Below are positions 1-64,000 of a DNA stretch of 64,000 nucleotides, piece by piece. The notes beneath the pieces were generated by a model. The model did not search any database, was not told the origin of the DNA, and saw only the letters and a program-made list of their open reading frames with translations. Location of the stretch: positions 6,510,001 to 6,574,000 of the forward strand of contig NZ_CP049143.1 in the NCBI RefSeq assembly GCF_011044495.1, read 5' to 3'. Position 1 is the first letter of the stretch. Every line of letters starts with the position of its first letter. The DNA comes from Roseimicrobium sp. ORNL1. Its GTDB lineage: Bacteria > Verrucomicrobiota > Verrucomicrobiia > Verrucomicrobiales > Verrucomicrobiaceae. The position numbers were made by a program, and so were the translations under genes.

Positions 1-828
1 ATCTCCACGCCGACCTTCCTGCGAGGCTACCTCAAGGGCGTGAATCCCGAGCTCTTCACGTCACTCAAGCTCGTGGTCACTGGAGCGGAAAAGCTGCCCA
101 AGGCCGTCGCGGAAGCGTTCGAAGCCCGCTTTGGCAAAAAGGTCTTCGAAGGTTATGGCCTGACGGAAACGTCGCCGGTAAGCAATGTGAACCTGCCGGA
201 TCCCGAGACTGCCGGCGCGGTGTCCGGCTCCCTCGTGATGCCCAGCTATCGCTTCGGTTCCGTGGGCCAGCTCATTCCGGGACTCGCGGTGAAGCTGACG
301 GATCCGGAGACCGATGAACCGGTAAGCATCCACGAAAGTGGCATGGTCTGGTTCAAGGGACCGAACGTGTTCGAGGGTTACCTCAAGAACCCGAAGAAGA
401 CCGAAGAAGTCATCAAGGACGGCTGGTTCCGCACCGGCGACATCGGCCGCATGGACAAGGATGGATTCCTCTACATCGAAGGCCGCCTCAGCCGCTTCTC
501 CAAGGTGGGTGGCGAAATGGTGCCGCACGAGACCGTGGAAGATGCGCTGGTGAAAGCACTCGGTTTGGAAACCGAAGCCGTCCGCCGCATTGCCGTTGTG
601 GGTGTGCCGGATGTGGAAAAGGGCGAAGCGCTCGTGCTGCTCACCACCATCCCCGGTGGCAGCGTGCAGCAGGAGATTCTCGACCTGCGCTACAAGCTCC
701 TCGACCGTGGCATGGCTCCGCTGTGGATTCCCAAGAAGATGGTCCGCGTGCCGGAGATCCCCGTACTGCCCAGCGGCAAGCTGGACGTGAAGGGCTGCGA
801 GAAACTGGCGAAGACGGCGGGCTGGTGA
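1..828 (+). CDS. AMP-dependent acyl-CoA/acyl-ACP synthetase, C-terminal part (5' end outside window)
   Basis: The reading frame is open from the first base, so the start lies upstream. The visible 275 residues are the C-terminal half of an ANL-superfamily adenylating enzyme, which activates a fatty acid as acyl-AMP. Motifs seen are GYGLTETSPV (adenine-binding A5 motif), WFRTGDIG (A7, ribose-binding Asp) and GRLSRFSKVGGEMV (hinge A8). The KVGGEMV stretch is typical of the synthetase domain of Aas-type proteins, which recycle lysophospholipids with acyl-ACP. That suggests an Aas-like fusion with an upstream acyltransferase, but this cannot be seen here. It ends convergently with the operon on the other strand, across a repeat-bearing gap. 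Confidence 0.85.
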   Translation: MSTPTFLRGYLKGVNPELFTSLKLVVTGAEKLPKAVAEAFEARFGKKVFEGYGLTETSPVSNVNLPDPETAGAVSGSLVMPSYRFGSVGQLIPGLAVKLTDPETDEPVSIHESGMVWFKGPNVFEGYLKNPKKTEEVIKDGWFRTGDIGRMDKDGFLYIEGRLSRFSKVGGEMVPHETVEDALVKALGLETEAVRRIAVVGVPDVEKGEALVLLTTIPGGSVQQEILDLRYKLLDRGMAPLWIPKKMVRVPEIPVLPSGKLDVKGCEKLAKTAGW

Positions 829-862
829 TAAAGCGTCTCAGCTACTCAACGATCTGATGAGA

Positions 863-972
863 ATGCAAAGTGAGAGATGAAAAATGAAAAGTGCAAAATG
901 AAGTCTGAAATGCGCCGCTAAGGCTCAGGACATCAATTTGCACTTTTCATTTTTCACTTATCATTTTGCATT
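863..972. repeat. A/T-rich inverted repeat between convergent genes
   Basis: The arms lie at about 863-901 and 933-972. Both are built from iterations of ATGAAAAATGAAAAGTGCAAA and its complement, and they pair over most of about 40 bases around a 31-base loop. The repeat sits midway between two converging genes and could act as a bidirectional transcription stop. It is AT-rich against a GC-rich background, which suggests a dispersed element rather than drift. Confidence 0.7.
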
Positions 973-988
973 TCATCCGAGCCACTCG

Positions 989-3526
989 CTACACCGCCTC
1001 TTTCTTCCGCAGCGGATTCCATCCGGTCCGCGTCTGCCAGGCTTCGAACACGAGCATCGCAACGAGCGCGATGAGCAGCCAGCGTTGCACATCTCTCCAT
1101 GCAGGAGGGCGCGGCGCATTCCACACATCACTCAAGTCCACGCGCTCCGCGCCGCCACTGCGCTGGCTCACAGCGCGCAACTCGGTCAGGCGTGACCGAT
1201 CAAAACTCCACTCGGGGTTCACCACGGAATTGATGGGCCCGAAGGGGAAGGCAGCATCACCGATCTTCACGGCGCCGCGCACGTAGTGCTCGCCTTCGAT
1301 TTCGAGGGTGGCGCGGAAGTGGCCGGGCGCGAGGCGTTCCCAGCTTACGGGATGTGCCACACCACCGGCTCCTTCGGCAAGCACCAGCTCCGGCGCATGC
1401 TGAGCCACGCGGTCATTCCACGTTTCATCAAAGAACAAATCGGCTTTCAAGCGGCTGCCATCCATTCCGGCGCGAAGCCCCACCCCTGGAGGCACCTGCT
1501 CGCCCATGAGCCAGCGCCCAAGGCTCTGGCAGAAGCTGCCATAGTTTTTCCAGGCGCGTGTCTTCTGGGAAAAGTCACCACCCAGCGGACAGCTCACCGC
1601 CGCCACGCGCCCTGCCCCGCGCTGCCAGAAGGCCACCAGGGGAGCGGTGTATTCATCAGACGTCACCGCCGCCTGTGTGGCCCCGGGACGGAGGTAGCTG
1701 AGATTGTAACCGTCCGCCTGCGGCATCCACTCCATGGCTCCCGCGGCCATTTCCATCCAGCCCGGAGTGCCTTTGATGGCCACAGGCTCTTCAACGAACG
1801 CAGACCTCGCCACTGCGACCGTCTCCTGCGCAAAGAGCGCGGGCAGTTCATTGGGATTCGCATTGAAGAAGATGCGGCCGTTGCCACGCTTGGCCACGTC
1901 CTTGAGGAAGTCGGCGTCGGGATCCTTCTCCGTGCCGAGGCCAATCACGCTCACGGTGGCCTTCTCCTTCTGCATCTCTTCGAGGAGCCGTTTGTATTCA
2001 CCAGGCTCCTCAGCGTCCGCGGCGTCCGCGAAGAGAATGACGTGCCGTTGTCCCACCTGCGCCTGCTGCAGCTGCTTCCATGCGGCAACGAGCCCCTGGT
2101 AAACGTAGATGCCGCCACCGGTGCTTTCCACCCGGCGCACCACATTCTGCAGCGTGCCGCGATTCTGGCCCACGGCCATCAAGGGCGCGATCTCGTGCGC
2201 CTCACTATCCACCGCAAAGACGCTGACGAAGTCATTGTCTCCCAGCAGTTCAATGCCGCGCGCAGCGCCTTCGTTCGCCAGATCCATTTTTTGCAAGGAG
2301 GTTCCGGGCACGGTCATCGCCATGCTGCCAGAGCGGTCCATCACGATGGCCAACGCCACGGCGAGCTTCCGATGTTCCTGCTTCATCTCCATACTCACCG
2401 GCAGCAGTGGCTCCACCGGTGAACCAAACCAGCCACCCGATGCGAAGCTGTACTTGCCGCCAATCATGGCCAATCCACCGCCCTGATGATGCACAAAGAA
2501 ATCAAGCGCGCGCACAAACTCCGAGTCCATGCGATAGGCCGGGACATTGTTCAGCACGACAACCTTCGCTCCGGTAAGCGAACCCACCTGCAACTCATTC
2601 AACGCCGTGACCACCTGCACGTCGAATCCCTGGGAACGCAACACGTCAGCGAGCGGGTCCTTCTCATAGGCCGTGGCCAGGATTACGCGCGGGCCGCCCT
2701 GCACTTCCACCCATTGAGCAGCGGTGTTGTTTCCCACGAGTGAATCATCCGTGGGCAGCAACGTGGCCTGGTAACGGAAAGCGCCGGCGCCACTCAGCCG
2801 GTCGGTGAAACGCAATCTGCCCACTCCATTCACCACTTCCACATCGCGCTTGCCGATGCTGGCGCCATTGCGGAACAACTCCAGTGGCACCTTGCCATCC
2901 TGATCCGCGAGCACCACGACCTCCGCGAGAAACGCCTCGCGCAACTGCACCCGGCGGGGCAGGACAAAGGCCGCGATGCGCCAGTCATTCTTGGCCGGCT
3001 GCGCCGCGAGTCGATAGTCCAATGGCACGCCCTGGCTGCCGAGTCTCTCCGTCAGACCATCGAGGGGCTCGGTGCTGTAGCCGTCCGTCAGCACCAGCAG
3101 ACGTGAAGCGCGCTCGTGCCGCATCTGCGCAAGCGCGTGGCCCGCAGCAGAGTTGATGCGCGTGGCTCGTGTATTCCCCGCGAAGTCCGTACTTCCCGCG
3201 CGCAATTGCGCGCCGCGCGTCACCGCCTCATCCGCGAAGTCCACGAAATGCAGGCGATCCGCCGCCTTCTTGGACCGTTCAAGGATGGCCTCCCACTCCT
3301 CCAGCTTGGGCATGAGAAGATCCTTCGCTGAATCCGATCGATCCACCAGCACCCAAAGATCAAGACCATCGCCGTGACGCCGCACCTGGATCTGGCAGAG
3401 CAGCAAAGTCACCAGCAGCAGGCAGACCACCCGCAGTGGCTTCTCCAGACGCAGGCCGCGCCAGTACCATCCCGCAGCGGCGAAGAGCGGGATCAGGAGC
3501 AGCCATTCAGGATGGAGCAGGCGCAT
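989..3526 (-). CDS. Membrane protein with two von Willebrand A domains and a glutamine-amidotransferase-like domain
   Basis: 845 residues. Two N-terminal membrane segments (about 8-22 and 31-46) are followed by a first vWA domain with an intact-looking MIDAS motif DRSDS (62-66). Next comes a class I amidotransferase-like fold (about 279-376, HHQGGGLAMIGG), then a second vWA domain with DRSGS (397-401). A C-terminal membrane helix lies near residues 817-832. Amidotransferase-like domains in such proteins usually lack catalysis and are taken as binding modules. It is the last gene of the operon, 61 bases after a BatA-like vWA gene. The role is inferred: a cell-envelope scaffold whose metal-dependent vWA domains bind partners, probably remodelled by the MoxR ATPase encoded upstream. 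Confidence 0.85.
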   Translation of the reverse strand: MRLLHPEWLLLIPLFAAAGWYWRGLRLEKPLRVVCLLLVTLLLCQIQVRRHGDGLDLWVLVDRSDSAKDLLMPKLEEWEAILERSKKAADRLHFVDFADEAVTRGAQLRAGSTDFAGNTRATRINSAAGHALAQMRHERASRLLVLTDGYSTEPLDGLTERLGSQGVPLDYRLAAQPAKNDWRIAAFVLPRRVQLREAFLAEVVVLADQDGKVPLELFRNGASIGKRDVEVVNGVGRLRFTDRLSGAGAFRYQATLLPTDDSLVGNNTAAQWVEVQGGPRVILATAYEKDPLADVLRSQGFDVQVVTALNELQVGSLTGAKVVVLNNVPAYRMDSEFVRALDFFVHHQGGGLAMIGGKYSFASGGWFGSPVEPLLPVSMEMKQEHRKLAVALAIVMDRSGSMAMTVPGTSLQKMDLANEGAARGIELLGDNDFVSVFAVDSEAHEIAPLMAVGQNRGTLQNVVRRVESTGGGIYVYQGLVAAWKQLQQAQVGQRHVILFADAADAEEPGEYKRLLEEMQKEKATVSVIGLGTEKDPDADFLKDVAKRGNGRIFFNANPNELPALFAQETVAVARSAFVEEPVAIKGTPGWMEMAAGAMEWMPQADGYNLSYLRPGATQAAVTSDEYTAPLVAFWQRGAGRVAAVSCPLGGDFSQKTRAWKNYGSFCQSLGRWLMGEQVPPGVGLRAGMDGSRLKADLFFDETWNDRVAQHAPELVLAEGAGGVAHPVSWERLAPGHFRATLEIEGEHYVRGAVKIGDAAFPFGPINSVVNPEWSFDRSRLTELRAVSQRSGGAERVDLSDVWNAPRPPAWRDVQRWLLIALVAMLVFEAWQTRTGWNPLRKKEAV

Positions 3527-3587
3527 GGTCGAAAATTTCTACGGGAGAGGAGGGATGATGGAAAATAGTGGAAGTGGATACATCACA

Positions 3588-5459
3588 TCAGGTAGCGGCA
3601 GGGACCGCGGCGGGAGATGCCGATGACTTGGAACGCGGCCGGCCCGACTGTCGCCAGGCCCACGCCGCGAGCAGGCAGGCCAGAATCAACAACACCCACA
3701 GCGCAGTGAGCGGATCCGCCTCCGTCTGCTTCAACGCGGCTTCCCAGCGACGCTGCTCCACGGTGTCGACCTTCTTGGCCAACTTGAAATCGGCCTCCCG
3801 TGTGTCGGCGAACTGAGCGGCGCCGCTGACCAACGCCTTATCACCCTGCTTTACCTGGAAGAATCCCACCATGGCCGGCAGGCGGCCCTCATAGCGTGTC
3901 ACCTTGCCGTCGTGATGCAGCATGAGAGGCGGGGCTTCCGGCGATTCATCTGCGGCGACAGCAAGTTGCTGTCCGGACTCAAAATTGCCAGCCCAGGGCT
4001 CTGTCATCCCCTGGCGAACATCTTCAAGAAAGCGATGGATCATCACCAGCATGGCGGGATGTCGCGGAGCATTGGACTGGGTGATGTCCCACGCGAGCAG
4101 CAGCCGGCGGATGGGCTTGTTGTCCGCCGTACGCCCGCGCCGCACCATGGCCAGCACGCGTTCGCCTTTCCAGAGGAGGGGCTCATCATCCTCGGTCACC
4201 GTGAGCTCGGTGGGACGGGGCGTGAGCAGGCCCATCCAGTTCATGTCACGCACCAGGGGATGCTCCTCGGCGATTGTCCATGCACCATCCAGTTGCATTG
4301 CATCCCCACTCTCCACGGGGAACTGGATGCCCGCCGTCTCCAAGGGTGTACCCAATTCTGATACAACAAGATGGGGCTGGCGAATCGCGGTGCCCGACGC
4401 ATCGGTGGCCGCCGTGCCGGCATTGGCACTGGAGGTGCCGCGCAGGTTCACCTGCTCCGTGGCGCTCAGCATCTTGCGCCAGAGGTCGCCGGCCTTTCCT
4501 CCCAACCGCACTTCCGCATCCACCACCCGGGGACGAGGTTTCTGAAGCGGTAAACGATCATCCCACTTGAAACGATCTCCACCGAGCACGAGCACCGCGC
4601 GCTCCACCTCCGGGGGGAGCTCACCTGTCAGTGTCATGGTTTGTCCCGGCGGCAGCGCCAATGGACGCTTTTGTGGTGGTGTGGTGGCTGCTCCCGCAGG
4701 CAGGTCCGGATACTCCACCCACCACTCCTGCTGCACGGGTTTGTCGCCGTGGTTCTGCACCAGCGCCTTCCACTTCATGCCGCTCTTCGCGTCTCCAGAC
4801 GCGCTGGCCAGCTTCACCTCCGCTCCGGCGAAGCCCACGTTCTGCAAGGGCTCCGCCGCCGAGAGTATCGCCACGTCCGAGGAGACTTCGATTTCACGAT
4901 CCGTGACGAAGATGACAATGCCGTTCGTCTTCACCAGGCCACGCGCAATGAGCAGAGCATCGTCCGGTCGATGTGTGCCCTGCGTGGGCTCCCATGTGTC
5001 GAAGGCGTTCAAGACTCCGGCCATCTCTGCTCCGGCGTAGAGGGTGGGCTTCTTCGCGTCTGACTCCAGCAGGTGCCACTCGGTATGCGCCGCCGTGCGA
5101 GCCCAGTCGCGCAACTTCTCCGCCAGCAGCGCGCGTGTCTCCTCCTTGTACGCGCTCATGGAAACGGAGCTGTCCAGCACCACGGCCACGGTCTGCCGCG
5201 AGTCCTGCCGTATCCAGCGCGGCTCCACCAGCACCCACGCCAGAAGCAGTGCTGCAAGCAACTGCAACCAGAGTGGCACCGAGTTCCGCAATTTCTCAAA
5301 CCGCATGCCACCCACGCTCTCCGGCTTCACGCGCTCCAGCAGGAAAAGCGTGCTCACGCGCACGCGGCGCGAGCGCTCTTGAAGGAAATGGATCACCAGG
5401 ATCGCCGGAACGGCGAGCAGGGCCCAGAGGCCAGCGGGATTGGCTAGGAGGAGTCGCAC
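3588..5459 (-). CDS. BatA-domain / von Willebrand A membrane protein
   Basis: 623 residues. The N-terminus matches the aerotolerance-regulator BatA domain: a short hydrophobic segment (about 8-25, LWALLAVPAILVIHF), a basic stretch (ERSRRVRVSTLFLLERV) and a second helix near 62-78. A vWA domain follows with MIDAS motif DSSVS (near 95-99). A last membrane segment lies near 580-603 with a short basic tail. The start codon is GTG at 5459, 12 bases after the stop of the preceding lipoprotein gene, with no clear Shine-Dalgarno sequence. Such proteins occur beside MoxR and DUF58 genes in many bacteria, as they do here. The exact function is unknown. Confidence 0.85.
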   Translation of the reverse strand: MRLLLANPAGLWALLAVPAILVIHFLQERSRRVRVSTLFLLERVKPESVGGMRFEKLRNSVPLWLQLLAALLLAWVLVEPRWIRQDSRQTVAVVLDSSVSMSAYKEETRALLAEKLRDWARTAAHTEWHLLESDAKKPTLYAGAEMAGVLNAFDTWEPTQGTHRPDDALLIARGLVKTNGIVIFVTDREIEVSSDVAILSAAEPLQNVGFAGAEVKLASASGDAKSGMKWKALVQNHGDKPVQQEWWVEYPDLPAGAATTPPQKRPLALPPGQTMTLTGELPPEVERAVLVLGGDRFKWDDRLPLQKPRPRVVDAEVRLGGKAGDLWRKMLSATEQVNLRGTSSANAGTAATDASGTAIRQPHLVVSELGTPLETAGIQFPVESGDAMQLDGAWTIAEEHPLVRDMNWMGLLTPRPTELTVTEDDEPLLWKGERVLAMVRRGRTADNKPIRRLLLAWDITQSNAPRHPAMLVMIHRFLEDVRQGMTEPWAGNFESGQQLAVAADESPEAPPLMLHHDGKVTRYEGRLPAMVGFFQVKQGDKALVSGAAQFADTREADFKLAKKVDTVEQRRWEAALKQTEADPLTALWVLLILACLLAAWAWRQSGRPRSKSSASPAAVPAAT

Positions 5460-5471
5460 GTGATGAGTTGC

Positions 5472-6092
5472 TTACTGATTGGCGGGTGCAGGTGCAGGCG
5501 AGGGTGATGGCGCCGGAGCGGGAGCGGCAGCAGGGGGAGATGGCGGTGATGCACCCGGGGCAGGAGCGTTCTTCGGCGCGTTATCAAGCAGCTTATCCAG
5601 CGCGGCGCGGGTGCCGTCGTCGGCAGTAGAGGCACGGGCTTCGAAACCTTCTCCTAGATCGGAACGCGGCAGGGCGTTGATCTTTTGCTCCACCTGCTTC
5701 AGGCGATTGGCGGCTTCGGCCTTCTGCACTTCGTCGTTGGACGCAGTGGCCTTGGCCTGCTGTTCCTTCAGCTTGGCCTGCTCTGCCTGGAGTTTTGCTT
5801 TCTCGGCTTCCACGGCCACATCGGTGGCGGTGGTCGCAGGAGTCACGGCTTCCAGTTCCACCTTCGGTGGCGCTGGCTTGGGCGGCTCTTCCTTCGCGGG
5901 CTCAACGGCTGCCACAGACTCAGGAGTCGTGGCAGGCGCAGCCGGGACAGGAGTGCTTTCAGGCTTCGCGGTCGCCTTCGTCACCGGCGGCACCTCTTCC
6001 TTGGAGCAAGATGCCAGGGCGACAGCCAATGAGGCGATGAGCGTGAAAGTGAGGCTTCGAAATCTCATGACTCGGTTGCGGGGTTCGTTCAT
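5472..6092 (-). CDS. Putative lipoprotein, Ala/Pro/Glu/Lys-rich with coiled coil
   Basis: About 206 residues from the ATG at 6092; ATGs at 6068 and 6119 are also possible. The signal peptide ends in a lipobox (VALASC), so the Cys is probably lipidated. The protein then has a proline/alanine-rich spacer, a charged helical stretch of Lys/Glu/Gln/Ala likely to form a coiled coil, and a proline/alanine-rich tail. No enzymatic motif is seen. Its place inside the MoxR/vWA operon suggests a structural periplasmic or outer-membrane-anchored partner of the vWA proteins. That is inference from context only. Confidence 0.65.
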   Translation of the reverse strand: MNEPRNRVMRFRSLTFTLIASLAVALASCSKEEVPPVTKATAKPESTPVPAAPATTPESVAAVEPAKEEPPKPAPPKVELEAVTPATTATDVAVEAEKAKLQAEQAKLKEQQAKATASNDEVQKAEAANRLKQVEQKINALPRSDLGEGFEARASTADDGTRAALDKLLDNAPKNAPAPGASPPSPPAAAPAPAPSPSPAPAPANQ

Positions 6093-6136
6093 CGGCAGCT
6101 GATACATTTCTACAAGCATTTAAACCAACGGCCCGG

Positions 6137-7057
6137 CTACATCTCGATGCATCCCGAGCTCACCGCCTCGGCCCTCAACGCGGCGAGGATTTCCGCTTCA
6201 GCAGGCACACGGGCGAATCCAATGCCATGCCGCACGCACTGCTCACGCCACAGGCCGAAGTGCGTGGCATAAGCGCGGAGATAACGCGTCAGCGTGTCCT
6301 TCTCCACACGCCGCTTGTCACGCGTGGCGGACTCGCATTCTTCAAACTCGATATTCCCATCCCAATCCGGTTGGGATTCTTCCAGGCAAAATGGCGCGAG
6401 AACTACCGCCCGCCCCTTGCCGGCCACGAGCAGGTTCGTCGCGCGATCCGGTGGTGATTCACTGAGCAGGTCACTCAAGAGGATGCGCAAGGAACCTGTA
6501 CGCATGGGGGTGCGATCCAGCAGCGAAGGCAGCAACACGCCGCTGAGCTTCTCACGCAACGGCCAGTCGTAGGCAAGGATACGGTCGACCGGGATTTCGC
6601 GTGCCTCGTCGTCCAGCATGTGCACCTTCGTGGAAGCTCCGAGACGCAACGCACTCTCCACGCAGAAATACAACAGCTCCCACGTGCGCGTGGTCTTGTG
6701 CTCGGTGAGGAACATCGAGGGACTGGCATCGAACAGGATGTCCACGCGTGGCGTCACCTCCTGCCGGTAGAGCTTCATGGTGTAGGTCCCGGATCGCGCA
6801 TATGCCTGCCAGTTGATATGACGCGGATCATCCCCCGGCATGTAGGGGCGCTGATCCTGGAAATCGATCGAGCTTCCGGTACCCTGCCCCAGCACGCTAC
6901 CCGCCGTACCGCTCCACTGGCCACTGCGCAGCGGCAGGCGCGCCACACCCGTCACCGCCTTCATGCGTGCGTGGATCGCCGCCAATCCCGAGGGAACAGA
7001 CGAGGCGCCCTTGGCATTCGACCTAGCTGTTGCTGTGGCAGTGGTGGTGGTGGCCAT
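6137..7057 (-). CDS. DUF58 domain-containing protein
   Basis: 306 residues. The family hallmark is clear: FQDQRPYMPGDDPRHINW followed by AR.GTYTMKLYRQE, then a vWA-like segment with DASPSM. Proteins of this family are nearly always encoded beside a MoxR AAA+ ATPase and vWA proteins, as here. They are thought to form an accessory platform for MoxR-driven protein maturation. No membrane segment is visible, so it is probably cytoplasmic. The N-terminus is a Thr/Ala-rich run of low complexity. The gene starts 15 bases after the permease stop, consistent with one transcript. Confidence 0.9.
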   Translation of the reverse strand: MATTTTATATARSNAKGASSVPSGLAAIHARMKAVTGVARLPLRSGQWSGTAGSVLGQGTGSSIDFQDQRPYMPGDDPRHINWQAYARSGTYTMKLYRQEVTPRVDILFDASPSMFLTEHKTTRTWELLYFCVESALRLGASTKVHMLDDEAREIPVDRILAYDWPLREKLSGVLLPSLLDRTPMRTGSLRILLSDLLSESPPDRATNLLVAGKGRAVVLAPFCLEESQPDWDGNIEFEECESATRDKRRVEKDTLTRYLRAYATHFGLWREQCVRHGIGFARVPAEAEILAALRAEAVSSGCIEM

Positions 7058-7072
7058 GATGCTGGGTGATAA

Positions 7073-8581
7073 CTAGGCGGCGTTGGAAACGGCCGGGGGA
7101 GAAGTTTCGAGCTCCTCGGCATCAGCCTGCGATTGATTTTCCAAGCGGGAGATGAAGCTGAACTCCTTCATGGCGCGGAAACCCAGGTACAAAAAGAGCA
7201 CCGCACACACCGGAAGAGTGAACATGGTGTAGAAATGTCCCAGCGGGCTGTCCACGCCCTCCTCCATCAGCACAAACCACGCACTGGTGGGAAACGGCGC
7301 AAGCCAACGGAAGGCGGTTTCTTCATCCAAATTGGGGGCATTACCCGCCACCTGCGCGACCACATAACACAGGCCAAAAAGCGCCTGCGTCAGCACATAG
7401 AGCCAGATGGGCTGCCTCGCTCGGGGGAAGAGCAGCATCACGACGACCGGCGCGATGACGGAACTGAAGATGATGGGCACCATGAGACGCGACGCCAGCA
7501 GATAGCCCCCGACGTCTCCAGGGTGGAACTTTCGCACCAGACCCAAGCCGATGCCGAACACCATGCCTGTCAGAATCAGGGTGAATACCAGACCGGAGGC
7601 CCAGCCGGGATACAGCACGCGACCGGCGAGCTTGCCAAAAAAGCCAATCCTCGCGAACCCCGAGTACAAACTGGGCACATGCTGGGTGCGCTCGCTCAGC
7701 GACTCCAGGAGGACCCACGCGGTGGCCACGGCACAACTCACGCTCCATATCATGGCGGCATACTCGTTCCCCAACCACGCCAGCAGCAAGCCAATCGCGC
7801 CCATGAGAAGGATCACAAGCCGCTTCCGGCCCGAGTGGTTTTCAGAGATGGGAGCAATGCGTGAGGCCGCAATTTCCAGCAGCAGATACACGTGCAGCAC
7901 CGCAAGCAGCGGCAGCATCCACACCAGCCACGCGCCCGGTCCTCCAGTGGCCAGGGCTGAGCGATCAAACAGTGGCGGCATCGCGATGCACACCGCAACG
8001 AAAAGCCCGAGCACCACGAGGATGCGAATGGCAACGTGCGAACTGGAAAGGGCGAGGGCAGCCGCCGTAAGCGCCATGGAAGCGAGTATCAGGATCCCGA
8101 TGACGGTAAGATCGGAGATGATATCCACCTCACCAAAGAAGTAGCGCAACACCGCATAGGGCAGGATCGCCGTCACCACCAGGAGTGTCTGTGCAACCAG
8201 CGCCACCCACTTGCCCAGGACAATGCGGAACGCCGTGAGATGCGTGAGCTGCACCAGATCCAGCGTGTTTACCTTCAACTCCTCACTCACCGCCGTGAGA
8301 CCGCGCGCAGGCATCAGGATTAACAGTGGAATCCAGATGAACGCGGCAAAGAGCCAGGCGAGCCCCCCGCCACCGCTCCCTCCATTCGCCACTTCCAGCA
8401 ACTGGATGCCCGTGATGAAAATCATCGCCACCTGAATGAGGATGAAGGTGGTGATGAACATCTTGGTCTTCAACCCCTGGCGCAGCTCCTTCACGAGGAT
8501 GGGACTGAGCCAGTCGGCAAAGTCCATGCCATTCGGAAGAATGCGCTCAGGTGTTGGAGTGGTGACTGCGACGGAACTCAT
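7073..8581 (-). CDS. ABC-2 type transporter permease, long paralogue
   Basis: 502 residues from the ATG at 8581. This start was chosen because upstream in-frame codons would overlap the preceding permease gene. About twelve hydrophobic segments are visible, and there is no nucleotide-binding site. The N-terminal half (DFADWLSPILVKELRQ; LPYAVLRYFFGEVDIISD) closely matches the shorter permease encoded just upstream, so the two are paralogues. The C-terminal six segments are extra. It should pair with the ABC ATPase of the same operon to export an unknown substrate or to support envelope assembly, as proposed for Gld-type ABC systems. Confidence 0.85.
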   Translation of the reverse strand: MSSVAVTTPTPERILPNGMDFADWLSPILVKELRQGLKTKMFITTFILIQVAMIFITGIQLLEVANGGSGGGGLAWLFAAFIWIPLLILMPARGLTAVSEELKVNTLDLVQLTHLTAFRIVLGKWVALVAQTLLVVTAILPYAVLRYFFGEVDIISDLTVIGILILASMALTAAALALSSSHVAIRILVVLGLFVAVCIAMPPLFDRSALATGGPGAWLVWMLPLLAVLHVYLLLEIAASRIAPISENHSGRKRLVILLMGAIGLLLAWLGNEYAAMIWSVSCAVATAWVLLESLSERTQHVPSLYSGFARIGFFGKLAGRVLYPGWASGLVFTLILTGMVFGIGLGLVRKFHPGDVGGYLLASRLMVPIIFSSVIAPVVVMLLFPRARQPIWLYVLTQALFGLCYVVAQVAGNAPNLDEETAFRWLAPFPTSAWFVLMEEGVDSPLGHFYTMFTLPVCAVLFLYLGFRAMKEFSFISRLENQSQADAEELETSPPAVSNAA

Positions 8582-8630
8582 GACTTGGGAGAGAAAGAAA
8601 AGGAAAGGAAAAGAAGAGAGGAGGAGACGC

Positions 8631-9419
8631 CTAGCTGATGCCCGGTGGCTGCCAGTAGTCCACGGAACGCCCATCATCGAAACGGGACTCCACAATGGCC
8701 AGCGGCAGCATGGCCGCAAAAACCGCCACAATCAGCCAGATAAGGACGGACATGAAAACGCCCACACTCCAGTCCCGGCTGACATCGATCATCTTCCACA
8801 AGATGCCCTCAAAGATGGGCAGGCCGAAGAAGATCAGCAGTGCGCCCACCACCGCGCGCCACACCCTTGGCATGATGCCCAGGAGCAACCCCCACGAGGC
8901 GATTACCGCCGAGCCCAGGCCAATCCACCCGAGCCTCAGGAAGTCGCCCACCACATCGACCCCGCTGAAGAAGTAGCGGAGGGTCACGTAGGGCAGCATG
9001 GCCGTCATGATCAGTCCCACCATGAACATGGTGACGATGAGCTTGCTGATCGCGATGCGCCGGGCCAGCACCCCGGAGACCCGCAGCAACGGCAGGTTGC
9101 CGGGGTCGATATCCGAATCCGCGATGAAGATGCCTCGCAAGGGCAGCAGAACATGCAGAACCAGGGTGATGTTCGCGAAGAACAACACCTCTCTCAGGAT
9201 CGATTGGAAAACTGAAGCCGCACCTTCCGCAGAGTCCTGCCAATAGAGGAGATGCACGGCCACCAGGGACACCATGCTGAACTGCACCCACAGAAACAAC
9301 CAGATGAACCACCGGCTGCGCAGGCTCTGGCGCAGATCCTTGACCAGCAGCGGGCTGAACCAGTCCGGAAAGTCTGGTGCAGCAGCCTGCTTGGCAAGGG
9401 TGGTGGTAGTGGCAGTCAT
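8631..9419 (-). CDS. ABC-2 type transporter permease, short paralogue
   Basis: About 262 residues from the ATG at 9419; a GTG at 9431 is an alternative. Six hydrophobic segments are visible. The opening DFPDWFSPLLVKDLRQ and the internal LPYVTLRYFFSGVDVVGD are shared with the 502-residue permease downstream, so the pair arose by duplication. It probably forms a heteromeric membrane channel with that paralogue, driven by the ATPase encoded upstream. The C-terminus ends in a soluble tail (ESRFDDGRSVDYWQPPGIS). The substrate cannot be told from sequence. Confidence 0.85.
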   Translation of the reverse strand: MTATTTTLAKQAAAPDFPDWFSPLLVKDLRQSLRSRWFIWLFLWVQFSMVSLVAVHLLYWQDSAEGAASVFQSILREVLFFANITLVLHVLLPLRGIFIADSDIDPGNLPLLRVSGVLARRIAISKLIVTMFMVGLIMTAMLPYVTLRYFFSGVDVVGDFLRLGWIGLGSAVIASWGLLLGIMPRVWRAVVGALLIFFGLPIFEGILWKMIDVSRDWSVGVFMSVLIWLIVAVFAAMLPLAIVESRFDDGRSVDYWQPPGIS

Positions 9420-9463
9420 GAAACGATTCACACTGGAGGCGGGGGAACTACAGGCGTTCTGAT

Positions 9464-10501
9464 TCAGGTTTTCCTCGTCGCGCCGTCCACGGAGATTTTG
9501 CGCAGCATGTCGACAAAGGCGTCTTCCAGGCGGCGCTCTTCACGGCGGAACTCAATGACCGGCACGCCATCGAGAATCATCTTCTTGAGGCCCGCGGCAA
9601 GCACGAGGGGGTCATTGCTTTCCACCACGAGACGCGCACCGTCGCGGCGCTCCTCCACCAGCTTCCAAAGTGGATTCATGGAAGCCCACTGCGTGAGCAG
9701 GTCTCCAGAGCCGGCCAGTGAGATGTCCAGCAGCACCTGCGCGTTGCCATTGGCGCCATTGCCATGGTCGCGGCGCAGCGATTCCGCGGAGCCGTGGTAG
9801 ACCATCTTGCCGCCGTCGATGAAAAGCAGCGTGTCGCACATCTCCCCGAGCTCGCTGAGGATGTGGCTGCTGATGAAGAGCGTCTTGCCGCGCTGCGCGA
9901 GCAGGCGCACGAGATTCTTGAACTCCAGGCGCGCTTTGGGATCGAGGCCGGCCGCCGGTTCATCCAGAATCATGAACTCCGGATCCGGGAGCAGCATGCG
10001 ACCGAAGCAGAGACGCTGACCCATGCCCTTGCTGAGTTTGTTCATCGGACGATCCGCCAGCACGGTGAGATCCGCGAAATCCATCACCTCCTCCACGCGC
10101 GTCTTGCGCTGCTCACGCTTGAAGCCATAGGCGCGGGCGAAGAAGTCGAGGTATTCAAACACCGTCATGTGCGCATAGGTGCCGTAGTGATCCGGCATCC
10201 ACCCGATGAGCCGACGCACGCTGCCCGGTCGCTGCACCACATCCATGTCCGCAATGCGGATGGTGCCACTGTTCGGCACATCGAGAGTCGCCATCATGCG
10301 CATGGTGGTCGTCTTCCCTGCGCCGTTCGCGCCGATGAATCCCACGACCTGACCGCGGGCAATATCGAAGGAGATGTCCCGCACCGCATGCACGTTGTCG
10401 AAAACGCGATTGAGCCTGCGCACCGTGACAAGGGTCTCCGGCAACGGTGGGGGTGCAGCCGCCGGGGCAGGTGCAAGTGTGGAGGCGGGTGGTGCTGACA
10501 T
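9464..10501 (-). CDS. ABC transporter ATP-binding protein
   Basis: 345 residues. The motifs run in order: Walker A GANGAGKTTT, the signature variant LSKGMGQRL, Walker B MILDEP with AAGLDP, and the switch histidine in FISSHIL. It belongs to the DrrA/CcmA/GldA-like class of ATPases that work with ABC-2 permeases. The N-terminus carries a proline/alanine-rich extension of about 20 residues. The C-terminal 100 residues form a regulatory extension typical of this class (ending in REERRLEDAFVDML). It is encoded directly before its two likely permeases. Confidence 0.93.
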   Translation of the reverse strand: MSAPPASTLAPAPAAAPPPLPETLVTVRRLNRVFDNVHAVRDISFDIARGQVVGFIGANGAGKTTTMRMMATLDVPNSGTIRIADMDVVQRPGSVRRLIGWMPDHYGTYAHMTVFEYLDFFARAYGFKREQRKTRVEEVMDFADLTVLADRPMNKLSKGMGQRLCFGRMLLPDPEFMILDEPAAGLDPKARLEFKNLVRLLAQRGKTLFISSHILSELGEMCDTLLFIDGGKMVYHGSAESLRRDHGNGANGNAQVLLDISLAGSGDLLTQWASMNPLWKLVEERRDGARLVVESNDPLVLAAGLKKMILDGVPVIEFRREERRLEDAFVDMLRKISVDGATRKT

Positions 10502-10562
10502 GTCTGCGTTCGGAAAGGAGAAGGATGAGATGATGGGAGAAATCCAACCGGAGCGGCGGCGC

Positions 10563-12308
10563 CTAGTGTTTCACATAAGGTCCTGCGAGAAGCAGGCGTT
10601 CATGATTCCAACGGATGGAAGGCAGAGTGGCCACAGCGAACTTCGAAGCCTCCGCCGCCTCCGCATAGGCAAAGCCGGGACGCCGCTCCACCTGTTTCAA
10701 CAGATGCGCGATCATCGGTCCGGAGGTCTTGCCGGCATGATCGTTCATCCATTGATTCAGTTCCGCCTCGGTGCTGGCTTTCATGACTTTTTTCTCACCC
10801 GTGCCCACATCCTCAGCTGTCCAGACCTTGCTGTTCTGATCCACGATGAACACACGCTGCAGCGTTGCTTCCACGGTGGAGAGCACACTGGGCGCGCCTC
10901 CACCCTCCGCGGCAAAGACCTCCACACCGGCACGGCTCGGTCGCACCGTTTGCAGCAGGTGGGCCTGCAGGGAACGGCTGGCAAACCAGGCACCGCCGCG
11001 CTTCGTCTCTGACTCCTCAACATTGTAGCGGGACTCCCAATTGGAGGGCTGAGAGGCACTGGTCAGGTTCAGCGGCGCCATCAGGTCCGCATCTGCCCGC
11101 TCGAAGCTACGGCCAAGCAACACGCCGGTCTTGACCACCTGTTCCTGGGTCACCGCCACCCGCTTTTGATCTGGCAACATCAAGGCAAAAACCGAACGAG
11201 CTCCAGAACCACCAATGCCATCCTGCAGCACCATCAGCGCCAGCAACAGTGCGCTGGCACCAAGCGACAGGAGTGGCGTGGTCCAGAAGAGACGCTGACG
11301 TTTCCCCGTTCCTGCCAGCAGGAAAAGATTCACCGGGCCCACCAGCAATCCGAAGATAGCGATGAATCCAAAGATGAGACCTGACTTGATGGTAAGCGGA
11401 CCGACAATCTCCGCGAGGCCCCACTTTCCACGATAGTCGGACATCAGCTCGCGCCGGGTGGTGTCCTTCACGCCACGTATCTCGCTGACCATGGCCACCA
11501 GGGGAAGCGAGTTGCCGTCCCACGAATGGGCATGAATCTCCCCCGCACCCACGCGACGGCCCGACTTCAGCAGCGGCGGCAGGCCGAGTTGCTCAAGACG
11601 TGCATCGCTTGTGTCAGCGCAAAGCAAATGCACATCACCACCGAGCGCCACCCACTCGAGCATGGCCGCCTTCGCCGAGCCACTCATGGAGGTCCATTCA
11701 CTTTCATCCATCCACAACTGCGCCAGTCCCGCGTAACCGCGCCAGTCCTCGGGTGCGCTGGACATGTCCACCTTGGATCCCTGTAGGTTGGCACTGGAAT
11801 GACTGCTACTGGAGAACTTGCCCTCCAGCGCGCTCCATCCCTTCGCATGCAGCGAGGCGCTCATGCCAATGTACTCCGTGCGGCTGCTGGCGTAGCCGCC
11901 GCCGTTTTGCACATTTCCTGCTGCCTCCTCCGCCACGCCGGGCCCTGATACCCGGAAGCCAACATTGGTATAATAGGTGGCTTCAGCCTGCAGCAGTATC
12001 GGCGCATACATCATGCGTTCCCCCTCCTTGCCTCCCTCCACGGTGATATCCACGGAGGAGGAGCCTCCATTGTTGCTCTGCGAGGTAATCGTCCACGTGT
12101 GCGTCTGCTTCTCCACATTGCGGATGCGAATGCGGATGGGGACGAAACCCGCAGGCGGACAGGCATCCAGCCAGCTCTCCAGACGAATGTCGATCCCGCT
12201 CGCCGTGTCCATGCGGGGCGAGAGGACCGTGGCTGCCGGAGCACTGCCAGCGGCGATGCAGCCGAGCAGGGCGAGGGCAAGAATGCGACGATGAACAGCG
12301 GGAAACAT
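10563..12308 (-). CDS. Secreted/membrane protein of the MoxR-ABC operon, unknown function
   Basis: 581 residues from the ATG at 12308, which gives a good signal peptide (RRILALALLGCIAAGSAPAA). An earlier ATG at 12359 overlaps the moxR stop (TGATG) and would add 17 residues before the signal peptide. The N-terminal half looks extracytoplasmic: beta-rich, with an immunoglobulin-like stretch and a segment resembling an amidotransferase-type fold. Two membrane helices follow (SGLIFGFIAIFGLLVGPVNL and TTPLLSLGASALLLALMVL), then about 230 more residues. Similar proteins with a secreted domain plus two central helices occur beside ABC-2 exporters, so it is probably an accessory subunit. No specific function is recognised. 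Confidence 0.75.
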   Translation of the reverse strand: MFPAVHRRILALALLGCIAAGSAPAATVLSPRMDTASGIDIRLESWLDACPPAGFVPIRIRIRNVEKQTHTWTITSQSNNGGSSSVDITVEGGKEGERMMYAPILLQAEATYYTNVGFRVSGPGVAEEAAGNVQNGGGYASSRTEYIGMSASLHAKGWSALEGKFSSSSHSSANLQGSKVDMSSAPEDWRGYAGLAQLWMDESEWTSMSGSAKAAMLEWVALGGDVHLLCADTSDARLEQLGLPPLLKSGRRVGAGEIHAHSWDGNSLPLVAMVSEIRGVKDTTRRELMSDYRGKWGLAEIVGPLTIKSGLIFGFIAIFGLLVGPVNLFLLAGTGKRQRLFWTTPLLSLGASALLLALMVLQDGIGGSGARSVFALMLPDQKRVAVTQEQVVKTGVLLGRSFERADADLMAPLNLTSASQPSNWESRYNVEESETKRGGAWFASRSLQAHLLQTVRPSRAGVEVFAAEGGGAPSVLSTVEATLQRVFIVDQNSKVWTAEDVGTGEKKVMKASTEAELNQWMNDHAGKTSGPMIAHLLKQVERRPGFAYAEAAEASKFAVATLPSIRWNHERLLLAGPYVKH

Positions 12309-12358
12309 GAGTGTGTGAAGTGAGGCCGGATACTGACGGGAGCGGCACAAGAATGTCA

Positions 12359-13381
12359 TCAGATCTTCGCGGCGCGGAGCGTCGTGGGCAGCGGCTTGTC
12401 CTGCGCGGGTACATTCTCCAACAGCTTGGCGACAATGAGATCCGGCGTGAGGCCTTCGAGCTTGGCGCCGTAGTCGAGCAGGATGCGGTGGCGCAGCACA
12501 GCGGGCGCCACATCACGCACGTCTTCATAGCTGGCGTTCAGCCGGTTCTCCATGAGACCGCGCGCCTTGGCGGCGGCAGCGAGTGCCAGCGCCGCACGGG
12601 GGCTGGCGCCAAACTTCACCCCGCCGGCATGCGGCTCGCCAGGATGAGTCGCCTTCACCAGTCGCGCGATGAAGTTCGCCACCGGCTGCGGCATGAAGAT
12701 ACGGCGCGAGGCATCGAGGAGGGAATTGAGCGAAGTCTCATTCATCACCACATCCACCTGCGGTTCCACGCCTATCTCGCGATGCAGGACGATCTTCTCG
12801 AGTGTCTCCGCATCATTGCTGCGCACTTCCAGCTTGAAGAGGAAGCGATCCAGCTGCGCCTCCGGCAACGGGTAGGTGCCTTCCAGTTCAATGGGGTTCT
12901 GCGTAGCGAGCACAAAGAAAGGAGCGGGCAGCATGTGCGACTCCCCCATGACGGTGACACGACGCTCCTGCATGGCTTCCAGCAGGGCGGACTGTGTCTT
13001 GGGCGAGGCGCGGTTGATTTCGTCCGCGAGCACGAGGTTCGCGAAGATGGGTCCAGGCTGGAACACAAAGCGGCGGCCCTCAGGTGTGTCCTGCAGCATG
13101 GGGTTGCCCGTGATGTCACCGGGCAGCAGGTCTGGCGTGAACTGGATGCGCTTGGCCACGAGCTGCAGCGTTTTCGCGAGACCCTTCACCAATTCGGTTT
13201 TTCCAAGACCCGGCAGACCTTCCAAAAGCAGATGTCCGCGTGCCAGCAGCCCGGTGATGACGTGGTTGATCAATTCATCCTGTCCGAAGAGCACTTGCTG
13301 CAACGCGGCGCGAAGTTTTTCAACCGAGGCTGCTGCGGTCTGAAGTTCGGACTCGGTGAGGGGTTGGATGGTGGTGCTCAT
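12359..13381 (-). CDS. moxR: MoxR family AAA+ ATPase
   Basis: 340 residues. Walker A is EGLPGLGKTELVKG, Walker B is LVLADEINRASPKTQ, and the sensor region is FVLATQNPIELEGTYPLPEA followed by the MoxR-typical LDRFLFKLEV. A C-terminal lid domain contains GASPRAALAL. MoxR ATPases act as chaperones that mature or activate metal-bound or envelope protein complexes, together with vWA partners; both are encoded in the same operon. Its stop overlaps a possible start of the next gene. The symbol refers to the family, not to a proven orthologue. Confidence 0.95.
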   Translation of the reverse strand: MSTTIQPLTESELQTAAASVEKLRAALQQVLFGQDELINHVITGLLARGHLLLEGLPGLGKTELVKGLAKTLQLVAKRIQFTPDLLPGDITGNPMLQDTPEGRRFVFQPGPIFANLVLADEINRASPKTQSALLEAMQERRVTVMGESHMLPAPFFVLATQNPIELEGTYPLPEAQLDRFLFKLEVRSNDAETLEKIVLHREIGVEPQVDVVMNETSLNSLLDASRRIFMPQPVANFIARLVKATHPGEPHAGGVKFGASPRAALALAAAAKARGLMENRLNASYEDVRDVAPAVLRHRILLDYGAKLEGLTPDLIVAKLLENVPAQDKPLPTTLRAAKI

Positions 13382-13450
13382 GAGAGATAGTGCAGAGGAA
13401 TATTGTAAAAATTGGGTGCGCCGTGAATGTCAATCTCTGGCGAACTGTTG

Positions 13451-13786
13451 CTAAAATGCGATCAACCAGGTTCGTGTGAGTGAGGGGGAACCGACAATGA
13501 CTTGCTGACGCCCCCACGAGCTGGACTTTCCCGTAAACTTTAGCGGCGATACAATTTTGGTCTGGGAACGACCACGGAAGCTGAACGTGCCATTGCCGCT
13601 CACCGGTATCATCACGAAGTGGTCCATGGTGCCAAGGCGCACTCCATGCATCGTACCCTTGGAAACGCGGACGCTGTTTGTGCCGCTTCCAATGGGTCGG
13701 ACAAAAAACGCCGCGAGACCAGCCACCAGTAGTGAGCAGACCCACCATGCCTTTGCTGTCCTTCGCTGTGCCACCCCTCCACTCAT
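13451..13786 (-). CDS. Small membrane-anchored protein, unknown function
   Basis: 111 residues. One N-terminal hydrophobic segment (AWWVCSLLVAGLAAFFV) is followed by a short, probably extracytoplasmic beta-rich domain. No family is recognised. It lies between the coiled-coil membrane protein gene (26 bases upstream) and moxR, on the same strand, which supports its being a real operon member. Function cannot be assigned. Confidence 0.55.
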   Translation of the reverse strand: MSGGVAQRRTAKAWWVCSLLVAGLAAFFVRPIGSGTNSVRVSKGTMHGVRLGTMDHFVMIPVSGNGTFSFRGRSQTKIVSPLKFTGKSSSWGRQQVIVGSPSLTRTWLIAF

Positions 13787-13812
13787 GTCCTGCTGCTGCT
13801 ACTGCTGTTCTG

Positions 13813-15165
13813 TTATTTGAAATACCTCTTCAGAGCCTCGCGCTCACTCGGGAGGAGCGAGTTCTGCCAGACGGCAGCGCCACCATCACCGGTGTTGGAA
13901 ATGGCACCTCCGGCCTTCGGTCCCTGGTAGGCGTTCTTATCCACCTCGTGCTTGCCATCACTCACGGTGAGCAGATCGCCGGGCGCCACACGGTTCATGT
14001 CGAGCTGCGAATTGATGGCCTCCGTCTTGGTGGTGTTCAGATTGGTCTCTTCCGAATTCAGCGTAAGCGGCGCAGTACCAGGACCGCGAGTGATGCCGCC
14101 GCGACCGGGGTCTCCATCGCCTTCACCTTCGCCAGGCTTGTTGCCTTTGCCGTTCTTGCCCTTTCCATTGCATCCCTGGCATTCCGACAGTTTGAGTTCG
14201 GGCGAATTCTTCAGTGCGTCCTGCAGGGCCTGGGCATTCTTCTGCAATTGCTTGGCAAGGTTCTGCAGTTGCTCCTTGCTCATATTCCCCAAGCCATTGG
14301 CCGCGGCCATTTGCTGAAGCTGCTGCAGCAGTTGTTCATTGGGCTTCATGCCACCAGTGCGCATGGCCTGCGCGGCGCCACCGAGTTGATTGCCCAGCGA
14401 GTCCTTCGCCTCCTGCGGCAATGCATCCCCAGCCGCCTGCAGGGCAGATGCGGCACGCTCGGCATCGGCAAGATTCTGCGAAAGTTCCCGCAGCATCTCT
14501 GCGGTTTGGTCGCGCAGATTCCCCGCAGCTTCGAGGCTGCCGTGTTCATACCAGTCTTCCGCCGGGCGCTGGAGCAGTTCGGCGATTTTTTTCTCCACCT
14601 CTTCCACCGATTCCTCCTCGACCGCCTTTTCCTCCTGGAGGTTCTCCAGCCATTCCTTCACCTTTTCGAGTTCCGGAGGCGCCTGGACGAGGCGCTTCTT
14701 GTTCATCTCACGCGAGCTCACGGGCACCCATGCGGCCAGGAGGAGTACCATGCCGGAAACTGCCAGCACAGTCACAGGACGCTGCCAGCGCCACTGCAAC
14801 GGCCACTTGATCTGCTCGGGTGGCGCAGGCCACTCCCCCACTCCGGCTTCCGCCGCGCTGAGGCGTGTCTTCAATCCCAAGGCATCTTCCAACCGGATGC
14901 GGGCGGCCTGCGGAGTCTCAAAACGGGAGCGCCCCAGCCACCAGGCCAGTGCCGCGCCCATCACGAGTGCCGCGCCGATGGCGTACCACACCCAGCGGAG
15001 TTCCACCACAGGCATCCAACGGACAAACAGAATGCCCACAGCGCCAACGAGGGCCGAGCCGAGCAGCCAGCCCGTCCAGTGCTCCAGCCACCAGCCGAAG
15101 TTCACGCGTCGCGCCAGGCTGCGGGTCGCGGCCTGCCAATAGCTTGCGGTTTTTTCCGGTGGCAT
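13813..15165 (-). CDS. Coiled-coil membrane protein, first gene of the MoxR/vWA operon
   Basis: 450 residues. There are two N-terminal membrane segments (about 33-50 and 58-80), a third near 130-148, and then a long Glu/Gln/Ala-rich helical region (about 165-330) expected to form coiled coils. A Gly/Lys-rich linker (CQGCNGKGKNGKG) follows. The tail ends in WQNSLLPSEREALKRYF; an LP.....(L/V).RYF ending is common in large membrane proteins encoded next to moxR in planctomycetes and verrucomicrobia. It probably spans the inner membrane and organises the vWA partners outside. A candidate promoter lies directly upstream, consistent with it opening the operon. Confidence 0.75.
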   Translation of the reverse strand: MPPEKTASYWQAATRSLARRVNFGWWLEHWTGWLLGSALVGAVGILFVRWMPVVELRWVWYAIGAALVMGAALAWWLGRSRFETPQAARIRLEDALGLKTRLSAAEAGVGEWPAPPEQIKWPLQWRWQRPVTVLAVSGMVLLLAAWVPVSSREMNKKRLVQAPPELEKVKEWLENLQEEKAVEEESVEEVEKKIAELLQRPAEDWYEHGSLEAAGNLRDQTAEMLRELSQNLADAERAASALQAAGDALPQEAKDSLGNQLGGAAQAMRTGGMKPNEQLLQQLQQMAAANGLGNMSKEQLQNLAKQLQKNAQALQDALKNSPELKLSECQGCNGKGKNGKGNKPGEGEGDGDPGRGGITRGPGTAPLTLNSEETNLNTTKTEAINSQLDMNRVAPGDLLTVSDGKHEVDKNAYQGPKAGGAISNTGDGGAAVWQNSLLPSEREALKRYFK

Positions 15166-15174
15166 GCGATTGGG

Positions 15175-15204
15175 AGTCTAGCGGTGTGGAGAGGTGATTG
15201 GCAA
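15175..15204 (-). promoter_or_regulatory. Candidate sigma-70-type promoter of the MoxR/vWA operon
   Basis: On the minus strand, TTGCCA (15199-15204) and TAGACT (15175-15180) are separated by 18 bases. They match the -35 consensus in 5 of 6 positions and the -10 consensus in 4 of 6. The start ATG at 15165 is only about 10 bases downstream, so a transcript would be leaderless or nearly so. This comes from pattern matching by eye. Confidence 0.3.
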
Positions 15205-15341
15205 CGCGGAAGTCCCGCTTCACGGAGAATTCATCATGGCTTCACGATGCCTTCACACGCAGACATCCACGCCTTGAAGCAAGGCGCAGAGATCGTGCCT
15301 TTGACTCTGACCATTCCGCGGCGCTGGCGTTCGGTCCCGCG

Positions 15342-15881
15342 CTACAGATCTGACAACCCTTTTTTGTGGAGCAAACCGTTGGCGCGGCGTTCGCGAGCAT
15401 CGCGGAAGAAACTCTTCAGCACCGTCACGCACTCATCGCCCAGCACCCCGGAGACAATCTCACTGCGATGATTGAGATTCGGCGCCTGGAGCAGGTTCCA
15501 GAAGCCACCGGCCGCACCACCCTTCAGGTCAGGGCAGCCAAAGATAACGCGCCGCACCCGGCAGTGCATGATGGCACCGGCACACATGGGGCACGGCTCC
15601 TTGGTCACATAGAGGTCGCACTCATTCAGCCGCCAGTCTCCCAGAGCACTCTGCGCCTGGGTTAGCGCAATCATCTCCGCATGGGCAGTGGCGTCCTTCA
15701 GTGTCTCCACCTGGTTCCAGGCACGGGCAATCACATGTCCCTCACGCACAATCACTGCCCCGATCGGCACCTCATCCTGCTTGGCGGCCTTGCGCGCCTG
15801 GCGCAGGGCCTCCCGCATGAAGTGCTCGTCCGTCGTGATGATGATGGGCTCGTCCCCCGTCCCTTCCGCTTCCGGTTCCAT
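15342..15881 (-). CDS. tadA: tRNA-specific adenosine deaminase
   Basis: 179 residues. The cytidine-deaminase-type zinc site is complete: HAEMIAL (zinc His and catalytic Glu) and PCPMCAGAIMHCRV (two zinc Cys). The flanking sequence DEVPIGAVIVREG and the C-terminal VLGDECVTVLKSFFRDARERR fit TadA. The enzyme converts A34 of tRNA-Arg(ACG) to inosine for wobble decoding. The length is slightly above usual because of about 20 extra N-terminal residues. It is on the same strand as the MoxR operon but 176 bases upstream of it. Confidence 0.93.
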   Translation of the reverse strand: MEPEAEGTGDEPIIITTDEHFMREALRQARKAAKQDEVPIGAVIVREGHVIARAWNQVETLKDATAHAEMIALTQAQSALGDWRLNECDLYVTKEPCPMCAGAIMHCRVRRVIFGCPDLKGGAAGGFWNLLQAPNLNHRSEIVSGVLGDECVTVLKSFFRDARERRANGLLHKKGLSDL

Positions 15882-16134
15882 GGGAAAGGCTAAACCGTGT
15901 TCCCGCCCGGTGCATGCGAATCTTGAAAGGGGCAGCCATGCAGCAGCAACACACCACCACCTGTCCTCAGCACCTTCGAAGTTTCACCCTGAAGGGGCAT
16001 ACGCATGAACCTAAACGAGAGCGTGCCGAAGACTCCGGTGGGCAATCACGTGCCTTTCGCAGTGGGTTATGTGGCACAGTCGAAGAAGTTCCGTGGCCTA
16101 CTTCCTTCAAGGCAAACGCCCTTCCTCCAAAGAT

Positions 16135-16567
16135 GCGGTAGGGATGCGCTCCTGCGCGTCCGACTTCAGGAGGGCGGAGGTGGTGTGGAACTAAGGCACG
16201 AAACGGCCTCGCCACGTAGCACCTCCCTCCACCTCCGCCCGCTATCTACGGACGCGCAGGAGCCTGAAGATTACCCACAAATCGTGCGAGTTTTCCTGAG
16301 GAAGGAGATATACCAGTGAGGCGGAGACAGGGCGGCAGCCCAAGGATCGGGGGCACTCTTGCCCCCTTGGTGGCGAGCCGACAGGCGTAAAATCATGGAG
16401 GCAACGCCATACCGGAGCGACTGGGCGCTGGAGCTGCCATCCGCATAGGGGGCAAGAGTGCCCCCGATCCTTGGGCTGCCGCCTCCTTTTCACCTTCCAG
16501 GAATATCCTCCCGCGAAGTCTCATTTGAGATGTGGGTAATCCTCAGGCAGGAGCGCATCCCTACCGC
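16135..16567. repeat. Nested inverted repeat containing a GATGCGCTCCTGC unit
   Basis: A 21-base unit at 16135-16155 (containing GGGATGCGCTCCTGC) recurs exactly in inverse orientation at 16547-16567. A third, partial copy (GGACGCGCAGGAGC) lies at about 16254-16267. Next to two of the copies is a shared GATTACCCACA motif, at 16269-16279 and, with one difference, in inverse form at 16531-16541. The units enclose the 36-base inverted repeat described separately. Confidence 0.65.
16331..16483. repeat. Perfect 36-base inverted repeat
   Basis: The arms at 16331-16366 and 16448-16483 are exact reverse complements with an 81-base loop. Each arm contains CCCAAGGATCGGGGGCACTC. This core is a variant of the repeat seen at 19561, 19850, 45999 and 57414, so it belongs to a dispersed family. 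Transcribed from either side it would form a very stable hairpin. Confidence 0.8.
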
Positions 16568-16738
16568 CCTTTTTGTGGAGGGCGTTAAGATGCAGAGCCA
16601 ATGGTATCTCAGGGGCTCGAGAGTGTGTTTGTTTCGACGATGAACTCGCAGGCAATTGTCTCTCCGGCACAAATGAAATCCTCAGGTAAATGCCTGTGCC
16701 CTGAAGGGGTGGAGGAGCGCTCCCCATTCACAGCCCGC

Positions 16739-17053
16739 CTAGGCCGCCACGACCGCCAGCGCAGCCTTTGCCTTATTCAGCAACATGACGCCGCTTACCA
16801 TCAGGATCGCTCCAAGGATGAGATACACCAGCCGGATATTCTGCCGCTCCAAGGTGCCAATGTAGTGGTCAATGAAGGACACCGCGGCGGCCCCACCGAA
16901 AAACATGATCAGCGACCAGACCCACTGGTTGCCAACCTCCACCACCGTGCCCTCTTCACCCGGAACGGTGTTTTCAAAGCCCTTAAGCGCCCAGAAGACG
17001 AGAACACAAACGATGAAGATGATCAGGCGCACAGGCCCGAAGTTGAAGCTCAT
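16739..17053 (-). CDS. Small membrane protein, unknown function
   Basis: About 104 residues from the ATG at 17053; the frame continues upstream without a better start. Three hydrophobic segments are seen (RLIIFIVCVLVFWAL, WVWSLIMFFGGAAAVSFI, VYLILGAILMVSGVMLL). There is no recognisable domain. It stands alone between repeat clusters. An inner-membrane location is predicted from hydrophobicity, with no function suggested. Confidence 0.6.
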   Translation of the reverse strand: MSFNFGPVRLIIFIVCVLVFWALKGFENTVPGEEGTVVEVGNQWVWSLIMFFGGAAAVSFIDHYIGTLERQNIRLVYLILGAILMVSGVMLLNKAKAALAVVAA

Positions 17054-17266
17054 GAAGAATAGTGGGGGGTTGAAAGATGTATTTGTTAGGCAAGCGCAGT
17101 CAAAAATCCACTCAAACACTGCACATTCTTTGCTTTATAAATCGGGACTTAGCCAACCTACAGCAATGCTCCCGGGCCTTGCAGTGAAAAGAGCCAAATC
17201 GCCGGTGATTGCAGGAATGTAAAATCGGATGCGACTTCATGCTCCCATCACAAATTGCGATCATCT

Positions 17267-17560
17267 ATGACACGTCTTGTATTCATCGCTTGGTTTGTTC
17301 TTGTCCTCCTCCCATCGGCGTGGGGCCTCAAGGAGGGAACTCGGACGATGAACCTTTGGGCTGCCGAGGTTCAACGATGGAGTGAAAATCCAACGCGCAA
17401 CCTGGCTCCTGAGACCGAGTTAATGCGCGATGGGACTGCTCTGCTCCAAGTCAGCACACGCTGGTTCTCGTTTGGGAGTGCTGGTGCCTGCTGTCTCCTC
17501 CTGCTGGCCGAAGTCGTTCGATTTAGAAACCGCTCGAGAGGCCAGGAGAAAGTCTTCTGA
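17267..17560 (+). CDS. Small membrane protein, unknown function
   Basis: About 97 residues from the ATG at 17267; another ATG lies 12 bases upstream. The N-terminal segment LVFIAWFVLVLLPSAWG is a signal peptide or anchor, and a second hydrophobic stretch (GSAGACCLLLLAEVV) lies near residue 75-90. No family is recognised and no clear Shine-Dalgarno sequence is seen. It is divergent from the preceding small membrane protein. Confidence 0.45.
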   Translation: MTRLVFIAWFVLVLLPSAWGLKEGTRTMNLWAAEVQRWSENPTRNLAPETELMRDGTALLQVSTRWFSFGSAGACCLLLLAEVVRFRNRSRGQEKVF

Positions 17561-17594
17561 TTTTCGGACACTCTCCATTTGGCTTTGCATCCCC

Positions 17595-18062
17595 CTAAGG
17601 AAGGCTCGATGTATCCTTCCCAACGGGTTCGCGCATCGCGGCATGGAAGTCGGCCACCGTAAACACGTCTTGAGGAGATCTATCTCTCAACAGCGTCCGA
17701 ATGTGATTGGCAATCTGACCGCGACATCCTTGCATTTTTGCCAGTAGTTCCTGGACCGTGATGGAACGGCCAGGCGGGATATCCACCTCCACCCTGCAGG
17801 TGCGCATCAACCAATTGAGCGGTCTAGCCCACGTTCTCAAAACCCTGATCTCTCTTGGTTCCCTGAAAAGAGCGTCTCTGCCCATGAACCATTCAAGCCG
17901 CAGATCCTGATGCTTTCTCACCGACTCCAGGTAGGAAAAACGCTCTCCGCCTTTGTGACGAAGACCATAATAGGATCTCAATTGCGCAACGCGAGCGGCA
18001 TTGACCTTTGTCCCCCATCGAAAGAGGACTGGAGAAAGTATGGCTGGAGGGTCTTGCTTCAT
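17595..18062 (-). CDS. Hypothetical protein
   Basis: 155 residues, basic (many Arg), predicted soluble and mostly helical, with no signal peptide. No domain is recognised. The amino-acid composition is protein-like, and opposite-strand frames are not better. It sits in the sparse 16-20 kb accessory stretch and converges with the small membrane protein gene. The roughly 280 bases upstream, to the next gene, show nothing recognisable. Confidence 0.5.
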   Translation of the reverse strand: MKQDPPAILSPVLFRWGTKVNAARVAQLRSYYGLRHKGGERFSYLESVRKHQDLRLEWFMGRDALFREPREIRVLRTWARPLNWLMRTCRVEVDIPPGRSITVQELLAKMQGCRGQIANHIRTLLRDRSPQDVFTVADFHAAMREPVGKDTSSLP

Positions 18063-18346
18063 TCACACGGTTCAGCACAACAAACGGACTGACATCTTGT
18101 ATATCATGTTCGCGTCACATCGCTTATCAAGCATCCTATCAAAATAACATTTCCGCAGACTCCTGCATAAGCTTCCGCTGGGCGCGAATCTCCACGTTTC
18201 GAAGCATATTTTTCCAAAGTTCACCACTGCATCCCGGTTGCCAGCATAGGCAGCAGTGATATATTCCACACGTATTTCGTGACAAGGGGCGCGGCGGCAT
18301 CAGGGAAGATACGTCAGGCGCCAGGGAAAGAAAAAGCGGCTGGCAC

Positions 18347-19348
18347 ATGCAGTACTTGAACATACGTGTCTCTTCTCTCCGGAGCCCCGCATTCGTGGCG
18401 GCGGAACTCGCACAACGGGGAGCGTGGTTGAGCATCACTTCCTACTGCATCGAGCAGGAGAATGGCGGGCGCATCCCGGGATGCCGGCACTGGACGGACC
18501 GCCAGATGCTCCAGTTGTGCGGGCTGATGCGAGAGGACCTCGCTGGCGCCTGCGGCCTGTGGTCGTGGGATGGCGATGACCTCGTGGTAGCGGACTATCC
18601 CCTGGAGCAGGAGCAAACCTGGCAGGCCAAACGCGAGGCGGGACGCAAGGGTGGAGCCTCCACCTCCGAGGCCAAGGTCGCGGCGGGCCAGGAGAATGGT
18701 CGCAAGGGCGGGAGACCGAGGAAGGATGCCTCCACGCTTCCAAGCAGCAGGAACCCAAACAAAACCCAAGCAGAAACCCAACGGAAGGGAATGGGAAAGG
18801 AAGAGAAAGAGGAAGGGAACAAAAGGAAAAGGAATGAAAAGGAAGATCCAGCTTCTTCCTCTCCTCCTTCGGAGTGCGAGGGGGCAGAGAGTTTGGTTTT
18901 GAATGATGATGATGATGCTTCCTCTTCAAGTTCGGAGAGAGAACACCGGTCGCCCGGAGACCCTCGTTTCCACTCCATCACCCAGCGATGTGGCGATACC
19001 TTCCACGCTGCCCTGGGCATGGAGTACAGCTTTCAGGGAGGCAAGGACGGCAGCGCCCTGAAGCGCTTCCTGGAGAACAACGGGAACGTAAGCGCGGAGG
19101 ACTTCCTCAACGTCTGGACGCAGGCCCTCCGCCGGACACGCGAGGACCCCTACGCACGCCACTGCTCCCAGGCCGGCAGCATCCACGGCCTCTGCACCCG
19201 CTGGAATGACGTGCGCCTCGAACTGCAACGCCCAGCAACCGCGAAAAAAAGTACGCACGAGGAACGCTTCCAGCGCTCCGGTGAAATCCCGACGGATGTC
19301 TCGATGGCCAAAGTTCGGATATACCGACTATCGGATGCGGACGAATGA
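18347..19348 (+). CDS. Hypothetical protein with basic, low-complexity linker (possible DNA-binding or replication-type protein)
   Basis: 333 residues. The N-terminal 90 residues are compact (AWLSITSYCIEQENGGRIPG, WTDRQMLQLCGL), resembling the winged-helix start of phage-type replication proteins. A Lys/Gly/Arg stretch follows (GRKGG twice, RKGGRPRKD, AT-hook-like), then a long charged linker rich in Lys/Glu and a DDDDASSSSSEREH run. A C-terminal globular part contains YSFQGGKDGSALKRFLENNG. I recognise no exact family. The architecture suggests nucleic-acid binding and a phage or plasmid origin, but this is inference. Confidence 0.6.
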   Translation: MQYLNIRVSSLRSPAFVAAELAQRGAWLSITSYCIEQENGGRIPGCRHWTDRQMLQLCGLMREDLAGACGLWSWDGDDLVVADYPLEQEQTWQAKREAGRKGGASTSEAKVAAGQENGRKGGRPRKDASTLPSSRNPNKTQAETQRKGMGKEEKEEGNKRKRNEKEDPASSSPPSECEGAESLVLNDDDDASSSSSEREHRSPGDPRFHSITQRCGDTFHAALGMEYSFQGGKDGSALKRFLENNGNVSAEDFLNVWTQALRRTREDPYARHCSQAGSIHGLCTRWNDVRLELQRPATAKKSTHEERFQRSGEIPTDVSMAKVRIYRLSDADE

Positions 19349-19562
19349 CTTTCTGCCACTTGGTTGTGAAGTCCAAAAGTGCAGGGCTTGGAGGATGACA
19401 CACGTTTGCCTACTACGAATTGTTCGTCCCGACCAGGAAAGGCGGTGGCTCGATTATCATTCCGAGATCAGACTCGCCCTCGTTGGTGGGCGACTCATAC
19501 CAGGGCGAGTTGGAAACAGGTCTTCAACGCGACGAACTTACCCAGCGTGTTGCGGCAGGCCC

Positions 19563-19876
19563 AAGGAGTGGGGACATTCCTGTCCCCATGGAAGCGCGAA
19601 CGGAGTCATGGGAGGTAGAATGCCCCCAGAGGTGAAAGGGCGTCTCGCAGGGAGCGGCACTAGCCTAGTGCCGGCGGTGGGCAAATAAGGTGCGGAGCCT
19701 TTCTCTTCGAAGCTGTAAGGACGTTTCCAAGCTGCTCGCGTGGCGACGCTGTATATGACGGCACTAGGCTAGTGCCGCTCCCTGCGAAGCAGTCGCCTCG
19801 TTTACACGAAGGGAGCTGTTGAGAGTTTGAAGGTGTAGTTCGTGCTTCCATGGGGACAGGAATGTCCCCACTCCTT
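19563..19876. repeat. Outer arms of a composite inverted repeat (GGGGACATTCCTGTCCCC family)
   Basis: The arms 19563-19601 and 19838-19876 are reverse complements over 39 bases with one mismatch. Each contains the palindromic core GGGGACATTCCTGTCCCC. Related copies lie at 16339, 16448, 45999 and 57414. The element encloses a second, different inverted repeat. Confidence 0.8.
19645..19787. repeat. Inner arms of the composite repeat (GCACTAGCCTAGTGC family)
   Basis: The arms 19645-19673 and 19759-19787 are perfect 29-base reverse complements. Each is itself near-palindromic around CTAG (GGCACTAGCCTAGTGCC) and carries an outer tag GCTCCCTGCGA. Further copies lie at 46298-46320 and 57495-57523. 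The resulting figure, palindromes within an inverted repeat, is typical of REP/BIME-like elements. Confidence 0.8.
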
Positions 19877-20009
19877 GATCCACTGCCTCTCTCAAAGGCA
19901 CGAGCAAAGTGCCTGTGCGTCTCTGCCTGCTTTGCGTCGAAGTGCGCCACGCCGGGACACATCATCCTACCCTGCCGCCCTACAACGTCGGCCTCTTGGC
20001 TCCCACACC

Positions 20010-21275
20010 CTACGACGGCCCACCTTTCGCCGCTGGTACTGGCGGCTTGGTCGCGGTGGAGTCGGACTTGGCCATGCCGACGGCTTCGGTCTTGCCATCG
20101 ATCACCGGGTCCACGCGTGCGCCATCGGCGGGGAAGGGAATGGGCGTGAGACAGAGAACGTCCCCTTCCTTGGGGGCCTTCGGAGCATTGGCGGCGATGA
20201 TGATTCGTTTCTCATCACTCACGAGCGGCTCCACAATCATGCGGCGCAACGTGTTCTTGGGGGAGATGAGGATGATTTCATTTCCTGCGCGCACGGCGCT
20301 GCGAGGAATCACATAGACTTCCTTCAAGGTTTCGCCGGTGATCTCCGCTTCCACGAACTGGCCCACCTTGAGTGGAGGGAGGCCATCGCTACGCTTGGCA
20401 TACGGGTCGTCTACCTGGGCCACGGCAATGATCTGGCGGGTGCTGGCGTCCATGGCGCCTTCCACACGGACGATGCGTCCCTTCCACGAAGCGAGTTTGC
20501 CATTCACCACAGCATTGAGGCGGACCTCAGCGTGAGAGGTCGCGGGAGTCTCTGAGCCATCGCGATAGTTCTCCGGCAGTGAGAGGAACCGCATGCCTCG
20601 CTCCGGCAGGGGCAGGCGGATCTCCACGTAGTCGACGGCGAATACCTTGGCGAGTTGCGTGCCTGTGGTGACGAGCTGGCCTACGTCCACGAGCTGTTCC
20701 AGCACCTGCCCGGCGAAGGGCGCGCGGATGGTGGTGCGCTCGAGGTCACGCTCGGCCTTCAGGACCTGGGCCTTTGCTGACGCGACATCGGCATTCGCTT
20801 TGGCCACGTGGGGTTTGCGCGTGACCAGTGCGTTCGGTTCACCCGTGCGGCCCAGCGCCTTCCAGTTTTCCAGCGCCTGCTCGGCCTTGGCCAACTCCTC
20901 GGCGAGGACGGACTCCGCCTGGGCCACCGCCGCTTGTGCCACGACCACGGCGGTCTCATAGTCCACGGGGTCGAGTTTCATCAGCACCTCACCCTTTTCG
21001 AAAAAGCCACCCGGTTTGAAGTTGGCACTCGTCTCCACGATCTTTGCCGAGACTTCAGGCAACAGCGTGGTCTGGGTGCGCGGCTGGACCATGCCCTGTG
21101 AGGTGACGATCACGGGGTAGGAAGTCCTCTTGAGCCGGGTGCCCTCCACCTGCACCAGCACCGGGCGCACCTCCTGCATCTTGGTCTCCGGGCGAGTCAC
21201 AAGCAGCCGCCATGTGCCCGCGCCGGAAACGGCCAGGATGACAATGGGAAGGATGACACGCAGGAAGCGAATCAT
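20010..21275 (-). CDS. RND-type efflux periplasmic adaptor (membrane fusion protein)
   Basis: 421 residues. An N-terminal membrane anchor (FLRVILPIVILAVSGAGTW) is followed by the lipoyl/barrel-sandwich halves (TLLPEVSAKIVETSANFKPG and RTTIRAPFAGQVLEQLVDVG). A coiled-coil hairpin rich in Ala/Glu/Lys lies between them (about 115-175), then beta-barrel and membrane-proximal domains (LKVGQFVEAEITGE). It would link an inner-membrane pump to the outer-membrane channel encoded just upstream. No pump gene follows; the next gene downstream is on the other strand and unrelated. The C-terminus has a Lys/Pro/Ala tail of about 45 residues not usual for the family. Confidence 0.9.
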   Translation of the reverse strand: MIRFLRVILPIVILAVSGAGTWRLLVTRPETKMQEVRPVLVQVEGTRLKRTSYPVIVTSQGMVQPRTQTTLLPEVSAKIVETSANFKPGGFFEKGEVLMKLDPVDYETAVVVAQAAVAQAESVLAEELAKAEQALENWKALGRTGEPNALVTRKPHVAKANADVASAKAQVLKAERDLERTTIRAPFAGQVLEQLVDVGQLVTTGTQLAKVFAVDYVEIRLPLPERGMRFLSLPENYRDGSETPATSHAEVRLNAVVNGKLASWKGRIVRVEGAMDASTRQIIAVAQVDDPYAKRSDGLPPLKVGQFVEAEITGETLKEVYVIPRSAVRAGNEIILISPKNTLRRMIVEPLVSDEKRIIIAANAPKAPKEGDVLCLTPIPFPADGARVDPVIDGKTEAVGMAKSDSTATKPPVPAAKGGPS

Positions 21276-21393
21276 GCAGGGTGCGAATGAAATGAGCGGG
21301 GGCGAGCCGGGACACCAAGCGTCTCACACAATGAGACAGCATGCGAGGGAAATTGGACGGAGGAAAGAACCGCCGTAGAGGGGTGAAGTTGCC

Positions 21394-22839
21394 TCAAAAG
21401 TCTCCGCCCAATGCGAGGTGGAGGTCGGCGCGATTGCGCAGGCGCTGCGCCCTGACGACGGCGAGGGCGCTGCGTGCATCGAAGACACGTTGCTGGGCAT
21501 CGAGCAGAGTCAGTATATCCACCAAACCACGCTCATACTGACCGGTGGCAAGCTGCACCGAGCGGGCTGCCTCCGTGGAGGCGCGCTCCAGCGCGGCTTC
21601 CTGCTCCAGAAGGTAAGCCTCTGCCGACAGGGCCGATTCCACCTCCTTGAAGGCAGTGGTGGCGGTGCTGGCATAGAGCGCCAGTACCTCGTCATAACGC
21701 GCGCGGGCAAGATCCACATTGGCCTTGATGCGGCCTCCCTGGAACACCTGCTGCGCGACATTCCCCGCAACGGTCCAAATCACCGAGCCTTGATCAAAGA
21801 GGAAGCTGAGATCCTCCGTGCTGAGGCCGGTGCCTCCGGTGAGATTGAAGCTGGGAAGGAAGGCCTTCTTCGCGGCGCTCTCCTCACGCAGGGAAGACTC
21901 CAGACGGCGCTCCGCGGCGCGGATATCCGGGCGGCGCAGCAACACTTCGGAAGGCAGACCGGCAGGCACGGCGCGCTTCACCGTGGGGAGCGCTGACAGG
22001 CCCGGCTCCTTCCCTCCTGGATAAGCACCCAGAAGCACCTCGAGCAGACGCCGTGCTTCATCAGAGGCGCGTTTGCGAAGGGCGAGAGACTCCTCCGCAC
22101 GGGCGAGGTCCGCGCGGCTCAGGCTCACATCCAGCGCAGCGCGATCCGAGTCCAGACCACGCTCCAGTTGCCGCTCGACGATCTGCAAATGCGTGCGGCG
22201 GGTCTTCACGTTCTCGTCCGCGAGCCGCACCTGTTCCTTGGACTCGACCAACGTCACGGCGGCCTTCACGACATTCGCCGCCAGGGAAAGTTTCGCGGCA
22301 TGGAGGTCTTCGGCGGCAGCTTCAGCATCGGCCACAGCAGCGCCACGCTGATCCTTGATGCGGCCCCAGAAGTCCACCTCCCAGCTCACATCGAGACCAA
22401 GTTCGAAGCGATTGCTCCTCTGCCCCACGCCCACGAACCGCTGGCCGCTGGCGCTCTGGTTGCGGCGTCCATTGAAGTCCGTCGCGACCTGCGGCCAGAG
22501 ATCCGCACCGGCGATGCGCACCTGGGCGCGTGCCTGCGACACCCGGGCCCCCGTCGCGCGCAGGTCCGGGTTCCGGGCAATGGCTTCATCCACCAGTCGC
22601 GTCAGCTCTCCACTGCCAAAGTCCCCCAGCCAACCTGTTGCGGCCTTGGCCGGTATCTTCGGAGCGCCAGACCACTTGCCCGGCACGGACTGCTCATGCG
22701 CGGTGAGATCACCTTCCTTGCGCCCCTTGCCCCAGGTGTCCCGGATGGCGCAGCCGGAAAAGGCAAATGAACAGGAAACGGCACAGCAAAGCTGGGCAAG
22801 ACGTGGATGAAGGACTTTGGTGAAGCGTGGGAGCGCCAT
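21394..22839 (-). CDS. Outer-membrane efflux lipoprotein (TolC/NodT-type)
   Basis: 481 residues, close to the usual length. The signal peptide ends in a lipobox (FAFSGC), as in NodT/OprM-type factors. The two structural repeats are visible: NPDLRATGARVSQARAQVRIAG in the first half and RRPDIRAAERRLESS in the second, each opening a long helical hairpin. The protein forms the outer-membrane and periplasmic tunnel of a tripartite exporter. It begins 7 bases after the stop of the preceding lipoprotein gene and is followed by the adaptor gene, so the three are co-transcribed. Confidence 0.92.
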   Translation of the reverse strand: MALPRFTKVLHPRLAQLCCAVSCSFAFSGCAIRDTWGKGRKEGDLTAHEQSVPGKWSGAPKIPAKAATGWLGDFGSGELTRLVDEAIARNPDLRATGARVSQARAQVRIAGADLWPQVATDFNGRRNQSASGQRFVGVGQRSNRFELGLDVSWEVDFWGRIKDQRGAAVADAEAAAEDLHAAKLSLAANVVKAAVTLVESKEQVRLADENVKTRRTHLQIVERQLERGLDSDRAALDVSLSRADLARAEESLALRKRASDEARRLLEVLLGAYPGGKEPGLSALPTVKRAVPAGLPSEVLLRRPDIRAAERRLESSLREESAAKKAFLPSFNLTGGTGLSTEDLSFLFDQGSVIWTVAGNVAQQVFQGGRIKANVDLARARYDEVLALYASTATTAFKEVESALSAEAYLLEQEAALERASTEAARSVQLATGQYERGLVDILTLLDAQQRVFDARSALAVVRAQRLRNRADLHLALGGDF

Positions 22840-22846
22840 CGGTCGG

Positions 22847-23368
22847 TCAGGGCTTCTTCAGCTCGGGATCATTCACGTAGTTGCCCTCGAGGCGTTCGAC
22901 GTGCTCCACGTCATAGCCACTGGCGGTCTTGGTCAGCTTGTACCGGTGCCTTTCGTACTGCGTCTTGTACGCCCAGCCGGCAATCGCCTGGAAGGAATCA
23001 CCGCTACCGCGCTTGAGTTCCGCAATCTGAATCGTCACCGGCGAAAGGCCACTCCGGGGATCGATGATGATCTTGTCAGGCTCACGCATGGTGAGCACGT
23101 CGCCGTGGATGAAGGTGAGCTTCAGGTCATCCATGCGACGGGTAAAGTCGGTGCTGGTGCTCTTGAGCTTCACCCCTTTGACCACGGTGTAGACCTTGGA
23201 GGCTTCCGGCTGCAACGGAGGAAGGGTCTTGATGACGTAGCGCACGACGGCCTCGCCCTCGGGGCCCTCGTAGTCATCCAAAGAAATCTTCCCCGGCTCG
23301 CTGGAATCACACGAGGCAAGGAAGGCGGCAAAAAGAAGCAGGGAGGCGGCTCGGAACAGGCGGGACAT
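22847..23368 (-). CDS. Putative lipoprotein of the efflux operon
   Basis: About 173 residues from the ATG at 23368, which gives a compact signal peptide with lipobox FLASC; upstream in-frame starts would lengthen it without reason. The mature part is small and beta-rich with many charged residues, and no family is recognised. It lies 72 bases after treY and 7 bases before the TolC-type gene. It could be an accessory of the exporter or an unrelated envelope protein. Confidence 0.65.
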   Translation of the reverse strand: MSRLFRAASLLLFAAFLASCDSSEPGKISLDDYEGPEGEAVVRYVIKTLPPLQPEASKVYTVVKGVKLKSTSTDFTRRMDDLKLTFIHGDVLTMREPDKIIIDPRSGLSPVTIQIAELKRGSGDSFQAIAGWAYKTQYERHRYKLTKTASGYDVEHVERLEGNYVNDPELKKP

Positions 23369-23440
23369 GAAGACAGGGATGCTCCACGGTGAGTGGCCCC
23401 TGCGCAAGCGTCAACGCGGGCCACGCGCCAGATGCCCCGT

Positions 23441-26254
23441 CTAGCGAGCCTCCCCGCCCGGCACCAGCACCGCAAAAGGCAAGTCGGCGAAGAGGTCCGC
23501 CAGAGGGAGGGAACCCGCCTCGGTGGCATGCTCCCGTCCCGTGAAAACGTCCCTCCACCCCCCGGAAGAAGGCACCTGTGGCAGGCTGAGCGTCGTGTCT
23601 TTCCAGCAGGGGCCCACGGGTGGGAAGCCCAGGACCCGGGTCGTGCGCGGCACCGCTACCACCATTTCCACCTCTGGGGTCGCACGATGGAAGGCGAGGC
23701 AGCGGTCCGCATGCGTCCCTTGGGCACTTAGGGACTCATAGGTCCCTGTCGTGAAGAGGGTGGAATGTAAGCGCCGCAGTTGCAGGAGCTGTTGGCTCAC
23801 GAAGAGCTTGATGCGACCGTCCCGCCAGCTTGCCAGTAGGTCGCTGGGAGAGACGCCGGCGAGCGCGCCGAGGGCTTGTTGCCGGACGGCATAGTCCACC
23901 GGTCGGCGATTGTCCGGATCCACGAGGCTGAAGTCCCACAGCTCCGTGCCCTGATAAAAATCCGGCACCCCGGGAGTCGTGAGTTTGAGCACGGCCTGGG
24001 AGAGTGAATTCACCGCGCCGAGTTGCGCAATCTCTGCCGCCATCGGCTCAAACAAGGAAGGGAAGCGGTTCTTGGAACCCGGTGCAAGGATGCGCTCAAC
24101 GAATGCCGCCACGGCCTTGTCCCAGGCTTCGTTGGGGTCAATCCAGCTGCTGTTGACCTTCGCCTCATGCAGGGACTTGATCATGTACTCCTGGAGGCGC
24201 TTCACATAGTCGGCGCGCTCTTCATCACTCATGGGATGCAGTGGCCAGGAGCCCAGGAGGGTCTGGTAGAGGAAGTATTCCTCATTGGCATCAGGCGCCA
24301 TCATGCCATCCAGCGTTTCCTGGTGCTTGCGATTGACCGTATGCCACTTGCGCACGGCGTGGGACCACTCCACGGGCATCTCGCTCAGGGCAAGAATGCG
24401 CGCCCGCACGTCCTCTGACCTCTTCGTATCATGCGTGGAGGTGGCGAGAAGATTTCCCGGCCACTCAGCCTGCCGCGCGGTGCACTGCTTGTGGAAGGAC
24501 TCCAATGGCGCCTCGAAGATGCCCGGATTCCCGCCCACTTCATTCAGGGCGACGAGGCGGTTGTACACATAGAAGGCCGTGTCCTCCACGCCCTTGGCCA
24601 TGATGGGTCCGGTGCACTGCTGGAACTTCACGACAAAGTCACGGCGCACTTCTTCATCCAGTGGATGGGTACTCTCCGCAAGAGGCAGCAGAACGATGCG
24701 GATGAACTCAAACACCGACCGCTCCAGCGCCGGATTCCTCCGGCGCGCCTGCGCAATGGCTTGTGAGATGACGGTGGCATCCGCATCCTGCACCGGACTC
24801 TCGGGATCGATGTACGAGCGATACACCGGAAAGCTGGCAATCACCTCGCGGATGGCCGTGGTGAGCGCGTTCACGGTGAAATCCCGGTACCACCGGTGGC
24901 TCTCCGCGAGGCGACTGAGCATCATGCCGAGCACGTTCACCTCGCTCGCCATGGTGAGCTGCATGATGAGGCGCTTGCTCTGGCAGACGATCTCCCGGTA
25001 ATCCATGTGGTCCCCGAGGAACTTCTCGTAACACTGCGTGAGCCTTCGTTCACCTGTGCGATCCACCAGCGCATTCATGACCTGGATGGCGAATTCATAG
25101 CCCGTGGTGCCGTCTGTCTGCCAGCCTGCGCGCAGCTTCTCGCCCGCGCCGAGAATCTTCTCCACGAACACCCAGCCTGGCGTCTTCCCGCCAGTGGCCT
25201 CGGTGATTTTCTGGCGCAACGTCTCCAGGTATTGCGCCGGACGCGCCAGGCCGTCGATGTGATCGATGCGTACACCGTCGAGGCTGCCGTCCGCGAAGAG
25301 CTCCAGCAGCAGCCGGTGCGTGGAATCAAAGACCTCCGGCAGTTCCACGCGAATGGCAGCCAGCGAATTCACATCAAAGAACCGCCGGTAGTTGATCTCC
25401 TCCGCAGCCACACGCCAGTAGCTGAGCCGGTAGGGCTGCTCCGAGATGAGCGCATCGAGACGGTCCAGGTTCTTCGGGTCATGTCCATCCTGCCACTCCT
25501 CCACCGCCGACTGGATGGCATTCTTCACCACGGCATCCGTTTCGCACAGGCGTGCAAGCCTCTCGCGAATGATGCGCTTCTCCCGCGTGCGCTCAGCGAG
25601 CTTCGCAGGCTCCGTCTGGGCACGGGAGGGCAGGTTCTCAAGCGCCGTGATGATGCTGCGCAGTTCATCCGGGGCCTCAGCCTCGCCAAGGATCTCGGCA
25701 GCGCGATGCAGCAAAGGTCGGGAAGTGCGCGCCGCGATGGGCAGCACAGCACCCGGGCACTCCAGTGAAAAGGTCCCGTCTTCAAACTTCAGCCGCAGTT
25801 CCCCTCGTTCGAGCACCCGCCCATATTGATCGCCTAGAATAGGCAGCAGCACCTTGTTCTCCAGTGCGGGTTTGAGCGGATGCCACTCCACATCGAAGTA
25901 GTCGGCATAGGGGGATGCCGGGCCATTCTCCAGCACATTCATCCACCACTCATTGTTGGGATCACTGATGCCCATGTGATTGGGCACGAAATCCACAATG
26001 AGACCCATACCGTTGCGGTGCAGTTCTGCGACCAGCGCGTCATACTCCTCCCGCGTGCCAATCTCCGGGTTGAGTGCATTGTGGTCCGCCACGTCGTAGC
26101 CATGCAGGCTGCCGGGGCTCGCGCGAAACAACGGGGAAGCATACACGTGGCTCACGCCCAGCGCATGCAGGTACGGCACCAGTGCCAGGGCATCCCGAAA
26201 TGTGAAACCCTGATGAAACTGCAGACGGTAGGTGGCGAGGAGGGCTGGCTTCAT
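23441..26254 (-). CDS. treY: Maltooligosyltrehalose synthase
   Basis: 937 residues, GH13 family. It isomerises the reducing-end alpha-1,4 bond of maltodextrins to the alpha,alpha-1,1 bond of trehalose. Motifs seen: LLATYRLQFHQGFTF at the start, IVDFVPNHMG (GH13 region I), GVRIDHIDGL (nucleophile Asp), VFVEKILG (acid/base Glu) and STHDTKRSEDVRARI. The C-terminal FADLPFAVLVPG matches the TreY end. The normal partner TreZ, which releases trehalose, is not within the window. The gene is divergent from treS-maltokinase across about 290 bases, in which I see no confident promoter. Confidence 0.95.
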   Translation of the reverse strand: MKPALLATYRLQFHQGFTFRDALALVPYLHALGVSHVYASPLFRASPGSLHGYDVADHNALNPEIGTREEYDALVAELHRNGMGLIVDFVPNHMGISDPNNEWWMNVLENGPASPYADYFDVEWHPLKPALENKVLLPILGDQYGRVLERGELRLKFEDGTFSLECPGAVLPIAARTSRPLLHRAAEILGEAEAPDELRSIITALENLPSRAQTEPAKLAERTREKRIIRERLARLCETDAVVKNAIQSAVEEWQDGHDPKNLDRLDALISEQPYRLSYWRVAAEEINYRRFFDVNSLAAIRVELPEVFDSTHRLLLELFADGSLDGVRIDHIDGLARPAQYLETLRQKITEATGGKTPGWVFVEKILGAGEKLRAGWQTDGTTGYEFAIQVMNALVDRTGERRLTQCYEKFLGDHMDYREIVCQSKRLIMQLTMASEVNVLGMMLSRLAESHRWYRDFTVNALTTAIREVIASFPVYRSYIDPESPVQDADATVISQAIAQARRRNPALERSVFEFIRIVLLPLAESTHPLDEEVRRDFVVKFQQCTGPIMAKGVEDTAFYVYNRLVALNEVGGNPGIFEAPLESFHKQCTARQAEWPGNLLATSTHDTKRSEDVRARILALSEMPVEWSHAVRKWHTVNRKHQETLDGMMAPDANEEYFLYQTLLGSWPLHPMSDEERADYVKRLQEYMIKSLHEAKVNSSWIDPNEAWDKAVAAFVERILAPGSKNRFPSLFEPMAAEIAQLGAVNSLSQAVLKLTTPGVPDFYQGTELWDFSLVDPDNRRPVDYAVRQQALGALAGVSPSDLLASWRDGRIKLFVSQQLLQLRRLHSTLFTTGTYESLSAQGTHADRCLAFHRATPEVEMVVAVPRTTRVLGFPPVGPCWKDTTLSLPQVPSSGGWRDVFTGREHATEAGSLPLADLFADLPFAVLVPGGEAR

Positions 26255-26546
26255 GCACCTGTGATGTAGCCGGGTCCGGTAAGAACCGGGTGTTTCATGC
26301 AGCCAACCCCGGCGGGCTCTGCGAACTTCAAGCAGACGGCGTCAAGCGCAGTACTCTCCCCATGCACCTGCACTTCCCACCCAAAACCGGGCTTCGCTTG
26401 CAGGGAATCGTGTTTCGATATTCCTTCCATCGTTCGTTGTCACATCGACTTTTACGCAACGGGGACACGTGCCATCCCTCACTGCACATCCTTAATCGCG
26501 CTGCACCCCCTTTCCGCGTTCAACCGCTTTCCACCCGCCCCGCCAC

Positions 26547-29765
<3,219 letters not shown>

Positions 29766-29775
29766 CGGGAGGATC

Positions 29776-30069
29776 TCACCGTCGGCGCGTACCAAAATTG
29801 GGACGCCGCCGGTGGTGACGCACCACAAGGATCCGAATGTCGTCACCCACAATCCGAAAGAGAAAATTGTAGGGAAACTTCTGCAAGTTTACGCGCCGTA
29901 TGTCGCGAATCCGAAGGGAATAGGATTCCGGCTCACCGGCTGCCTTGACCATGAAGGCTCGTAGTTCCTCATAGAACTCGTCCGCCAGTTCGCTTCCAGC
30001 GACACGCTCATAATGAGCCATGATCTTGTCAATATCCGAATAAACCTTCGGATGAAGCACAAGCTGCAT
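29776..30069 (-). CDS. RelE/ParE-type toxin
   Basis: 97 residues from the ATG at 30069, which overlaps the antitoxin stop (TGATG). The fold signature is typical of RelE/ParE: LHPKVYSDIDKIMAHYE at the start and INLQKFPYNFLFRI-like and DDIRILVVRHHRRRP segments near the end (sequence reads RRVNLQKFPYNFLFRI). Members either cleave ribosome-bound mRNA or inhibit gyrase; the sequence alone does not decide which. It forms a toxin-antitoxin pair with the gene just upstream and converges with treS, 10 bases away. Confidence 0.85.
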   Translation of the reverse strand: MQLVLHPKVYSDIDKIMAHYERVAGSELADEFYEELRAFMVKAAGEPESYSLRIRDIRRVNLQKFPYNFLFRIVGDDIRILVVRHHRRRPNFGTRRR

Positions 30070-30290
30070 CAACGTCTCCGTGCCGCGATTTTGCGATCAA
30101 GTTCCTCCAGCGAAATACCACGGCTCGGATCCGCATCAAGCTCCGCATCGCGTCGAATCGCCTCCGCGACTCCTTCATCCTCATCTTCGAGAATTGAAGG
30201 CAAGGAATCCAACAAATGAGCTGCAAGCAGAGCTCTTTGTTTTTCTGGGAGGTCCAGTGCAAGGGCCTCAACTTCGGCAATCGTCGCCAT
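30069..30290 (-). CDS. Addiction-module antitoxin
   Basis: 73 residues. The pattern IAEVEALALDLPEKQRALLA followed by HLLDSLPS matches the short antitoxins of the addiction-module (TIGR02574-like) family that partner RelE/ParE toxins. The C-terminal half is charged (EEGVAEAIRRDAELDADP-like) and would wrap the toxin. Its stop overlaps the toxin start, so the two are translationally coupled, with antitoxin first as usual. Confidence 0.85.
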   Translation of the reverse strand: MATIAEVEALALDLPEKQRALLAAHLLDSLPSILEDEDEGVAEAIRRDAELDADPSRGISLEELDRKIAARRR

Positions 30291-30367
30291 ACAGAAAGGC
30301 TACCATTTCCCCGACGTGATGCAAGCAGCGGCGAACCAGCGGCCTTCTCACCACGGGTTTCTTGATC

Positions 30368-31018
30368 CTACCGCACCACCTCGCACTTCACCACCAGCGT
30401 GCTCTTGCCGTTTTGCAGCGCGATGCGGTGCTCGCTGGAGGGGAGACCGGCGGAGTAGATCATGCTTTCCGTGGTCTTGAACTCAGGCTGCAACACCTTG
30501 TTTTCCGTGAGGAGGCACTGCTTTTTGGCATCACTGATGGGTGAGACTGCCTCCGCGCTACTGCGACTGCTCAGGTCTGCGGTGGTTGTCGCCAGAGAAC
30601 CTCGAAACTCCACGAAGGGGCCTTTTGGCTTCGCAGAAATCTTCAAAACCTCGCCCACGTCGCGCGTGGCAAATACCGTCGGCGTGGTGGGCGTCACAGG
30701 AAAGGCGCCGCCTTTGCTGCCGTCTCCTTGCCCCTCTTCAAGCCGCGTCTCCGGCAGGTCGAATTCGGTGGGGTAGATGAACTCACGGCCGGCACTGACC
30801 ACCACCACCTGTCCCACCTTCGCCCTTATGGAGGGGAATTCAGTCATCTCGCCATTCTCCTTCTCAAGGCGTGCCGTGATGAGGAATTCTCGAGCCTTGA
30901 GAGGCGTGCCGTGTTCCCACGCCTTATACTGGTCGAGGGTCACCGTGTTCTCCGGCAGCGAGGAGCAACTGCACAGGGTGCCCAAAAGGATTGCGGCGAG
31001 AAATGGAGAAAACTTCAT
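30368..31018 (-). CDS. Putative lipoprotein, unknown function
   Basis: 216 residues. The signal peptide ends in a clear lipobox (LGTLCSC). The mature part contains a beta-rich stretch (KVGQVVVVSAGREFIYPTEF) and a C-terminal segment ending in STLVVKCEVVR. This resembles domains found in verrucomicrobial proteins that follow a secretin-like pattern, but I cannot name a family. It stands alone between the toxin-antitoxin pair and a KTSC gene. Confidence 0.65.
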   Translation of the reverse strand: MKFSPFLAAILLGTLCSCSSLPENTVTLDQYKAWEHGTPLKAREFLITARLEKENGEMTEFPSIRAKVGQVVVVSAGREFIYPTEFDLPETRLEEGQGDGSKGGAFPVTPTTPTVFATRDVGEVLKISAKPKGPFVEFRGSLATTTADLSSRSSAEAVSPISDAKKQCLLTENKVLQPEFKTTESMIYSAGLPSSEHRIALQNGKSTLVVKCEVVR

Positions 31019-31173
31019 GGGAAAACGAGTTTGTCAGGCGCAACACGGGATCACCACCAACCCGCCCGTGTGCATATGGAGAGCGCCGTTCTACCCAACT
31101 AGCGCCCTTTTGTCGACACCAATCACTTCGGGACAATCCAGCGCTTCCGCGCCGCAAAATGAGCCAATTCAGC

Positions 31174-31401
31174 TCACTTTAGCCGGGCCGTGTACTCTCC
31201 ACGGATGTGCTGATTGATGTAGGTCGCCAGCCCTTTCCCCTCTACAGCGAGCTCTTTCATGGCCTCCACATGATGGGCGCCCGGCTTGGCATAGGTGTAG
31301 CGATAGATCTTGCCGTCTGTGAACTGGATCGTGATGGATCTCGGTCCGGTATCATAGGCCGCCACTCCCGACTCCCCTCCCCGATGCACATAGCGCTTCA
31401 T
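31174..31401 (-). CDS. KTSC domain-containing small protein
   Basis: 75 residues. It matches the small KTSC domain: the central YRYTYAKPGAHHVEAMKELA and the ending GKGLATYINQHI are diagnostic. Function is unknown; the domain is found alone or attached to lysyl-tRNA-synthetase-like proteins and phage proteins. It is divergent from mcsB, about 175 bases away, and the short region between them may hold both promoters. Confidence 0.75.
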   Translation of the reverse strand: MKRYVHRGGESGVAAYDTGPRSITIQFTDGKIYRYTYAKPGAHHVEAMKELAVEGKGLATYINQHIRGEYTARLK

Positions 31402-31577
31402 GCTGGCCGACTGGTATGCCAGTGGAATCGCAAACTGGCATGCCAGCGGCTGGCCCGGGGGCTGTATTTCTTAACCCTTAATTTCCCAGCAGAACCATTG
31501 ACCTTGCTGCGCCAGATCTTCACAATTTCCTTTGAACCTCAAAGCCATTCTTGATTTCCTAATCGTAAGCAAGATTG

Positions 31578-32703
31578 ATGCCCATGCGCTTCTCCACCCT
31601 CCTCAAAAACCCCGCTGACTGGATGCAGGGAACCGGTCCCCACTCGGATGTGGTGATGACCTCCCGTATCCGGCTGGCACGCAACCTGCGAAACTGGTCC
31701 TTCCCGGGCTGGTCCTCGGAGCGGCAGCGGGTGGATTTGATGAACGAAGTGCGCCCCGTAGTGGCCGCCCTTCCCGAGATGAAAGAAGGATTCAACGAGG
31801 AATACACCAACCTCACCAAGACCCGGAAACAGGTCCTGGTGGAGCGGCACCTCGTGAGCCGCGAGCACGCCGCCCGCTCCACGGGTTGCGCGGTGGTCAT
31901 CGACCGGAAGCAGAGCACCTCCATCATGATCAATGAGGAGGACCACTTCCGCATGCAGGGCATCCGCCCCGGATTGGACCTGCGCCTGGCCTATGAAATC
32001 GTGAACCGTGTGGACACGGAGCTGGAGGCTCACTTGCATTATGCCTTTGACCAGCGCCTGGGCTACCTGACGGCCTGCCCCACGAATGTGGGCACCGGCA
32101 TGCGTGCCTCCGTGATGCTGCACCTGCCCGCGCTCGTCCTTACCGAGCAGATCAAGCAGGTGATGAATGCGGTGAGCAAGATCGGCCTGGCCGTGCGCGG
32201 CCTGTACGGCGAGGGCACGGAAGCCCTGGGCAATCTCTTCCAGGTCTCCAACCAGCACACACTGGGCGAGACCGAGGTGGAGCTCATCAATCGCATCGAA
32301 GGCGTGGCCGAGCACATCGTGCAGGCGGAGGTGAGTGCGCGGGACAAGCTGCTGCACGAGAGCCCCACCATGCTGCGCGACCAGGTGGGCCGCGCGTATG
32401 CGACGCTGCGTTTTTCTCATATCCTGAATTCCAAGGAAGCACTGAACCACCTTTCCATGCTGCGCCTCGGTGCGGACATGGACCTCATCACCGGCTGCGA
32501 CCGCGGCCTGGTGGACATGCTTCTCCTGGCCATCCAGCCGGCGCATTTGCAGCTGGCGGCGGGCCGTGACCTTTCACCAGAAGACCGGGACATACGGCGG
32601 GCGGAAATCACCCGGCGCGTCTTGCAATCCGTTCCTGAGCCTCTTAACGTATCTATTGATAATGACCAAAGTGCGGACTCGTCCGCACCATCCCCTGACT
32701 CCG

Positions 32704-32714
<11 letters not shown>
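31578..32714 (+). CDS. mcsB: Protein-arginine kinase McsB
   Basis: 378 residues from the ATG at 31578. An ATG six bases later is an alternative, but 31578 places the catalytic Cys of CPTNVGTGMR at residue 167, the same number as in Bacillus McsB. Phosphagen-kinase motifs are present: TSRIRLARNL (nucleotide binding), GCAVVIDRKQSTSIMINEED and GLYGEGTEALGNLFQ. The enzyme phosphorylates arginines on proteins to mark them for ClpC. The C-terminus carries an acidic Ser/Asp tail not typical of the family. Its last codons overlap the clpC start. No mcsA or ctsR gene is adjacent. Confidence 0.93.
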
Positions 32715-35235
<2,521 letters not shown>

Positions 35236-35273
35236 GCTCTCTCTCAGTAAGCAACGAAACAATTCACAGTGGG

Positions 35274-35304
35274 AAAGGCACCGGGCGACCGGTGCCTTTT
35301 TCTT
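35274..35304 (+). terminator. Intrinsic terminator after clpC
   Basis: An 11-bp perfect stem, AAAGGCACCGG / CCGGTGCCTTT, with a four-base loop GCGA is followed by a T-rich run (TTTTTCTTT). It lies about 40 bases after the clpC stop and is the clearest rho-independent terminator in the window. Confidence 0.9.
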
Positions 35305-35375
35305 TGCCAGGAAAGGAAAGTAGTCCGCCGAGCCTCGGCGGTCAGGATCATGTCAGGGGGAATGGAACGCAGGAA

Positions 35376-35765
35376 GGAATGGCCGCAAAAGAACGCAAAG
35401 AACACAAAGGGTTGGCTGCTGGGATGAGGTGGCATTGCCTCTGTGATTCCCGATCCTCGGTGTATGCCGGCTGAAGGATGCTGGGTGTGGCAAAGTGCAC
35501 TGGATTCAACACAGAGACACAGAGACGCAGAGGAACTTCGGAGAAATACAAATACACCGACGGCAGAAGTGCAGCTTCTCATGGGACGGGTCGTACTCTG
35601 CTCCTGAAAAGCGACAAGCCTCAAATCGCCATTCGCAGCCATCTCAGTCTCCGAAGTTCCCTCTGCGTCTCTGTGTCTCTGCGTTGAACACCCTGCACCC
35701 AAACTCACCCACCGCCTCACCTCAGTATCCCTTTTGCGTTCTCTGCGTTCTTTTGCGGCTATTCC
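35376..35765. repeat. Outer inverted pair of the GCCGCAAAAGAACGCAAAG family
   Basis: The arms at 35376-35411 and 35729-35765 are inverse copies of a unit starting GGAATAGCCGCAAAAGAACG, with a few mismatches. The right arm supplies the stop codon of the minus-strand PEP-CTERM protein gene. The whole 35236-35758 gap between converging genes contains only the clpC terminator and these nested repeats, with no supportable gene. Confidence 0.75.
35505..35688. repeat. Inner inverted pair of the ACACAGAGACACAGAG family
   Basis: The arms at 35505-35543 and 35649-35688 are reverse complements with one mismatch and one inserted base. Each carries ACACAGAGACACAGAGACGC followed by a GAACTTCGGAG tag. The pair lies inside the arms of a different repeat family, giving a double hairpin between clpC and the minus-strand gene. 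Confidence 0.75.
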
Positions 35766-38700
35766 TCCCCACGCACCACCACCCCCGCCCGCACCCACCC
35801 ACTCCGCCTACGCCTCCACATGAGGCAAGTACAACCCACCCAAAGCAGAACCGCGCGGCTTGGCTCAGGCACAGCACCAGCAATGGAGATAGTAAGCGCG
35901 CCACCATCTGACAGGCTCGAGATTTCCCAGGTATGACCGGCGTATCCCGCGAGGGCACTGAGGTCGGGCAGGTCGAGGTTCCCTTCAAAGAGCGCAGACT
36001 CTCCACCCGTCCGAAGATTGGTGCCCGTGCTGAAGCCATTCGCGCCAAAGGCCCCGGTCCAGTCCAGCAGCGTCCAGGTATCCCCCGCCTGGATCGTATA
36101 CCCCGACCCAAAGGTCACGGCGATGTTGCTGTTGCCATTGAGGCTGAGCCCTCCGGTGATATCGATCTTGTCACCCACGCCACTGCTCGAACCCAGCGTC
36201 AGGTTGGCAATCGTGACCGAGGTAGGAGGCGCAAAGGTCAGACCGCTGGCGAATTTCAAAGTGCCGATGGAAGCGCCTCCATTGTCGCCAGGACGAAGGG
36301 AGCCCAGTATCACGGTAGCAGCACCCTGCACGGTGCCCGTACCCGAGAGTACGGCGCTGCTCCCATTCACCAGCGTAGCTCCCGTGCCGGTCTGGCCCAC
36401 CAAACTGCTGCCCACCTGAAGATTGCCGGACGTGACGGTGGTAGTTCCCGTGTAGGTGTTCAGACCAGTCAGCGCCACCGTTCCAGTGCCAATCTGAGAA
36501 ACATTCCCTGCCCCCGAAATGACATTGGAAAAAGCCAGCGCGGTGTCGCTGCGGTTGAAATTGACCGCACCATTGTTGGTGATGGTCTGGGTCGCTGCCA
36601 GCGTGCCACCCGCATCGTTGTTGCCCAACTGCAGAGCCGCGCCCCTCGCGATGGAGATCAGGTTGGTGGGGCTTCCCGTGCCCGCGCCCGTGCCAAGCGC
36701 GTTGGAAGCACCGGCAGCGATGAGCGTGCCTTCGTTGATATAGGTGGAGTTTGAGTAGGTGTTCACCGCCGTGAGGAGTGCCGTGCCCAGCCCGCTCTTG
36801 GTGAGCGCGAGATTGGCTCCGTTATCGGCAATGACAGAGTCGATTTGCAACAGCCCACTGGTGTTGTTCTGGATCAGCGTGAGGTCACGGCTGTTGATGC
36901 CTGAAAGTGTTCCTCCGGTGATCTTGACCAGGTGATTGCCGACATTGGCTGTCACGAGAATCGCACCGGCAAAGTTGGTACTCGCCACCGTGAGCGTCCT
37001 GGTCGCATTGATCGTCAGGGTGCTGTCGGCCGAGCCATCATTGAAGCGCAAGGAAGCGACGGTCACCGTATTGGTGCTCACGTTGCCAGCAGCGATGTCA
37101 TTAGCCTTCGCGGCCGTCAGTGCCGTGGCCCCACTCGCGATGGAGGCGTAGCCGCCGGCGACCGTGCTGAGTCCCACGATGTTGCCAGCACCATCAACCG
37201 TGGCGAAATCATTTCCATTCACGGTGATGTTGTTCTGCAGCAGCTTGTCTGCACCCACGGTAGCGGTGGTGGTGACGAAGGTGCCCGTGGGCATGGTGAT
37301 ATCCACGGTGGCACTGATGTCGCGTGTCGTGGCCAGGAACGCGCCAAGATTCAAGGTCATGCTGCCTCCCACACCGGAGGTGCTGAGATTGATGTGCGTC
37401 GCCCCACCTCCCTGGGCACCTGATGCGCTGAAGTTCAGCCCAGCAAAGGATTGCACATCAGCCATGCCGTCTTTCCCCTGCAAGGTCAGCGTTTGGGAGG
37501 TCGCCGTCCGCGAGGTGCCCAGCAAGAGGGAACTGGAGCCACTGATGACACCCGTGCCTGCCGCTACGTTGGAGAAATCGAGGACCAAACTCCCACCGGA
37601 GAGTAACGTCGTGCCAGTGTAAGAGTTCTCTCCCGAGAGAGTGAGTGACCCCGTGCCATTGTAAGTCAACCCAACCGTCCCCGTGGTGCCACTGACGATG
37701 TCGCCGCTGATGACTGTGTTGCCACTCCCATTGATCGTAAGAACGTAGCTGCCCGTGCCGCTTCCCACCGTGACAGTGTTGGAAAGCGTGAAGGTTCCGG
37801 TCGCGATGTTGTTCGTGAGGGTACGGTTCGACGCTCCGGTGGTGACAGCGCCAGCAAGCTCAAGACTGTTGCTGCCGGTCACCGTGTTCGTCGTGGCTCC
37901 CAACGTGACGTTGTTGGCAATCGCATTGCTGCCAGTCAGATTGGTATTGGCGGAGAGGCTCGCGCCATTCCACAAGATCGTGCCACCGATGCCAAAGGCC
38001 GCCTTGTTTCCAACCACCACAGAAGCTGTGCTCCCCAGTGTCGTGTTTCCTGTGTAGGTGCTGGCACCGAGAAGCGACAGCGTGCCTGTGCCTGTGTAAC
38101 TCACCGCCACACTGGCAGCCGTGCCGTTGCTGATTTGTCCTGTGAAAGTTACGTTCCCCGAACCGGAGAGAAGCAGGTTCTTACCACTGGCAAAGTTGGT
38201 CGAGGTGAATCCTCCGATGCTCAAGGTGTTGCCCACGCCATTCACCACGAAGGATTCATTGCTGGAATTCTGGTTGTTGGTCATCACACCACCGAATGCG
38301 AGGGTGCTCGCGGAGCCATTGAGGATGACTGTCTGGTTGTTGCTCTGCCAGTTCACGGCGCCACTGCCGAAACTCAGATCATTGCTGCCTCCGAAGGTCA
38401 GCGTGTTGTTGGTGAGCGTGATCGCGTTATTCGTACTCAGAGTCACGGCGCTGCCACTGGTGTTATCGATCGTGCTTGCACCACTGATCACCAGCGTGCC
38501 AGTCCCGAGCGAGGAACTCGTTCCGCCGGCACCTCCGTTATTGAGGTTCAACTGGCCGCCACTCAGGGTCGTATTGCCGCTGTAGGTGTTCGCGCCTCCG
38601 AGTGTCATCTTGCCCGAGCCCGAATACACAAGGCTGACGGTACCTGCAGTGCCGTTGGAGATGGTCCCGCTGACGTTTACATTTCCCGTACCGTTCACCG

Positions 38701-39547
38701 TAAGTGCGTAGGTCTGACCAGCGGATCCCAGCACATTGCCGGAGAACGTGGTGGTCGCAGTATTGTTGACCGTGAGGGTACCGCTGGCAGCGGAACTCAC
38801 CCCCACGGCGCCGCTAAACGTGATGGCATTGGAACCACCGATGATGCCGGTAACACCGGTGTTGTTCAACCGAATGCCATTGGTGATGGTGCGCGTGGCA
38901 CTCGCGGTGACGGTGCCCGCGCCTCCCGTGCTGCTGAGCAGCAGCGTGGAATTTCCCAGAGCATGATCATGGCCGAGCACCAGGGTGGTGGCGCCGTTGA
39001 GCGTGGTGGTCAGGCCCGCGCCATACGTGTTGTCACCATTCAGCGCGACGGTACCGCCGCCGTTGACCACCAGTGAATGCGCCACCGTGTTGGAGATGAC
39101 TCCATTGAACACCAGATTTCCACCACCTGCGGAAGAGGTGAACGTGTCGGCATTGGCCAGATTGATGCCGGTGTTGAAGATCTGCTGGTTGCTGCTGCTG
39201 TTCGTAATGCTCACGACGGAGACCGCATTGCCATTGATAACAAAAGCATCCGCGCCTGCATTGAAGGTGATGCCGGTGACACTGAGAGAGGTGAAGTCAT
39301 TGTTCAGCACCGCACCTGCTGAACCCGCTACGCCAAAGAGCAGCGAGTCCCCACTGAGTGCCGGTGGATTATTCCCACCCGTCCAATTGGTGTCGTTCCA
39401 ATTGGCTGAAATGTTCCCAAGCCAGGTGTCATTTGCCGCAGGCAGGCCCCCGCCAAGCGCAAGCAGCGTCGCCATGAGGAAGCAGGCAAATCGCAAGAGA
39501 CGGGTATCAGAGTGAAGACGGATTCTGGATGAGGAAGGCAACACCAT
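35759..39547 (-). CDS. Passenger-repeat (PATR) surface protein with PEP-CTERM sorting signal
   Basis: 1262 residues. An N-terminal signal peptide (LRFACFLMATLLALGGGLPA) is followed by a very long Gly/Thr/Asn/Ser-rich beta-helix region. It carries recurrent autotransporter-associated repeats such as ANTYSGNTTLSGG, ASTYTGNTTLG and LNTYTGTTTVTSG (at least six clear copies). No outer-membrane beta-barrel is present. Instead the C-terminus has VPEPSRAVLLWVGC, a hydrophobic stretch and RRRR: a PEP-CTERM signal read by exosortase. It is therefore probably a surface or extracellular matrix protein. The stop codon lies inside a dispersed repeat (TAGCCGCAAAAG). Long open frames on the opposite strand are shadows of its biased codons. 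Confidence 0.88.
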   Translation of the reverse strand: MVLPSSSRIRLHSDTRLLRFACFLMATLLALGGGLPAANDTWLGNISANWNDTNWTGGNNPPALSGDSLLFGVAGSAGAVLNNDFTSLSVTGITFNAGADAFVINGNAVSVVSITNSSSNQQIFNTGINLANADTFTSSAGGGNLVFNGVISNTVAHSLVVNGGGTVALNGDNTYGAGLTTTLNGATTLVLGHDHALGNSTLLLSSTGGAGTVTASATRTITNGIRLNNTGVTGIIGGSNAITFSGAVGVSSAASGTLTVNNTATTTFSGNVLGSAGQTYALTVNGTGNVNVSGTISNGTAGTVSLVYSGSGKMTLGGANTYSGNTTLSGGQLNLNNGGAGGTSSSLGTGTLVISGASTIDNTSGSAVTLSTNNAITLTNNTLTFGGSNDLSFGSGAVNWQSNNQTVILNGSASTLAFGGVMTNNQNSSNESFVVNGVGNTLSIGGFTSTNFASGKNLLLSGSGNVTFTGQISNGTAASVAVSYTGTGTLSLLGASTYTGNTTLGSTASVVVGNKAAFGIGGTILWNGASLSANTNLTGSNAIANNVTLGATTNTVTGSNSLELAGAVTTGASNRTLTNNIATGTFTLSNTVTVGSGTGSYVLTINGSGNTVISGDIVSGTTGTVGLTYNGTGSLTLSGENSYTGTTLLSGGSLVLDFSNVAAGTGVISGSSSLLLGTSRTATSQTLTLQGKDGMADVQSFAGLNFSASGAQGGGATHINLSTSGVGGSMTLNLGAFLATTRDISATVDITMPTGTFVTTTATVGADKLLQNNITVNGNDFATVDGAGNIVGLSTVAGGYASIASGATALTAAKANDIAAGNVSTNTVTVASLRFNDGSADSTLTINATRTLTVASTNFAGAILVTANVGNHLVKITGGTLSGINSRDLTLIQNNTSGLLQIDSVIADNGANLALTKSGLGTALLTAVNTYSNSTYINEGTLIAAGASNALGTGAGTGSPTNLISIARGAALQLGNNDAGGTLAATQTITNNGAVNFNRSDTALAFSNVISGAGNVSQIGTGTVALTGLNTYTGTTTVTSGNLQVGSSLVGQTGTGATLVNGSSAVLSGTGTVQGAATVILGSLRPGDNGGASIGTLKFASGLTFAPPTSVTIANLTLGSSSGVGDKIDITGGLSLNGNSNIAVTFGSGYTIQAGDTWTLLDWTGAFGANGFSTGTNLRTGGESALFEGNLDLPDLSALAGYAGHTWEISSLSDGGALTISIAGAVPEPSRAVLLWVGCTCLMWRRRRSGWVRAGVVVRGEE

Positions 39548-39741
39548 GATGGGCGTTTGAAGATGGACGCCACCATTTACGGCAGGGCTCCCCGGCCTTT
39601 GCTGCCTTTTGCACCATCACGATGGACTAAGTAACCTCGCGTTTGGCTTTGATGCTCTTGACGGCCTACTGCCGGCGCGATTGAGTAGCCTCCTACAACG
39701 GCCTACGCATTCTCAGTAGACCCCGCCTAGCTCACCTTCCC

Positions 39742-40761
39742 ATGCTCGCCCTCTCTCTCACCGCTGCACGTCAGTTCGCGTTCATTGAGCAAGAGGAACC
39801 GGCATCTCCCTCTGAAAACGAGGCCCTCATCCGCGTGCATGCCATCGGGGTCTGTGGCACGGATGTGAGTGGCTATCTGGGAAAGATGCCCTTCATCCAA
39901 TTCCCCCGCATCCTGGGCCATGAGCTGGGCATCGAAGTGATCTCCGTGGGTGAAGGGGTCGCGAACGTCCAGCCCGGCGACCGCTGCTCCGTGGAGCCCT
40001 ATCTCAACTGCGGTTCATGCCCGCCGTGCCTCGCTGGCCGCACGAATTGCTGCGAGACACTTCAAGTACTCGGCGTGCACTGCGATGGCGGCCTGCGTCG
40101 CTTCATCAAGGTGCCTGCGCACAAGCTGCATCCCGCGAACGACCTCGCCTACGATCAACTCGCCCTGGTGGAGACACTCGCCATCGGCTGCCACGCGGTG
40201 AATCGCGGTGCTCCCCAAGCACAAGAAACCGTGCTGGTGCTGGGTGCAGGTCCCATCGGCCTGAGCGTGATCGAATTCGTCCTTCTCACCGGCGCGAAGC
40301 TGCATGTCATCGAGCCAAATCCCGCACGCCGAACCTTCCTGCAAAAAAACTACGGCATCGAATCGACGCATGCCCACACGCTCATCGAGCCTGATGCCTT
40401 CTTCGCAGCAAACGGCGGCCGCGGTGCAGATGTCATCTTTGATGCCACGGGACACCCCGGCAGCATGAGCCGCTGCTTTGAGTACGCAGCCTTCGGTGCC
40501 CGCCTTGTGTATGTGGGCATCACCTCAGAGGCTGTCACTCTGCCCGACCCTCTCTTCCATCGCCGCGAACTTACCCTCATGGCCACGCGCAATGCGGTGC
40601 CCACCGACTTCACACGCATCCTCGGCCTGATTCGTGAGGGACACATCAAGACCACGCCATGGATCACGCACCGCACGAGCTTCAGCGCCGTGCCCGATCA
40701 GTTTGACGGATGGCTGCGCCCGGACAGCGGCGTGGTGAAGGCGATGATTGAGATGGACTGA
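39742..40761 (+). CDS. Zinc-dependent alcohol/polyol dehydrogenase (MDR family)
   Basis: 339 residues. Catalytic-zinc ligands sit in GVCGTDVSGYLG and ILGHELGIEV. The structural-zinc cysteines are in NCGSCPPCLAGRTNCC. The Rossmann fold has VLGAGPIGLS. The overall pattern fits medium-chain dehydrogenases acting on sugar acids, polyols or threonine with NAD(P). The substrate is not decidable. The gene converges with a J-domain protein gene 11 bases away and is divergent from the PEP-CTERM gene, across about 190 bases with no confident promoter. Confidence 0.88.
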   Translation: MLALSLTAARQFAFIEQEEPASPSENEALIRVHAIGVCGTDVSGYLGKMPFIQFPRILGHELGIEVISVGEGVANVQPGDRCSVEPYLNCGSCPPCLAGRTNCCETLQVLGVHCDGGLRRFIKVPAHKLHPANDLAYDQLALVETLAIGCHAVNRGAPQAQETVLVLGAGPIGLSVIEFVLLTGAKLHVIEPNPARRTFLQKNYGIESTHAHTLIEPDAFFAANGGRGADVIFDATGHPGSMSRCFEYAAFGARLVYVGITSEAVTLPDPLFHRRELTLMATRNAVPTDFTRILGLIREGHIKTTPWITHRTSFSAVPDQFDGWLRPDSGVVKAMIEMD

Positions 40762-40772
40762 ACCCCATCTCG

Positions 40773-41885
40773 TCAAAACCATTTCGAGCACGCCTTCAGC
40801 AGGATCAATACACTAAGCACGGCCAGCTTGCCCAGCCATGGGGAGATGATGGGCCACCACTCGACCTTGTCGTGATTCGCCAGCTTTCGAGCGGCGTCAT
40901 CCAGCTTCGCTTTTTCCTTCGGTGGCACGAGTTCACGAATCACTTCATAGCCATCCCATGAAGTGCCGCGATTCTGGCGAACCCACGCCAATGCGGTCTG
41001 CGCAGCACGAACATTCCAATCGACTTCCTCAGCCGCATCAGACTTCTTCATGACCTGCCGCCAGAAGAGCTTGTGCGCTTCCGGCACATCCTGAAACATT
41101 CTCCCCCTCGCAAGGTCATCTTTTAGTTCAACTCGCAATTTCTTCGCCTCGCCATCGGGGATGAGTTCGCAAACCAGATCCACCATGTCCTTTGCCAGGA
41201 GTGCGTCCCAATACACCACCGCGCGTGCGAGCTGCTGAATAACGCCCAGCGATTCCTCCCACGGCACCTGACGCATCTCGATGACCAACTCCTCCGCGAG
41301 CGCGATAAGCTTGGCGGTATTTCCTGAGGCATCCCAATGTGCAATAACTGCCGCGGGAACCTCCACCAGCCCTTGTTCGATGCAGCGCACCAGCCACGAC
41401 CCGGTCACAAAATCCGCGAACCACCCCGCATCTTTGCCAAAGACCTCCCACACAGTCGCAGCCTCCTGATGCATGGGCATGCGATCCACGCGGCTCTGCC
41501 GCACAAAGGCCTGCCACGCTGACTGGATGCTCTCACGCCGACCATCCACTTCGAGCGCTTCACGCAAGCGATGCAGCGCTGCGTCCCATCCTGCACTCAC
41601 CGGCTGGTCTTCGCGCTTTGGCATGCGAGGACCGGGCAAGTCCCTCGGCAGCGGCTCGCTTCGGTCAGCGTGCGCCTGCCTCGTTGCAGCGACCTTCTCA
41701 TCGCCGCCATCGTCCGACTTCCGGATGCCATTCAGCGCCCGCTCATACGCCAGTCGCACCCGGCGAAACCCTTCCGGGTCCCTATCCGGCCGATGCTGCT
41801 TGAGCAGCCGCGCGTACGCGGCCTTCACATCCCGCTCGGTCGCGGTGTGCCGGTCCAGCACCAGTATCTGCCAGGGGTCTTCCAT
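40773..41885 (-). CDS. J-domain-like protein, C-terminal membrane anchor (DjlB/DjlC type)
   Basis: 370 residues from the ATG at 41885. The N-terminal J-like domain contains DPWQILVLDRHTATERDVKA and AYARLLKQHRPDRDPEGF. On alignment, the HPD histidine position is an Arg (RPD), with the His one place earlier. A long helical middle region follows, with a C-terminal hydrophobic segment (LAVLSVLILLKACS). It resembles the E. coli DjlB/DjlC proteins that work with HscC; an hscC-like gene lies two genes upstream in the same direction. It is separated from the second J-protein gene by about 100 bases. Confidence 0.75.
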   Translation of the reverse strand: MEDPWQILVLDRHTATERDVKAAYARLLKQHRPDRDPEGFRRVRLAYERALNGIRKSDDGGDEKVAATRQAHADRSEPLPRDLPGPRMPKREDQPVSAGWDAALHRLREALEVDGRRESIQSAWQAFVRQSRVDRMPMHQEAATVWEVFGKDAGWFADFVTGSWLVRCIEQGLVEVPAAVIAHWDASGNTAKLIALAEELVIEMRQVPWEESLGVIQQLARAVVYWDALLAKDMVDLVCELIPDGEAKKLRVELKDDLARGRMFQDVPEAHKLFWRQVMKKSDAAEEVDWNVRAAQTALAWVRQNRGTSWDGYEVIRELVPPKEKAKLDDAARKLANHDKVEWWPIISPWLGKLAVLSVLILLKACSKWF

Positions 41886-41989
41886 CTCTCTTGAGAGCAC
41901 CAGTCGGGGTCAAGAAACTCAGACACCAGCCAAGCGGAATTGGATGAAATTTCCAAGGACAAAGAACCGCATGCCGCGACCCAAAACTA

Positions 41990-43093
41990 TTACTCTCTTA
42001 GGTAACGCATAAGCAGTTCGATACCGACCATCAGCGCGCCCACCACGATCACCAAAAGAGCCACGCCGATCCAAGTGTGCGTATGGCTCCGAAACCAGAA
42101 AGAATCCTCATCAAACATGCCCCTGCTCATGCGAGCACGAGAGGCTTCAATGGCCCCCCACAAGGCATCCCAGGCATGCGGCGGAATCCGATCCTCCCAC
42201 TCCACAAAAGTGTCGATGTAGTCATCGATGCCTTCCGCCATCTCTGACAGGGCTTGCTGGGACGATGCGGAACCCCAATCCCAGTGCCGGTAGGGAAGAC
42301 GAAGATGCATCCACCACACACGCCGGGCGTCCTCCTTCATGGCCAGGAAGAGGCGGCCGAAGTCCACCTTTTCATCCAGGGCATCCATCATGTCCTCCCG
42401 GAGTCGCGGCGGCAGCATGAGAAAAAGGACGTCTGCCATCGCGTGCGTCTTCTGCTCAGACCAGAAGGCATACCAACTGGCGAGCTCATATCCCAGAGTG
42501 ACGGCATCTTCCGAGGCCATGGCTGCAGGCTTCTGCACCATCAAGTCAATGAGAGTCTCCGCATGCTGCGAGTCACCTGCGTGCTCCCATGCAGCCAGCA
42601 CGAGGCGGCAGCGCTCCAAACGCCCCGCCTCCATCCATTCCAGGACGTCCTGTGCTCTGAACCGCTCCACCACCCATGCCGAAGCCGTGGGTTCCAGATT
42701 GTCGCGGAGAAGCATAGCCATTCGTACGGTGGACCACCAACCCGGGGTCTTCTTTTGAATCCTCTCGAACGCCGCCTCCAGCTCCTCCAATTTTTGCGAT
42801 GCCATGGCAGACGCAAGGAGCGCGCGGGCATCCGGTGCAGGCGACAAGAATCCAGGCCAGCCACCCCAACCAGGTGATGCATCCAGCAGCGCCTCGGGAC
42901 CAGCGGCGATGTCTCCTGATTGATTATTCAAAAGCCAGCGCATGGCCTCCTCATACGCTGCGCGCACCTTCCGAAATCCGTCCGGATCATGATCAGGACG
43001 ATGGACCCTGAGCAAGGAGGCGTACGCGGCCTTGACGTCCTTTTCCGTGGCCGTGTCCCGATCGAGCCCGAGGATCTCCCAGCAGTCCTCCAT
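41990..43093 (-). CDS. J-domain-like membrane protein, partner of HscC-type Hsp70
   Basis: 367 residues from the ATG at 43093; a GTG precedes it directly. The ATG overlaps the hscC stop (TGATG), so the two are translationally coupled. The N-terminal J-like domain reads CWEILGLDRDTATEKDVKA and AYASLLRVHRPDHDPDGF, again RPD in place of HPD. A helical middle region follows and one C-terminal membrane helix (IGVALLVIVVGALMVGIELL). It is a paralogue of the next gene downstream. It probably tethers the Hsp70 to the membrane or to a client. Confidence 0.78.
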   Translation of the reverse strand: MEDCWEILGLDRDTATEKDVKAAYASLLRVHRPDHDPDGFRKVRAAYEEAMRWLLNNQSGDIAAGPEALLDASPGWGGWPGFLSPAPDARALLASAMASQKLEELEAAFERIQKKTPGWWSTVRMAMLLRDNLEPTASAWVVERFRAQDVLEWMEAGRLERCRLVLAAWEHAGDSQHAETLIDLMVQKPAAMASEDAVTLGYELASWYAFWSEQKTHAMADVLFLMLPPRLREDMMDALDEKVDFGRLFLAMKEDARRVWWMHLRLPYRHWDWGSASSQQALSEMAEGIDDYIDTFVEWEDRIPPHAWDALWGAIEASRARMSRGMFDEDSFWFRSHTHTWIGVALLVIVVGALMVGIELLMRYLRE

Positions 43094-44772
43094 CACTCCT
43101 CCTCGCGGAAGAACGGTCGCATGAAGGAATCCAGGTCCTCGCCGGCTTCGTGGATCTTCGCTGCGTCCTGCGTGTGCAGCGCAGCTTCGAAGCGATCCAG
43201 CAACATGCTGAGTTGATCCCGCATGCCACCGCTCAGTTCCACATAGAGACGGTTCGCGCGCTCGAGGCGGGCACGATTCGGCGGGGCTTCACGCGGATGC
43301 ACCTTCAGGGGTTGCAGCAGGCGGATGGCCTCCGCGATCTGCTCCTTGCTAAGGGTACCGGGGCGCTGCTCGAAGACTTCGTTGAGTTTGCGACCCGTGG
43401 CCGGGATCGAGACCTCCACCTCCAGGATGCCATTCATGTCATAGCTGAAGCGCACCTCGAACTCCCCCCCGCGCTCCTGCCCGGGCCGGCTCTTCATGCC
43501 GTGGAAACGCACCTGGCCGATGAGCTGATTGTCCTTCGTGAGTCGGCTCTCGCCCTGGTAGATTTTCAGCAGCACTTCGTCCTGATCCGGGTGCAAGGTG
43601 TGATACACCTCACTGCGACTCACCGGTACCGTGGTATTGCGATCCAGGATGGGTGAGAAATACCCCGGCTCCATATGCCCGGGCAGCAGTGGCTTCGTCA
43701 CTTCCACACCCAGGCTATGTGGGCACACATCCGTGAGCACGAGATCGCGCACGGCGGAATCCCCCACGCACAGCGCCTGCTGCACCGCGGCGCCGAGCGC
43801 GACCACACGATCTGGATCCAGCGAGGTATTCGGCGGCAGCTTCAGATCCTCGCGCAACTGATCAATCACCAGCGGCATGCGGCTCGCGCCACCCACCAGC
43901 AGCACGGCATCGAGATGCTGCGGCGTGAGATTCGCATCGCGCAGGGCACGACGCACCACGGGCCGCAGACGCGCCGTGAGCTCCACCGTAGCGGTGCGGA
44001 AATCATCACGCGAGATCGGTGCTTCCTTGTCACCGAGCGGAAAGGTCGCATGCTCCTCCTTCGTGAGCTTGCGCTTCAGCATCTCCACCTGCTCGCGCCA
44101 GCGGAGTTTCTCCTCCTCCTTCGGCTTCCAGTGGAATTCATTCTGGATCCAGGCGGCGAAGGCATCCGTGTAGTCCTCCCCGCCGAGGCGGCTCTCACCC
44201 GCGGAGGACTTCACCTCCACCACGCCCTCGAAGCACTCCAGTACCGTCACGTCGAACGTGCCGCCGCCGAGGTCGAAGACCATCAGCGTGCTCAGGTCCG
44301 AGGTCGCGCGGAAGCCATGGGCCAGCGCCGCCGCCGTGGGTTCATTCACCAGGCGGTCCACCTTCAGTCCGGCAATCTTCGCCGCCTCCACCGTGGCCTG
44401 ACGCTGCTGGTCGTGGAAATACGCCGGTACCGTGATGACCGCGCTCTCCACCGGCTTGCCCAGGCGCAGCTCGGCGATGCGCTTCATCTCCTTCAGCACC
44501 ACCGCACTGCACTCCACCGGCGTCCAACGGCGCCCGCCGAAGCGATAGCTCGCCGCCGTGCCCATATCCCGCTTGAAAAAGGTGCGCCCCGACTCCGGCG
44601 CCACGATGAGACGGTCCTTCGCCGCACGGCCCACGAGCAGCGCACCATCCTCAGCCACAGCCACTGCGGAAGGCGTCAGGTCCTCCCCCGCCTCATTTGC
44701 CAGAGTCACGGGAACGCCATCCTTCATCACAGCTACAAGGCTGTTCGTGGTGCCAAGGTCGATGCCAATCAT
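43093..44772 (-). CDS. hscC: Hsp70-family chaperone, HscC-like
   Basis: 559 residues, the short length typical of HscC. The ATPase motifs are IGIDLGTTNSLVAV (phosphate 1), VPAYFHDQQRQATVEAAKIAG, VNEPTAAALAHGF and VFDLGGGTFDVTVLE (phosphate 2), plus VLLVGGASRMP. The substrate-binding domain follows (PHSLGVEV onward), then a helical lid shorter than in DnaK. HscC is a stress-type Hsp70 with its own J partners, which is what is encoded next to it here. The upstream 267 bases to the divergent rhodanese-YceI gene contain one GCCGCAAAG repeat and no clear heat-shock promoter. Confidence 0.88.
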   Translation of the reverse strand: MIGIDLGTTNSLVAVMKDGVPVTLANEAGEDLTPSAVAVAEDGALLVGRAAKDRLIVAPESGRTFFKRDMGTAASYRFGGRRWTPVECSAVVLKEMKRIAELRLGKPVESAVITVPAYFHDQQRQATVEAAKIAGLKVDRLVNEPTAAALAHGFRATSDLSTLMVFDLGGGTFDVTVLECFEGVVEVKSSAGESRLGGEDYTDAFAAWIQNEFHWKPKEEEKLRWREQVEMLKRKLTKEEHATFPLGDKEAPISRDDFRTATVELTARLRPVVRRALRDANLTPQHLDAVLLVGGASRMPLVIDQLREDLKLPPNTSLDPDRVVALGAAVQQALCVGDSAVRDLVLTDVCPHSLGVEVTKPLLPGHMEPGYFSPILDRNTTVPVSRSEVYHTLHPDQDEVLLKIYQGESRLTKDNQLIGQVRFHGMKSRPGQERGGEFEVRFSYDMNGILEVEVSIPATGRKLNEVFEQRPGTLSKEQIAEAIRLLQPLKVHPREAPPNRARLERANRLYVELSGGMRDQLSMLLDRFEAALHTQDAAKIHEAGEDLDSFMRPFFREEE

Positions 44773-44883
44773 GTATTTGCAGAGACGATATGCAAAACCC
44801 TACGCTCACGCACCAGTAAAAAGTCGCGCAAACACAGGGAAATCACCTACCCACGCCCCCGCTCACGCAGCAGCCGTCTGAGA

Positions 44884-44917
44884 TAGCCGCAAAGAAACGC
44901 AAAAAAGCACAAAAAGG
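44884..44917 (+). repeat. TAGCCGCAAAGA-family repeat
   Basis: A single copy reading TAGCCGCAAAGAAACGCAAA and onward lies in the divergent region upstream of both hscC and the rhodanese-YceI gene. It lacks a local inverse partner. Confidence 0.65.
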
Positions 44918-45039
44918 TTCAGCTTCGTTTCCCCAAACGGCGTCTCAACCATTGCAAATCGCCGTTCCGAGTCGCGGCAGATACGTATTCCTACTGTCGC
45001 ACCGACCACCGCTCACCGTCGCACCTCACCGCACCACCC

Positions 45040-45954
45040 ATGAGCACCACCATCACCCCAGCCGACCTGCGCGATCTTCAGACGCACCATCCCGACCTCC
45101 TCCTGCTCGATGTGCGCCTGCCGGAAGACTTTGCTGAAGGCCATCTTCCCGACGCGGTGAACCAGTGTGTGTTCGAAATGGTGTTTTTCCCCGAGTTGGA
45201 AAAGCGCCAACTCGCCAAGGACCGACCCATCGCCGTGTACGGAGCCGGGGAGAGCAGTCTTGAGTCCCAGGTCGCCGCGGAAAAACTCGAGCGGGCCGGA
45301 TTCACCCGTGTGCATGACCTGCGCGGCGGTGTCACCGCGTGGACCGCTCAGGGGTTGAGCCTAGAAAATGTCCTGCCGCCCGCCTCACCTCCCGCCATCA
45401 AGAACGGCACGCACGCACTCGACCTCACCGAGAGCCGCGTCGTATGGGTGGGGCGCAACCTTATCAACAAGCACTGGGGTCAGGTGGGCATTCGCAGTGG
45501 CGAAGTCTTGTTTGAAAATGGAAATGTCGTCCGCGGTGAAGTCGTGCTGGACATGCATCGCATCACCAGCAGCGATCTCGCCGGCAGCGACCTCCACGAT
45601 GTGCTCATCCATCACCTGGAGAGCGATGACTTCTTCGACGTCGAGCGTTTCCCCGAAGCGCGCTTCACCATCGAGCGCACCGAAGTCTGCGCCGACTGCC
45701 CCGGCAGCCGCAACCTCCGACTCCACGGCGCCCTCAACCTGCGCGGCATCACCCACCCGCTCACCGTGGAAGCCGCCGCCGGTCTCACCCCCGAAGGCAA
45801 AGCCGCCCTGCAAACCACCTTCACCCTCGACCGCACCCAGTGGGGCATCCTCTACGGCTCCGGAAAATTTTTCCAACGCCTCGCCGGTCACCTCGTGAAT
45901 GACGACCTCGAACTCCAGGTGCGTATCCTGACAAAAGAGGCAATACAAGGTTAG
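45040..45954 (+). CDS. Rhodanese-like domain fused to YceI domain
   Basis: 304 residues. The N-terminal 1-108 is a single-domain rhodanese fold (LLLLDVRLPEDFAEGHLPDA, FTRVHDLRGGVTAWTAQGL), but the active loop reads AVYGAGESSLES, with Gly where the catalytic Cys should be. Sulfur transfer is therefore unlikely. Residues from about 125 form a YceI lipocalin-like barrel (HALDLTESRVVWVGRNL, FDVERFPEARFTIER, LNLRGITHPLTVE), a family that binds isoprenoid lipids in the periplasm. No signal peptide is visible, so this copy may be cytoplasmic. The stop codon TAG is the first three bases of a dispersed repeat. Confidence 0.85.
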   Translation: MSTTITPADLRDLQTHHPDLLLLDVRLPEDFAEGHLPDAVNQCVFEMVFFPELEKRQLAKDRPIAVYGAGESSLESQVAAEKLERAGFTRVHDLRGGVTAWTAQGLSLENVLPPASPPAIKNGTHALDLTESRVVWVGRNLINKHWGQVGIRSGEVLFENGNVVRGEVVLDMHRITSSDLAGSDLHDVLIHHLESDDFFDVERFPEARFTIERTEVCADCPGSRNLRLHGALNLRGITHPLTVEAAAGLTPEGKAALQTTFTLDRTQWGILYGSGKFFQRLAGHLVNDDLELQVRILTKEAIQG

Positions 45955-46270
45955 CCGCAAAGAGACGCAAAAGGCACAGAAGTAAGAGCTCGGCGACACC
46001 CAAGGATCGGGGACACTCCTGTCCCCAGTAACGAGGCGTTGCGCCGTGTGACCGTTCTTGGGAATAGCCGCAAAAGAACGCAAAGATCGCAGAAGATAGC
46101 CCTCGCTCACATACGCCTCATACCCAGCGCCCACTCACATTAGTGTTCGTCAGTGTCCATTAGTGGTTAAAACCGAATACCACCACCCACGAGGGAGAAA
46201 CAATCCCACCTTCCTCCCGCACCCAAGACCAAAACCTTCTGTGCCTTTTGCGTCTTTTTGCGGCCATTCC
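45952..46270. repeat. Cluster of TAGCCGCAAA-family repeats (three copies)
   Basis: Copies lie at 45952-45982 (plus; overlapping the stop codon of the rhodanese-YceI gene), 46061-46095 (plus) and 46235-46270 (minus). The last two form an inverted pair. Between them are a GGGGACACTCCTGTCCCC-family palindrome (45999-46026) and a CCATTAGTGGTTAAAA unit (46138-46172). The gap 45955-46411 contains only repeats and no supportable gene. Confidence 0.75.
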
Positions 46271-46297
46271 CTCACCGTACTGCCGACCCAGCGTCAA

Positions 46298-46320
46298 GGA
46301 GCGGCACTAGCCTAGTGCCG
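46298..46320 (+). repeat. GCACTAGCCTAGTGC palindrome copy
   Basis: The unit GGAGCGGCACTAGCCTAGTG (plus CCG) is identical to the inner repeat at 19651-19673. The similarity continues for roughly 40 bases downstream (GCGAAGCCT / GCGGAGCCT and CTCTTC), so the mobile unit is longer than the palindrome. Confidence 0.75.
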
Positions 46321-46400
46321 GCGGTCCGCAATTCCGGGCGAAGCCTCTTCTCTTCCCAAGTGCTTCCATTCCGGTAGAATAAGATGCGCACCACCGAACC

Positions 46401-46407
46401 AAGGAGG
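46401..46407 (+). promoter_or_regulatory. Strong Shine-Dalgarno site
   Basis: AAGGAGG lies four bases before the ATG at 46412. It is one of the best ribosome-binding sites in the window and fixes the start of the proline-rich secreted protein. Confidence 0.7.
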
Positions 46408-46411
46408 CCCC

Positions 46412-48154
46412 ATGCACTGCCATGCCACCCGCAACCGTGCCTTTCCCGCTGCTCTCGCGATTTTTCTCTTCGCCTTGATGGGAAACCCCACCACTTCCCT
46501 CGCGCAACAGACCGGCCGCCGGACCATTCAGCCCAACCAACCAGGCCAGTTCACCCCCACGAGGCCGACCATCGTCATCCCGTCGCGACCGACCATCGTC
46601 ACTCCACAACGGCCCACGGTGGTCCAGCCAGCTCAGCCGGTCATAAGAAACAATCCGCTAGTCGGCAGACCGCTGCCTACGGGCAGGCCTATCACGAGCA
46701 ACCCCATTTCACCCGGAGTCTCCCCCGGACTCCGCCCCCAGCCCGGGCCCACCTTCCCGGTGAAGCCCGTGCCTCCCATCGCCATCCTGCCGCCTGTGGT
46801 GAAGCCCGTGCCGCCCATCGGGAACCTTCCACCGCCGTCGTGGTGGAAGCCCTCCCCACCCTGCTTCCTGCCGCCGCCCTGCCTGCCTCCGCCGTGCCCC
46901 GTCGCCATCGTCATCCCCAGCTTCCCCTCCGCCTTCATCGGTCCGGAGATCGTGAGCATCACCACCTACCCCACGGAAATGGACACCGGGTTCACGAATA
47001 TCCCCGCGCCAGCGCAGGAGCAGATGCAGATGCAGCCCGGGGATCCCGCCGCACTGCAGGGAAATGAAGCCACACCACGCCTCATCGCCATCCTGGGACG
47101 CATCGAGCGCGTGGATACCTCCCTGCCCTCCACCACGTCCTCTCCGTCCTCTCCAGCTGCCGGCACCTCCACCGACCGCGATGGCGACCAGCTCTGCATC
47201 GGCGTGGCCACGCTCACCACGTATTTCAACCCCGACCCTGACCTACCCGCCGAGGCCATGGCCCGCGGCAGCTACTTCGGCAGCCGTTGGGATGGCGACA
47301 CCTGGCACACCTCCGCCACCGGCCTCTGGTCGCGCGGCCCCGTGACCCGGCAACCCCTCTTCACCCTGCACGAGTTGCAGCCCAGCGCCTTCCCCTTCGA
47401 GGTCGCCCTCCCCGGCCGCCGCATCACCTCCCTGCGCATGGCCATCGCCCTCGTCCGGGACACCGCTTCGCCGCCCCTCGCTCCCTCCCCCCAACCTGCC
47501 TCTCGTTCTACCCTTCCCCTCCAGTCCAAGCTCCGCCACCTCACCATGGCCAACAACCTCCGGCGCCACCTCCAGGACTCCAACGAGCCCGTCCCCCTGG
47601 TCCCCCTCATCCCACCACCTTCGTCCTCCTCCTCGTTCTCGTCATCGTCCTCGACTCCCACACCCCCCGAGCTCGATCCCTCCCAAACCTACCTCGGCAA
47701 CGCCAACTCCCCCTTCAGCCAAGCCCTATCCGACTCCCTCCAGGATCTCCTCACCACCTCCTCCCTCCCCCAACCCTCAAGTTCCGTCTCAGGGAACCAA
47801 CCATCAACTATCAACCAAGGACCATCAACCACCCCCGTCTCAGGCTATCAACCATCAACCAAAGACCATCAACTCATCGGCTCCGCCGAGTGGACCCTCC
47901 CCCTCTCCGACCTGCGCGACATCATGAGCGGCTGCCCCCGCTTCACCACCATCCCCCTCCCCGCCGATCTCCAAACCGTCCGCTCCCGCGACACCTCCCC
48001 CGCCCCCCTCTGGGTCCGCCCGTTCCGGATTGAGGTCGGTGCTCAGTCAGAATCTTCTTCAGGCTATCAACCACCGACTCTCAACCATCAACCAACTGCG
48101 ACCTACCAAGGCGAAGTGTGGTTCCTCATCGTGCCGGATTGGGCGCAAAGATAA
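46412..48154 (+). CDS. Proline-rich secreted protein, unknown function
   Basis: 580 residues. The signal peptide is AALAIFLFALMGNPTTSLAQ. Residues 35-170 are Pro/Thr/Arg-rich with loose repeats (RPTIVIPSRPTIVTPQRPTV; KPVPPIAILPPVVKPVPPI). A more globular middle follows (about 175-360), then a low-complexity Pro/Ser segment. The last 120 residues contain several SGYQPSTI/NHQPT-like peptides encoded by a dispersed DNA repeat (ATCAACCATCAACC). No domain is recognised; the C-terminus ends in GEVWFLIVPDWAQR. It is probably periplasmic or surface-associated. It stands between a repeat cluster and the restriction operon. Confidence 0.7.
   Translation: MHCHATRNRAFPAALAIFLFALMGNPTTSLAQQTGRRTIQPNQPGQFTPTRPTIVIPSRPTIVTPQRPTVVQPAQPVIRNNPLVGRPLPTGRPITSNPISPGVSPGLRPQPGPTFPVKPVPPIAILPPVVKPVPPIGNLPPPSWWKPSPPCFLPPPCLPPPCPVAIVIPSFPSAFIGPEIVSITTYPTEMDTGFTNIPAPAQEQMQMQPGDPAALQGNEATPRLIAILGRIERVDTSLPSTTSSPSSPAAGTSTDRDGDQLCIGVATLTTYFNPDPDLPAEAMARGSYFGSRWDGDTWHTSATGLWSRGPVTRQPLFTLHELQPSAFPFEVALPGRRITSLRMAIALVRDTASPPLAPSPQPASRSTLPLQSKLRHLTMANNLRRHLQDSNEPVPLVPLIPPPSSSSSFSSSSSTPTPPELDPSQTYLGNANSPFSQALSDSLQDLLTTSSLPQPSSSVSGNQPSTINQGPSTTPVSGYQPSTKDHQLIGSAEWTLPLSDLRDIMSGCPRFTTIPLPADLQTVRSRDTSPAPLWVRPFRIEVGAQSESSSGYQPPTLNHQPTATYQGEVWFLIVPDWAQR
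47804..48094 (+). repeat. In-frame copies of an ATCAACCATCAACC repeat inside a gene
   Basis: Copies occur at about 47808-47830, 47845-47872 and 48064-48094, with units CTATCAACCATCAACCA and variants. All keep the reading frame of the secreted protein and are translated as GYQPSTINQ-like peptides. Confidence 0.65.
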
Positions 48155-48279
48155 GAGGTTCACAGAAGAGCCAATCTCGGCGCGTTTTCTCCATGCGCAC
48201 GGGTTCGACTTGCCATGGATACAAGCTCTGGATTAAATGCATCCCGAGCGGTCCGACGAGCGCTCGAACTCGTGCCGAC

Positions 48280-50643
48280 ATGGATAAGAAAGCCCTCACA
48301 GAAGCGGACATCCGTACCAAGTTCATCACCCCTGCTCTAGTTGGAGCAGATGGTGGGAAATGGGATGTGATGACGCAAATTCGAGAGGAGACCTATTTCA
48401 CGAAGGGGCGTGTCATCGTGCGCGGCAAGACCGTAAGGCGTGGCGAAGCGAAAAAGGCTGACTACATCCTCTCGTACAAGCCAAACATGCCCATCGCGGT
48501 CATTGAGGCGAAAGATAACAACCACTCGGTGGGAGATGGAATGCAACAGGCACTCGAGTACGCGGAGATTCTCGACGTTCCCTTTGCTTATAGTTCGAAT
48601 GGGGACGCCTTCTTGGAGCACGACCGGACCGTTACAAGTGGGATTGTAACCCGCGAAATCCCTCTCAACGAGTTTCCAACACCTGAAGAACTCTGGGAAC
48701 GCTACAGCACTTCCAAGGGGTACACCGAAACTCAGGAAACCGTCGCCACGCAGAGTTACTACGACGACGGTTCCAGAAGAACGCCTCATTACTACCAGAT
48801 CATCGCCATCAATCGCACGGTCGATGCCATTGCGCGGGGGCAAGACCGCATTTTGCTGGTAATGGCCACGGGTACCGGAAAGACTTACACGGCGTTCCAG
48901 ATCATCTGGCGCCTATGGAAGTCGGGGGCGAAGAAGCGCATCCTGTTTCTTGTCGATCGCAACATCCTTGCCGACCAAACCAAGACCAATGACTTCAAGC
49001 CATTTGGCCAGGCGATGACAAAGATCACCAATCGCACGGTCGACAAAGCCTTTGAAATCTATCTCTGTCTCTACCAGGCAGTGACAGGCACCGAGGAGGA
49101 GCAAAACGTCTACAAGCAGTTCTCGCCTGATTTCTTCGACCTCGTCATTGTGGACGAGTGTCACCGTGGCAGTGCGGCTGATGACGCTGCCTGGAGGAAG
49201 GTGCTGGAGTACTTTTCGTCCGCCACCCAGATAGGGCTCACGGCGACACCCAAGGAAACGGAAGACGTTTCCAACATCAACTACTTTGGGGAACCCCTAT
49301 ATACCTACTCTCTGCGACAGGGAATCTCAGACGGCTTCCTCGCGCCTTACAAAGTAGTTCGTATCGGCATCGACAAGGACCTCGACGGCTGGCGCCCGGA
49401 ACTGGGCCAGTTGGACAAACACGGGAATCTCATCGAAGACCGCGAGTACAATGATCGGGACTTCGACCGCAACCTTATCTTGGAGAAGCGAACGGACCTT
49501 GTGGCCGCGAAGGTCACGGAGTTCCTCAGGGCAACGGATCGCTATGCGAAGACCATTGTCTTCTGTGAGAACATTGACCATGCCGAGCGCATGAGGCAGG
49601 CACTGGTGAATGCCAATCCTGATCTCGCCGCCGCGAACAGCAAGTACATCATGCGCATCACGGGCGACAACGACGAGGGCAAGGCTCAGCTCGACAACTT
49701 CATCGATCCAGAGTCTATCTTTCCTGTCATTGCCACCACATCCCGGCTCATGACGACGGGCGTGGATGCCCAGACCTGCCAGCTCATCGTGCTCGACCGG
49801 CGCATCGGCTCTATGACCGAGTTCAAGCAGATTATTGGGCGCGGCACCCGAATCAACGAGGACTACAACAAGCTCTACTTCACCATCATGGACTTCAAGC
49901 GGGCCACCGCACTCTTTGCGGACCCGGACTTCGACGGCGATCCTGTGCAGATTTATGAACCCGAGGAGGGGCTGCCGCCTGTTCCACCGGATGAGCCACC
50001 AGAAGGTTTCGATGACGATGAAGACGAGGATGTCATCGTGGACCCACCCGGAGGGCTGCCGCCTCCAGGCCCCGGCACCACCAGATACTATGTCAACGAC
50101 GTCGCTGTCTCCGTCGCCATCGAGCGCGTGCAGTACCTCAATGAAGATGGGAGGCTCATCACGGAGTCACTCCGGGATTATTCACGCAAAACAGTCCGCG
50201 AAACCTACACGTCTCTTCAGGAATTCCTCACGGTGTGGAATGATGCTGAAAAGAAGCATGCCATCTACGAGGAGCTTGCCACCAAGGGCGTCTTCCTCGA
50301 CGAACTCGCAGACCACGTGGGCCGTGACTACGATGCCTTTGACCTCATCTGCCACGTTGCCTTCGACCAGCCTCCCCTCACCCGGAAGGAACGCGCCGAG
50401 AAGGTGAAGAAGCGGAACGTATTCGGCAAGTACGGGGAAAAGGCGCGTGCCGTGCTGGACGCCCTCCTGCAGAAGTATGCTGACAGTGGCATCCGCAGTG
50501 TGGAGTCGCTCGACATCCTCAAGGTGGACCCTCTCCCCGCTTTTGGAACACCCGTGGAAATCATCAAGCTGTTCGGCGGCAAGCCAGACTACCTTGCCGC
50601 CATTCGTGAGCTGGAGTCCGTGCTCTATGACAAGGCCGCCTGA
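48280..50643 (+). CDS. hsdR: Type I restriction enzyme, R subunit (nuclease-helicase)
   Basis: 787 residues from the ATG at 48280 (MDKKALTEADIRTKFITPAL); the open frame upstream has no protein character. The N-terminal PD-(D/E)xK nuclease has ADYILSYK then IAVIEAKDNN. The helicase motifs are VMATGTGKTYTAFQ (I), VDECHRGS (II) and LTATPKETED (III), followed by a second RecA fold with QIIGRGTRI (VI). The EcoEI-type C-terminal domain contacts the methylase. An acidic linker (DDDEDEDVIVD) sits near residue 580. It is the first gene of the R-M operon and is followed by a DUF3800 gene after 2 bases. Confidence 0.93.
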   Translation: MDKKALTEADIRTKFITPALVGADGGKWDVMTQIREETYFTKGRVIVRGKTVRRGEAKKADYILSYKPNMPIAVIEAKDNNHSVGDGMQQALEYAEILDVPFAYSSNGDAFLEHDRTVTSGIVTREIPLNEFPTPEELWERYSTSKGYTETQETVATQSYYDDGSRRTPHYYQIIAINRTVDAIARGQDRILLVMATGTGKTYTAFQIIWRLWKSGAKKRILFLVDRNILADQTKTNDFKPFGQAMTKITNRTVDKAFEIYLCLYQAVTGTEEEQNVYKQFSPDFFDLVIVDECHRGSAADDAAWRKVLEYFSSATQIGLTATPKETEDVSNINYFGEPLYTYSLRQGISDGFLAPYKVVRIGIDKDLDGWRPELGQLDKHGNLIEDREYNDRDFDRNLILEKRTDLVAAKVTEFLRATDRYAKTIVFCENIDHAERMRQALVNANPDLAAANSKYIMRITGDNDEGKAQLDNFIDPESIFPVIATTSRLMTTGVDAQTCQLIVLDRRIGSMTEFKQIIGRGTRINEDYNKLYFTIMDFKRATALFADPDFDGDPVQIYEPEEGLPPVPPDEPPEGFDDDEDEDVIVDPPGGLPPPGPGTTRYYVNDVAVSVAIERVQYLNEDGRLITESLRDYSRKTVRETYTSLQEFLTVWNDAEKKHAIYEELATKGVFLDELADHVGRDYDAFDLICHVAFDQPPLTRKERAEKVKKRNVFGKYGEKARAVLDALLQKYADSGIRSVESLDILKVDPLPAFGTPVEIIKLFGGKPDYLAAIRELESVLYDKAA

Positions 50644-50645
50644 CC

Positions 50646-51395
50646 ATGTCCGCCACACCTCCCTTCAGCGACTATCTGGTCTTCGTGGATGAAAGCGGCG
50701 ACCACAATCTCGTCCAGATTGATCCGCAGTTTCCTGTCTTTGTGTTGTTGTTTGCGGTCCTGCCCAAGGACGAATACGTGGATCGTGTTTGCCCGGACCT
50801 TCAACGGTTCAAGTTTGAGTTCTGGGGCCACGACGAGGTGGTTCTCCACGAGCATGAAATCCGGAAGCCGGTCGGGGACTTTCTTTTCTTGATGCAGAGA
50901 CCTCTGCGCGAGCGCTTTCAGGCCGGACTCACGGCCCAGATGAGAGCCCTGCCCGCCACCATCATCGCGGTGGTGATCGACAAGCCCGCCTTCGCTGCGA
51001 AGCACCACATACCTGTGAGCCCGTACGATTACGCCATGGAGACCGGGCTTGCTCGGGTATTCCGCCATCTGGAAGACATCGGGCAGACTGCCGGCACCAC
51101 GGCGATCATCGTGGAGAAGCGTGGGAGGAGGGAGGATGCCGAGCTCGAGCTGGCCTTCCGCCGCGTCTGTAACGGCGAGAACGCGCTCCACAAGCCGTTG
51201 CCATTTCAGCTTGTCATGGTGCCCAAGGCATCCAACTCTCCCGGCCTCCAAATCACCGATCTCATGGCCCGCCCCGTAGCCCTTCATCATCTGCGACCTG
51301 ACCAGCCCAACCGCGCTTTTGAAATCATCGCGACCAAGCTCCGGCGCAGTCCCGAAGGAAAAGTGGAGGGATGGGGGCTGAATCTGCTCCCCTAA
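50646..51395 (+). CDS. DUF3800 domain protein inside the R-M operon
   Basis: 249 residues. The N-terminal YLVFVDESGDHN and the C-terminal LQITDLMARPVA are the family hallmarks: acidic residues of a likely RNase H-like metal-dependent fold. Function is unproven; members are often found near defence genes. It starts 2 bases after the hsdR stop, so it is co-translated with hsdR. About 110 bases separate it from hsdM. Its insertion between hsdR and hsdM suggests a role in the restriction system. Confidence 0.8.
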   Translation: MSATPPFSDYLVFVDESGDHNLVQIDPQFPVFVLLFAVLPKDEYVDRVCPDLQRFKFEFWGHDEVVLHEHEIRKPVGDFLFLMQRPLRERFQAGLTAQMRALPATIIAVVIDKPAFAAKHHIPVSPYDYAMETGLARVFRHLEDIGQTAGTTAIIVEKRGRREDAELELAFRRVCNGENALHKPLPFQLVMVPKASNSPGLQITDLMARPVALHHLRPDQPNRAFEIIATKLRRSPEGKVEGWGLNLLP

Positions 51396-51507
51396 AAATG
51401 CGAAGGGCCTCCGGGAAATCCCAGAAGCCCAGCGCCGACCGGAAATTTCCAGTCCAACTTGCCAGTATCCTACCACGGGTTCCCTCCCCAGTCAATTCTG
51501 CCCTGCA

Positions 51508-52982
51508 ATGCCCAACGTCTCCAACATCGTCAAAACCATCCAAGACATCATGCGCAAGGACGCCGGACGTACGGCGATGCGCAGCGACTAGAGCAGCTTG
51601 GTTGGATGTTCTTCCTGAAGATCTTTGATGACCGGGAGCAGGAGCTGGAACTGCTCCGCGACAACTACAAATCCCCGCTCCCCAAGCACCTACGCTGGTG
51701 CAATTGGGCTACCGATGAGGAAGGCATCACGGGCGAGGCCTTGCTCGACTTTGTCAACAATACGCTCCTGCCCAAGCTGAAAGCCCTCGCCGGAGGCGGT
51801 GACAAGATTGCCGGTCTCATCCGCATGGTGTTTGAGGATGCGAACAACTACATGAAGAACGGCACGTTGATGCGCCAAGTCATCAACAAGGTGAATGGCA
51901 TCGACTTCAATGCCTCCGAAGACCGCCACATGTTCGGTGACATCTATGAGAAGCTGCTGAGGGACCTCCAGTCCGCGGGCAATGCCGGGGAGTTCTACAC
52001 CCCGCGCGCCGTCACCCAGTTTATTGTGGATCAGGTGAACCCCCGTCTCGGCGAGACGCTCATGGATCCGGCCTGCGGCACGGGCGGGTTCCTCGTCTGT
52101 GCAGTCGAACACCTGCGCAAGCAGGCCAAGACAGAAGCAGATGAGCGCAAGATTCAGGATTGCTTCTCCGGCATTGAGAAGAAGAATCTACCGCACGTCC
52201 TGTGCATGACGAACCTCCTCCTGCATGGCATCGACGTTCCCTCCAACGTCCGTCATGACAACACGCTCGCCCGCCCGCTACGCGATTGGAGCCCAAAGGA
52301 ACGAGTGGACGTCATCGTCACCAACCCTCCATTCGGTGGCATGGAGGAGGACGGCATCGAGGCAAACTATCCTGCGGAGTTCCGCACTCGCGAGACTGCC
52401 GATCTTTTCCTGGTGTTGCTCATGAAGATCCTGAAACCCGGTGGCCGCGCCGGACTCGTGTTGCCCGATGGCACGCTCTTCGGCGAAGGCGTAAAGACTC
52501 GTATCAAGGAAGCCCTCCTCACCGAGTGCAACCTCCACACGATCGTCCGCCTGCCCAACGGTGTCTTCAATCCCTACACCGGCATCCGTACCAATCTCCT
52601 CTTCTTCACCAAGGGCGCGCCGACCAAGGAGATCTGGTACTACGAGCATCCCTATCCACCCGGTGCCAAGAGCTACAACAAGGGCAAACCGATCCGCATT
52701 GAGGAATTCGAGCCTGAAAAAACCTGGTGGGGCGACGAGAGCGACGGCTTCAAGGCACGCGTGGAAAACGAATACGCTTGGCGCGTGCCTATCGAGCAGA
52801 TCAAAGTCGGCAACTTTAACCTAGACCTCAAGAATCCGCACAACTCCGACACCGGCCCCGGCGACGTGGACCACCTGCTGCCGGAATACGAGAGGCTCCT
52901 TACTCAGATTGCTGCGACCCGCGTCAAACTGAAGCAAGAGCTCCATCACGCCCTAACCACCACCGCAGGGACTGCCGAATGA
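51508..52982 (+). CDS. hsdM: Type I R-M methyltransferase (M subunit), reading frame broken near the N-terminus
   Basis: The product is an N6-adenine methylase: SAM motif DPACGTGGFLVCAVEHL, catalytic NPPFGG, and the characteristic LGWMFFLKIFDDREQE opening. The family N-terminus is split between two frames. MPNVSNIVKTIQDIMRKDAG (51508-51567) is in one frame, which hits TAG at 51589. YGDAQRLEQLGWMFF continues in another from about 51570. One missing base near 51568-51572 would restore the frame. It is either a genuine inactivating change or a sequencing error; no slippery sequence is seen. The stop overlaps the hsdS start (ATGA). Confidence 0.88.
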
Positions 52983-55309
52983 CGCTCGAAACCTTCTTCG
53001 AAAAGTTCGAGCTCTTTGCCGACGGACCCGGCGCTGTTGCGAAGATGCGTGAGTTGATTCTCGATTCCGCTGCGCAAGGCCTGCTGACCGCACGCCAAGA
53101 ACGAGATGGAGTAGCCTCTAGTATTGTTGACGGAATAGCAGAAGAACGAGAGCAACTCACAACAAAAAAACTAATTCGAAAGCAGGCAGCATTGGCAGAC
53201 CTCGCGTTAGAGGATCTGCCTTTTGCAGCCCCAAAAACATGGTCGTGGGTCCGGCTTGGAAACTGCGTCCCCTCCTACACTGATGACTTCATTGACGGAC
53301 CGTTTGGTTCGAACCTCAAAGCCGAGGAATATACGGAGTCCGGCGTGCCGATTGTTAGGTTAAAGAACATCGGTCGAAATGAGTTTAAATTAAAGGATAT
53401 TAAGTTCGTTTCGCACGAGAAGGCAGAACAACTGAGGCGTCACAGTTTTCAACCAGGCGACCTGCTCTTGAACAAGCTTGGGGAACCTGTCGGGAAGTGC
53501 TGCATTGCTCCAAAAGAATTGGGGCAGGGAATTATTGTGGCAGACGTGGTTCGCCTTCGACTTCCCGAGTCCAAATTCGACACCCGATATGTTTCACTCG
53601 TCATAAACGCTCCTATCATTGGGAGACAGTTCCTTGAAGAGATCACTGGCATAACGCGTGATCGCGTAAATCTCGCGAAGGTTCGAAATCTACCCATCCC
53701 CCTTCCGCCTCTCGCCGAGCAGAAGCGGATTGTAGCGAAGGTGAATGAGTTGATGGCGTTGTGTGACCGGCTGGAGGCGCAGCAGCAGGAACGGGAGACG
53801 TGGCACGTCGCGCTGGCCCGGGCCTCGCTGGCTCGCTTCACCGAAGCACCCACACCGGCCAACCTCAGTTTCCTCTTCCACCAGTCCTACGCCATCTCCC
53901 CTGCCAACCTTCGCAAATCCATCCTCACCCTCGCCGTCCAGGGGAAACTTGTGCCTCAAGATCCGAATGACGAGCCTGCGGAAATCTTCTTGGATCGTAT
54001 CGCGAACTCACTCGATGTTTCTCGGAGCGAGTCCGATGAAACCAATGCCACCACGCCATTCGAGCTGCCCCCATGCTGGGCATGGTCGCGTTTTCGAGAG
54101 CTTGGGGAATTCGGTCGAGGGAAATCGAAGCATCGTCCGCGGAATGACCCAGCGCTTTTTTCAAGAGGCAACCACCCGCTCGTTCAGACTGGTGATGTTG
54201 CTAGAGCAAACGGCACAATCGAATCCTATACTGGGCTCTACAACGACGTTGGTTTGGCACAGAGCAAGAAATGGCCAGCAGGAACACTGTGCATTACAAT
54301 CGCGGCAAATATTGCCGACTCTGGAATTCTCGGATTCGACGCATGTTTCCCGGATAGCGTCGTTGGATTCATCCCAGCGGAGCCCCTTCCATCAGTCCGG
54401 TACTTCGAGTATTTCATGCGAACGGCTAAGGAACGACTCGAGGAGTTCGCTCCATCAACGGCGCAAAAGAACATCAACCTTGGAATTCTGGAACAGGTTT
54501 GGATTCCCATCCCACCCCTCGCCGAACAACGCCGAATCGTGGCAAAGGTGGACGAATTGATGGCCTTGGTAGACGCGCTGGAAACCCAGCTCGCCACCGC
54601 TCGTGAAACCGCCTCAAAACTGCTCGAAGCCCTGGTCGCGGAGTTAACAACGACGAAACCGCAGACGACATCAAAGCCCTCCAACGTAATCGAACTTCAT
54701 GCAACGCCCGAATTTCAGCGGGCCGTGCTTGCCGCGGAGATTGTGGGTCGCATGCACCATCACAAGACGTTCGGACAAACCAAACTGCAGAAGGTCATCT
54801 ATCTTGCAGAGTACATTGCGGAGTTGCGCGAAATCGACAGCCGTCCCCGACGCTTTGCCAGAGGTCCGCACGATCCGGAGCTGATTGCGCAGGTCGAAGA
54901 GAAGATGAAGTGCTGTAACTGGTTTGAGGAGAAGTTTGCGGATGGCAGGCACTCTTACCAGCCTCTCGGCAACCCAGGGGGGCACCGGGAATCTTTTTCC
55001 AAGCTGTGGCAGGACAAGGCCGGGATCATTCACGCCTTGATGGATGAAATGATGGAGTGGAAGACTGAGCGGTGTGAGCGCTTTGCTACTGTCTATGCCG
55101 CGTGGAATGATCTCATCATCTGGGGGCAACCCGTCACGGAGGATGCCATTTTCCGGGAGGTCCTGGAACGCTGGCATCCTGACAAGCTGAAGACCACGCA
55201 AGAGCAGTGGGAGGAGACTCTCTTGTGGATGCGTGAGCGCGGATATGTTCCGAAGGGATTTGGGAGGGCGACTGCGGAGGCTCCTTCAAGTGAGCTGTCG
55301 TTGGATTGA
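52979..55309 (+). CDS. hsdS: Type I R-M specificity subunit with extra C-terminal Panacea-like domain
   Basis: 776 residues, far above the usual 400-600. Two target-recognition domains are followed by matching conserved segments: LPPLAEQKRIVAKVNELMAL (near 240) and IPPLAEQRRIVAKVDELMAL (near 515), each leading into a coiled coil that binds HsdM. From about residue 575 a further 200 residues contain KTFGQTKLQKVIYLAEYIAE and RRFARGPHDPELIAQVEEK, resembling the Panacea (SocA/DUF4065) domain, whose members act as antitoxins or ClpXP adaptors. Translation is coupled to hsdM. The recognition-domain DNA is AT-richer than the conserved parts. Confidence 0.85.
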   Translation: MTLETFFEKFELFADGPGAVAKMRELILDSAAQGLLTARQERDGVASSIVDGIAEEREQLTTKKLIRKQAALADLALEDLPFAAPKTWSWVRLGNCVPSYTDDFIDGPFGSNLKAEEYTESGVPIVRLKNIGRNEFKLKDIKFVSHEKAEQLRRHSFQPGDLLLNKLGEPVGKCCIAPKELGQGIIVADVVRLRLPESKFDTRYVSLVINAPIIGRQFLEEITGITRDRVNLAKVRNLPIPLPPLAEQKRIVAKVNELMALCDRLEAQQQERETWHVALARASLARFTEAPTPANLSFLFHQSYAISPANLRKSILTLAVQGKLVPQDPNDEPAEIFLDRIANSLDVSRSESDETNATTPFELPPCWAWSRFRELGEFGRGKSKHRPRNDPALFSRGNHPLVQTGDVARANGTIESYTGLYNDVGLAQSKKWPAGTLCITIAANIADSGILGFDACFPDSVVGFIPAEPLPSVRYFEYFMRTAKERLEEFAPSTAQKNINLGILEQVWIPIPPLAEQRRIVAKVDELMALVDALETQLATARETASKLLEALVAELTTTKPQTTSKPSNVIELHATPEFQRAVLAAEIVGRMHHHKTFGQTKLQKVIYLAEYIAELREIDSRPRRFARGPHDPELIAQVEEKMKCCNWFEEKFADGRHSYQPLGNPGGHRESFSKLWQDKAGIIHALMDEMMEWKTERCERFATVYAAWNDLIIWGQPVTEDAIFREVLERWHPDKLKTTQEQWEETLLWMRERGYVPKGFGRATAEAPSSELSLD

Positions 55310-55354
55310 GAATGACAAAATTCAAATAGGCTCCGCACGCATGGTTGCTGACCG

Positions 55355-55410
55355 CCGGGACTTGGCAAGTCCCGCTCCCTGCGACTGATAGCGGGCGACT
55401 GAAGTCGCCC
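55355..55410. terminator. Paired small palindromes between convergent genes
   Basis: GGGACTTGGCAAGTCCC (55359-55375) and GGGCGACTGAAGTCGCCC (55393-55410) are two short hairpins separated by GCTCCCTGCGA, the tag that flanks the CTAG palindromes elsewhere. They lie between hsdS and the sulfatase gene, which converge, and could stop transcription from either side. There is no T-tract. Confidence 0.5.
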
Positions 55411-55420
55411 CTCCTTGGGG

Positions 55421-57199
55421 TCACTTCACCAAAATATCATCCGGCAGCGTCTCCCCCGCCGGTATCGGCACTTCCTCCCACACCGCCTGCTTTGTCGCGG
55501 GATCATACGTCAGCACCCGATTCTTGCTGCCGGGCACAGGAGGCACGTCGACTTTGGGGAGGTACTTGGCGAGGTCGGACTTTTGGGCGGCGTACTTGGG
55601 GTCGGAGGCGAGGTTGGTCCATTCGTTGGGGTCGGACTGTTCGTCGTAGAGCTCCTCGGAGCCGTCGGCGTAGCGGATGTAGCGCCAGTAGCGGGTGCGG
55701 ATGGTGTGGTTCCCCTGGTTGTGCGTGGTGATGGCGGGATGCTCGCGGGGGGCGGAGGCGTCCTTCAACTGGCGGGCGAGGCTGTGCCCCTCGAGGTCGG
55801 AGCGCGGGGGCAGGCCGGTCATTTCCAGGAGCGTGGGGAAGACATCCAGCAGCTCGGCGGGGCTGGAGCAGCGGGCGCCGGCGGTGACGCCGGGGCCGGC
55901 CCAGATGAAGGGGACGCGGGTGCTGCGCTCCCAGAGGGTGTTCTTCCCGGTGATGCCCTTTTCCCCGAGGTGCCAGCCGTGGTCTCCCCAGACGATGACG
56001 ATGGTATTCTCCAACTGGCCGGACTTCTCCAGGGCCTTCAGCAGGCGGCCACACTGGCTGTCCATGAAGCTGATGCTGGCGAGGTAGCCGCGGACGAGGG
56101 GGCGCCATTCATCGAGGAGTTGGAGGGTCTTCAGCCGGGGCTCGGGGAGGCGCCAGTGGAGGTAGCTGGCGAAGGGGGGGAGGTCGGCGCGGTCGTCCTC
56201 CTTCACAGGGGGCATCTGGAGAGTGGCGTTGTCCGGGTAGAGGTCGAACCACTTCTTGCTCGCGTAGCATGGGACGTGGGGGAGGCGGAAGCCGGCGGCG
56301 ATGAACCAGGGCTTGTCCTTGGGCGCGGTCTCCAATTTGGCGATGGCGGCATCGGCGATTTTCCAGTCGGCCTGGTCTTCGTCCTTCTCGGGGAAGACGC
56401 CCCAGTCCATGGCGGGGTGGCGGCCTTCGATGCTCAACTTGGCGATGGGCTGGGGCGGCTTCGGCATGCCGGGGGAGGGGCCGACCTCGGTGAACTCCGG
56501 GGGGAGGTTGCCAGCCGGGGCGTTCCGAGTGCCTGGGGCGGCAGGTGAGGGCTTCGCCTTGCCGGAGGGGTTGGCGGCGTTTTTCTTTCCCTGGGCCTGA
56601 GCCTGACCTTGGCCTTGCCCCTGGCCCTCGCCCTCGGCGGCGTCCGCGTTCTTCCCGGCACCAGCACCAGGGAGACGCATGGAGCCATCGTGGTAGACCT
56701 TCCCGCAGGCGTAGGTGTAGTAGCCGTGCTTCATGAGCTCCTGCGGGAGGGTGACGTGCTTCTTCAGCGCGTCGACGGCACGGATGCCGGGGGCCAACCC
56801 GTAGATACCGGTCGTGCTGGGGCGCAGGCCGGTCATGAGGGAGGCGCGGGAGGGGTTGCAAAGGGGGGCCTGGCAGTGGGCGTTCGTGAAGAGGGTGCCG
56901 CGGGCCGCGAGGGCATCGAGATGCGGCGTCTGCACCTGCGGGTGCCCACCGAGGCAGCCGAGCCAGTCATTCTGATCGTCGATGGCGATCATGAGGATGT
57001 TTGGCCGGGTGGAATTCTGAGAGGGGAGACCCGGAGACTGGGGAGACGGGGAGGAAGACTGGCTACCTCGGGAGGGGATAAGCTGGGAGCGGGAGGGGGT
57101 GGATTGGGCGGGGAGGAGGGAGGAGACGACTGCCGCGCAAAGGAAAACCGCGAAGAGGCGGAGGGGAGAAAGGGGGGAGGCAGACGTGGATGTGGACAT
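55421..57199 (-). CDS. Secreted sulfatase, iduronate-2-sulfatase-like
   Basis: 592 residues. The signal peptide region is LSPLRLFAVFLCAAVVSSLLP. Metal ligands sit in NILMIAIDDQNDW. The formylglycine site is CNPSRAS, of the C-x-P-S-R type activated by the formylglycine-generating enzyme. Downstream DHGWHLGEKGITGKNTLWER and STRVPFIWAGPG fit iduronate-2-sulfatase-like hydrolases of sulfated polysaccharides. An inserted low-complexity tract (EGEGQGQGQGQAQAQGKK) lies near residue 190. It has no regulator or glycosidase next to it. Confidence 0.9.
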   Translation of the reverse strand: MSTSTSASPLSPLRLFAVFLCAAVVSSLLPAQSTPSRSQLIPSRGSQSSSPSPQSPGLPSQNSTRPNILMIAIDDQNDWLGCLGGHPQVQTPHLDALAARGTLFTNAHCQAPLCNPSRASLMTGLRPSTTGIYGLAPGIRAVDALKKHVTLPQELMKHGYYTYACGKVYHDGSMRLPGAGAGKNADAAEGEGQGQGQGQAQAQGKKNAANPSGKAKPSPAAPGTRNAPAGNLPPEFTEVGPSPGMPKPPQPIAKLSIEGRHPAMDWGVFPEKDEDQADWKIADAAIAKLETAPKDKPWFIAAGFRLPHVPCYASKKWFDLYPDNATLQMPPVKEDDRADLPPFASYLHWRLPEPRLKTLQLLDEWRPLVRGYLASISFMDSQCGRLLKALEKSGQLENTIVIVWGDHGWHLGEKGITGKNTLWERSTRVPFIWAGPGVTAGARCSSPAELLDVFPTLLEMTGLPPRSDLEGHSLARQLKDASAPREHPAITTHNQGNHTIRTRYWRYIRYADGSEELYDEQSDPNEWTNLASDPKYAAQKSDLAKYLPKVDVPPVPGSKNRVLTYDPATKQAVWEEVPIPAGETLPDDILVK

Positions 57200-57651
57200 G
57201 CGCGTGTGGGAACGTGGCGAGGAGCTGCCTTTTTAACCACTAATGGGCACTAATAGGAACGCGAATGTTTGAGGGTGTGGGGGGAGTTTGCAGTGGTTGA
57301 GCGGTGGTTTGGGGAGAGAAGACTGAGGATTGGCCGCAAAGAGACGCAAGAGGGGTGAACTGGCAGGGATGGCGAGATTGGTTTCTTGTGGGAGGGCGTG
57401 GGCAACCGCAAGCGGGGACAGGAATGTCCCCGGTCCTTGGGAAGGAGAATGCGGCGCGCTGAGGTGATGATGCCTCAAGCGACATGCGACGATGACGGCA
57501 CCAGGCTAGCGCCGCCCCCTGCGATGGACTTGCGCCATGCTGGGTGATGCAGACACACTTCGTGCTGCATCACCAAATCAGCAGATCCCTTCTGCGATTT
57601 TTGCGTTCTTTTGCGGCTATTCCTTCAGCGCTCCCTTTCCTCGCTGATCCA
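57200..57651. other. Repeat-bearing gap between the sulfatase and yqgE genes
   Basis: No supportable gene lies in these 452 bases. They hold a TTTTAACCACTAATGGGCAC unit (57231-57260), a GCCGCAAAGAGACGCAAG repeat (57327-57355), a GGGGACAGGAATGTCCCC palindrome (57414-57441), a CTAG palindrome variant (57495-57523) and an inverse TAGCCGCAAAAG copy (57587-57623). Confidence 0.65.
57327..57623. repeat. Composite repeat cluster: GCCGCAAAG pair around two palindromes
   Basis: An inverted pair of the GCCGCAAA family (57327-57355 and 57587-57623) encloses one GGGGACAGGAATGTCCCC palindrome (57414-57441) and one GGCACCAGGCTAGCGCC palindrome with its CCCCCTGCGA tag (57495-57523). The same two palindrome families are associated at 19563-19876, so they seem to move or expand together. 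Confidence 0.7.
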
Positions 57652-58209
57652 TCAATTCAACGACGGATCCGCGGGCATGCGGGCGAGGAGATTGTAGTAG
57701 GGCCCGAGGTCGGCGAGGATGGTGGTCCAGAGTTCACCGGGCTCGGGGAGGGTGAGCACGCTCTTGTCAGGCTTGCAGGCGATCCAGGAGTGCTGCTCGA
57801 GTTCATTCTCGAGCTGCCCTTCGGACCAGCCGGAGTAGCCGACGAAGCCGCGGACGATGCGTCCCTTTTTCAGCTCCTTGATGGCCTGCTCCGTGGAGAG
57901 ATGCGTCTGCATCTGGAGGGCGCGCTTCTTGTTGTTCCAATCGAGCGCGGCAAAGGAAAGCTTGTTCGTCCCGACGGGGCCGCCGAGGAACACGGGCACA
58001 TCGGCGAGCGGGCCGAGGTCGCGATCTTCGAGGAGGTCGGAGACCTGCTTGTCCAGCGGTCGGTTTAAGATGTAACCGAAGGCGCCGTCCTCGGAATTGT
58101 GCGCCGCAAGGAGGAGCACGGTGTGGAAGAAATTCGGATCGCGGAGCGACGGGGCGGCCAGCAGCAGGGAACCGCTGATGGTCTCAGGGGTATTTTCAGG
58201 CTGTTTCAT
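57652..58209 (-). CDS. YqgE/AlgH family protein
   Basis: 185 residues, normal length for the family. Typical segments: SGSLLLAAPSLRDPNFFHTV at the start, GAFGYILNRPL, VFLGGPVGTNKL, FVGYSGWSEGQLENELEQHS. The family has a compact fold of unproven function and was linked to alginate regulation in Pseudomonas. No signal peptide is seen, so it is cytoplasmic. An inverse TAGCCGCAAAAG repeat lies about 30 bases after its stop. It is divergent from trpD across about 290 bases without recognisable features. Confidence 0.88.
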   Translation of the reverse strand: MKQPENTPETISGSLLLAAPSLRDPNFFHTVLLLAAHNSEDGAFGYILNRPLDKQVSDLLEDRDLGPLADVPVFLGGPVGTNKLSFAALDWNNKKRALQMQTHLSTEQAIKELKKGRIVRGFVGYSGWSEGQLENELEQHSWIACKPDKSVLTLPEPGELWTTILADLGPYYNLLARMPADPSLN

Positions 58210-58502
58210 GGCAAGGATGCAATCCTGATACGAACATAACTTGTGCCAAGATGCTGGGCAAGGTTTTGAAAAAGGGAGAAGGGAAAAAGACCTGGCCTGC
58301 AGTTGATGAGCGGCGGATTGCTATGGTGTGATATGAATCTTGGGGGTTCTAAGAATGAATCGCGGGTAACTGGATCATGCAGATTCCGATTTAGGTCCAG
58401 ACGTTCAAACAAGTTGCAAAGTGGACACACGATTTGCGAATTTCGCGACGGGTGATGAACTTGGCACTTGAGGCAGGGGGGGTGTTCCGTAAAACTCGTG
58501 GT

Positions 58503-59540
58503 ATGCAGGAACTCGAGACTCAATTGGTGGCAGGGAAGGATTTGACCCCCGCGCAGGTGCGGGAGGCGGCGGCGTTTCTGCTGGACCCGGCCCCGGAGGC
58601 GGCACAGAAGGCTGCACTGCTGAAAGCGCTGGCGAAGAAAGGCGAGACGCCGGGGGAGATTGCGGCATTCGTGGATGAGTTTCTGAAGCACGCGATTTCG
58701 CCGCCGATTGATCCGCTAGCGCTGCAGGGCCCGGTGCTGGATGTGGTGGGTACGGGCGGAGACAAGCTGAGCCTTTTCAACATCTCGACCACGGCGGTCT
58801 TCATTCTCGCGGCCGGTGGTGTGGTGGTGGTGAAGCACGGGAATCGCGGCATCACGAGCAAGAGCGGCGGCGCGGATGTGCTGGAGGCGCTCGGGGTGAA
58901 AATCGATCTGGAGCCGGAAGACCTGGCCCGCTGTGTGAAGGAGACGGGCGTGGGCTTCGTCTTCGCGCCGAAGTATCATCCTGCCTTCAAGGCGGTGGTG
59001 GAAGCGCGCAAGCTGGTGGCGGCGGAAGGCCTGCGCACCATCTTCAATCTGCTGGGGCCGCTGCTGAATCCGGTGCGCCCGCCGTATCAATTGGTTGGCG
59101 TGTTCGATGATGCGCTGGTGCCGGCGTTTGCGGACATCCTGCGCCAGCTTGGCCGCAAGGCGGCATGGGTGGTGCATGGCAAGACCGATGATGGCCGCGG
59201 GATGGATGAGCTGTCCACGCTGGGCATCAATCGCGTGGCGGCACTGAAGGATGGCGTGATCGAGCGCGCGGACTTTGATGCGTCGAAGCTGGGTTTCGCG
59301 AAGCCGCAGCTCGCCGATCTGGTGGGCGGCGAGGCGAACACGAACGCGGATATCCTGGAGGGCATCCTTGCGGGACGCATCAAGGGCGCGAAGCGCGACC
59401 TCGCGGTCCTGAATGCCGCAGCGGGCTTTGTGATCACGGGCATCTCACCCGACCTCGCCGCCGGCAAGGCGCTTGCGGAAGAGATTCTGAACCGCGGTGC
59501 CGCGCATGTGAAGCTCCGGACGCTGGCGGATTGGTGTTGA
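58503..59540 (+). CDS. trpD: Anthranilate phosphoribosyltransferase
   Basis: 345 residues from the ATG at 58503, which gives the usual family start (QELETQLVAGKDLTPAQVRE); an upstream in-frame ATG would add a tail without homology. The PRPP-binding motif is VVGTGGDK, followed by NISTTAVFILAAGG and KHGNRGITSKSGGADVLEALG. It transfers phosphoribose to anthranilate in tryptophan synthesis. No other trp gene is nearby, so the pathway is dispersed. Confidence 0.95.
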   Translation: MQELETQLVAGKDLTPAQVREAAAFLLDPAPEAAQKAALLKALAKKGETPGEIAAFVDEFLKHAISPPIDPLALQGPVLDVVGTGGDKLSLFNISTTAVFILAAGGVVVVKHGNRGITSKSGGADVLEALGVKIDLEPEDLARCVKETGVGFVFAPKYHPAFKAVVEARKLVAAEGLRTIFNLLGPLLNPVRPPYQLVGVFDDALVPAFADILRQLGRKAAWVVHGKTDDGRGMDELSTLGINRVAALKDGVIERADFDASKLGFAKPQLADLVGGEANTNADILEGILAGRIKGAKRDLAVLNAAAGFVITGISPDLAAGKALAEEILNRGAAHVKLRTLADWC

Positions 59541-59550
59541 GGTGAGTTGC

Positions 59551-59571
59551 GATGGGGGCTTGTCCCCCATC
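59551..59571. terminator. Hairpin between convergent genes
   Basis: GATGGGGG / CCCCCATC forms an 8-bp stem with a five-base loop, 10 bases after the trpD stop and 6 bases before the end of the opposite gene. It has no T-tract. It could serve both directions. Confidence 0.45.
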
Positions 59572-59576
59572 CTCTC

Positions 59577-60224
59577 CTATCCTGCCAAGGCATTGAGCGA
59601 GCGCTGCAAGTTCTCCCTCGCAGCCTTTTCGTATCGCGTGTGGAATGCAGGTGTCATGTAGATGGCATCACGCTCCAGGAACATGCGCAGCACGGCGGCG
59701 CGGCCTTTGCGGAAGTCGGGCTCAGGCACCCAGTGGTATTCCGCGCGGATTTGCTTTTCGTATTCGTCGAAGCGCGGTGCATTCGCACCGAGGATGGCGA
59801 GGTCGATGTCCACGATCCAGGCGGCATCACCAATGGGTGGCGTGGGGCTGTGTTTGGTGGCGAGGATGAGGTGGGTGATGTGAGAGATGTGGTCGCGCGG
59901 GACACCGGCCCGGGCCAGGTGCCTTTCCGCCAGCGCGGCGGAGACCTCCTCGTTGTCATGCCGATGGGTGTCATACACCACATCATGGAACCAGAGGGCC
60001 ATCTCCAAAGTGCCGTGTTCTGGTGGATTAATGACGCCCGCAATATAATCAAGCTGGGCAAGGCACTCGGCGATGTGGGTGAGATTGTGATACGCGCGGT
60101 GCGGCTCCGTGTAGGCGCCTCGCAAGACCTGCCACGTAGTATCACCCATGTCCGGCACAGCAAGGTCGCTGCACAGGCGTTGCCATCGGGAGCGCAGGGC
60201 ATCTTCATCCACAGCGGGGGTCAT
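59577..60224 (-). CDS. HD-domain protein, predicted metal-dependent phosphohydrolase
   Basis: About 215 residues from the ATG at 60224. HD-type metal ligands are seen in RAYHNLTHIAECL and ALWFHDVVYDTHRHDNEE, and further on VDIDLAILGA. The arrangement matches the small HD proteins of bacteria sometimes labelled NMDAR2C-like. The substrate is unknown. It is divergent from the cytochrome c protein gene, with less than 100 bases between. Confidence 0.82.
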   Translation of the reverse strand: MTPAVDEDALRSRWQRLCSDLAVPDMGDTTWQVLRGAYTEPHRAYHNLTHIAECLAQLDYIAGVINPPEHGTLEMALWFHDVVYDTHRHDNEEVSAALAERHLARAGVPRDHISHITHLILATKHSPTPPIGDAAWIVDIDLAILGANAPRFDEYEKQIRAEYHWVPEPDFRKGRAAVLRMFLERDAIYMTPAFHTRYEKAARENLQRSLNALAG

Positions 60225-60316
60225 CCCACACCATGCCGCAGGCGGGCGATTCTGCCACGTCCTTGACAGACCGGGGCGCAAGCGTGTGTTTCTTGTAGCT
60301 CCCCGCTGCTCCCGCC

Positions 60317-63001
60317 ATGCTCCGCCCGCTTTCTTTTCTCCTCATCCTCGGACTCGTCGTCTCGTGCCATGCCAAGGACGACAAGAAGACCCTCCCGCCC
60401 TCGCCATGGGCCGAATGGGTGGAGCCGAACTTCCCCTTCTTCTCGTCCGTCCTGGATGCGCGTGAGCTGGGTGAAGGCTGGCCGAAGGACAATCTCACAC
60501 CCCGCGGCCTGGTGCTGAACCTCGGGCACAATCTCTGGGCCTGCTATGACACGGACCTGCTGCGCATGGCGCTCATCTGGCAGGGTGAGGAAGGCCAGCC
60601 TCCCGTGACTCCGGTCGCGCTCTCCACGGGCTCCTATGTCGTGGCCGGTCAGAAGACGAAGGACGGCCAGGAGTTCCTGCCCCAGCCCACGGGCAAGCCG
60701 TGGATCGCCAATGGCATCTACCCGGGCTGGGTGGTGGGAGAGATTCCGGAATACTCCGACCCACGCTCGCCCACACCTTCACCCGAGGAAGTGGGTCGCG
60801 GCCCGCTCAATGCGACGATGGCCAGCTTCAAGGGCGTGACGATGACCAAGGATGGCGTGCTCATCGACTACGAAGTGGGCGGCCGCTCGATTCGCGAGCA
60901 GGTCCGCGTGATTGATGCCGATGGCGGCCACGCGGTGCAGCGCGATATTGAAGTCGGAGCCGGAGACAAGTCGCTCGTGTTCCTTCCCGGCACGGCCTTT
61001 GGCGGAAGCAAGGCACAGTCTCGTATCTCCGGCACAGAAGGTGGAGCGCTCACCGTGCTGCCTCCCGGGAAAGATGGCGCCTTGCATCCGCAGACCGCGG
61101 CGAAGATCGGCAGTGCCACGGCAGCCACGCGTTTCACTGTGCTCCATGGTCTTTCTGAAAAGGCGGCCAAGTCAGCAGCACCAGCACCAGCATCAGAGAA
61201 GCATGAGGCTCACCCGGCTGTCTGGCCGCAGAGTGTCACCACCGGTGCCAAGCTCTCCACCGCGCAAGACGCATACGTGTTGGACGAGATTGAGCTTCCC
61301 ACTACGAACCCGTGGAAGCGCAATGTGCGCCTCGCGGATCTGGCGTTCCTCAATGATCAGGGCGAAGCCGTTGCGGTCGCCTTCGATGGCGATATCTGGC
61401 ACATCTCCGGGATGAAGGGTGACCTGGAGAAGCTGACGTGGAAGCGCTTTGCCTCCGGCCTGCATGAACCCATGTCCATCGTGGTGCGCAAGAGAGGCGC
61501 GGAGAATGAGATCTTCGTCTATGACCGCGATGGTATCTGGAAGCTGCGCGATACCAACAACGATGGCGAGGCGGATGAGTATGAGATGTTCTGCAATCTC
61601 TTCTCCCAGACGGCGGAGACGCGTGAGTTCCCCAACAGCATGAAGCTTGGCCCGGACGGCTCGCTGTATATCTCGAAAGGCGGGCAGGAAGGCACCACGT
61701 ATGGTCGGCACAACGGCACCGTGATCCGCGTGGCTCCGGATGGAAAGACCATCGAGGTCATCGGTTATGGATTGCGCCAGCCATTCATCGGCGTGCATCC
61801 CAAGACGGGACTCGTCACCGCGAGCGATCAGCAGGGGAACTATGTGCCCTCCACGCCCATCCAGATCGTGGAGAAGAATCAGTTCTACGGACACGTGCCG
61901 ACCATCGCGCCGAAGGAGAAGTATCCTGCGCCCATCGCGGATCCACTCGTGTGGATCCCCCACCCTGTGAATCCCAGCGGCGCCACGCAGACCTGGCTCG
62001 TGGGCGCGAAGATGGGACCACTCAATGACGAGCTCATCCATGTGGGCTACAACCGCCCGGAGATCTTCCGTGTGCTCATCAATGAACGCTTCTCAAAGCC
62101 GCAGGCGACGGTGATGACCTTCAGCCGGGACTTCGACTTCGGTCCGCTCAATGCCGTCGTGAATCCGGCGGATGGCCAGCTTTATGTCATCGGATTCCAG
62201 GTGTGGGGCACCACGGCGAAGAAGCTCAGCGGCATTTCCCGCATCCGCTACACCGGCGCACCACGCGTCCTGCTGAAAGAATGCACCCCGATGGACAAGG
62301 GCGTGCTGCTGCATTTCACCGAGGCGCTCGATCCGAAGCTGGCCTCGGACCCCGCGAGCTTTTCCGCGGAACGCTGGAACTACAAGCGCACCGCCGAGTA
62401 CGGCTCACCGCACCTGAAGCTGGATGGCACCACCGGCCAGGAATGGATGGCCGCCAGCAGTGCGTATCTGAGCAAGGATGGGAAGAGTGTGTTCATCGGC
62501 ATTCCCGACATGAAGGCCGGGGTGAACCAGATGCGCATCGGCTGGGGCCTGCAGAGCAAGGATGGTCACAAGGCGGAGAACACCGCGTATTTCACCCCCT
62601 ATGAACTGGCCACCTTCGACCCCGTGAAGGAGGGTTTTGATGACATCAAGGTCGACCTCACGCCGCGCAAGGTGGAGGTCGCCGCGATGGCGAAGCCCAC
62701 CGTGGAGGAAGGCTTGCGCCTCTCAAATATGGTTGGCTGCATGGCCTGCCATAGCATCGACGGCACGACGGTGGGCAAGGTGGGACCGAGTTGGAAGGGC
62801 ATCTACGGCACCAAGCGTGAACTGGCCAAGAAGGGCACGGCCGTGGCGGATGAAGCCTACATCCGCGAATCCATCCTGAACCCCAGCGCGAAGGTGGTGA
62901 AGGGCTTTGAGAAGTTCGATACCGGCATGCCGATCTATGCGGGCATCCTGAATGAGTCGCAGGTGGAGTCGCTGATCTTGTACATCAAGAGTTTGAAGTA
63001 G
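60317..63001 (+). CDS. Propeller-type putative dehydrogenase with C-terminal cytochrome c domain (PVC type)
   Basis: 894 residues. The N-terminus is a signal peptide, possibly of a lipoprotein (LILGLVVSC). A large N-terminal beta-rich region (DUF6797-like) is followed by a glucose/sorbosone-dehydrogenase-like propeller (MKLGPDGSLYISKGGQEG, GYGLRQPFIGVHPKTG). The C-terminus is a class I cytochrome c: haem site CMACH near residue 808-812, then GPSWKGIYG, and probable Met ligand in DTGMPIY. Such proteins are common in planctomycetes and verrucomicrobia and are thought to oxidise sugars in the periplasm. The substrate is unknown. Confidence 0.85.
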   Translation: MLRPLSFLLILGLVVSCHAKDDKKTLPPSPWAEWVEPNFPFFSSVLDARELGEGWPKDNLTPRGLVLNLGHNLWACYDTDLLRMALIWQGEEGQPPVTPVALSTGSYVVAGQKTKDGQEFLPQPTGKPWIANGIYPGWVVGEIPEYSDPRSPTPSPEEVGRGPLNATMASFKGVTMTKDGVLIDYEVGGRSIREQVRVIDADGGHAVQRDIEVGAGDKSLVFLPGTAFGGSKAQSRISGTEGGALTVLPPGKDGALHPQTAAKIGSATAATRFTVLHGLSEKAAKSAAPAPASEKHEAHPAVWPQSVTTGAKLSTAQDAYVLDEIELPTTNPWKRNVRLADLAFLNDQGEAVAVAFDGDIWHISGMKGDLEKLTWKRFASGLHEPMSIVVRKRGAENEIFVYDRDGIWKLRDTNNDGEADEYEMFCNLFSQTAETREFPNSMKLGPDGSLYISKGGQEGTTYGRHNGTVIRVAPDGKTIEVIGYGLRQPFIGVHPKTGLVTASDQQGNYVPSTPIQIVEKNQFYGHVPTIAPKEKYPAPIADPLVWIPHPVNPSGATQTWLVGAKMGPLNDELIHVGYNRPEIFRVLINERFSKPQATVMTFSRDFDFGPLNAVVNPADGQLYVIGFQVWGTTAKKLSGISRIRYTGAPRVLLKECTPMDKGVLLHFTEALDPKLASDPASFSAERWNYKRTAEYGSPHLKLDGTTGQEWMAASSAYLSKDGKSVFIGIPDMKAGVNQMRIGWGLQSKDGHKAENTAYFTPYELATFDPVKEGFDDIKVDLTPRKVEVAAMAKPTVEEGLRLSNMVGCMACHSIDGTTVGKVGPSWKGIYGTKRELAKKGTAVADEAYIRESILNPSAKVVKGFEKFDTGMPIYAGILNESQVESLILYIKSLK

Positions 63002-63009
63002 AAACAACC

Positions 63010-63375
63010 ATGGAAAAGCCGGCAGTCTACAAACAGGTCATCGACCATCTCGTTGAAGAGTGCAAAAGCGGCCAGGGGCAGATAGGTCCGGCTCGTGCAA
63101 GGCAAGGAGTTTGGAATGCGAACGCAACTGCTGACTTCATTCCTGAACAGCATAAGATCAATGTATTGCTGTCTGAGCTTACAGAGGAACAAAGAGACAT
63201 TCTCGCGGGAGTGTTGGAACAGCAGTTTTCAGCCGGCGTCTTCGAGAGTCTGAAGGCTCTGGAGATATTCGCCATCAAGCCATTTGAGGATGGATATGAA
63301 GGCAGTCCGTACAATGATTTCATCGGCCGACTTACCCTGGATGATTGGGCTTGGCCCGATGAATCCCAGCGATAG
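63010..63375 (+). CDS. DUF6547-like small protein
   Basis: 121 residues. The pattern YKQVIDHLVEECKSGQGQIG, LSELTEEQRDILAGVLEQQF and GSPYNDFIGRL with a WAWPDE ending fits a small family of unknown function found mostly in immunity-like or stand-alone positions. It begins 8 bases after the cytochrome c gene stop, so they may share a transcript. Confidence 0.75.
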   Translation: MEKPAVYKQVIDHLVEECKSGQGQIGPARARQGVWNANATADFIPEQHKINVLLSELTEEQRDILAGVLEQQFSAGVFESLKALEIFAIKPFEDGYEGSPYNDFIGRLTLDDWAWPDESQR

Positions 63376-63537
63376 AAGAAGACCCGATTTATTTCTGGGA
63401 TAGACGGCTACGGCTCCGTGCCACTTGCTCCCTGCTGTCGCTCCATAAGCTCGGGAGACATCATCTCGCGGCTGCCTCTTGACGCCGACGGCTTCCGTGC
63501 GCTTTTGTGCAGGCAAGGCCCGACTCCACCTTCTCCC

Positions 63538-64000
63538 ATGAGCGCCAAGCCCACGCTACCATCACTCTTCCCCAGCCTCACCACCCTGTACTGGAATGAC
63601 CGGGCGTTCGGCAGGTGGGCGAAGGCATGCAGTTTTTCACTGGTGGTGGCTGCCGGCATGTACTGGGTGACACGGCCGGTCCCCGGTGCGCTGGTCACCG
63701 AGAACACCGCCTTCGACGCCGAAATAGGCAAAATGGTGCCTCCCATTGCCATTGCGGTGGCTGTGGTGGCGTTGGTGCTGCTAATACTGCGGTACCTGAC
63801 CGTGAAGAAGACTCTCACCCAGGGCACCGCCATCAAGGGACTGGTGGAGGACATCGAGGTCTACTCCCGCGAACAGGACACCGACCGTACCCCAGGCCAA
63901 AAGCGGTCCTATGTGCGCACTTATTGGGCCATCCTCGTCTATACCTTTGCGGGAAAGGAAAGGAGGGTCAAACTCAAGCTGCCGAACTCCGGTTTCGTCT
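63538..64000 (+). CDS. Membrane protein, DUF3592-like (3' end outside window)
   Basis: The frame is open from the ATG at 63538 to the window end (154 residues). Two membrane segments are seen (SLVVAAGMYWVT and PIAIAVAVVALVLLILRYL), then a soluble part with TQGTAIKGLVEDIEVYSREQ and VRTYWAILVYTFAGKERRVK. This is the typical turn of DUF3592-like envelope proteins, in which a small beta domain follows the helices. The frame on the other strand is a shadow. Function is unknown. Confidence 0.7.
   Translation, partial: MSAKPTLPSLFPSLTTLYWNDRAFGRWAKACSFSLVVAAGMYWVTRPVPGALVTENTAFDAEIGKMVPPIAIAVAVVALVLLILRYLTVKKTLTQGTAIKGLVEDIEVYSREQDTDRTPGQKRSYVRTYWAILVYTFAGKERRVKLKLPNSGFV

Follow-up and report, generated by a model that had tools for sequence, protein, structure and literature searches.

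The usual view keeps restriction enzymes apart from toxin-antitoxin systems, as separate defences found in the same islands. In the RRDM island of EPEC (RptR, type I restriction-modification (R-M), DarTG2 and M48), a type I R-M operon is joined to DarG, DarTG being placed between hsdS and hsdR (PMC12255303). DarT and DarG are separate genes in the RRDM island, whereas the window (the whole analysed stretch of 64,000 nucleotides from Roseimicrobium sp. ORNL1) holds a DarG-type C-terminal domain (CTD) alone, covalently joined to HsdS. The EcoprrI-PrrC pair, in which a type I R-M enzyme silences a linked toxin (PMC2610378), serves as an analogy only. As in type IB (EcoAI-type) R-M systems, the window has an EcoAI-family HsdR, hsdM and hsdS in one cluster; it differs from them in the CTD added to HsdS and in a DUF3800 gene lying between hsdR and hsdM.

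The locus and the fusion protein

The ORF 52979-55309 (forward strand) is a single open frame of 776 amino acids with an ATG start. It encodes a real fusion, in which HsdS is followed by an additional folded domain some 200 residues long (Table 1). PF01420 (Methylase_S) was found twice in the protein (E 6.9e-24, best stretch residues 372-538), and the PADLOC profile Specificity_I PDLC03195 covers residues 116-559 (E 3.1e-104). The specificity subunit is complete, as the initial annotation had stated, with both LPPLAEQ and IPPLAEQ segments, and the strings KLQKVIYLAEYIAE and RFARGPHDPELIAQVEEK quoted there are present in the protein. Membership in HsdS is further indicated by hsdM and hsdR, which both lie beside the fusion gene, although the reading frame of hsdM changes close to its 5' end.

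From residue 577 onward, the tail gave an AlphaFold2 model of 200 residues with a mean pLDDT of 89 and a pTM of 0.86, and its relatives on other HsdS proteins share 25-32% identity with it. The tail is thus not a product of chance. The earlier claim of an additional antitoxin-type domain of about 200 residues with a KLxK...GP core on HsdS is right. All members of the domain family and all aligned DarG CTDs have the second K of KLQK. Searched alone, the extra domain yielded no family match in Pfam and NCBIfam, nothing meaningful among PDB sequences (phmmer and profile search), and no fold match at E 0.001 or better in BFVD.

Table 1. Coordinates of the R-M genes and of the parts of the fusion protein within the window
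Feature	Position	Strand	Basis
hsdR, EcoAI/EcoEI-type (type IB) restriction subunit	48280..50643	+	NF046051; ResIII; EcoEI_R_C
DUF3800 gene between hsdR and hsdM	50646..51395	+	PF12686 E 2.8e-11
hsdM	51508..52982	+	DNA and translations; PADLOC match
HsdS part, two specificity domains, residues 1-565	52979..54673	+	PF01420 x2; PDLC03195
Short linker, HsdS to extra domain	54674..54706	+	boundary from alignment and model
Extra domain, DarG CTD homologue; winged-helix-like first half, then helices (predicted)	54707..55306	+	model, 7yk3_B, hhalign
KLQK motif, residues 602-605	54782..54793	+	alignments
Invariant GP, residues 629-630	54863..54868	+	common to DarG YGP and Panacea GP motif

The window HsdR scored 1193.6 bits with NF046051 (EcoAI/FtnUII HsdR; cut-off 550); its open frame begins at 48118, and the start codon used is presumed. 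The first approximately 20 codons of hsdM (from the ATG at 51508) are out of frame with the remainder, which is read from 51570 and matches PADLOC MTase_I PDLC03025 (E 7.4e-222). The gene looks frameshifted near its start, and the R-M system of this genome may therefore be inactive.

Relationship to DarG and to Panacea

As judged by profile and predicted fold, the closest demonstrable relative of the extra domain is the DarT-binding CTD of the antitoxin DarG. The domain family matched the CTDs of eight DarG proteins with a probability of 98.6 and an E-value of 1.4e-15 (hhalign), and the best of 60 column-shuffled controls scored only 20.9, far below the 102.7 of the real comparison. Without L010, the most DarG-like member of the family, the probability was 96.1 and the E-value 3.2e-9. 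The homology rests on family profile and fold, the extra domain of the window being by itself too divergent for a significant profile match to DarG (probability 4.6). The comparison proteins were confirmed as DarG by the macrodomain in seven of the eight and by the NCBIfam DarG model in L036. The top structural match of the extra-domain model was the chain 7yk3_B, which is DarG by sequence (E 4.4e-30) and spans nearly the whole extra domain (Foldseek E 2.9e-3; VIA Z 13.9, rmsd 4.0, 168 aligned). Regarding the eight columns invariant in the DarG CTDs, six (K, G, P, E, T and W) are also invariant in the domain family, and the likeness extends over profile, overall fold and invariant positions. 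The statement of ssDNA mimicry stems from papers other than the one on 7yk3. DarG has an N-terminal macrodomain (a DNA ADP-ribosyl glycohydrolase) and a partner DarT, whereas the present domain is fused to HsdS: PF01661 (macrodomain) was absent from the fusion protein among the Pfam matches to E 1, and PF14487 (DarT) was not found in the window genome.

The initial annotation had called the domain Panacea-like (SocA/DUF4065), which holds for a probable distant kinship within one fold group and fails for the family assignment. PF13274 had no match in the extra domain among the Pfam matches listed to E 1 and none in the window genome; across eight members of the domain family only one reached E 0.025, the best value. 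Both direct profile matches between the domain and Panacea were weak (probability 2.2, E 0.022; probability 38, E 3.3e-4, over 36 columns only). Since two of 60 column-shuffled scores exceeded the real one, little weight can be put on this comparison. Panacea alignments matched DarG with a probability of 82.8 (E 9.3e-6) in one case and 16.4 (E 1.5e-3) in another. DarG 7yk3_B was the best VIA chain for both the extra-domain model and a phage Panacea model (Z 7.6 for the latter, the next chain having 3.8); DarG was absent from the Foldseek list for the Panacea model. The Panacea profile A7 was built on 27 of the 80 viral loci kept, and a profile of Verrucomicrobiota Panaceas gave no meaningful match to PDB sequences. 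The extra domain shares with Panacea/SocA (PF13274) the KLxK helix and, at the second of the predicted strands, the GP motif; GP is invariant in all eight aligned domain members, but it is followed there by H, Y, N or F (GPH in the window) and in none of the eight by the V of Panacea. The longer C-terminal part with ATV...W is common to the extra domain and DarG and lies outside the alignments with Panacea. Panacea probably belongs, at a greater distance, to the fold group of the extra domain and DarG, and to that extent the initial annotation was close to correct.

It had further proposed a SocA-like adaptor which brings HsdR to ClpXP and thereby builds in restriction alleviation. The distant kinship with Panacea agrees with this idea, as does the fact that ClpXP controls the R subunits in type IA and type IB enzymes (PMC3874165), the window HsdR being EcoAI-type. 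The nearest relative found is, however, the DarG CTD and not SocA, and other Panacea antitoxins are reported to neutralize without need for ClpXP or Lon (PMC8832971); the adaptor role found no support and is very improbable.

Recurrence in unrelated bacteria

The extra domain is rare but recurrent. It was found on ten HsdS proteins with Methylase_S, from several phyla and six HsdM lineages, as well as on one HsdM and in unfused form. (Relatives L052, L053, L055, L056 and L057 were judged by eye; L051 and L054 lie outside the resolved loci.) A search with the single tail sequence was positive in two of 387 genomes, one of them the window genome, which is a lower bound in view of the single-sequence query. 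A general extension of HsdS was rejected, Methylase_S being present in 97 of 145 Verrucomicrobiota genomes and the tail in at least two of 387. All ten HsdS carriers have hsdM and a whole or partial hsdR beside the fusion gene; the hsdR frame of L005 ends after 273 amino acids, close to where the contig stops, and the hsdR of L008 has a shortened final domain. The type of HsdR varies among the carriers, with EcoEI_R_C in some and T1R_D3 in L044 and L049.

An HsdM at 79% identity lacks the extra domain, which marks the domain as a detachable module. The domain tree conflicts with the HsdM tree (in which L044 and L049 are joined, perhaps falsely in view of their long branches), and the domain therefore seems to have been moved and kept. 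Among plasmids, one unfused relative was found, in Tunicatimonas; the phage records searched contained no match, and 55 pattern matches in viral contigs included no true relative. Two sigma-like neighbours of unfused relatives showed no mutual similarity (BLAST). Among the matches listed from the open-licence PMC literature, no description of an HsdS-antitoxin or HsdS-DarG fusion was found.

Possible roles of the extra domain

The recurrence of this add-on in unrelated bacteria suggests that a defence enzyme carries its own brake or guard, which would act by binding a partner. The role we tentatively favour, with somewhat less than even confidence, is that of a DarG CTD homologue in cis, a partner-binding module holding or gating an enzyme, most likely HsdR. 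The domain is joined to the type I methyltransferase in cis, DarG macrodomain and toxin DarT being absent, and would hold or gate its partner enzyme beside the M2S core by direct binding, as in the domain family, rather than by proteolysis. We infer the partner, the brake function and the direction of evolution. A conserved HsdR binding surface is not obvious, since the HsdR type differs among carriers. The DUF3800 product is a candidate partner in the window locus only.

A plausible origin of such fusions is an R-M operon in which DarTG separates hsdS from hsdR. In three of eight DarTG loci, DarTG was found among the genes of a type I R-M system or next to them, a lower bound given that the DarT loci carry only 1500 bases of flank, and this placement suggests a route by which such fusions could arise. 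DarT itself was found in none of the eight domain-bearing genomes searched (six with the HsdS fusion; genomes other than those of L002, L044, L048 and L049), which indicates that the old partner is not there; several of these genomes are MAGs, possibly incomplete, so the absence is not proof. The placement of DarTG also agrees with a relic, a tolerated and functionless piece that stayed on HsdS when an embedded DarTG module lost darT and its macrodomain, as do the gain and loss of the domain on similar backbones and the frame change in the window hsdM. A relic is, however, unlikely: across phyla the domain has conserved columns and a confidently predicted fold, and it was apparently moved and kept.

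It is rather unlikely that the methyltransferase core itself serves as an antitoxin, binding through the extra domain some other toxin or nuclease, which a phage would free by disabling or degrading the R-M complex. This guard would fit the homology with an antitoxin domain, the silencing of PrrC by its linked enzyme and the Pfam-named accessory genes beside the hsd genes in seven of ten HsdS carriers. These genes are DUF3800 (window), Fic (L005), YhcG (L008, L049), Fic and RhuM-Fic (L009), SLFN_AlbA_2 (L010) and HTH_17 with a weak PIN_3 (L002); each family occurs, however, in at most two loci, in L044 and L048 nothing that is clearly a gene separates the hsd genes, and the missing DarT also speaks against a guard. 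Accessory genes of this kind are generally frequent around type I systems, which counts further against it. A constant toxin partner was rejected, the accessory genes varying from locus to locus.

The winged-helix-like part might instead bind DNA or single strands and aid target recognition or sense damage. Winged helices of the MarR/PadR type match the model over its first half, with Z up to 8.8, and nine of ten members counted (members other than L044, L048 and L049) have a positive net charge (+6 to +11). The window member is, however, net negative (-5), and the winged-helix matches span about half of the domain and lie near the stated background level of the tool; such a nucleic-acid module is quite improbable. 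A strong acidic DNA mimic was rejected on the same count of net charges.

The broader possibility that type I enzymes repeatedly captured a DarG-type antitoxin domain in their methyltransferase core, so that the R-M complex would act as a guard, keeping in check a toxin or its own nuclease that is released when a phage disables the complex, is on the unlikely side. If true, it would be a built-in fail-safe, with a single polypeptide serving both restriction and abortive infection. The recurrent covalent join offers a concrete and testable route to the restraint of a type I enzyme from self-cutting, or alternatively to a second line of defence triggered on attack. The searched Pfam and NCBIfam releases do not name the extra domain in the fusion protein. 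It sits unnamed inside PADLOC specificity and methyltransferase subunit profiles: the C-terminal ends of Specificity_I PDLC03088 and PDLC03196 and of MTase_I PDLC03039 match it.

Relationship of the C-terminal domain to DarG

The fusion ORF is one uninterrupted frame of 776 residues, which carries two Methylase_S domains (Pfam), is called Specificity_I by PADLOC and contains the sequence strings cited in the initial annotation. No family was assigned to its C-terminal domain by Pfam or NCBIfam. The AlphaFold2 model of this domain, built from an alignment of eight family members (A2), was confident (mean pLDDT 89, pTM 0.86), and its top match in the PDB was 7yk3_B (Foldseek E 2.9e-3, probability 1.00; VIA Z 13.9, with 168 residues aligned at an rmsd of 4.0); the second-best VIA entry (Z 8.8) is confined to the winged-helix-like half, model residues 1-107. 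Chain B of 7yk3 is DarG, the antitoxin of the toxin DarT, because it was matched at E 4.4e-30 by a profile of the DarG C-terminal domains that adjoin DarT in Verrucomicrobiota.

In profile comparisons with these DarG domains, A2 gave a probability of 98.6 (E 1.4e-15), a ten-member alignment E 5e-16 and the ten HsdS fusions alone a probability of 97.7, and with L010, the most DarG-like member, left out the match still held (96.1, E 3.2e-9). Two subsets yielded 95.4 and 92.9, and the window sequence by itself 4.6. The comparison with A2 scored 102.7, whereas the best of 60 column-shuffled controls reached 20.9. The DarG domains share eight invariant positions, and at six of them (K, G, P, E, T, W) A2 is invariant too. 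The domain is very probably a homolog of the DarG C-terminal domain.

The initial annotation had described the domain as Panacea-like and proposed a search with PF13274, which does not recognize it. Against two Panacea alignments the domain yielded E-values of 0.022 and 3.3e-4 (the second over 36 columns), and DarG yielded 9.3e-6 and 1.5e-3. For the model of phage Panacea proteins (pLDDT 97) the best VIA chain was 7yk3_B (Z 7.6; next 3.8), although this chain was missing from the Foldseek list to E 10. From the DarG alignments and the VIA rank, despite the Foldseek result, Panacea and the DarG C-terminal domain are probably distant relatives; the earlier reading thus pointed to the right neighborhood but not to the family itself.

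Distribution and restriction-modification context

A single-sequence search with the domain against 387 Verrucomicrobiota genomes found at least one further HsdS fusion (L002) besides that of the window; an unfused relative of 268 aa was found with the same query on a Tunicatimonas plasmid, and a pattern scan over genome contigs added seven loci (L004-L010). Profile searches matched 4 of 369 genomes in the class of G392 (two HsdS fusions, L044 and L009 itself) and 10 of 297 in the phylum of G391 (three, L048, L049 and L008 itself). They also picked up DarGs that have both the macrodomain and the C-terminal domain (identified by PADLOC in L045 and by Pfam Macro in L046 and L050) and, among the remaining matches, small KLxK-YGP proteins judged by eye. 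Small proteins at L052, L053, L055 and L057, with a KLxK-like helix, a YGP motif and weak matches to the domain profile, are perhaps further members of its fold group; one begins HTH-like.

Loci and features (window positions for the window, locus positions otherwise)
Locus	Source	Feature	Position	Gene order	Accessory genes
Window	Roseimicrobium sp. ORNL1	HsdS fusion (+)	52979-55309	R-DUF3800-M-S	DUF3800
Window		C-terminal domain, residues 577-776	54707-55306
Window		hsdM, from ATG 51508	51508-52982
Window		hsd locus, G+C 0.54-0.59	48000-55000
Window		left flank, G+C 0.60-0.67	40-48 kb
Window		right flank, G+C 0.56-0.68	55-64 kb
L002	Verrucomicrobiota	HsdS fusion		R-S-M
L002		HTH_17 and weakly PIN-like (PIN_3) genes, between fused hsdS and hsdM	2219-3222
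L003	Bacteroidota	sigma-70-like gene, then unfused domain protein	7100-8546
L004	Salegentibacter (Bacteroidota)	sigma-70-like gene, then unfused domain protein	3566-4891
L005	Polarisedimenticolaceae MAG	HsdS fusion		M-S-R	Fic
L006	Bacteriovoracaceae genome	domain joined to protein without named family, cut by locus end	2-955
L007	Phycisphaerales MAG	HsdS fusion		M-S-R
L008	Acidobacteriales MAG	HsdS fusion		M-S-R	YhcG
L009	gammaproteobacterial MAG	HsdS fusion		M-S-R	Fic, RhuM-Fic
L010	Gemmataceae MAG	HsdS fusion		R-S-M	SLFN_AlbA_2
L044	class of G392	HsdS fusion		M-S-R
L048	phylum of G391	HsdS fusion		R-S-M
L049	phylum of G391	HsdS fusion		M-S-R	YhcG

Methylase_S was verified in each of the nine HsdS fusions outside the window. 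All ten HsdS carriers encode hsdM (by PADLOC in the window, as N6_Mtase in the other nine) and a complete or partial hsdR; the order is M-S-R in six and R-S-M in three, and the accessory genes vary. The arrangement of the L002 pair resembles toxin-antitoxin. Outside the domain, the L006 partner matched no Pfam or NCBIfam family. The sigma-70-like calls were made by TIGR02937 with scores under its cut-off, and the two proteins showed no resemblance by BLAST.

The domain was also found on HsdM. The C-terminal end of the PADLOC MTase_I profile PDLC03039 matches it (E 4e-29), and among the matches listed for 247 genomes one reached the profile end, a 718-aa HsdM in a locus that also holds a second HsdM, HsdS and HsdR (L154). 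In the matching locus L156, the HsdM with 79% identity to this protein does not carry the domain. L154, L155 and L156 are type I loci, each with two hsdM genes that differ from one another; L155 also encodes an AAA_13 ATPase, the type found in PrrC/RloC.

Possible movement and origin

The HsdMs of the ten carriers form six lineages with 22-36% mutual identity, two of which have three close members. L002 groups with L005, L007, L008 and L009 in the domain tree but with L048 and L010 in the HsdM tree (support 100/100 in both). This conflict suggests transfer of the domain, or of the HsdS end bearing it, from one R-M backbone to another.

DarT was found at 12 places in 145 genomes, with a DarG carrying the C-terminal domain adjoining in eight (Macro or DarG profile confirmed in all eight). 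At three of these eight loci, all from Verrucomicrobiota, R-M genes adjoin: hsdS-darT-darG followed by an hsdR start (L031), darT-darG followed by an hsdR start (L034) and hsdS-darT-darG (L038). (Note that the hsdR starts were called by BLAST to the HsdR of L049, E 2e-11 and 4e-23, and reached no Pfam family.) A passage of PMC12255303 likewise places DarTG2 of EPEC between hsdS and hsdR. If darT and the macrodomain part of darG were lost from an operon of this kind, the gene order of the six M-S-R fusions would result, an origin that we infer, the tree being unrooted.

Possible role and state of the window locus

According to a passage of PMC11481870, the DarG C-terminal domain inhibits DarT through ssDNA mimicry at the DNA site of the toxin. 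DarT (PF14487) was not found in the window's genome or in the seven other domain-bearing genomes searched (five with HsdS fusions, and those of L004 and L006), so the retained binding partner would be something other than DarT. Since R, M and S genes accompany every HsdS fusion and the domain occurs on either S or M, this partner would sit at the methyltransferase core, and HsdR, the enzyme in greatest need of restraint, is the likeliest candidate. That the domain is of DarG type and also restrains HsdR at this core is a tentative reading, to which we give somewhat less than an even chance. Its main rival is a guard model, in which the core would act as antitoxin of a separate toxin or nuclease that is freed if a phage disables the complex.

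In the window, about the first 20 codons of hsdM are out of frame with the remainder, the switch lying near 51568; it may be a sequencing error, a phase change or a real defect, and in the last case this copy of the R-M system may be silent. The G+C content of the hsd locus is below that of the left flank and of most of the right flank, a composition that fits acquisition of the locus.
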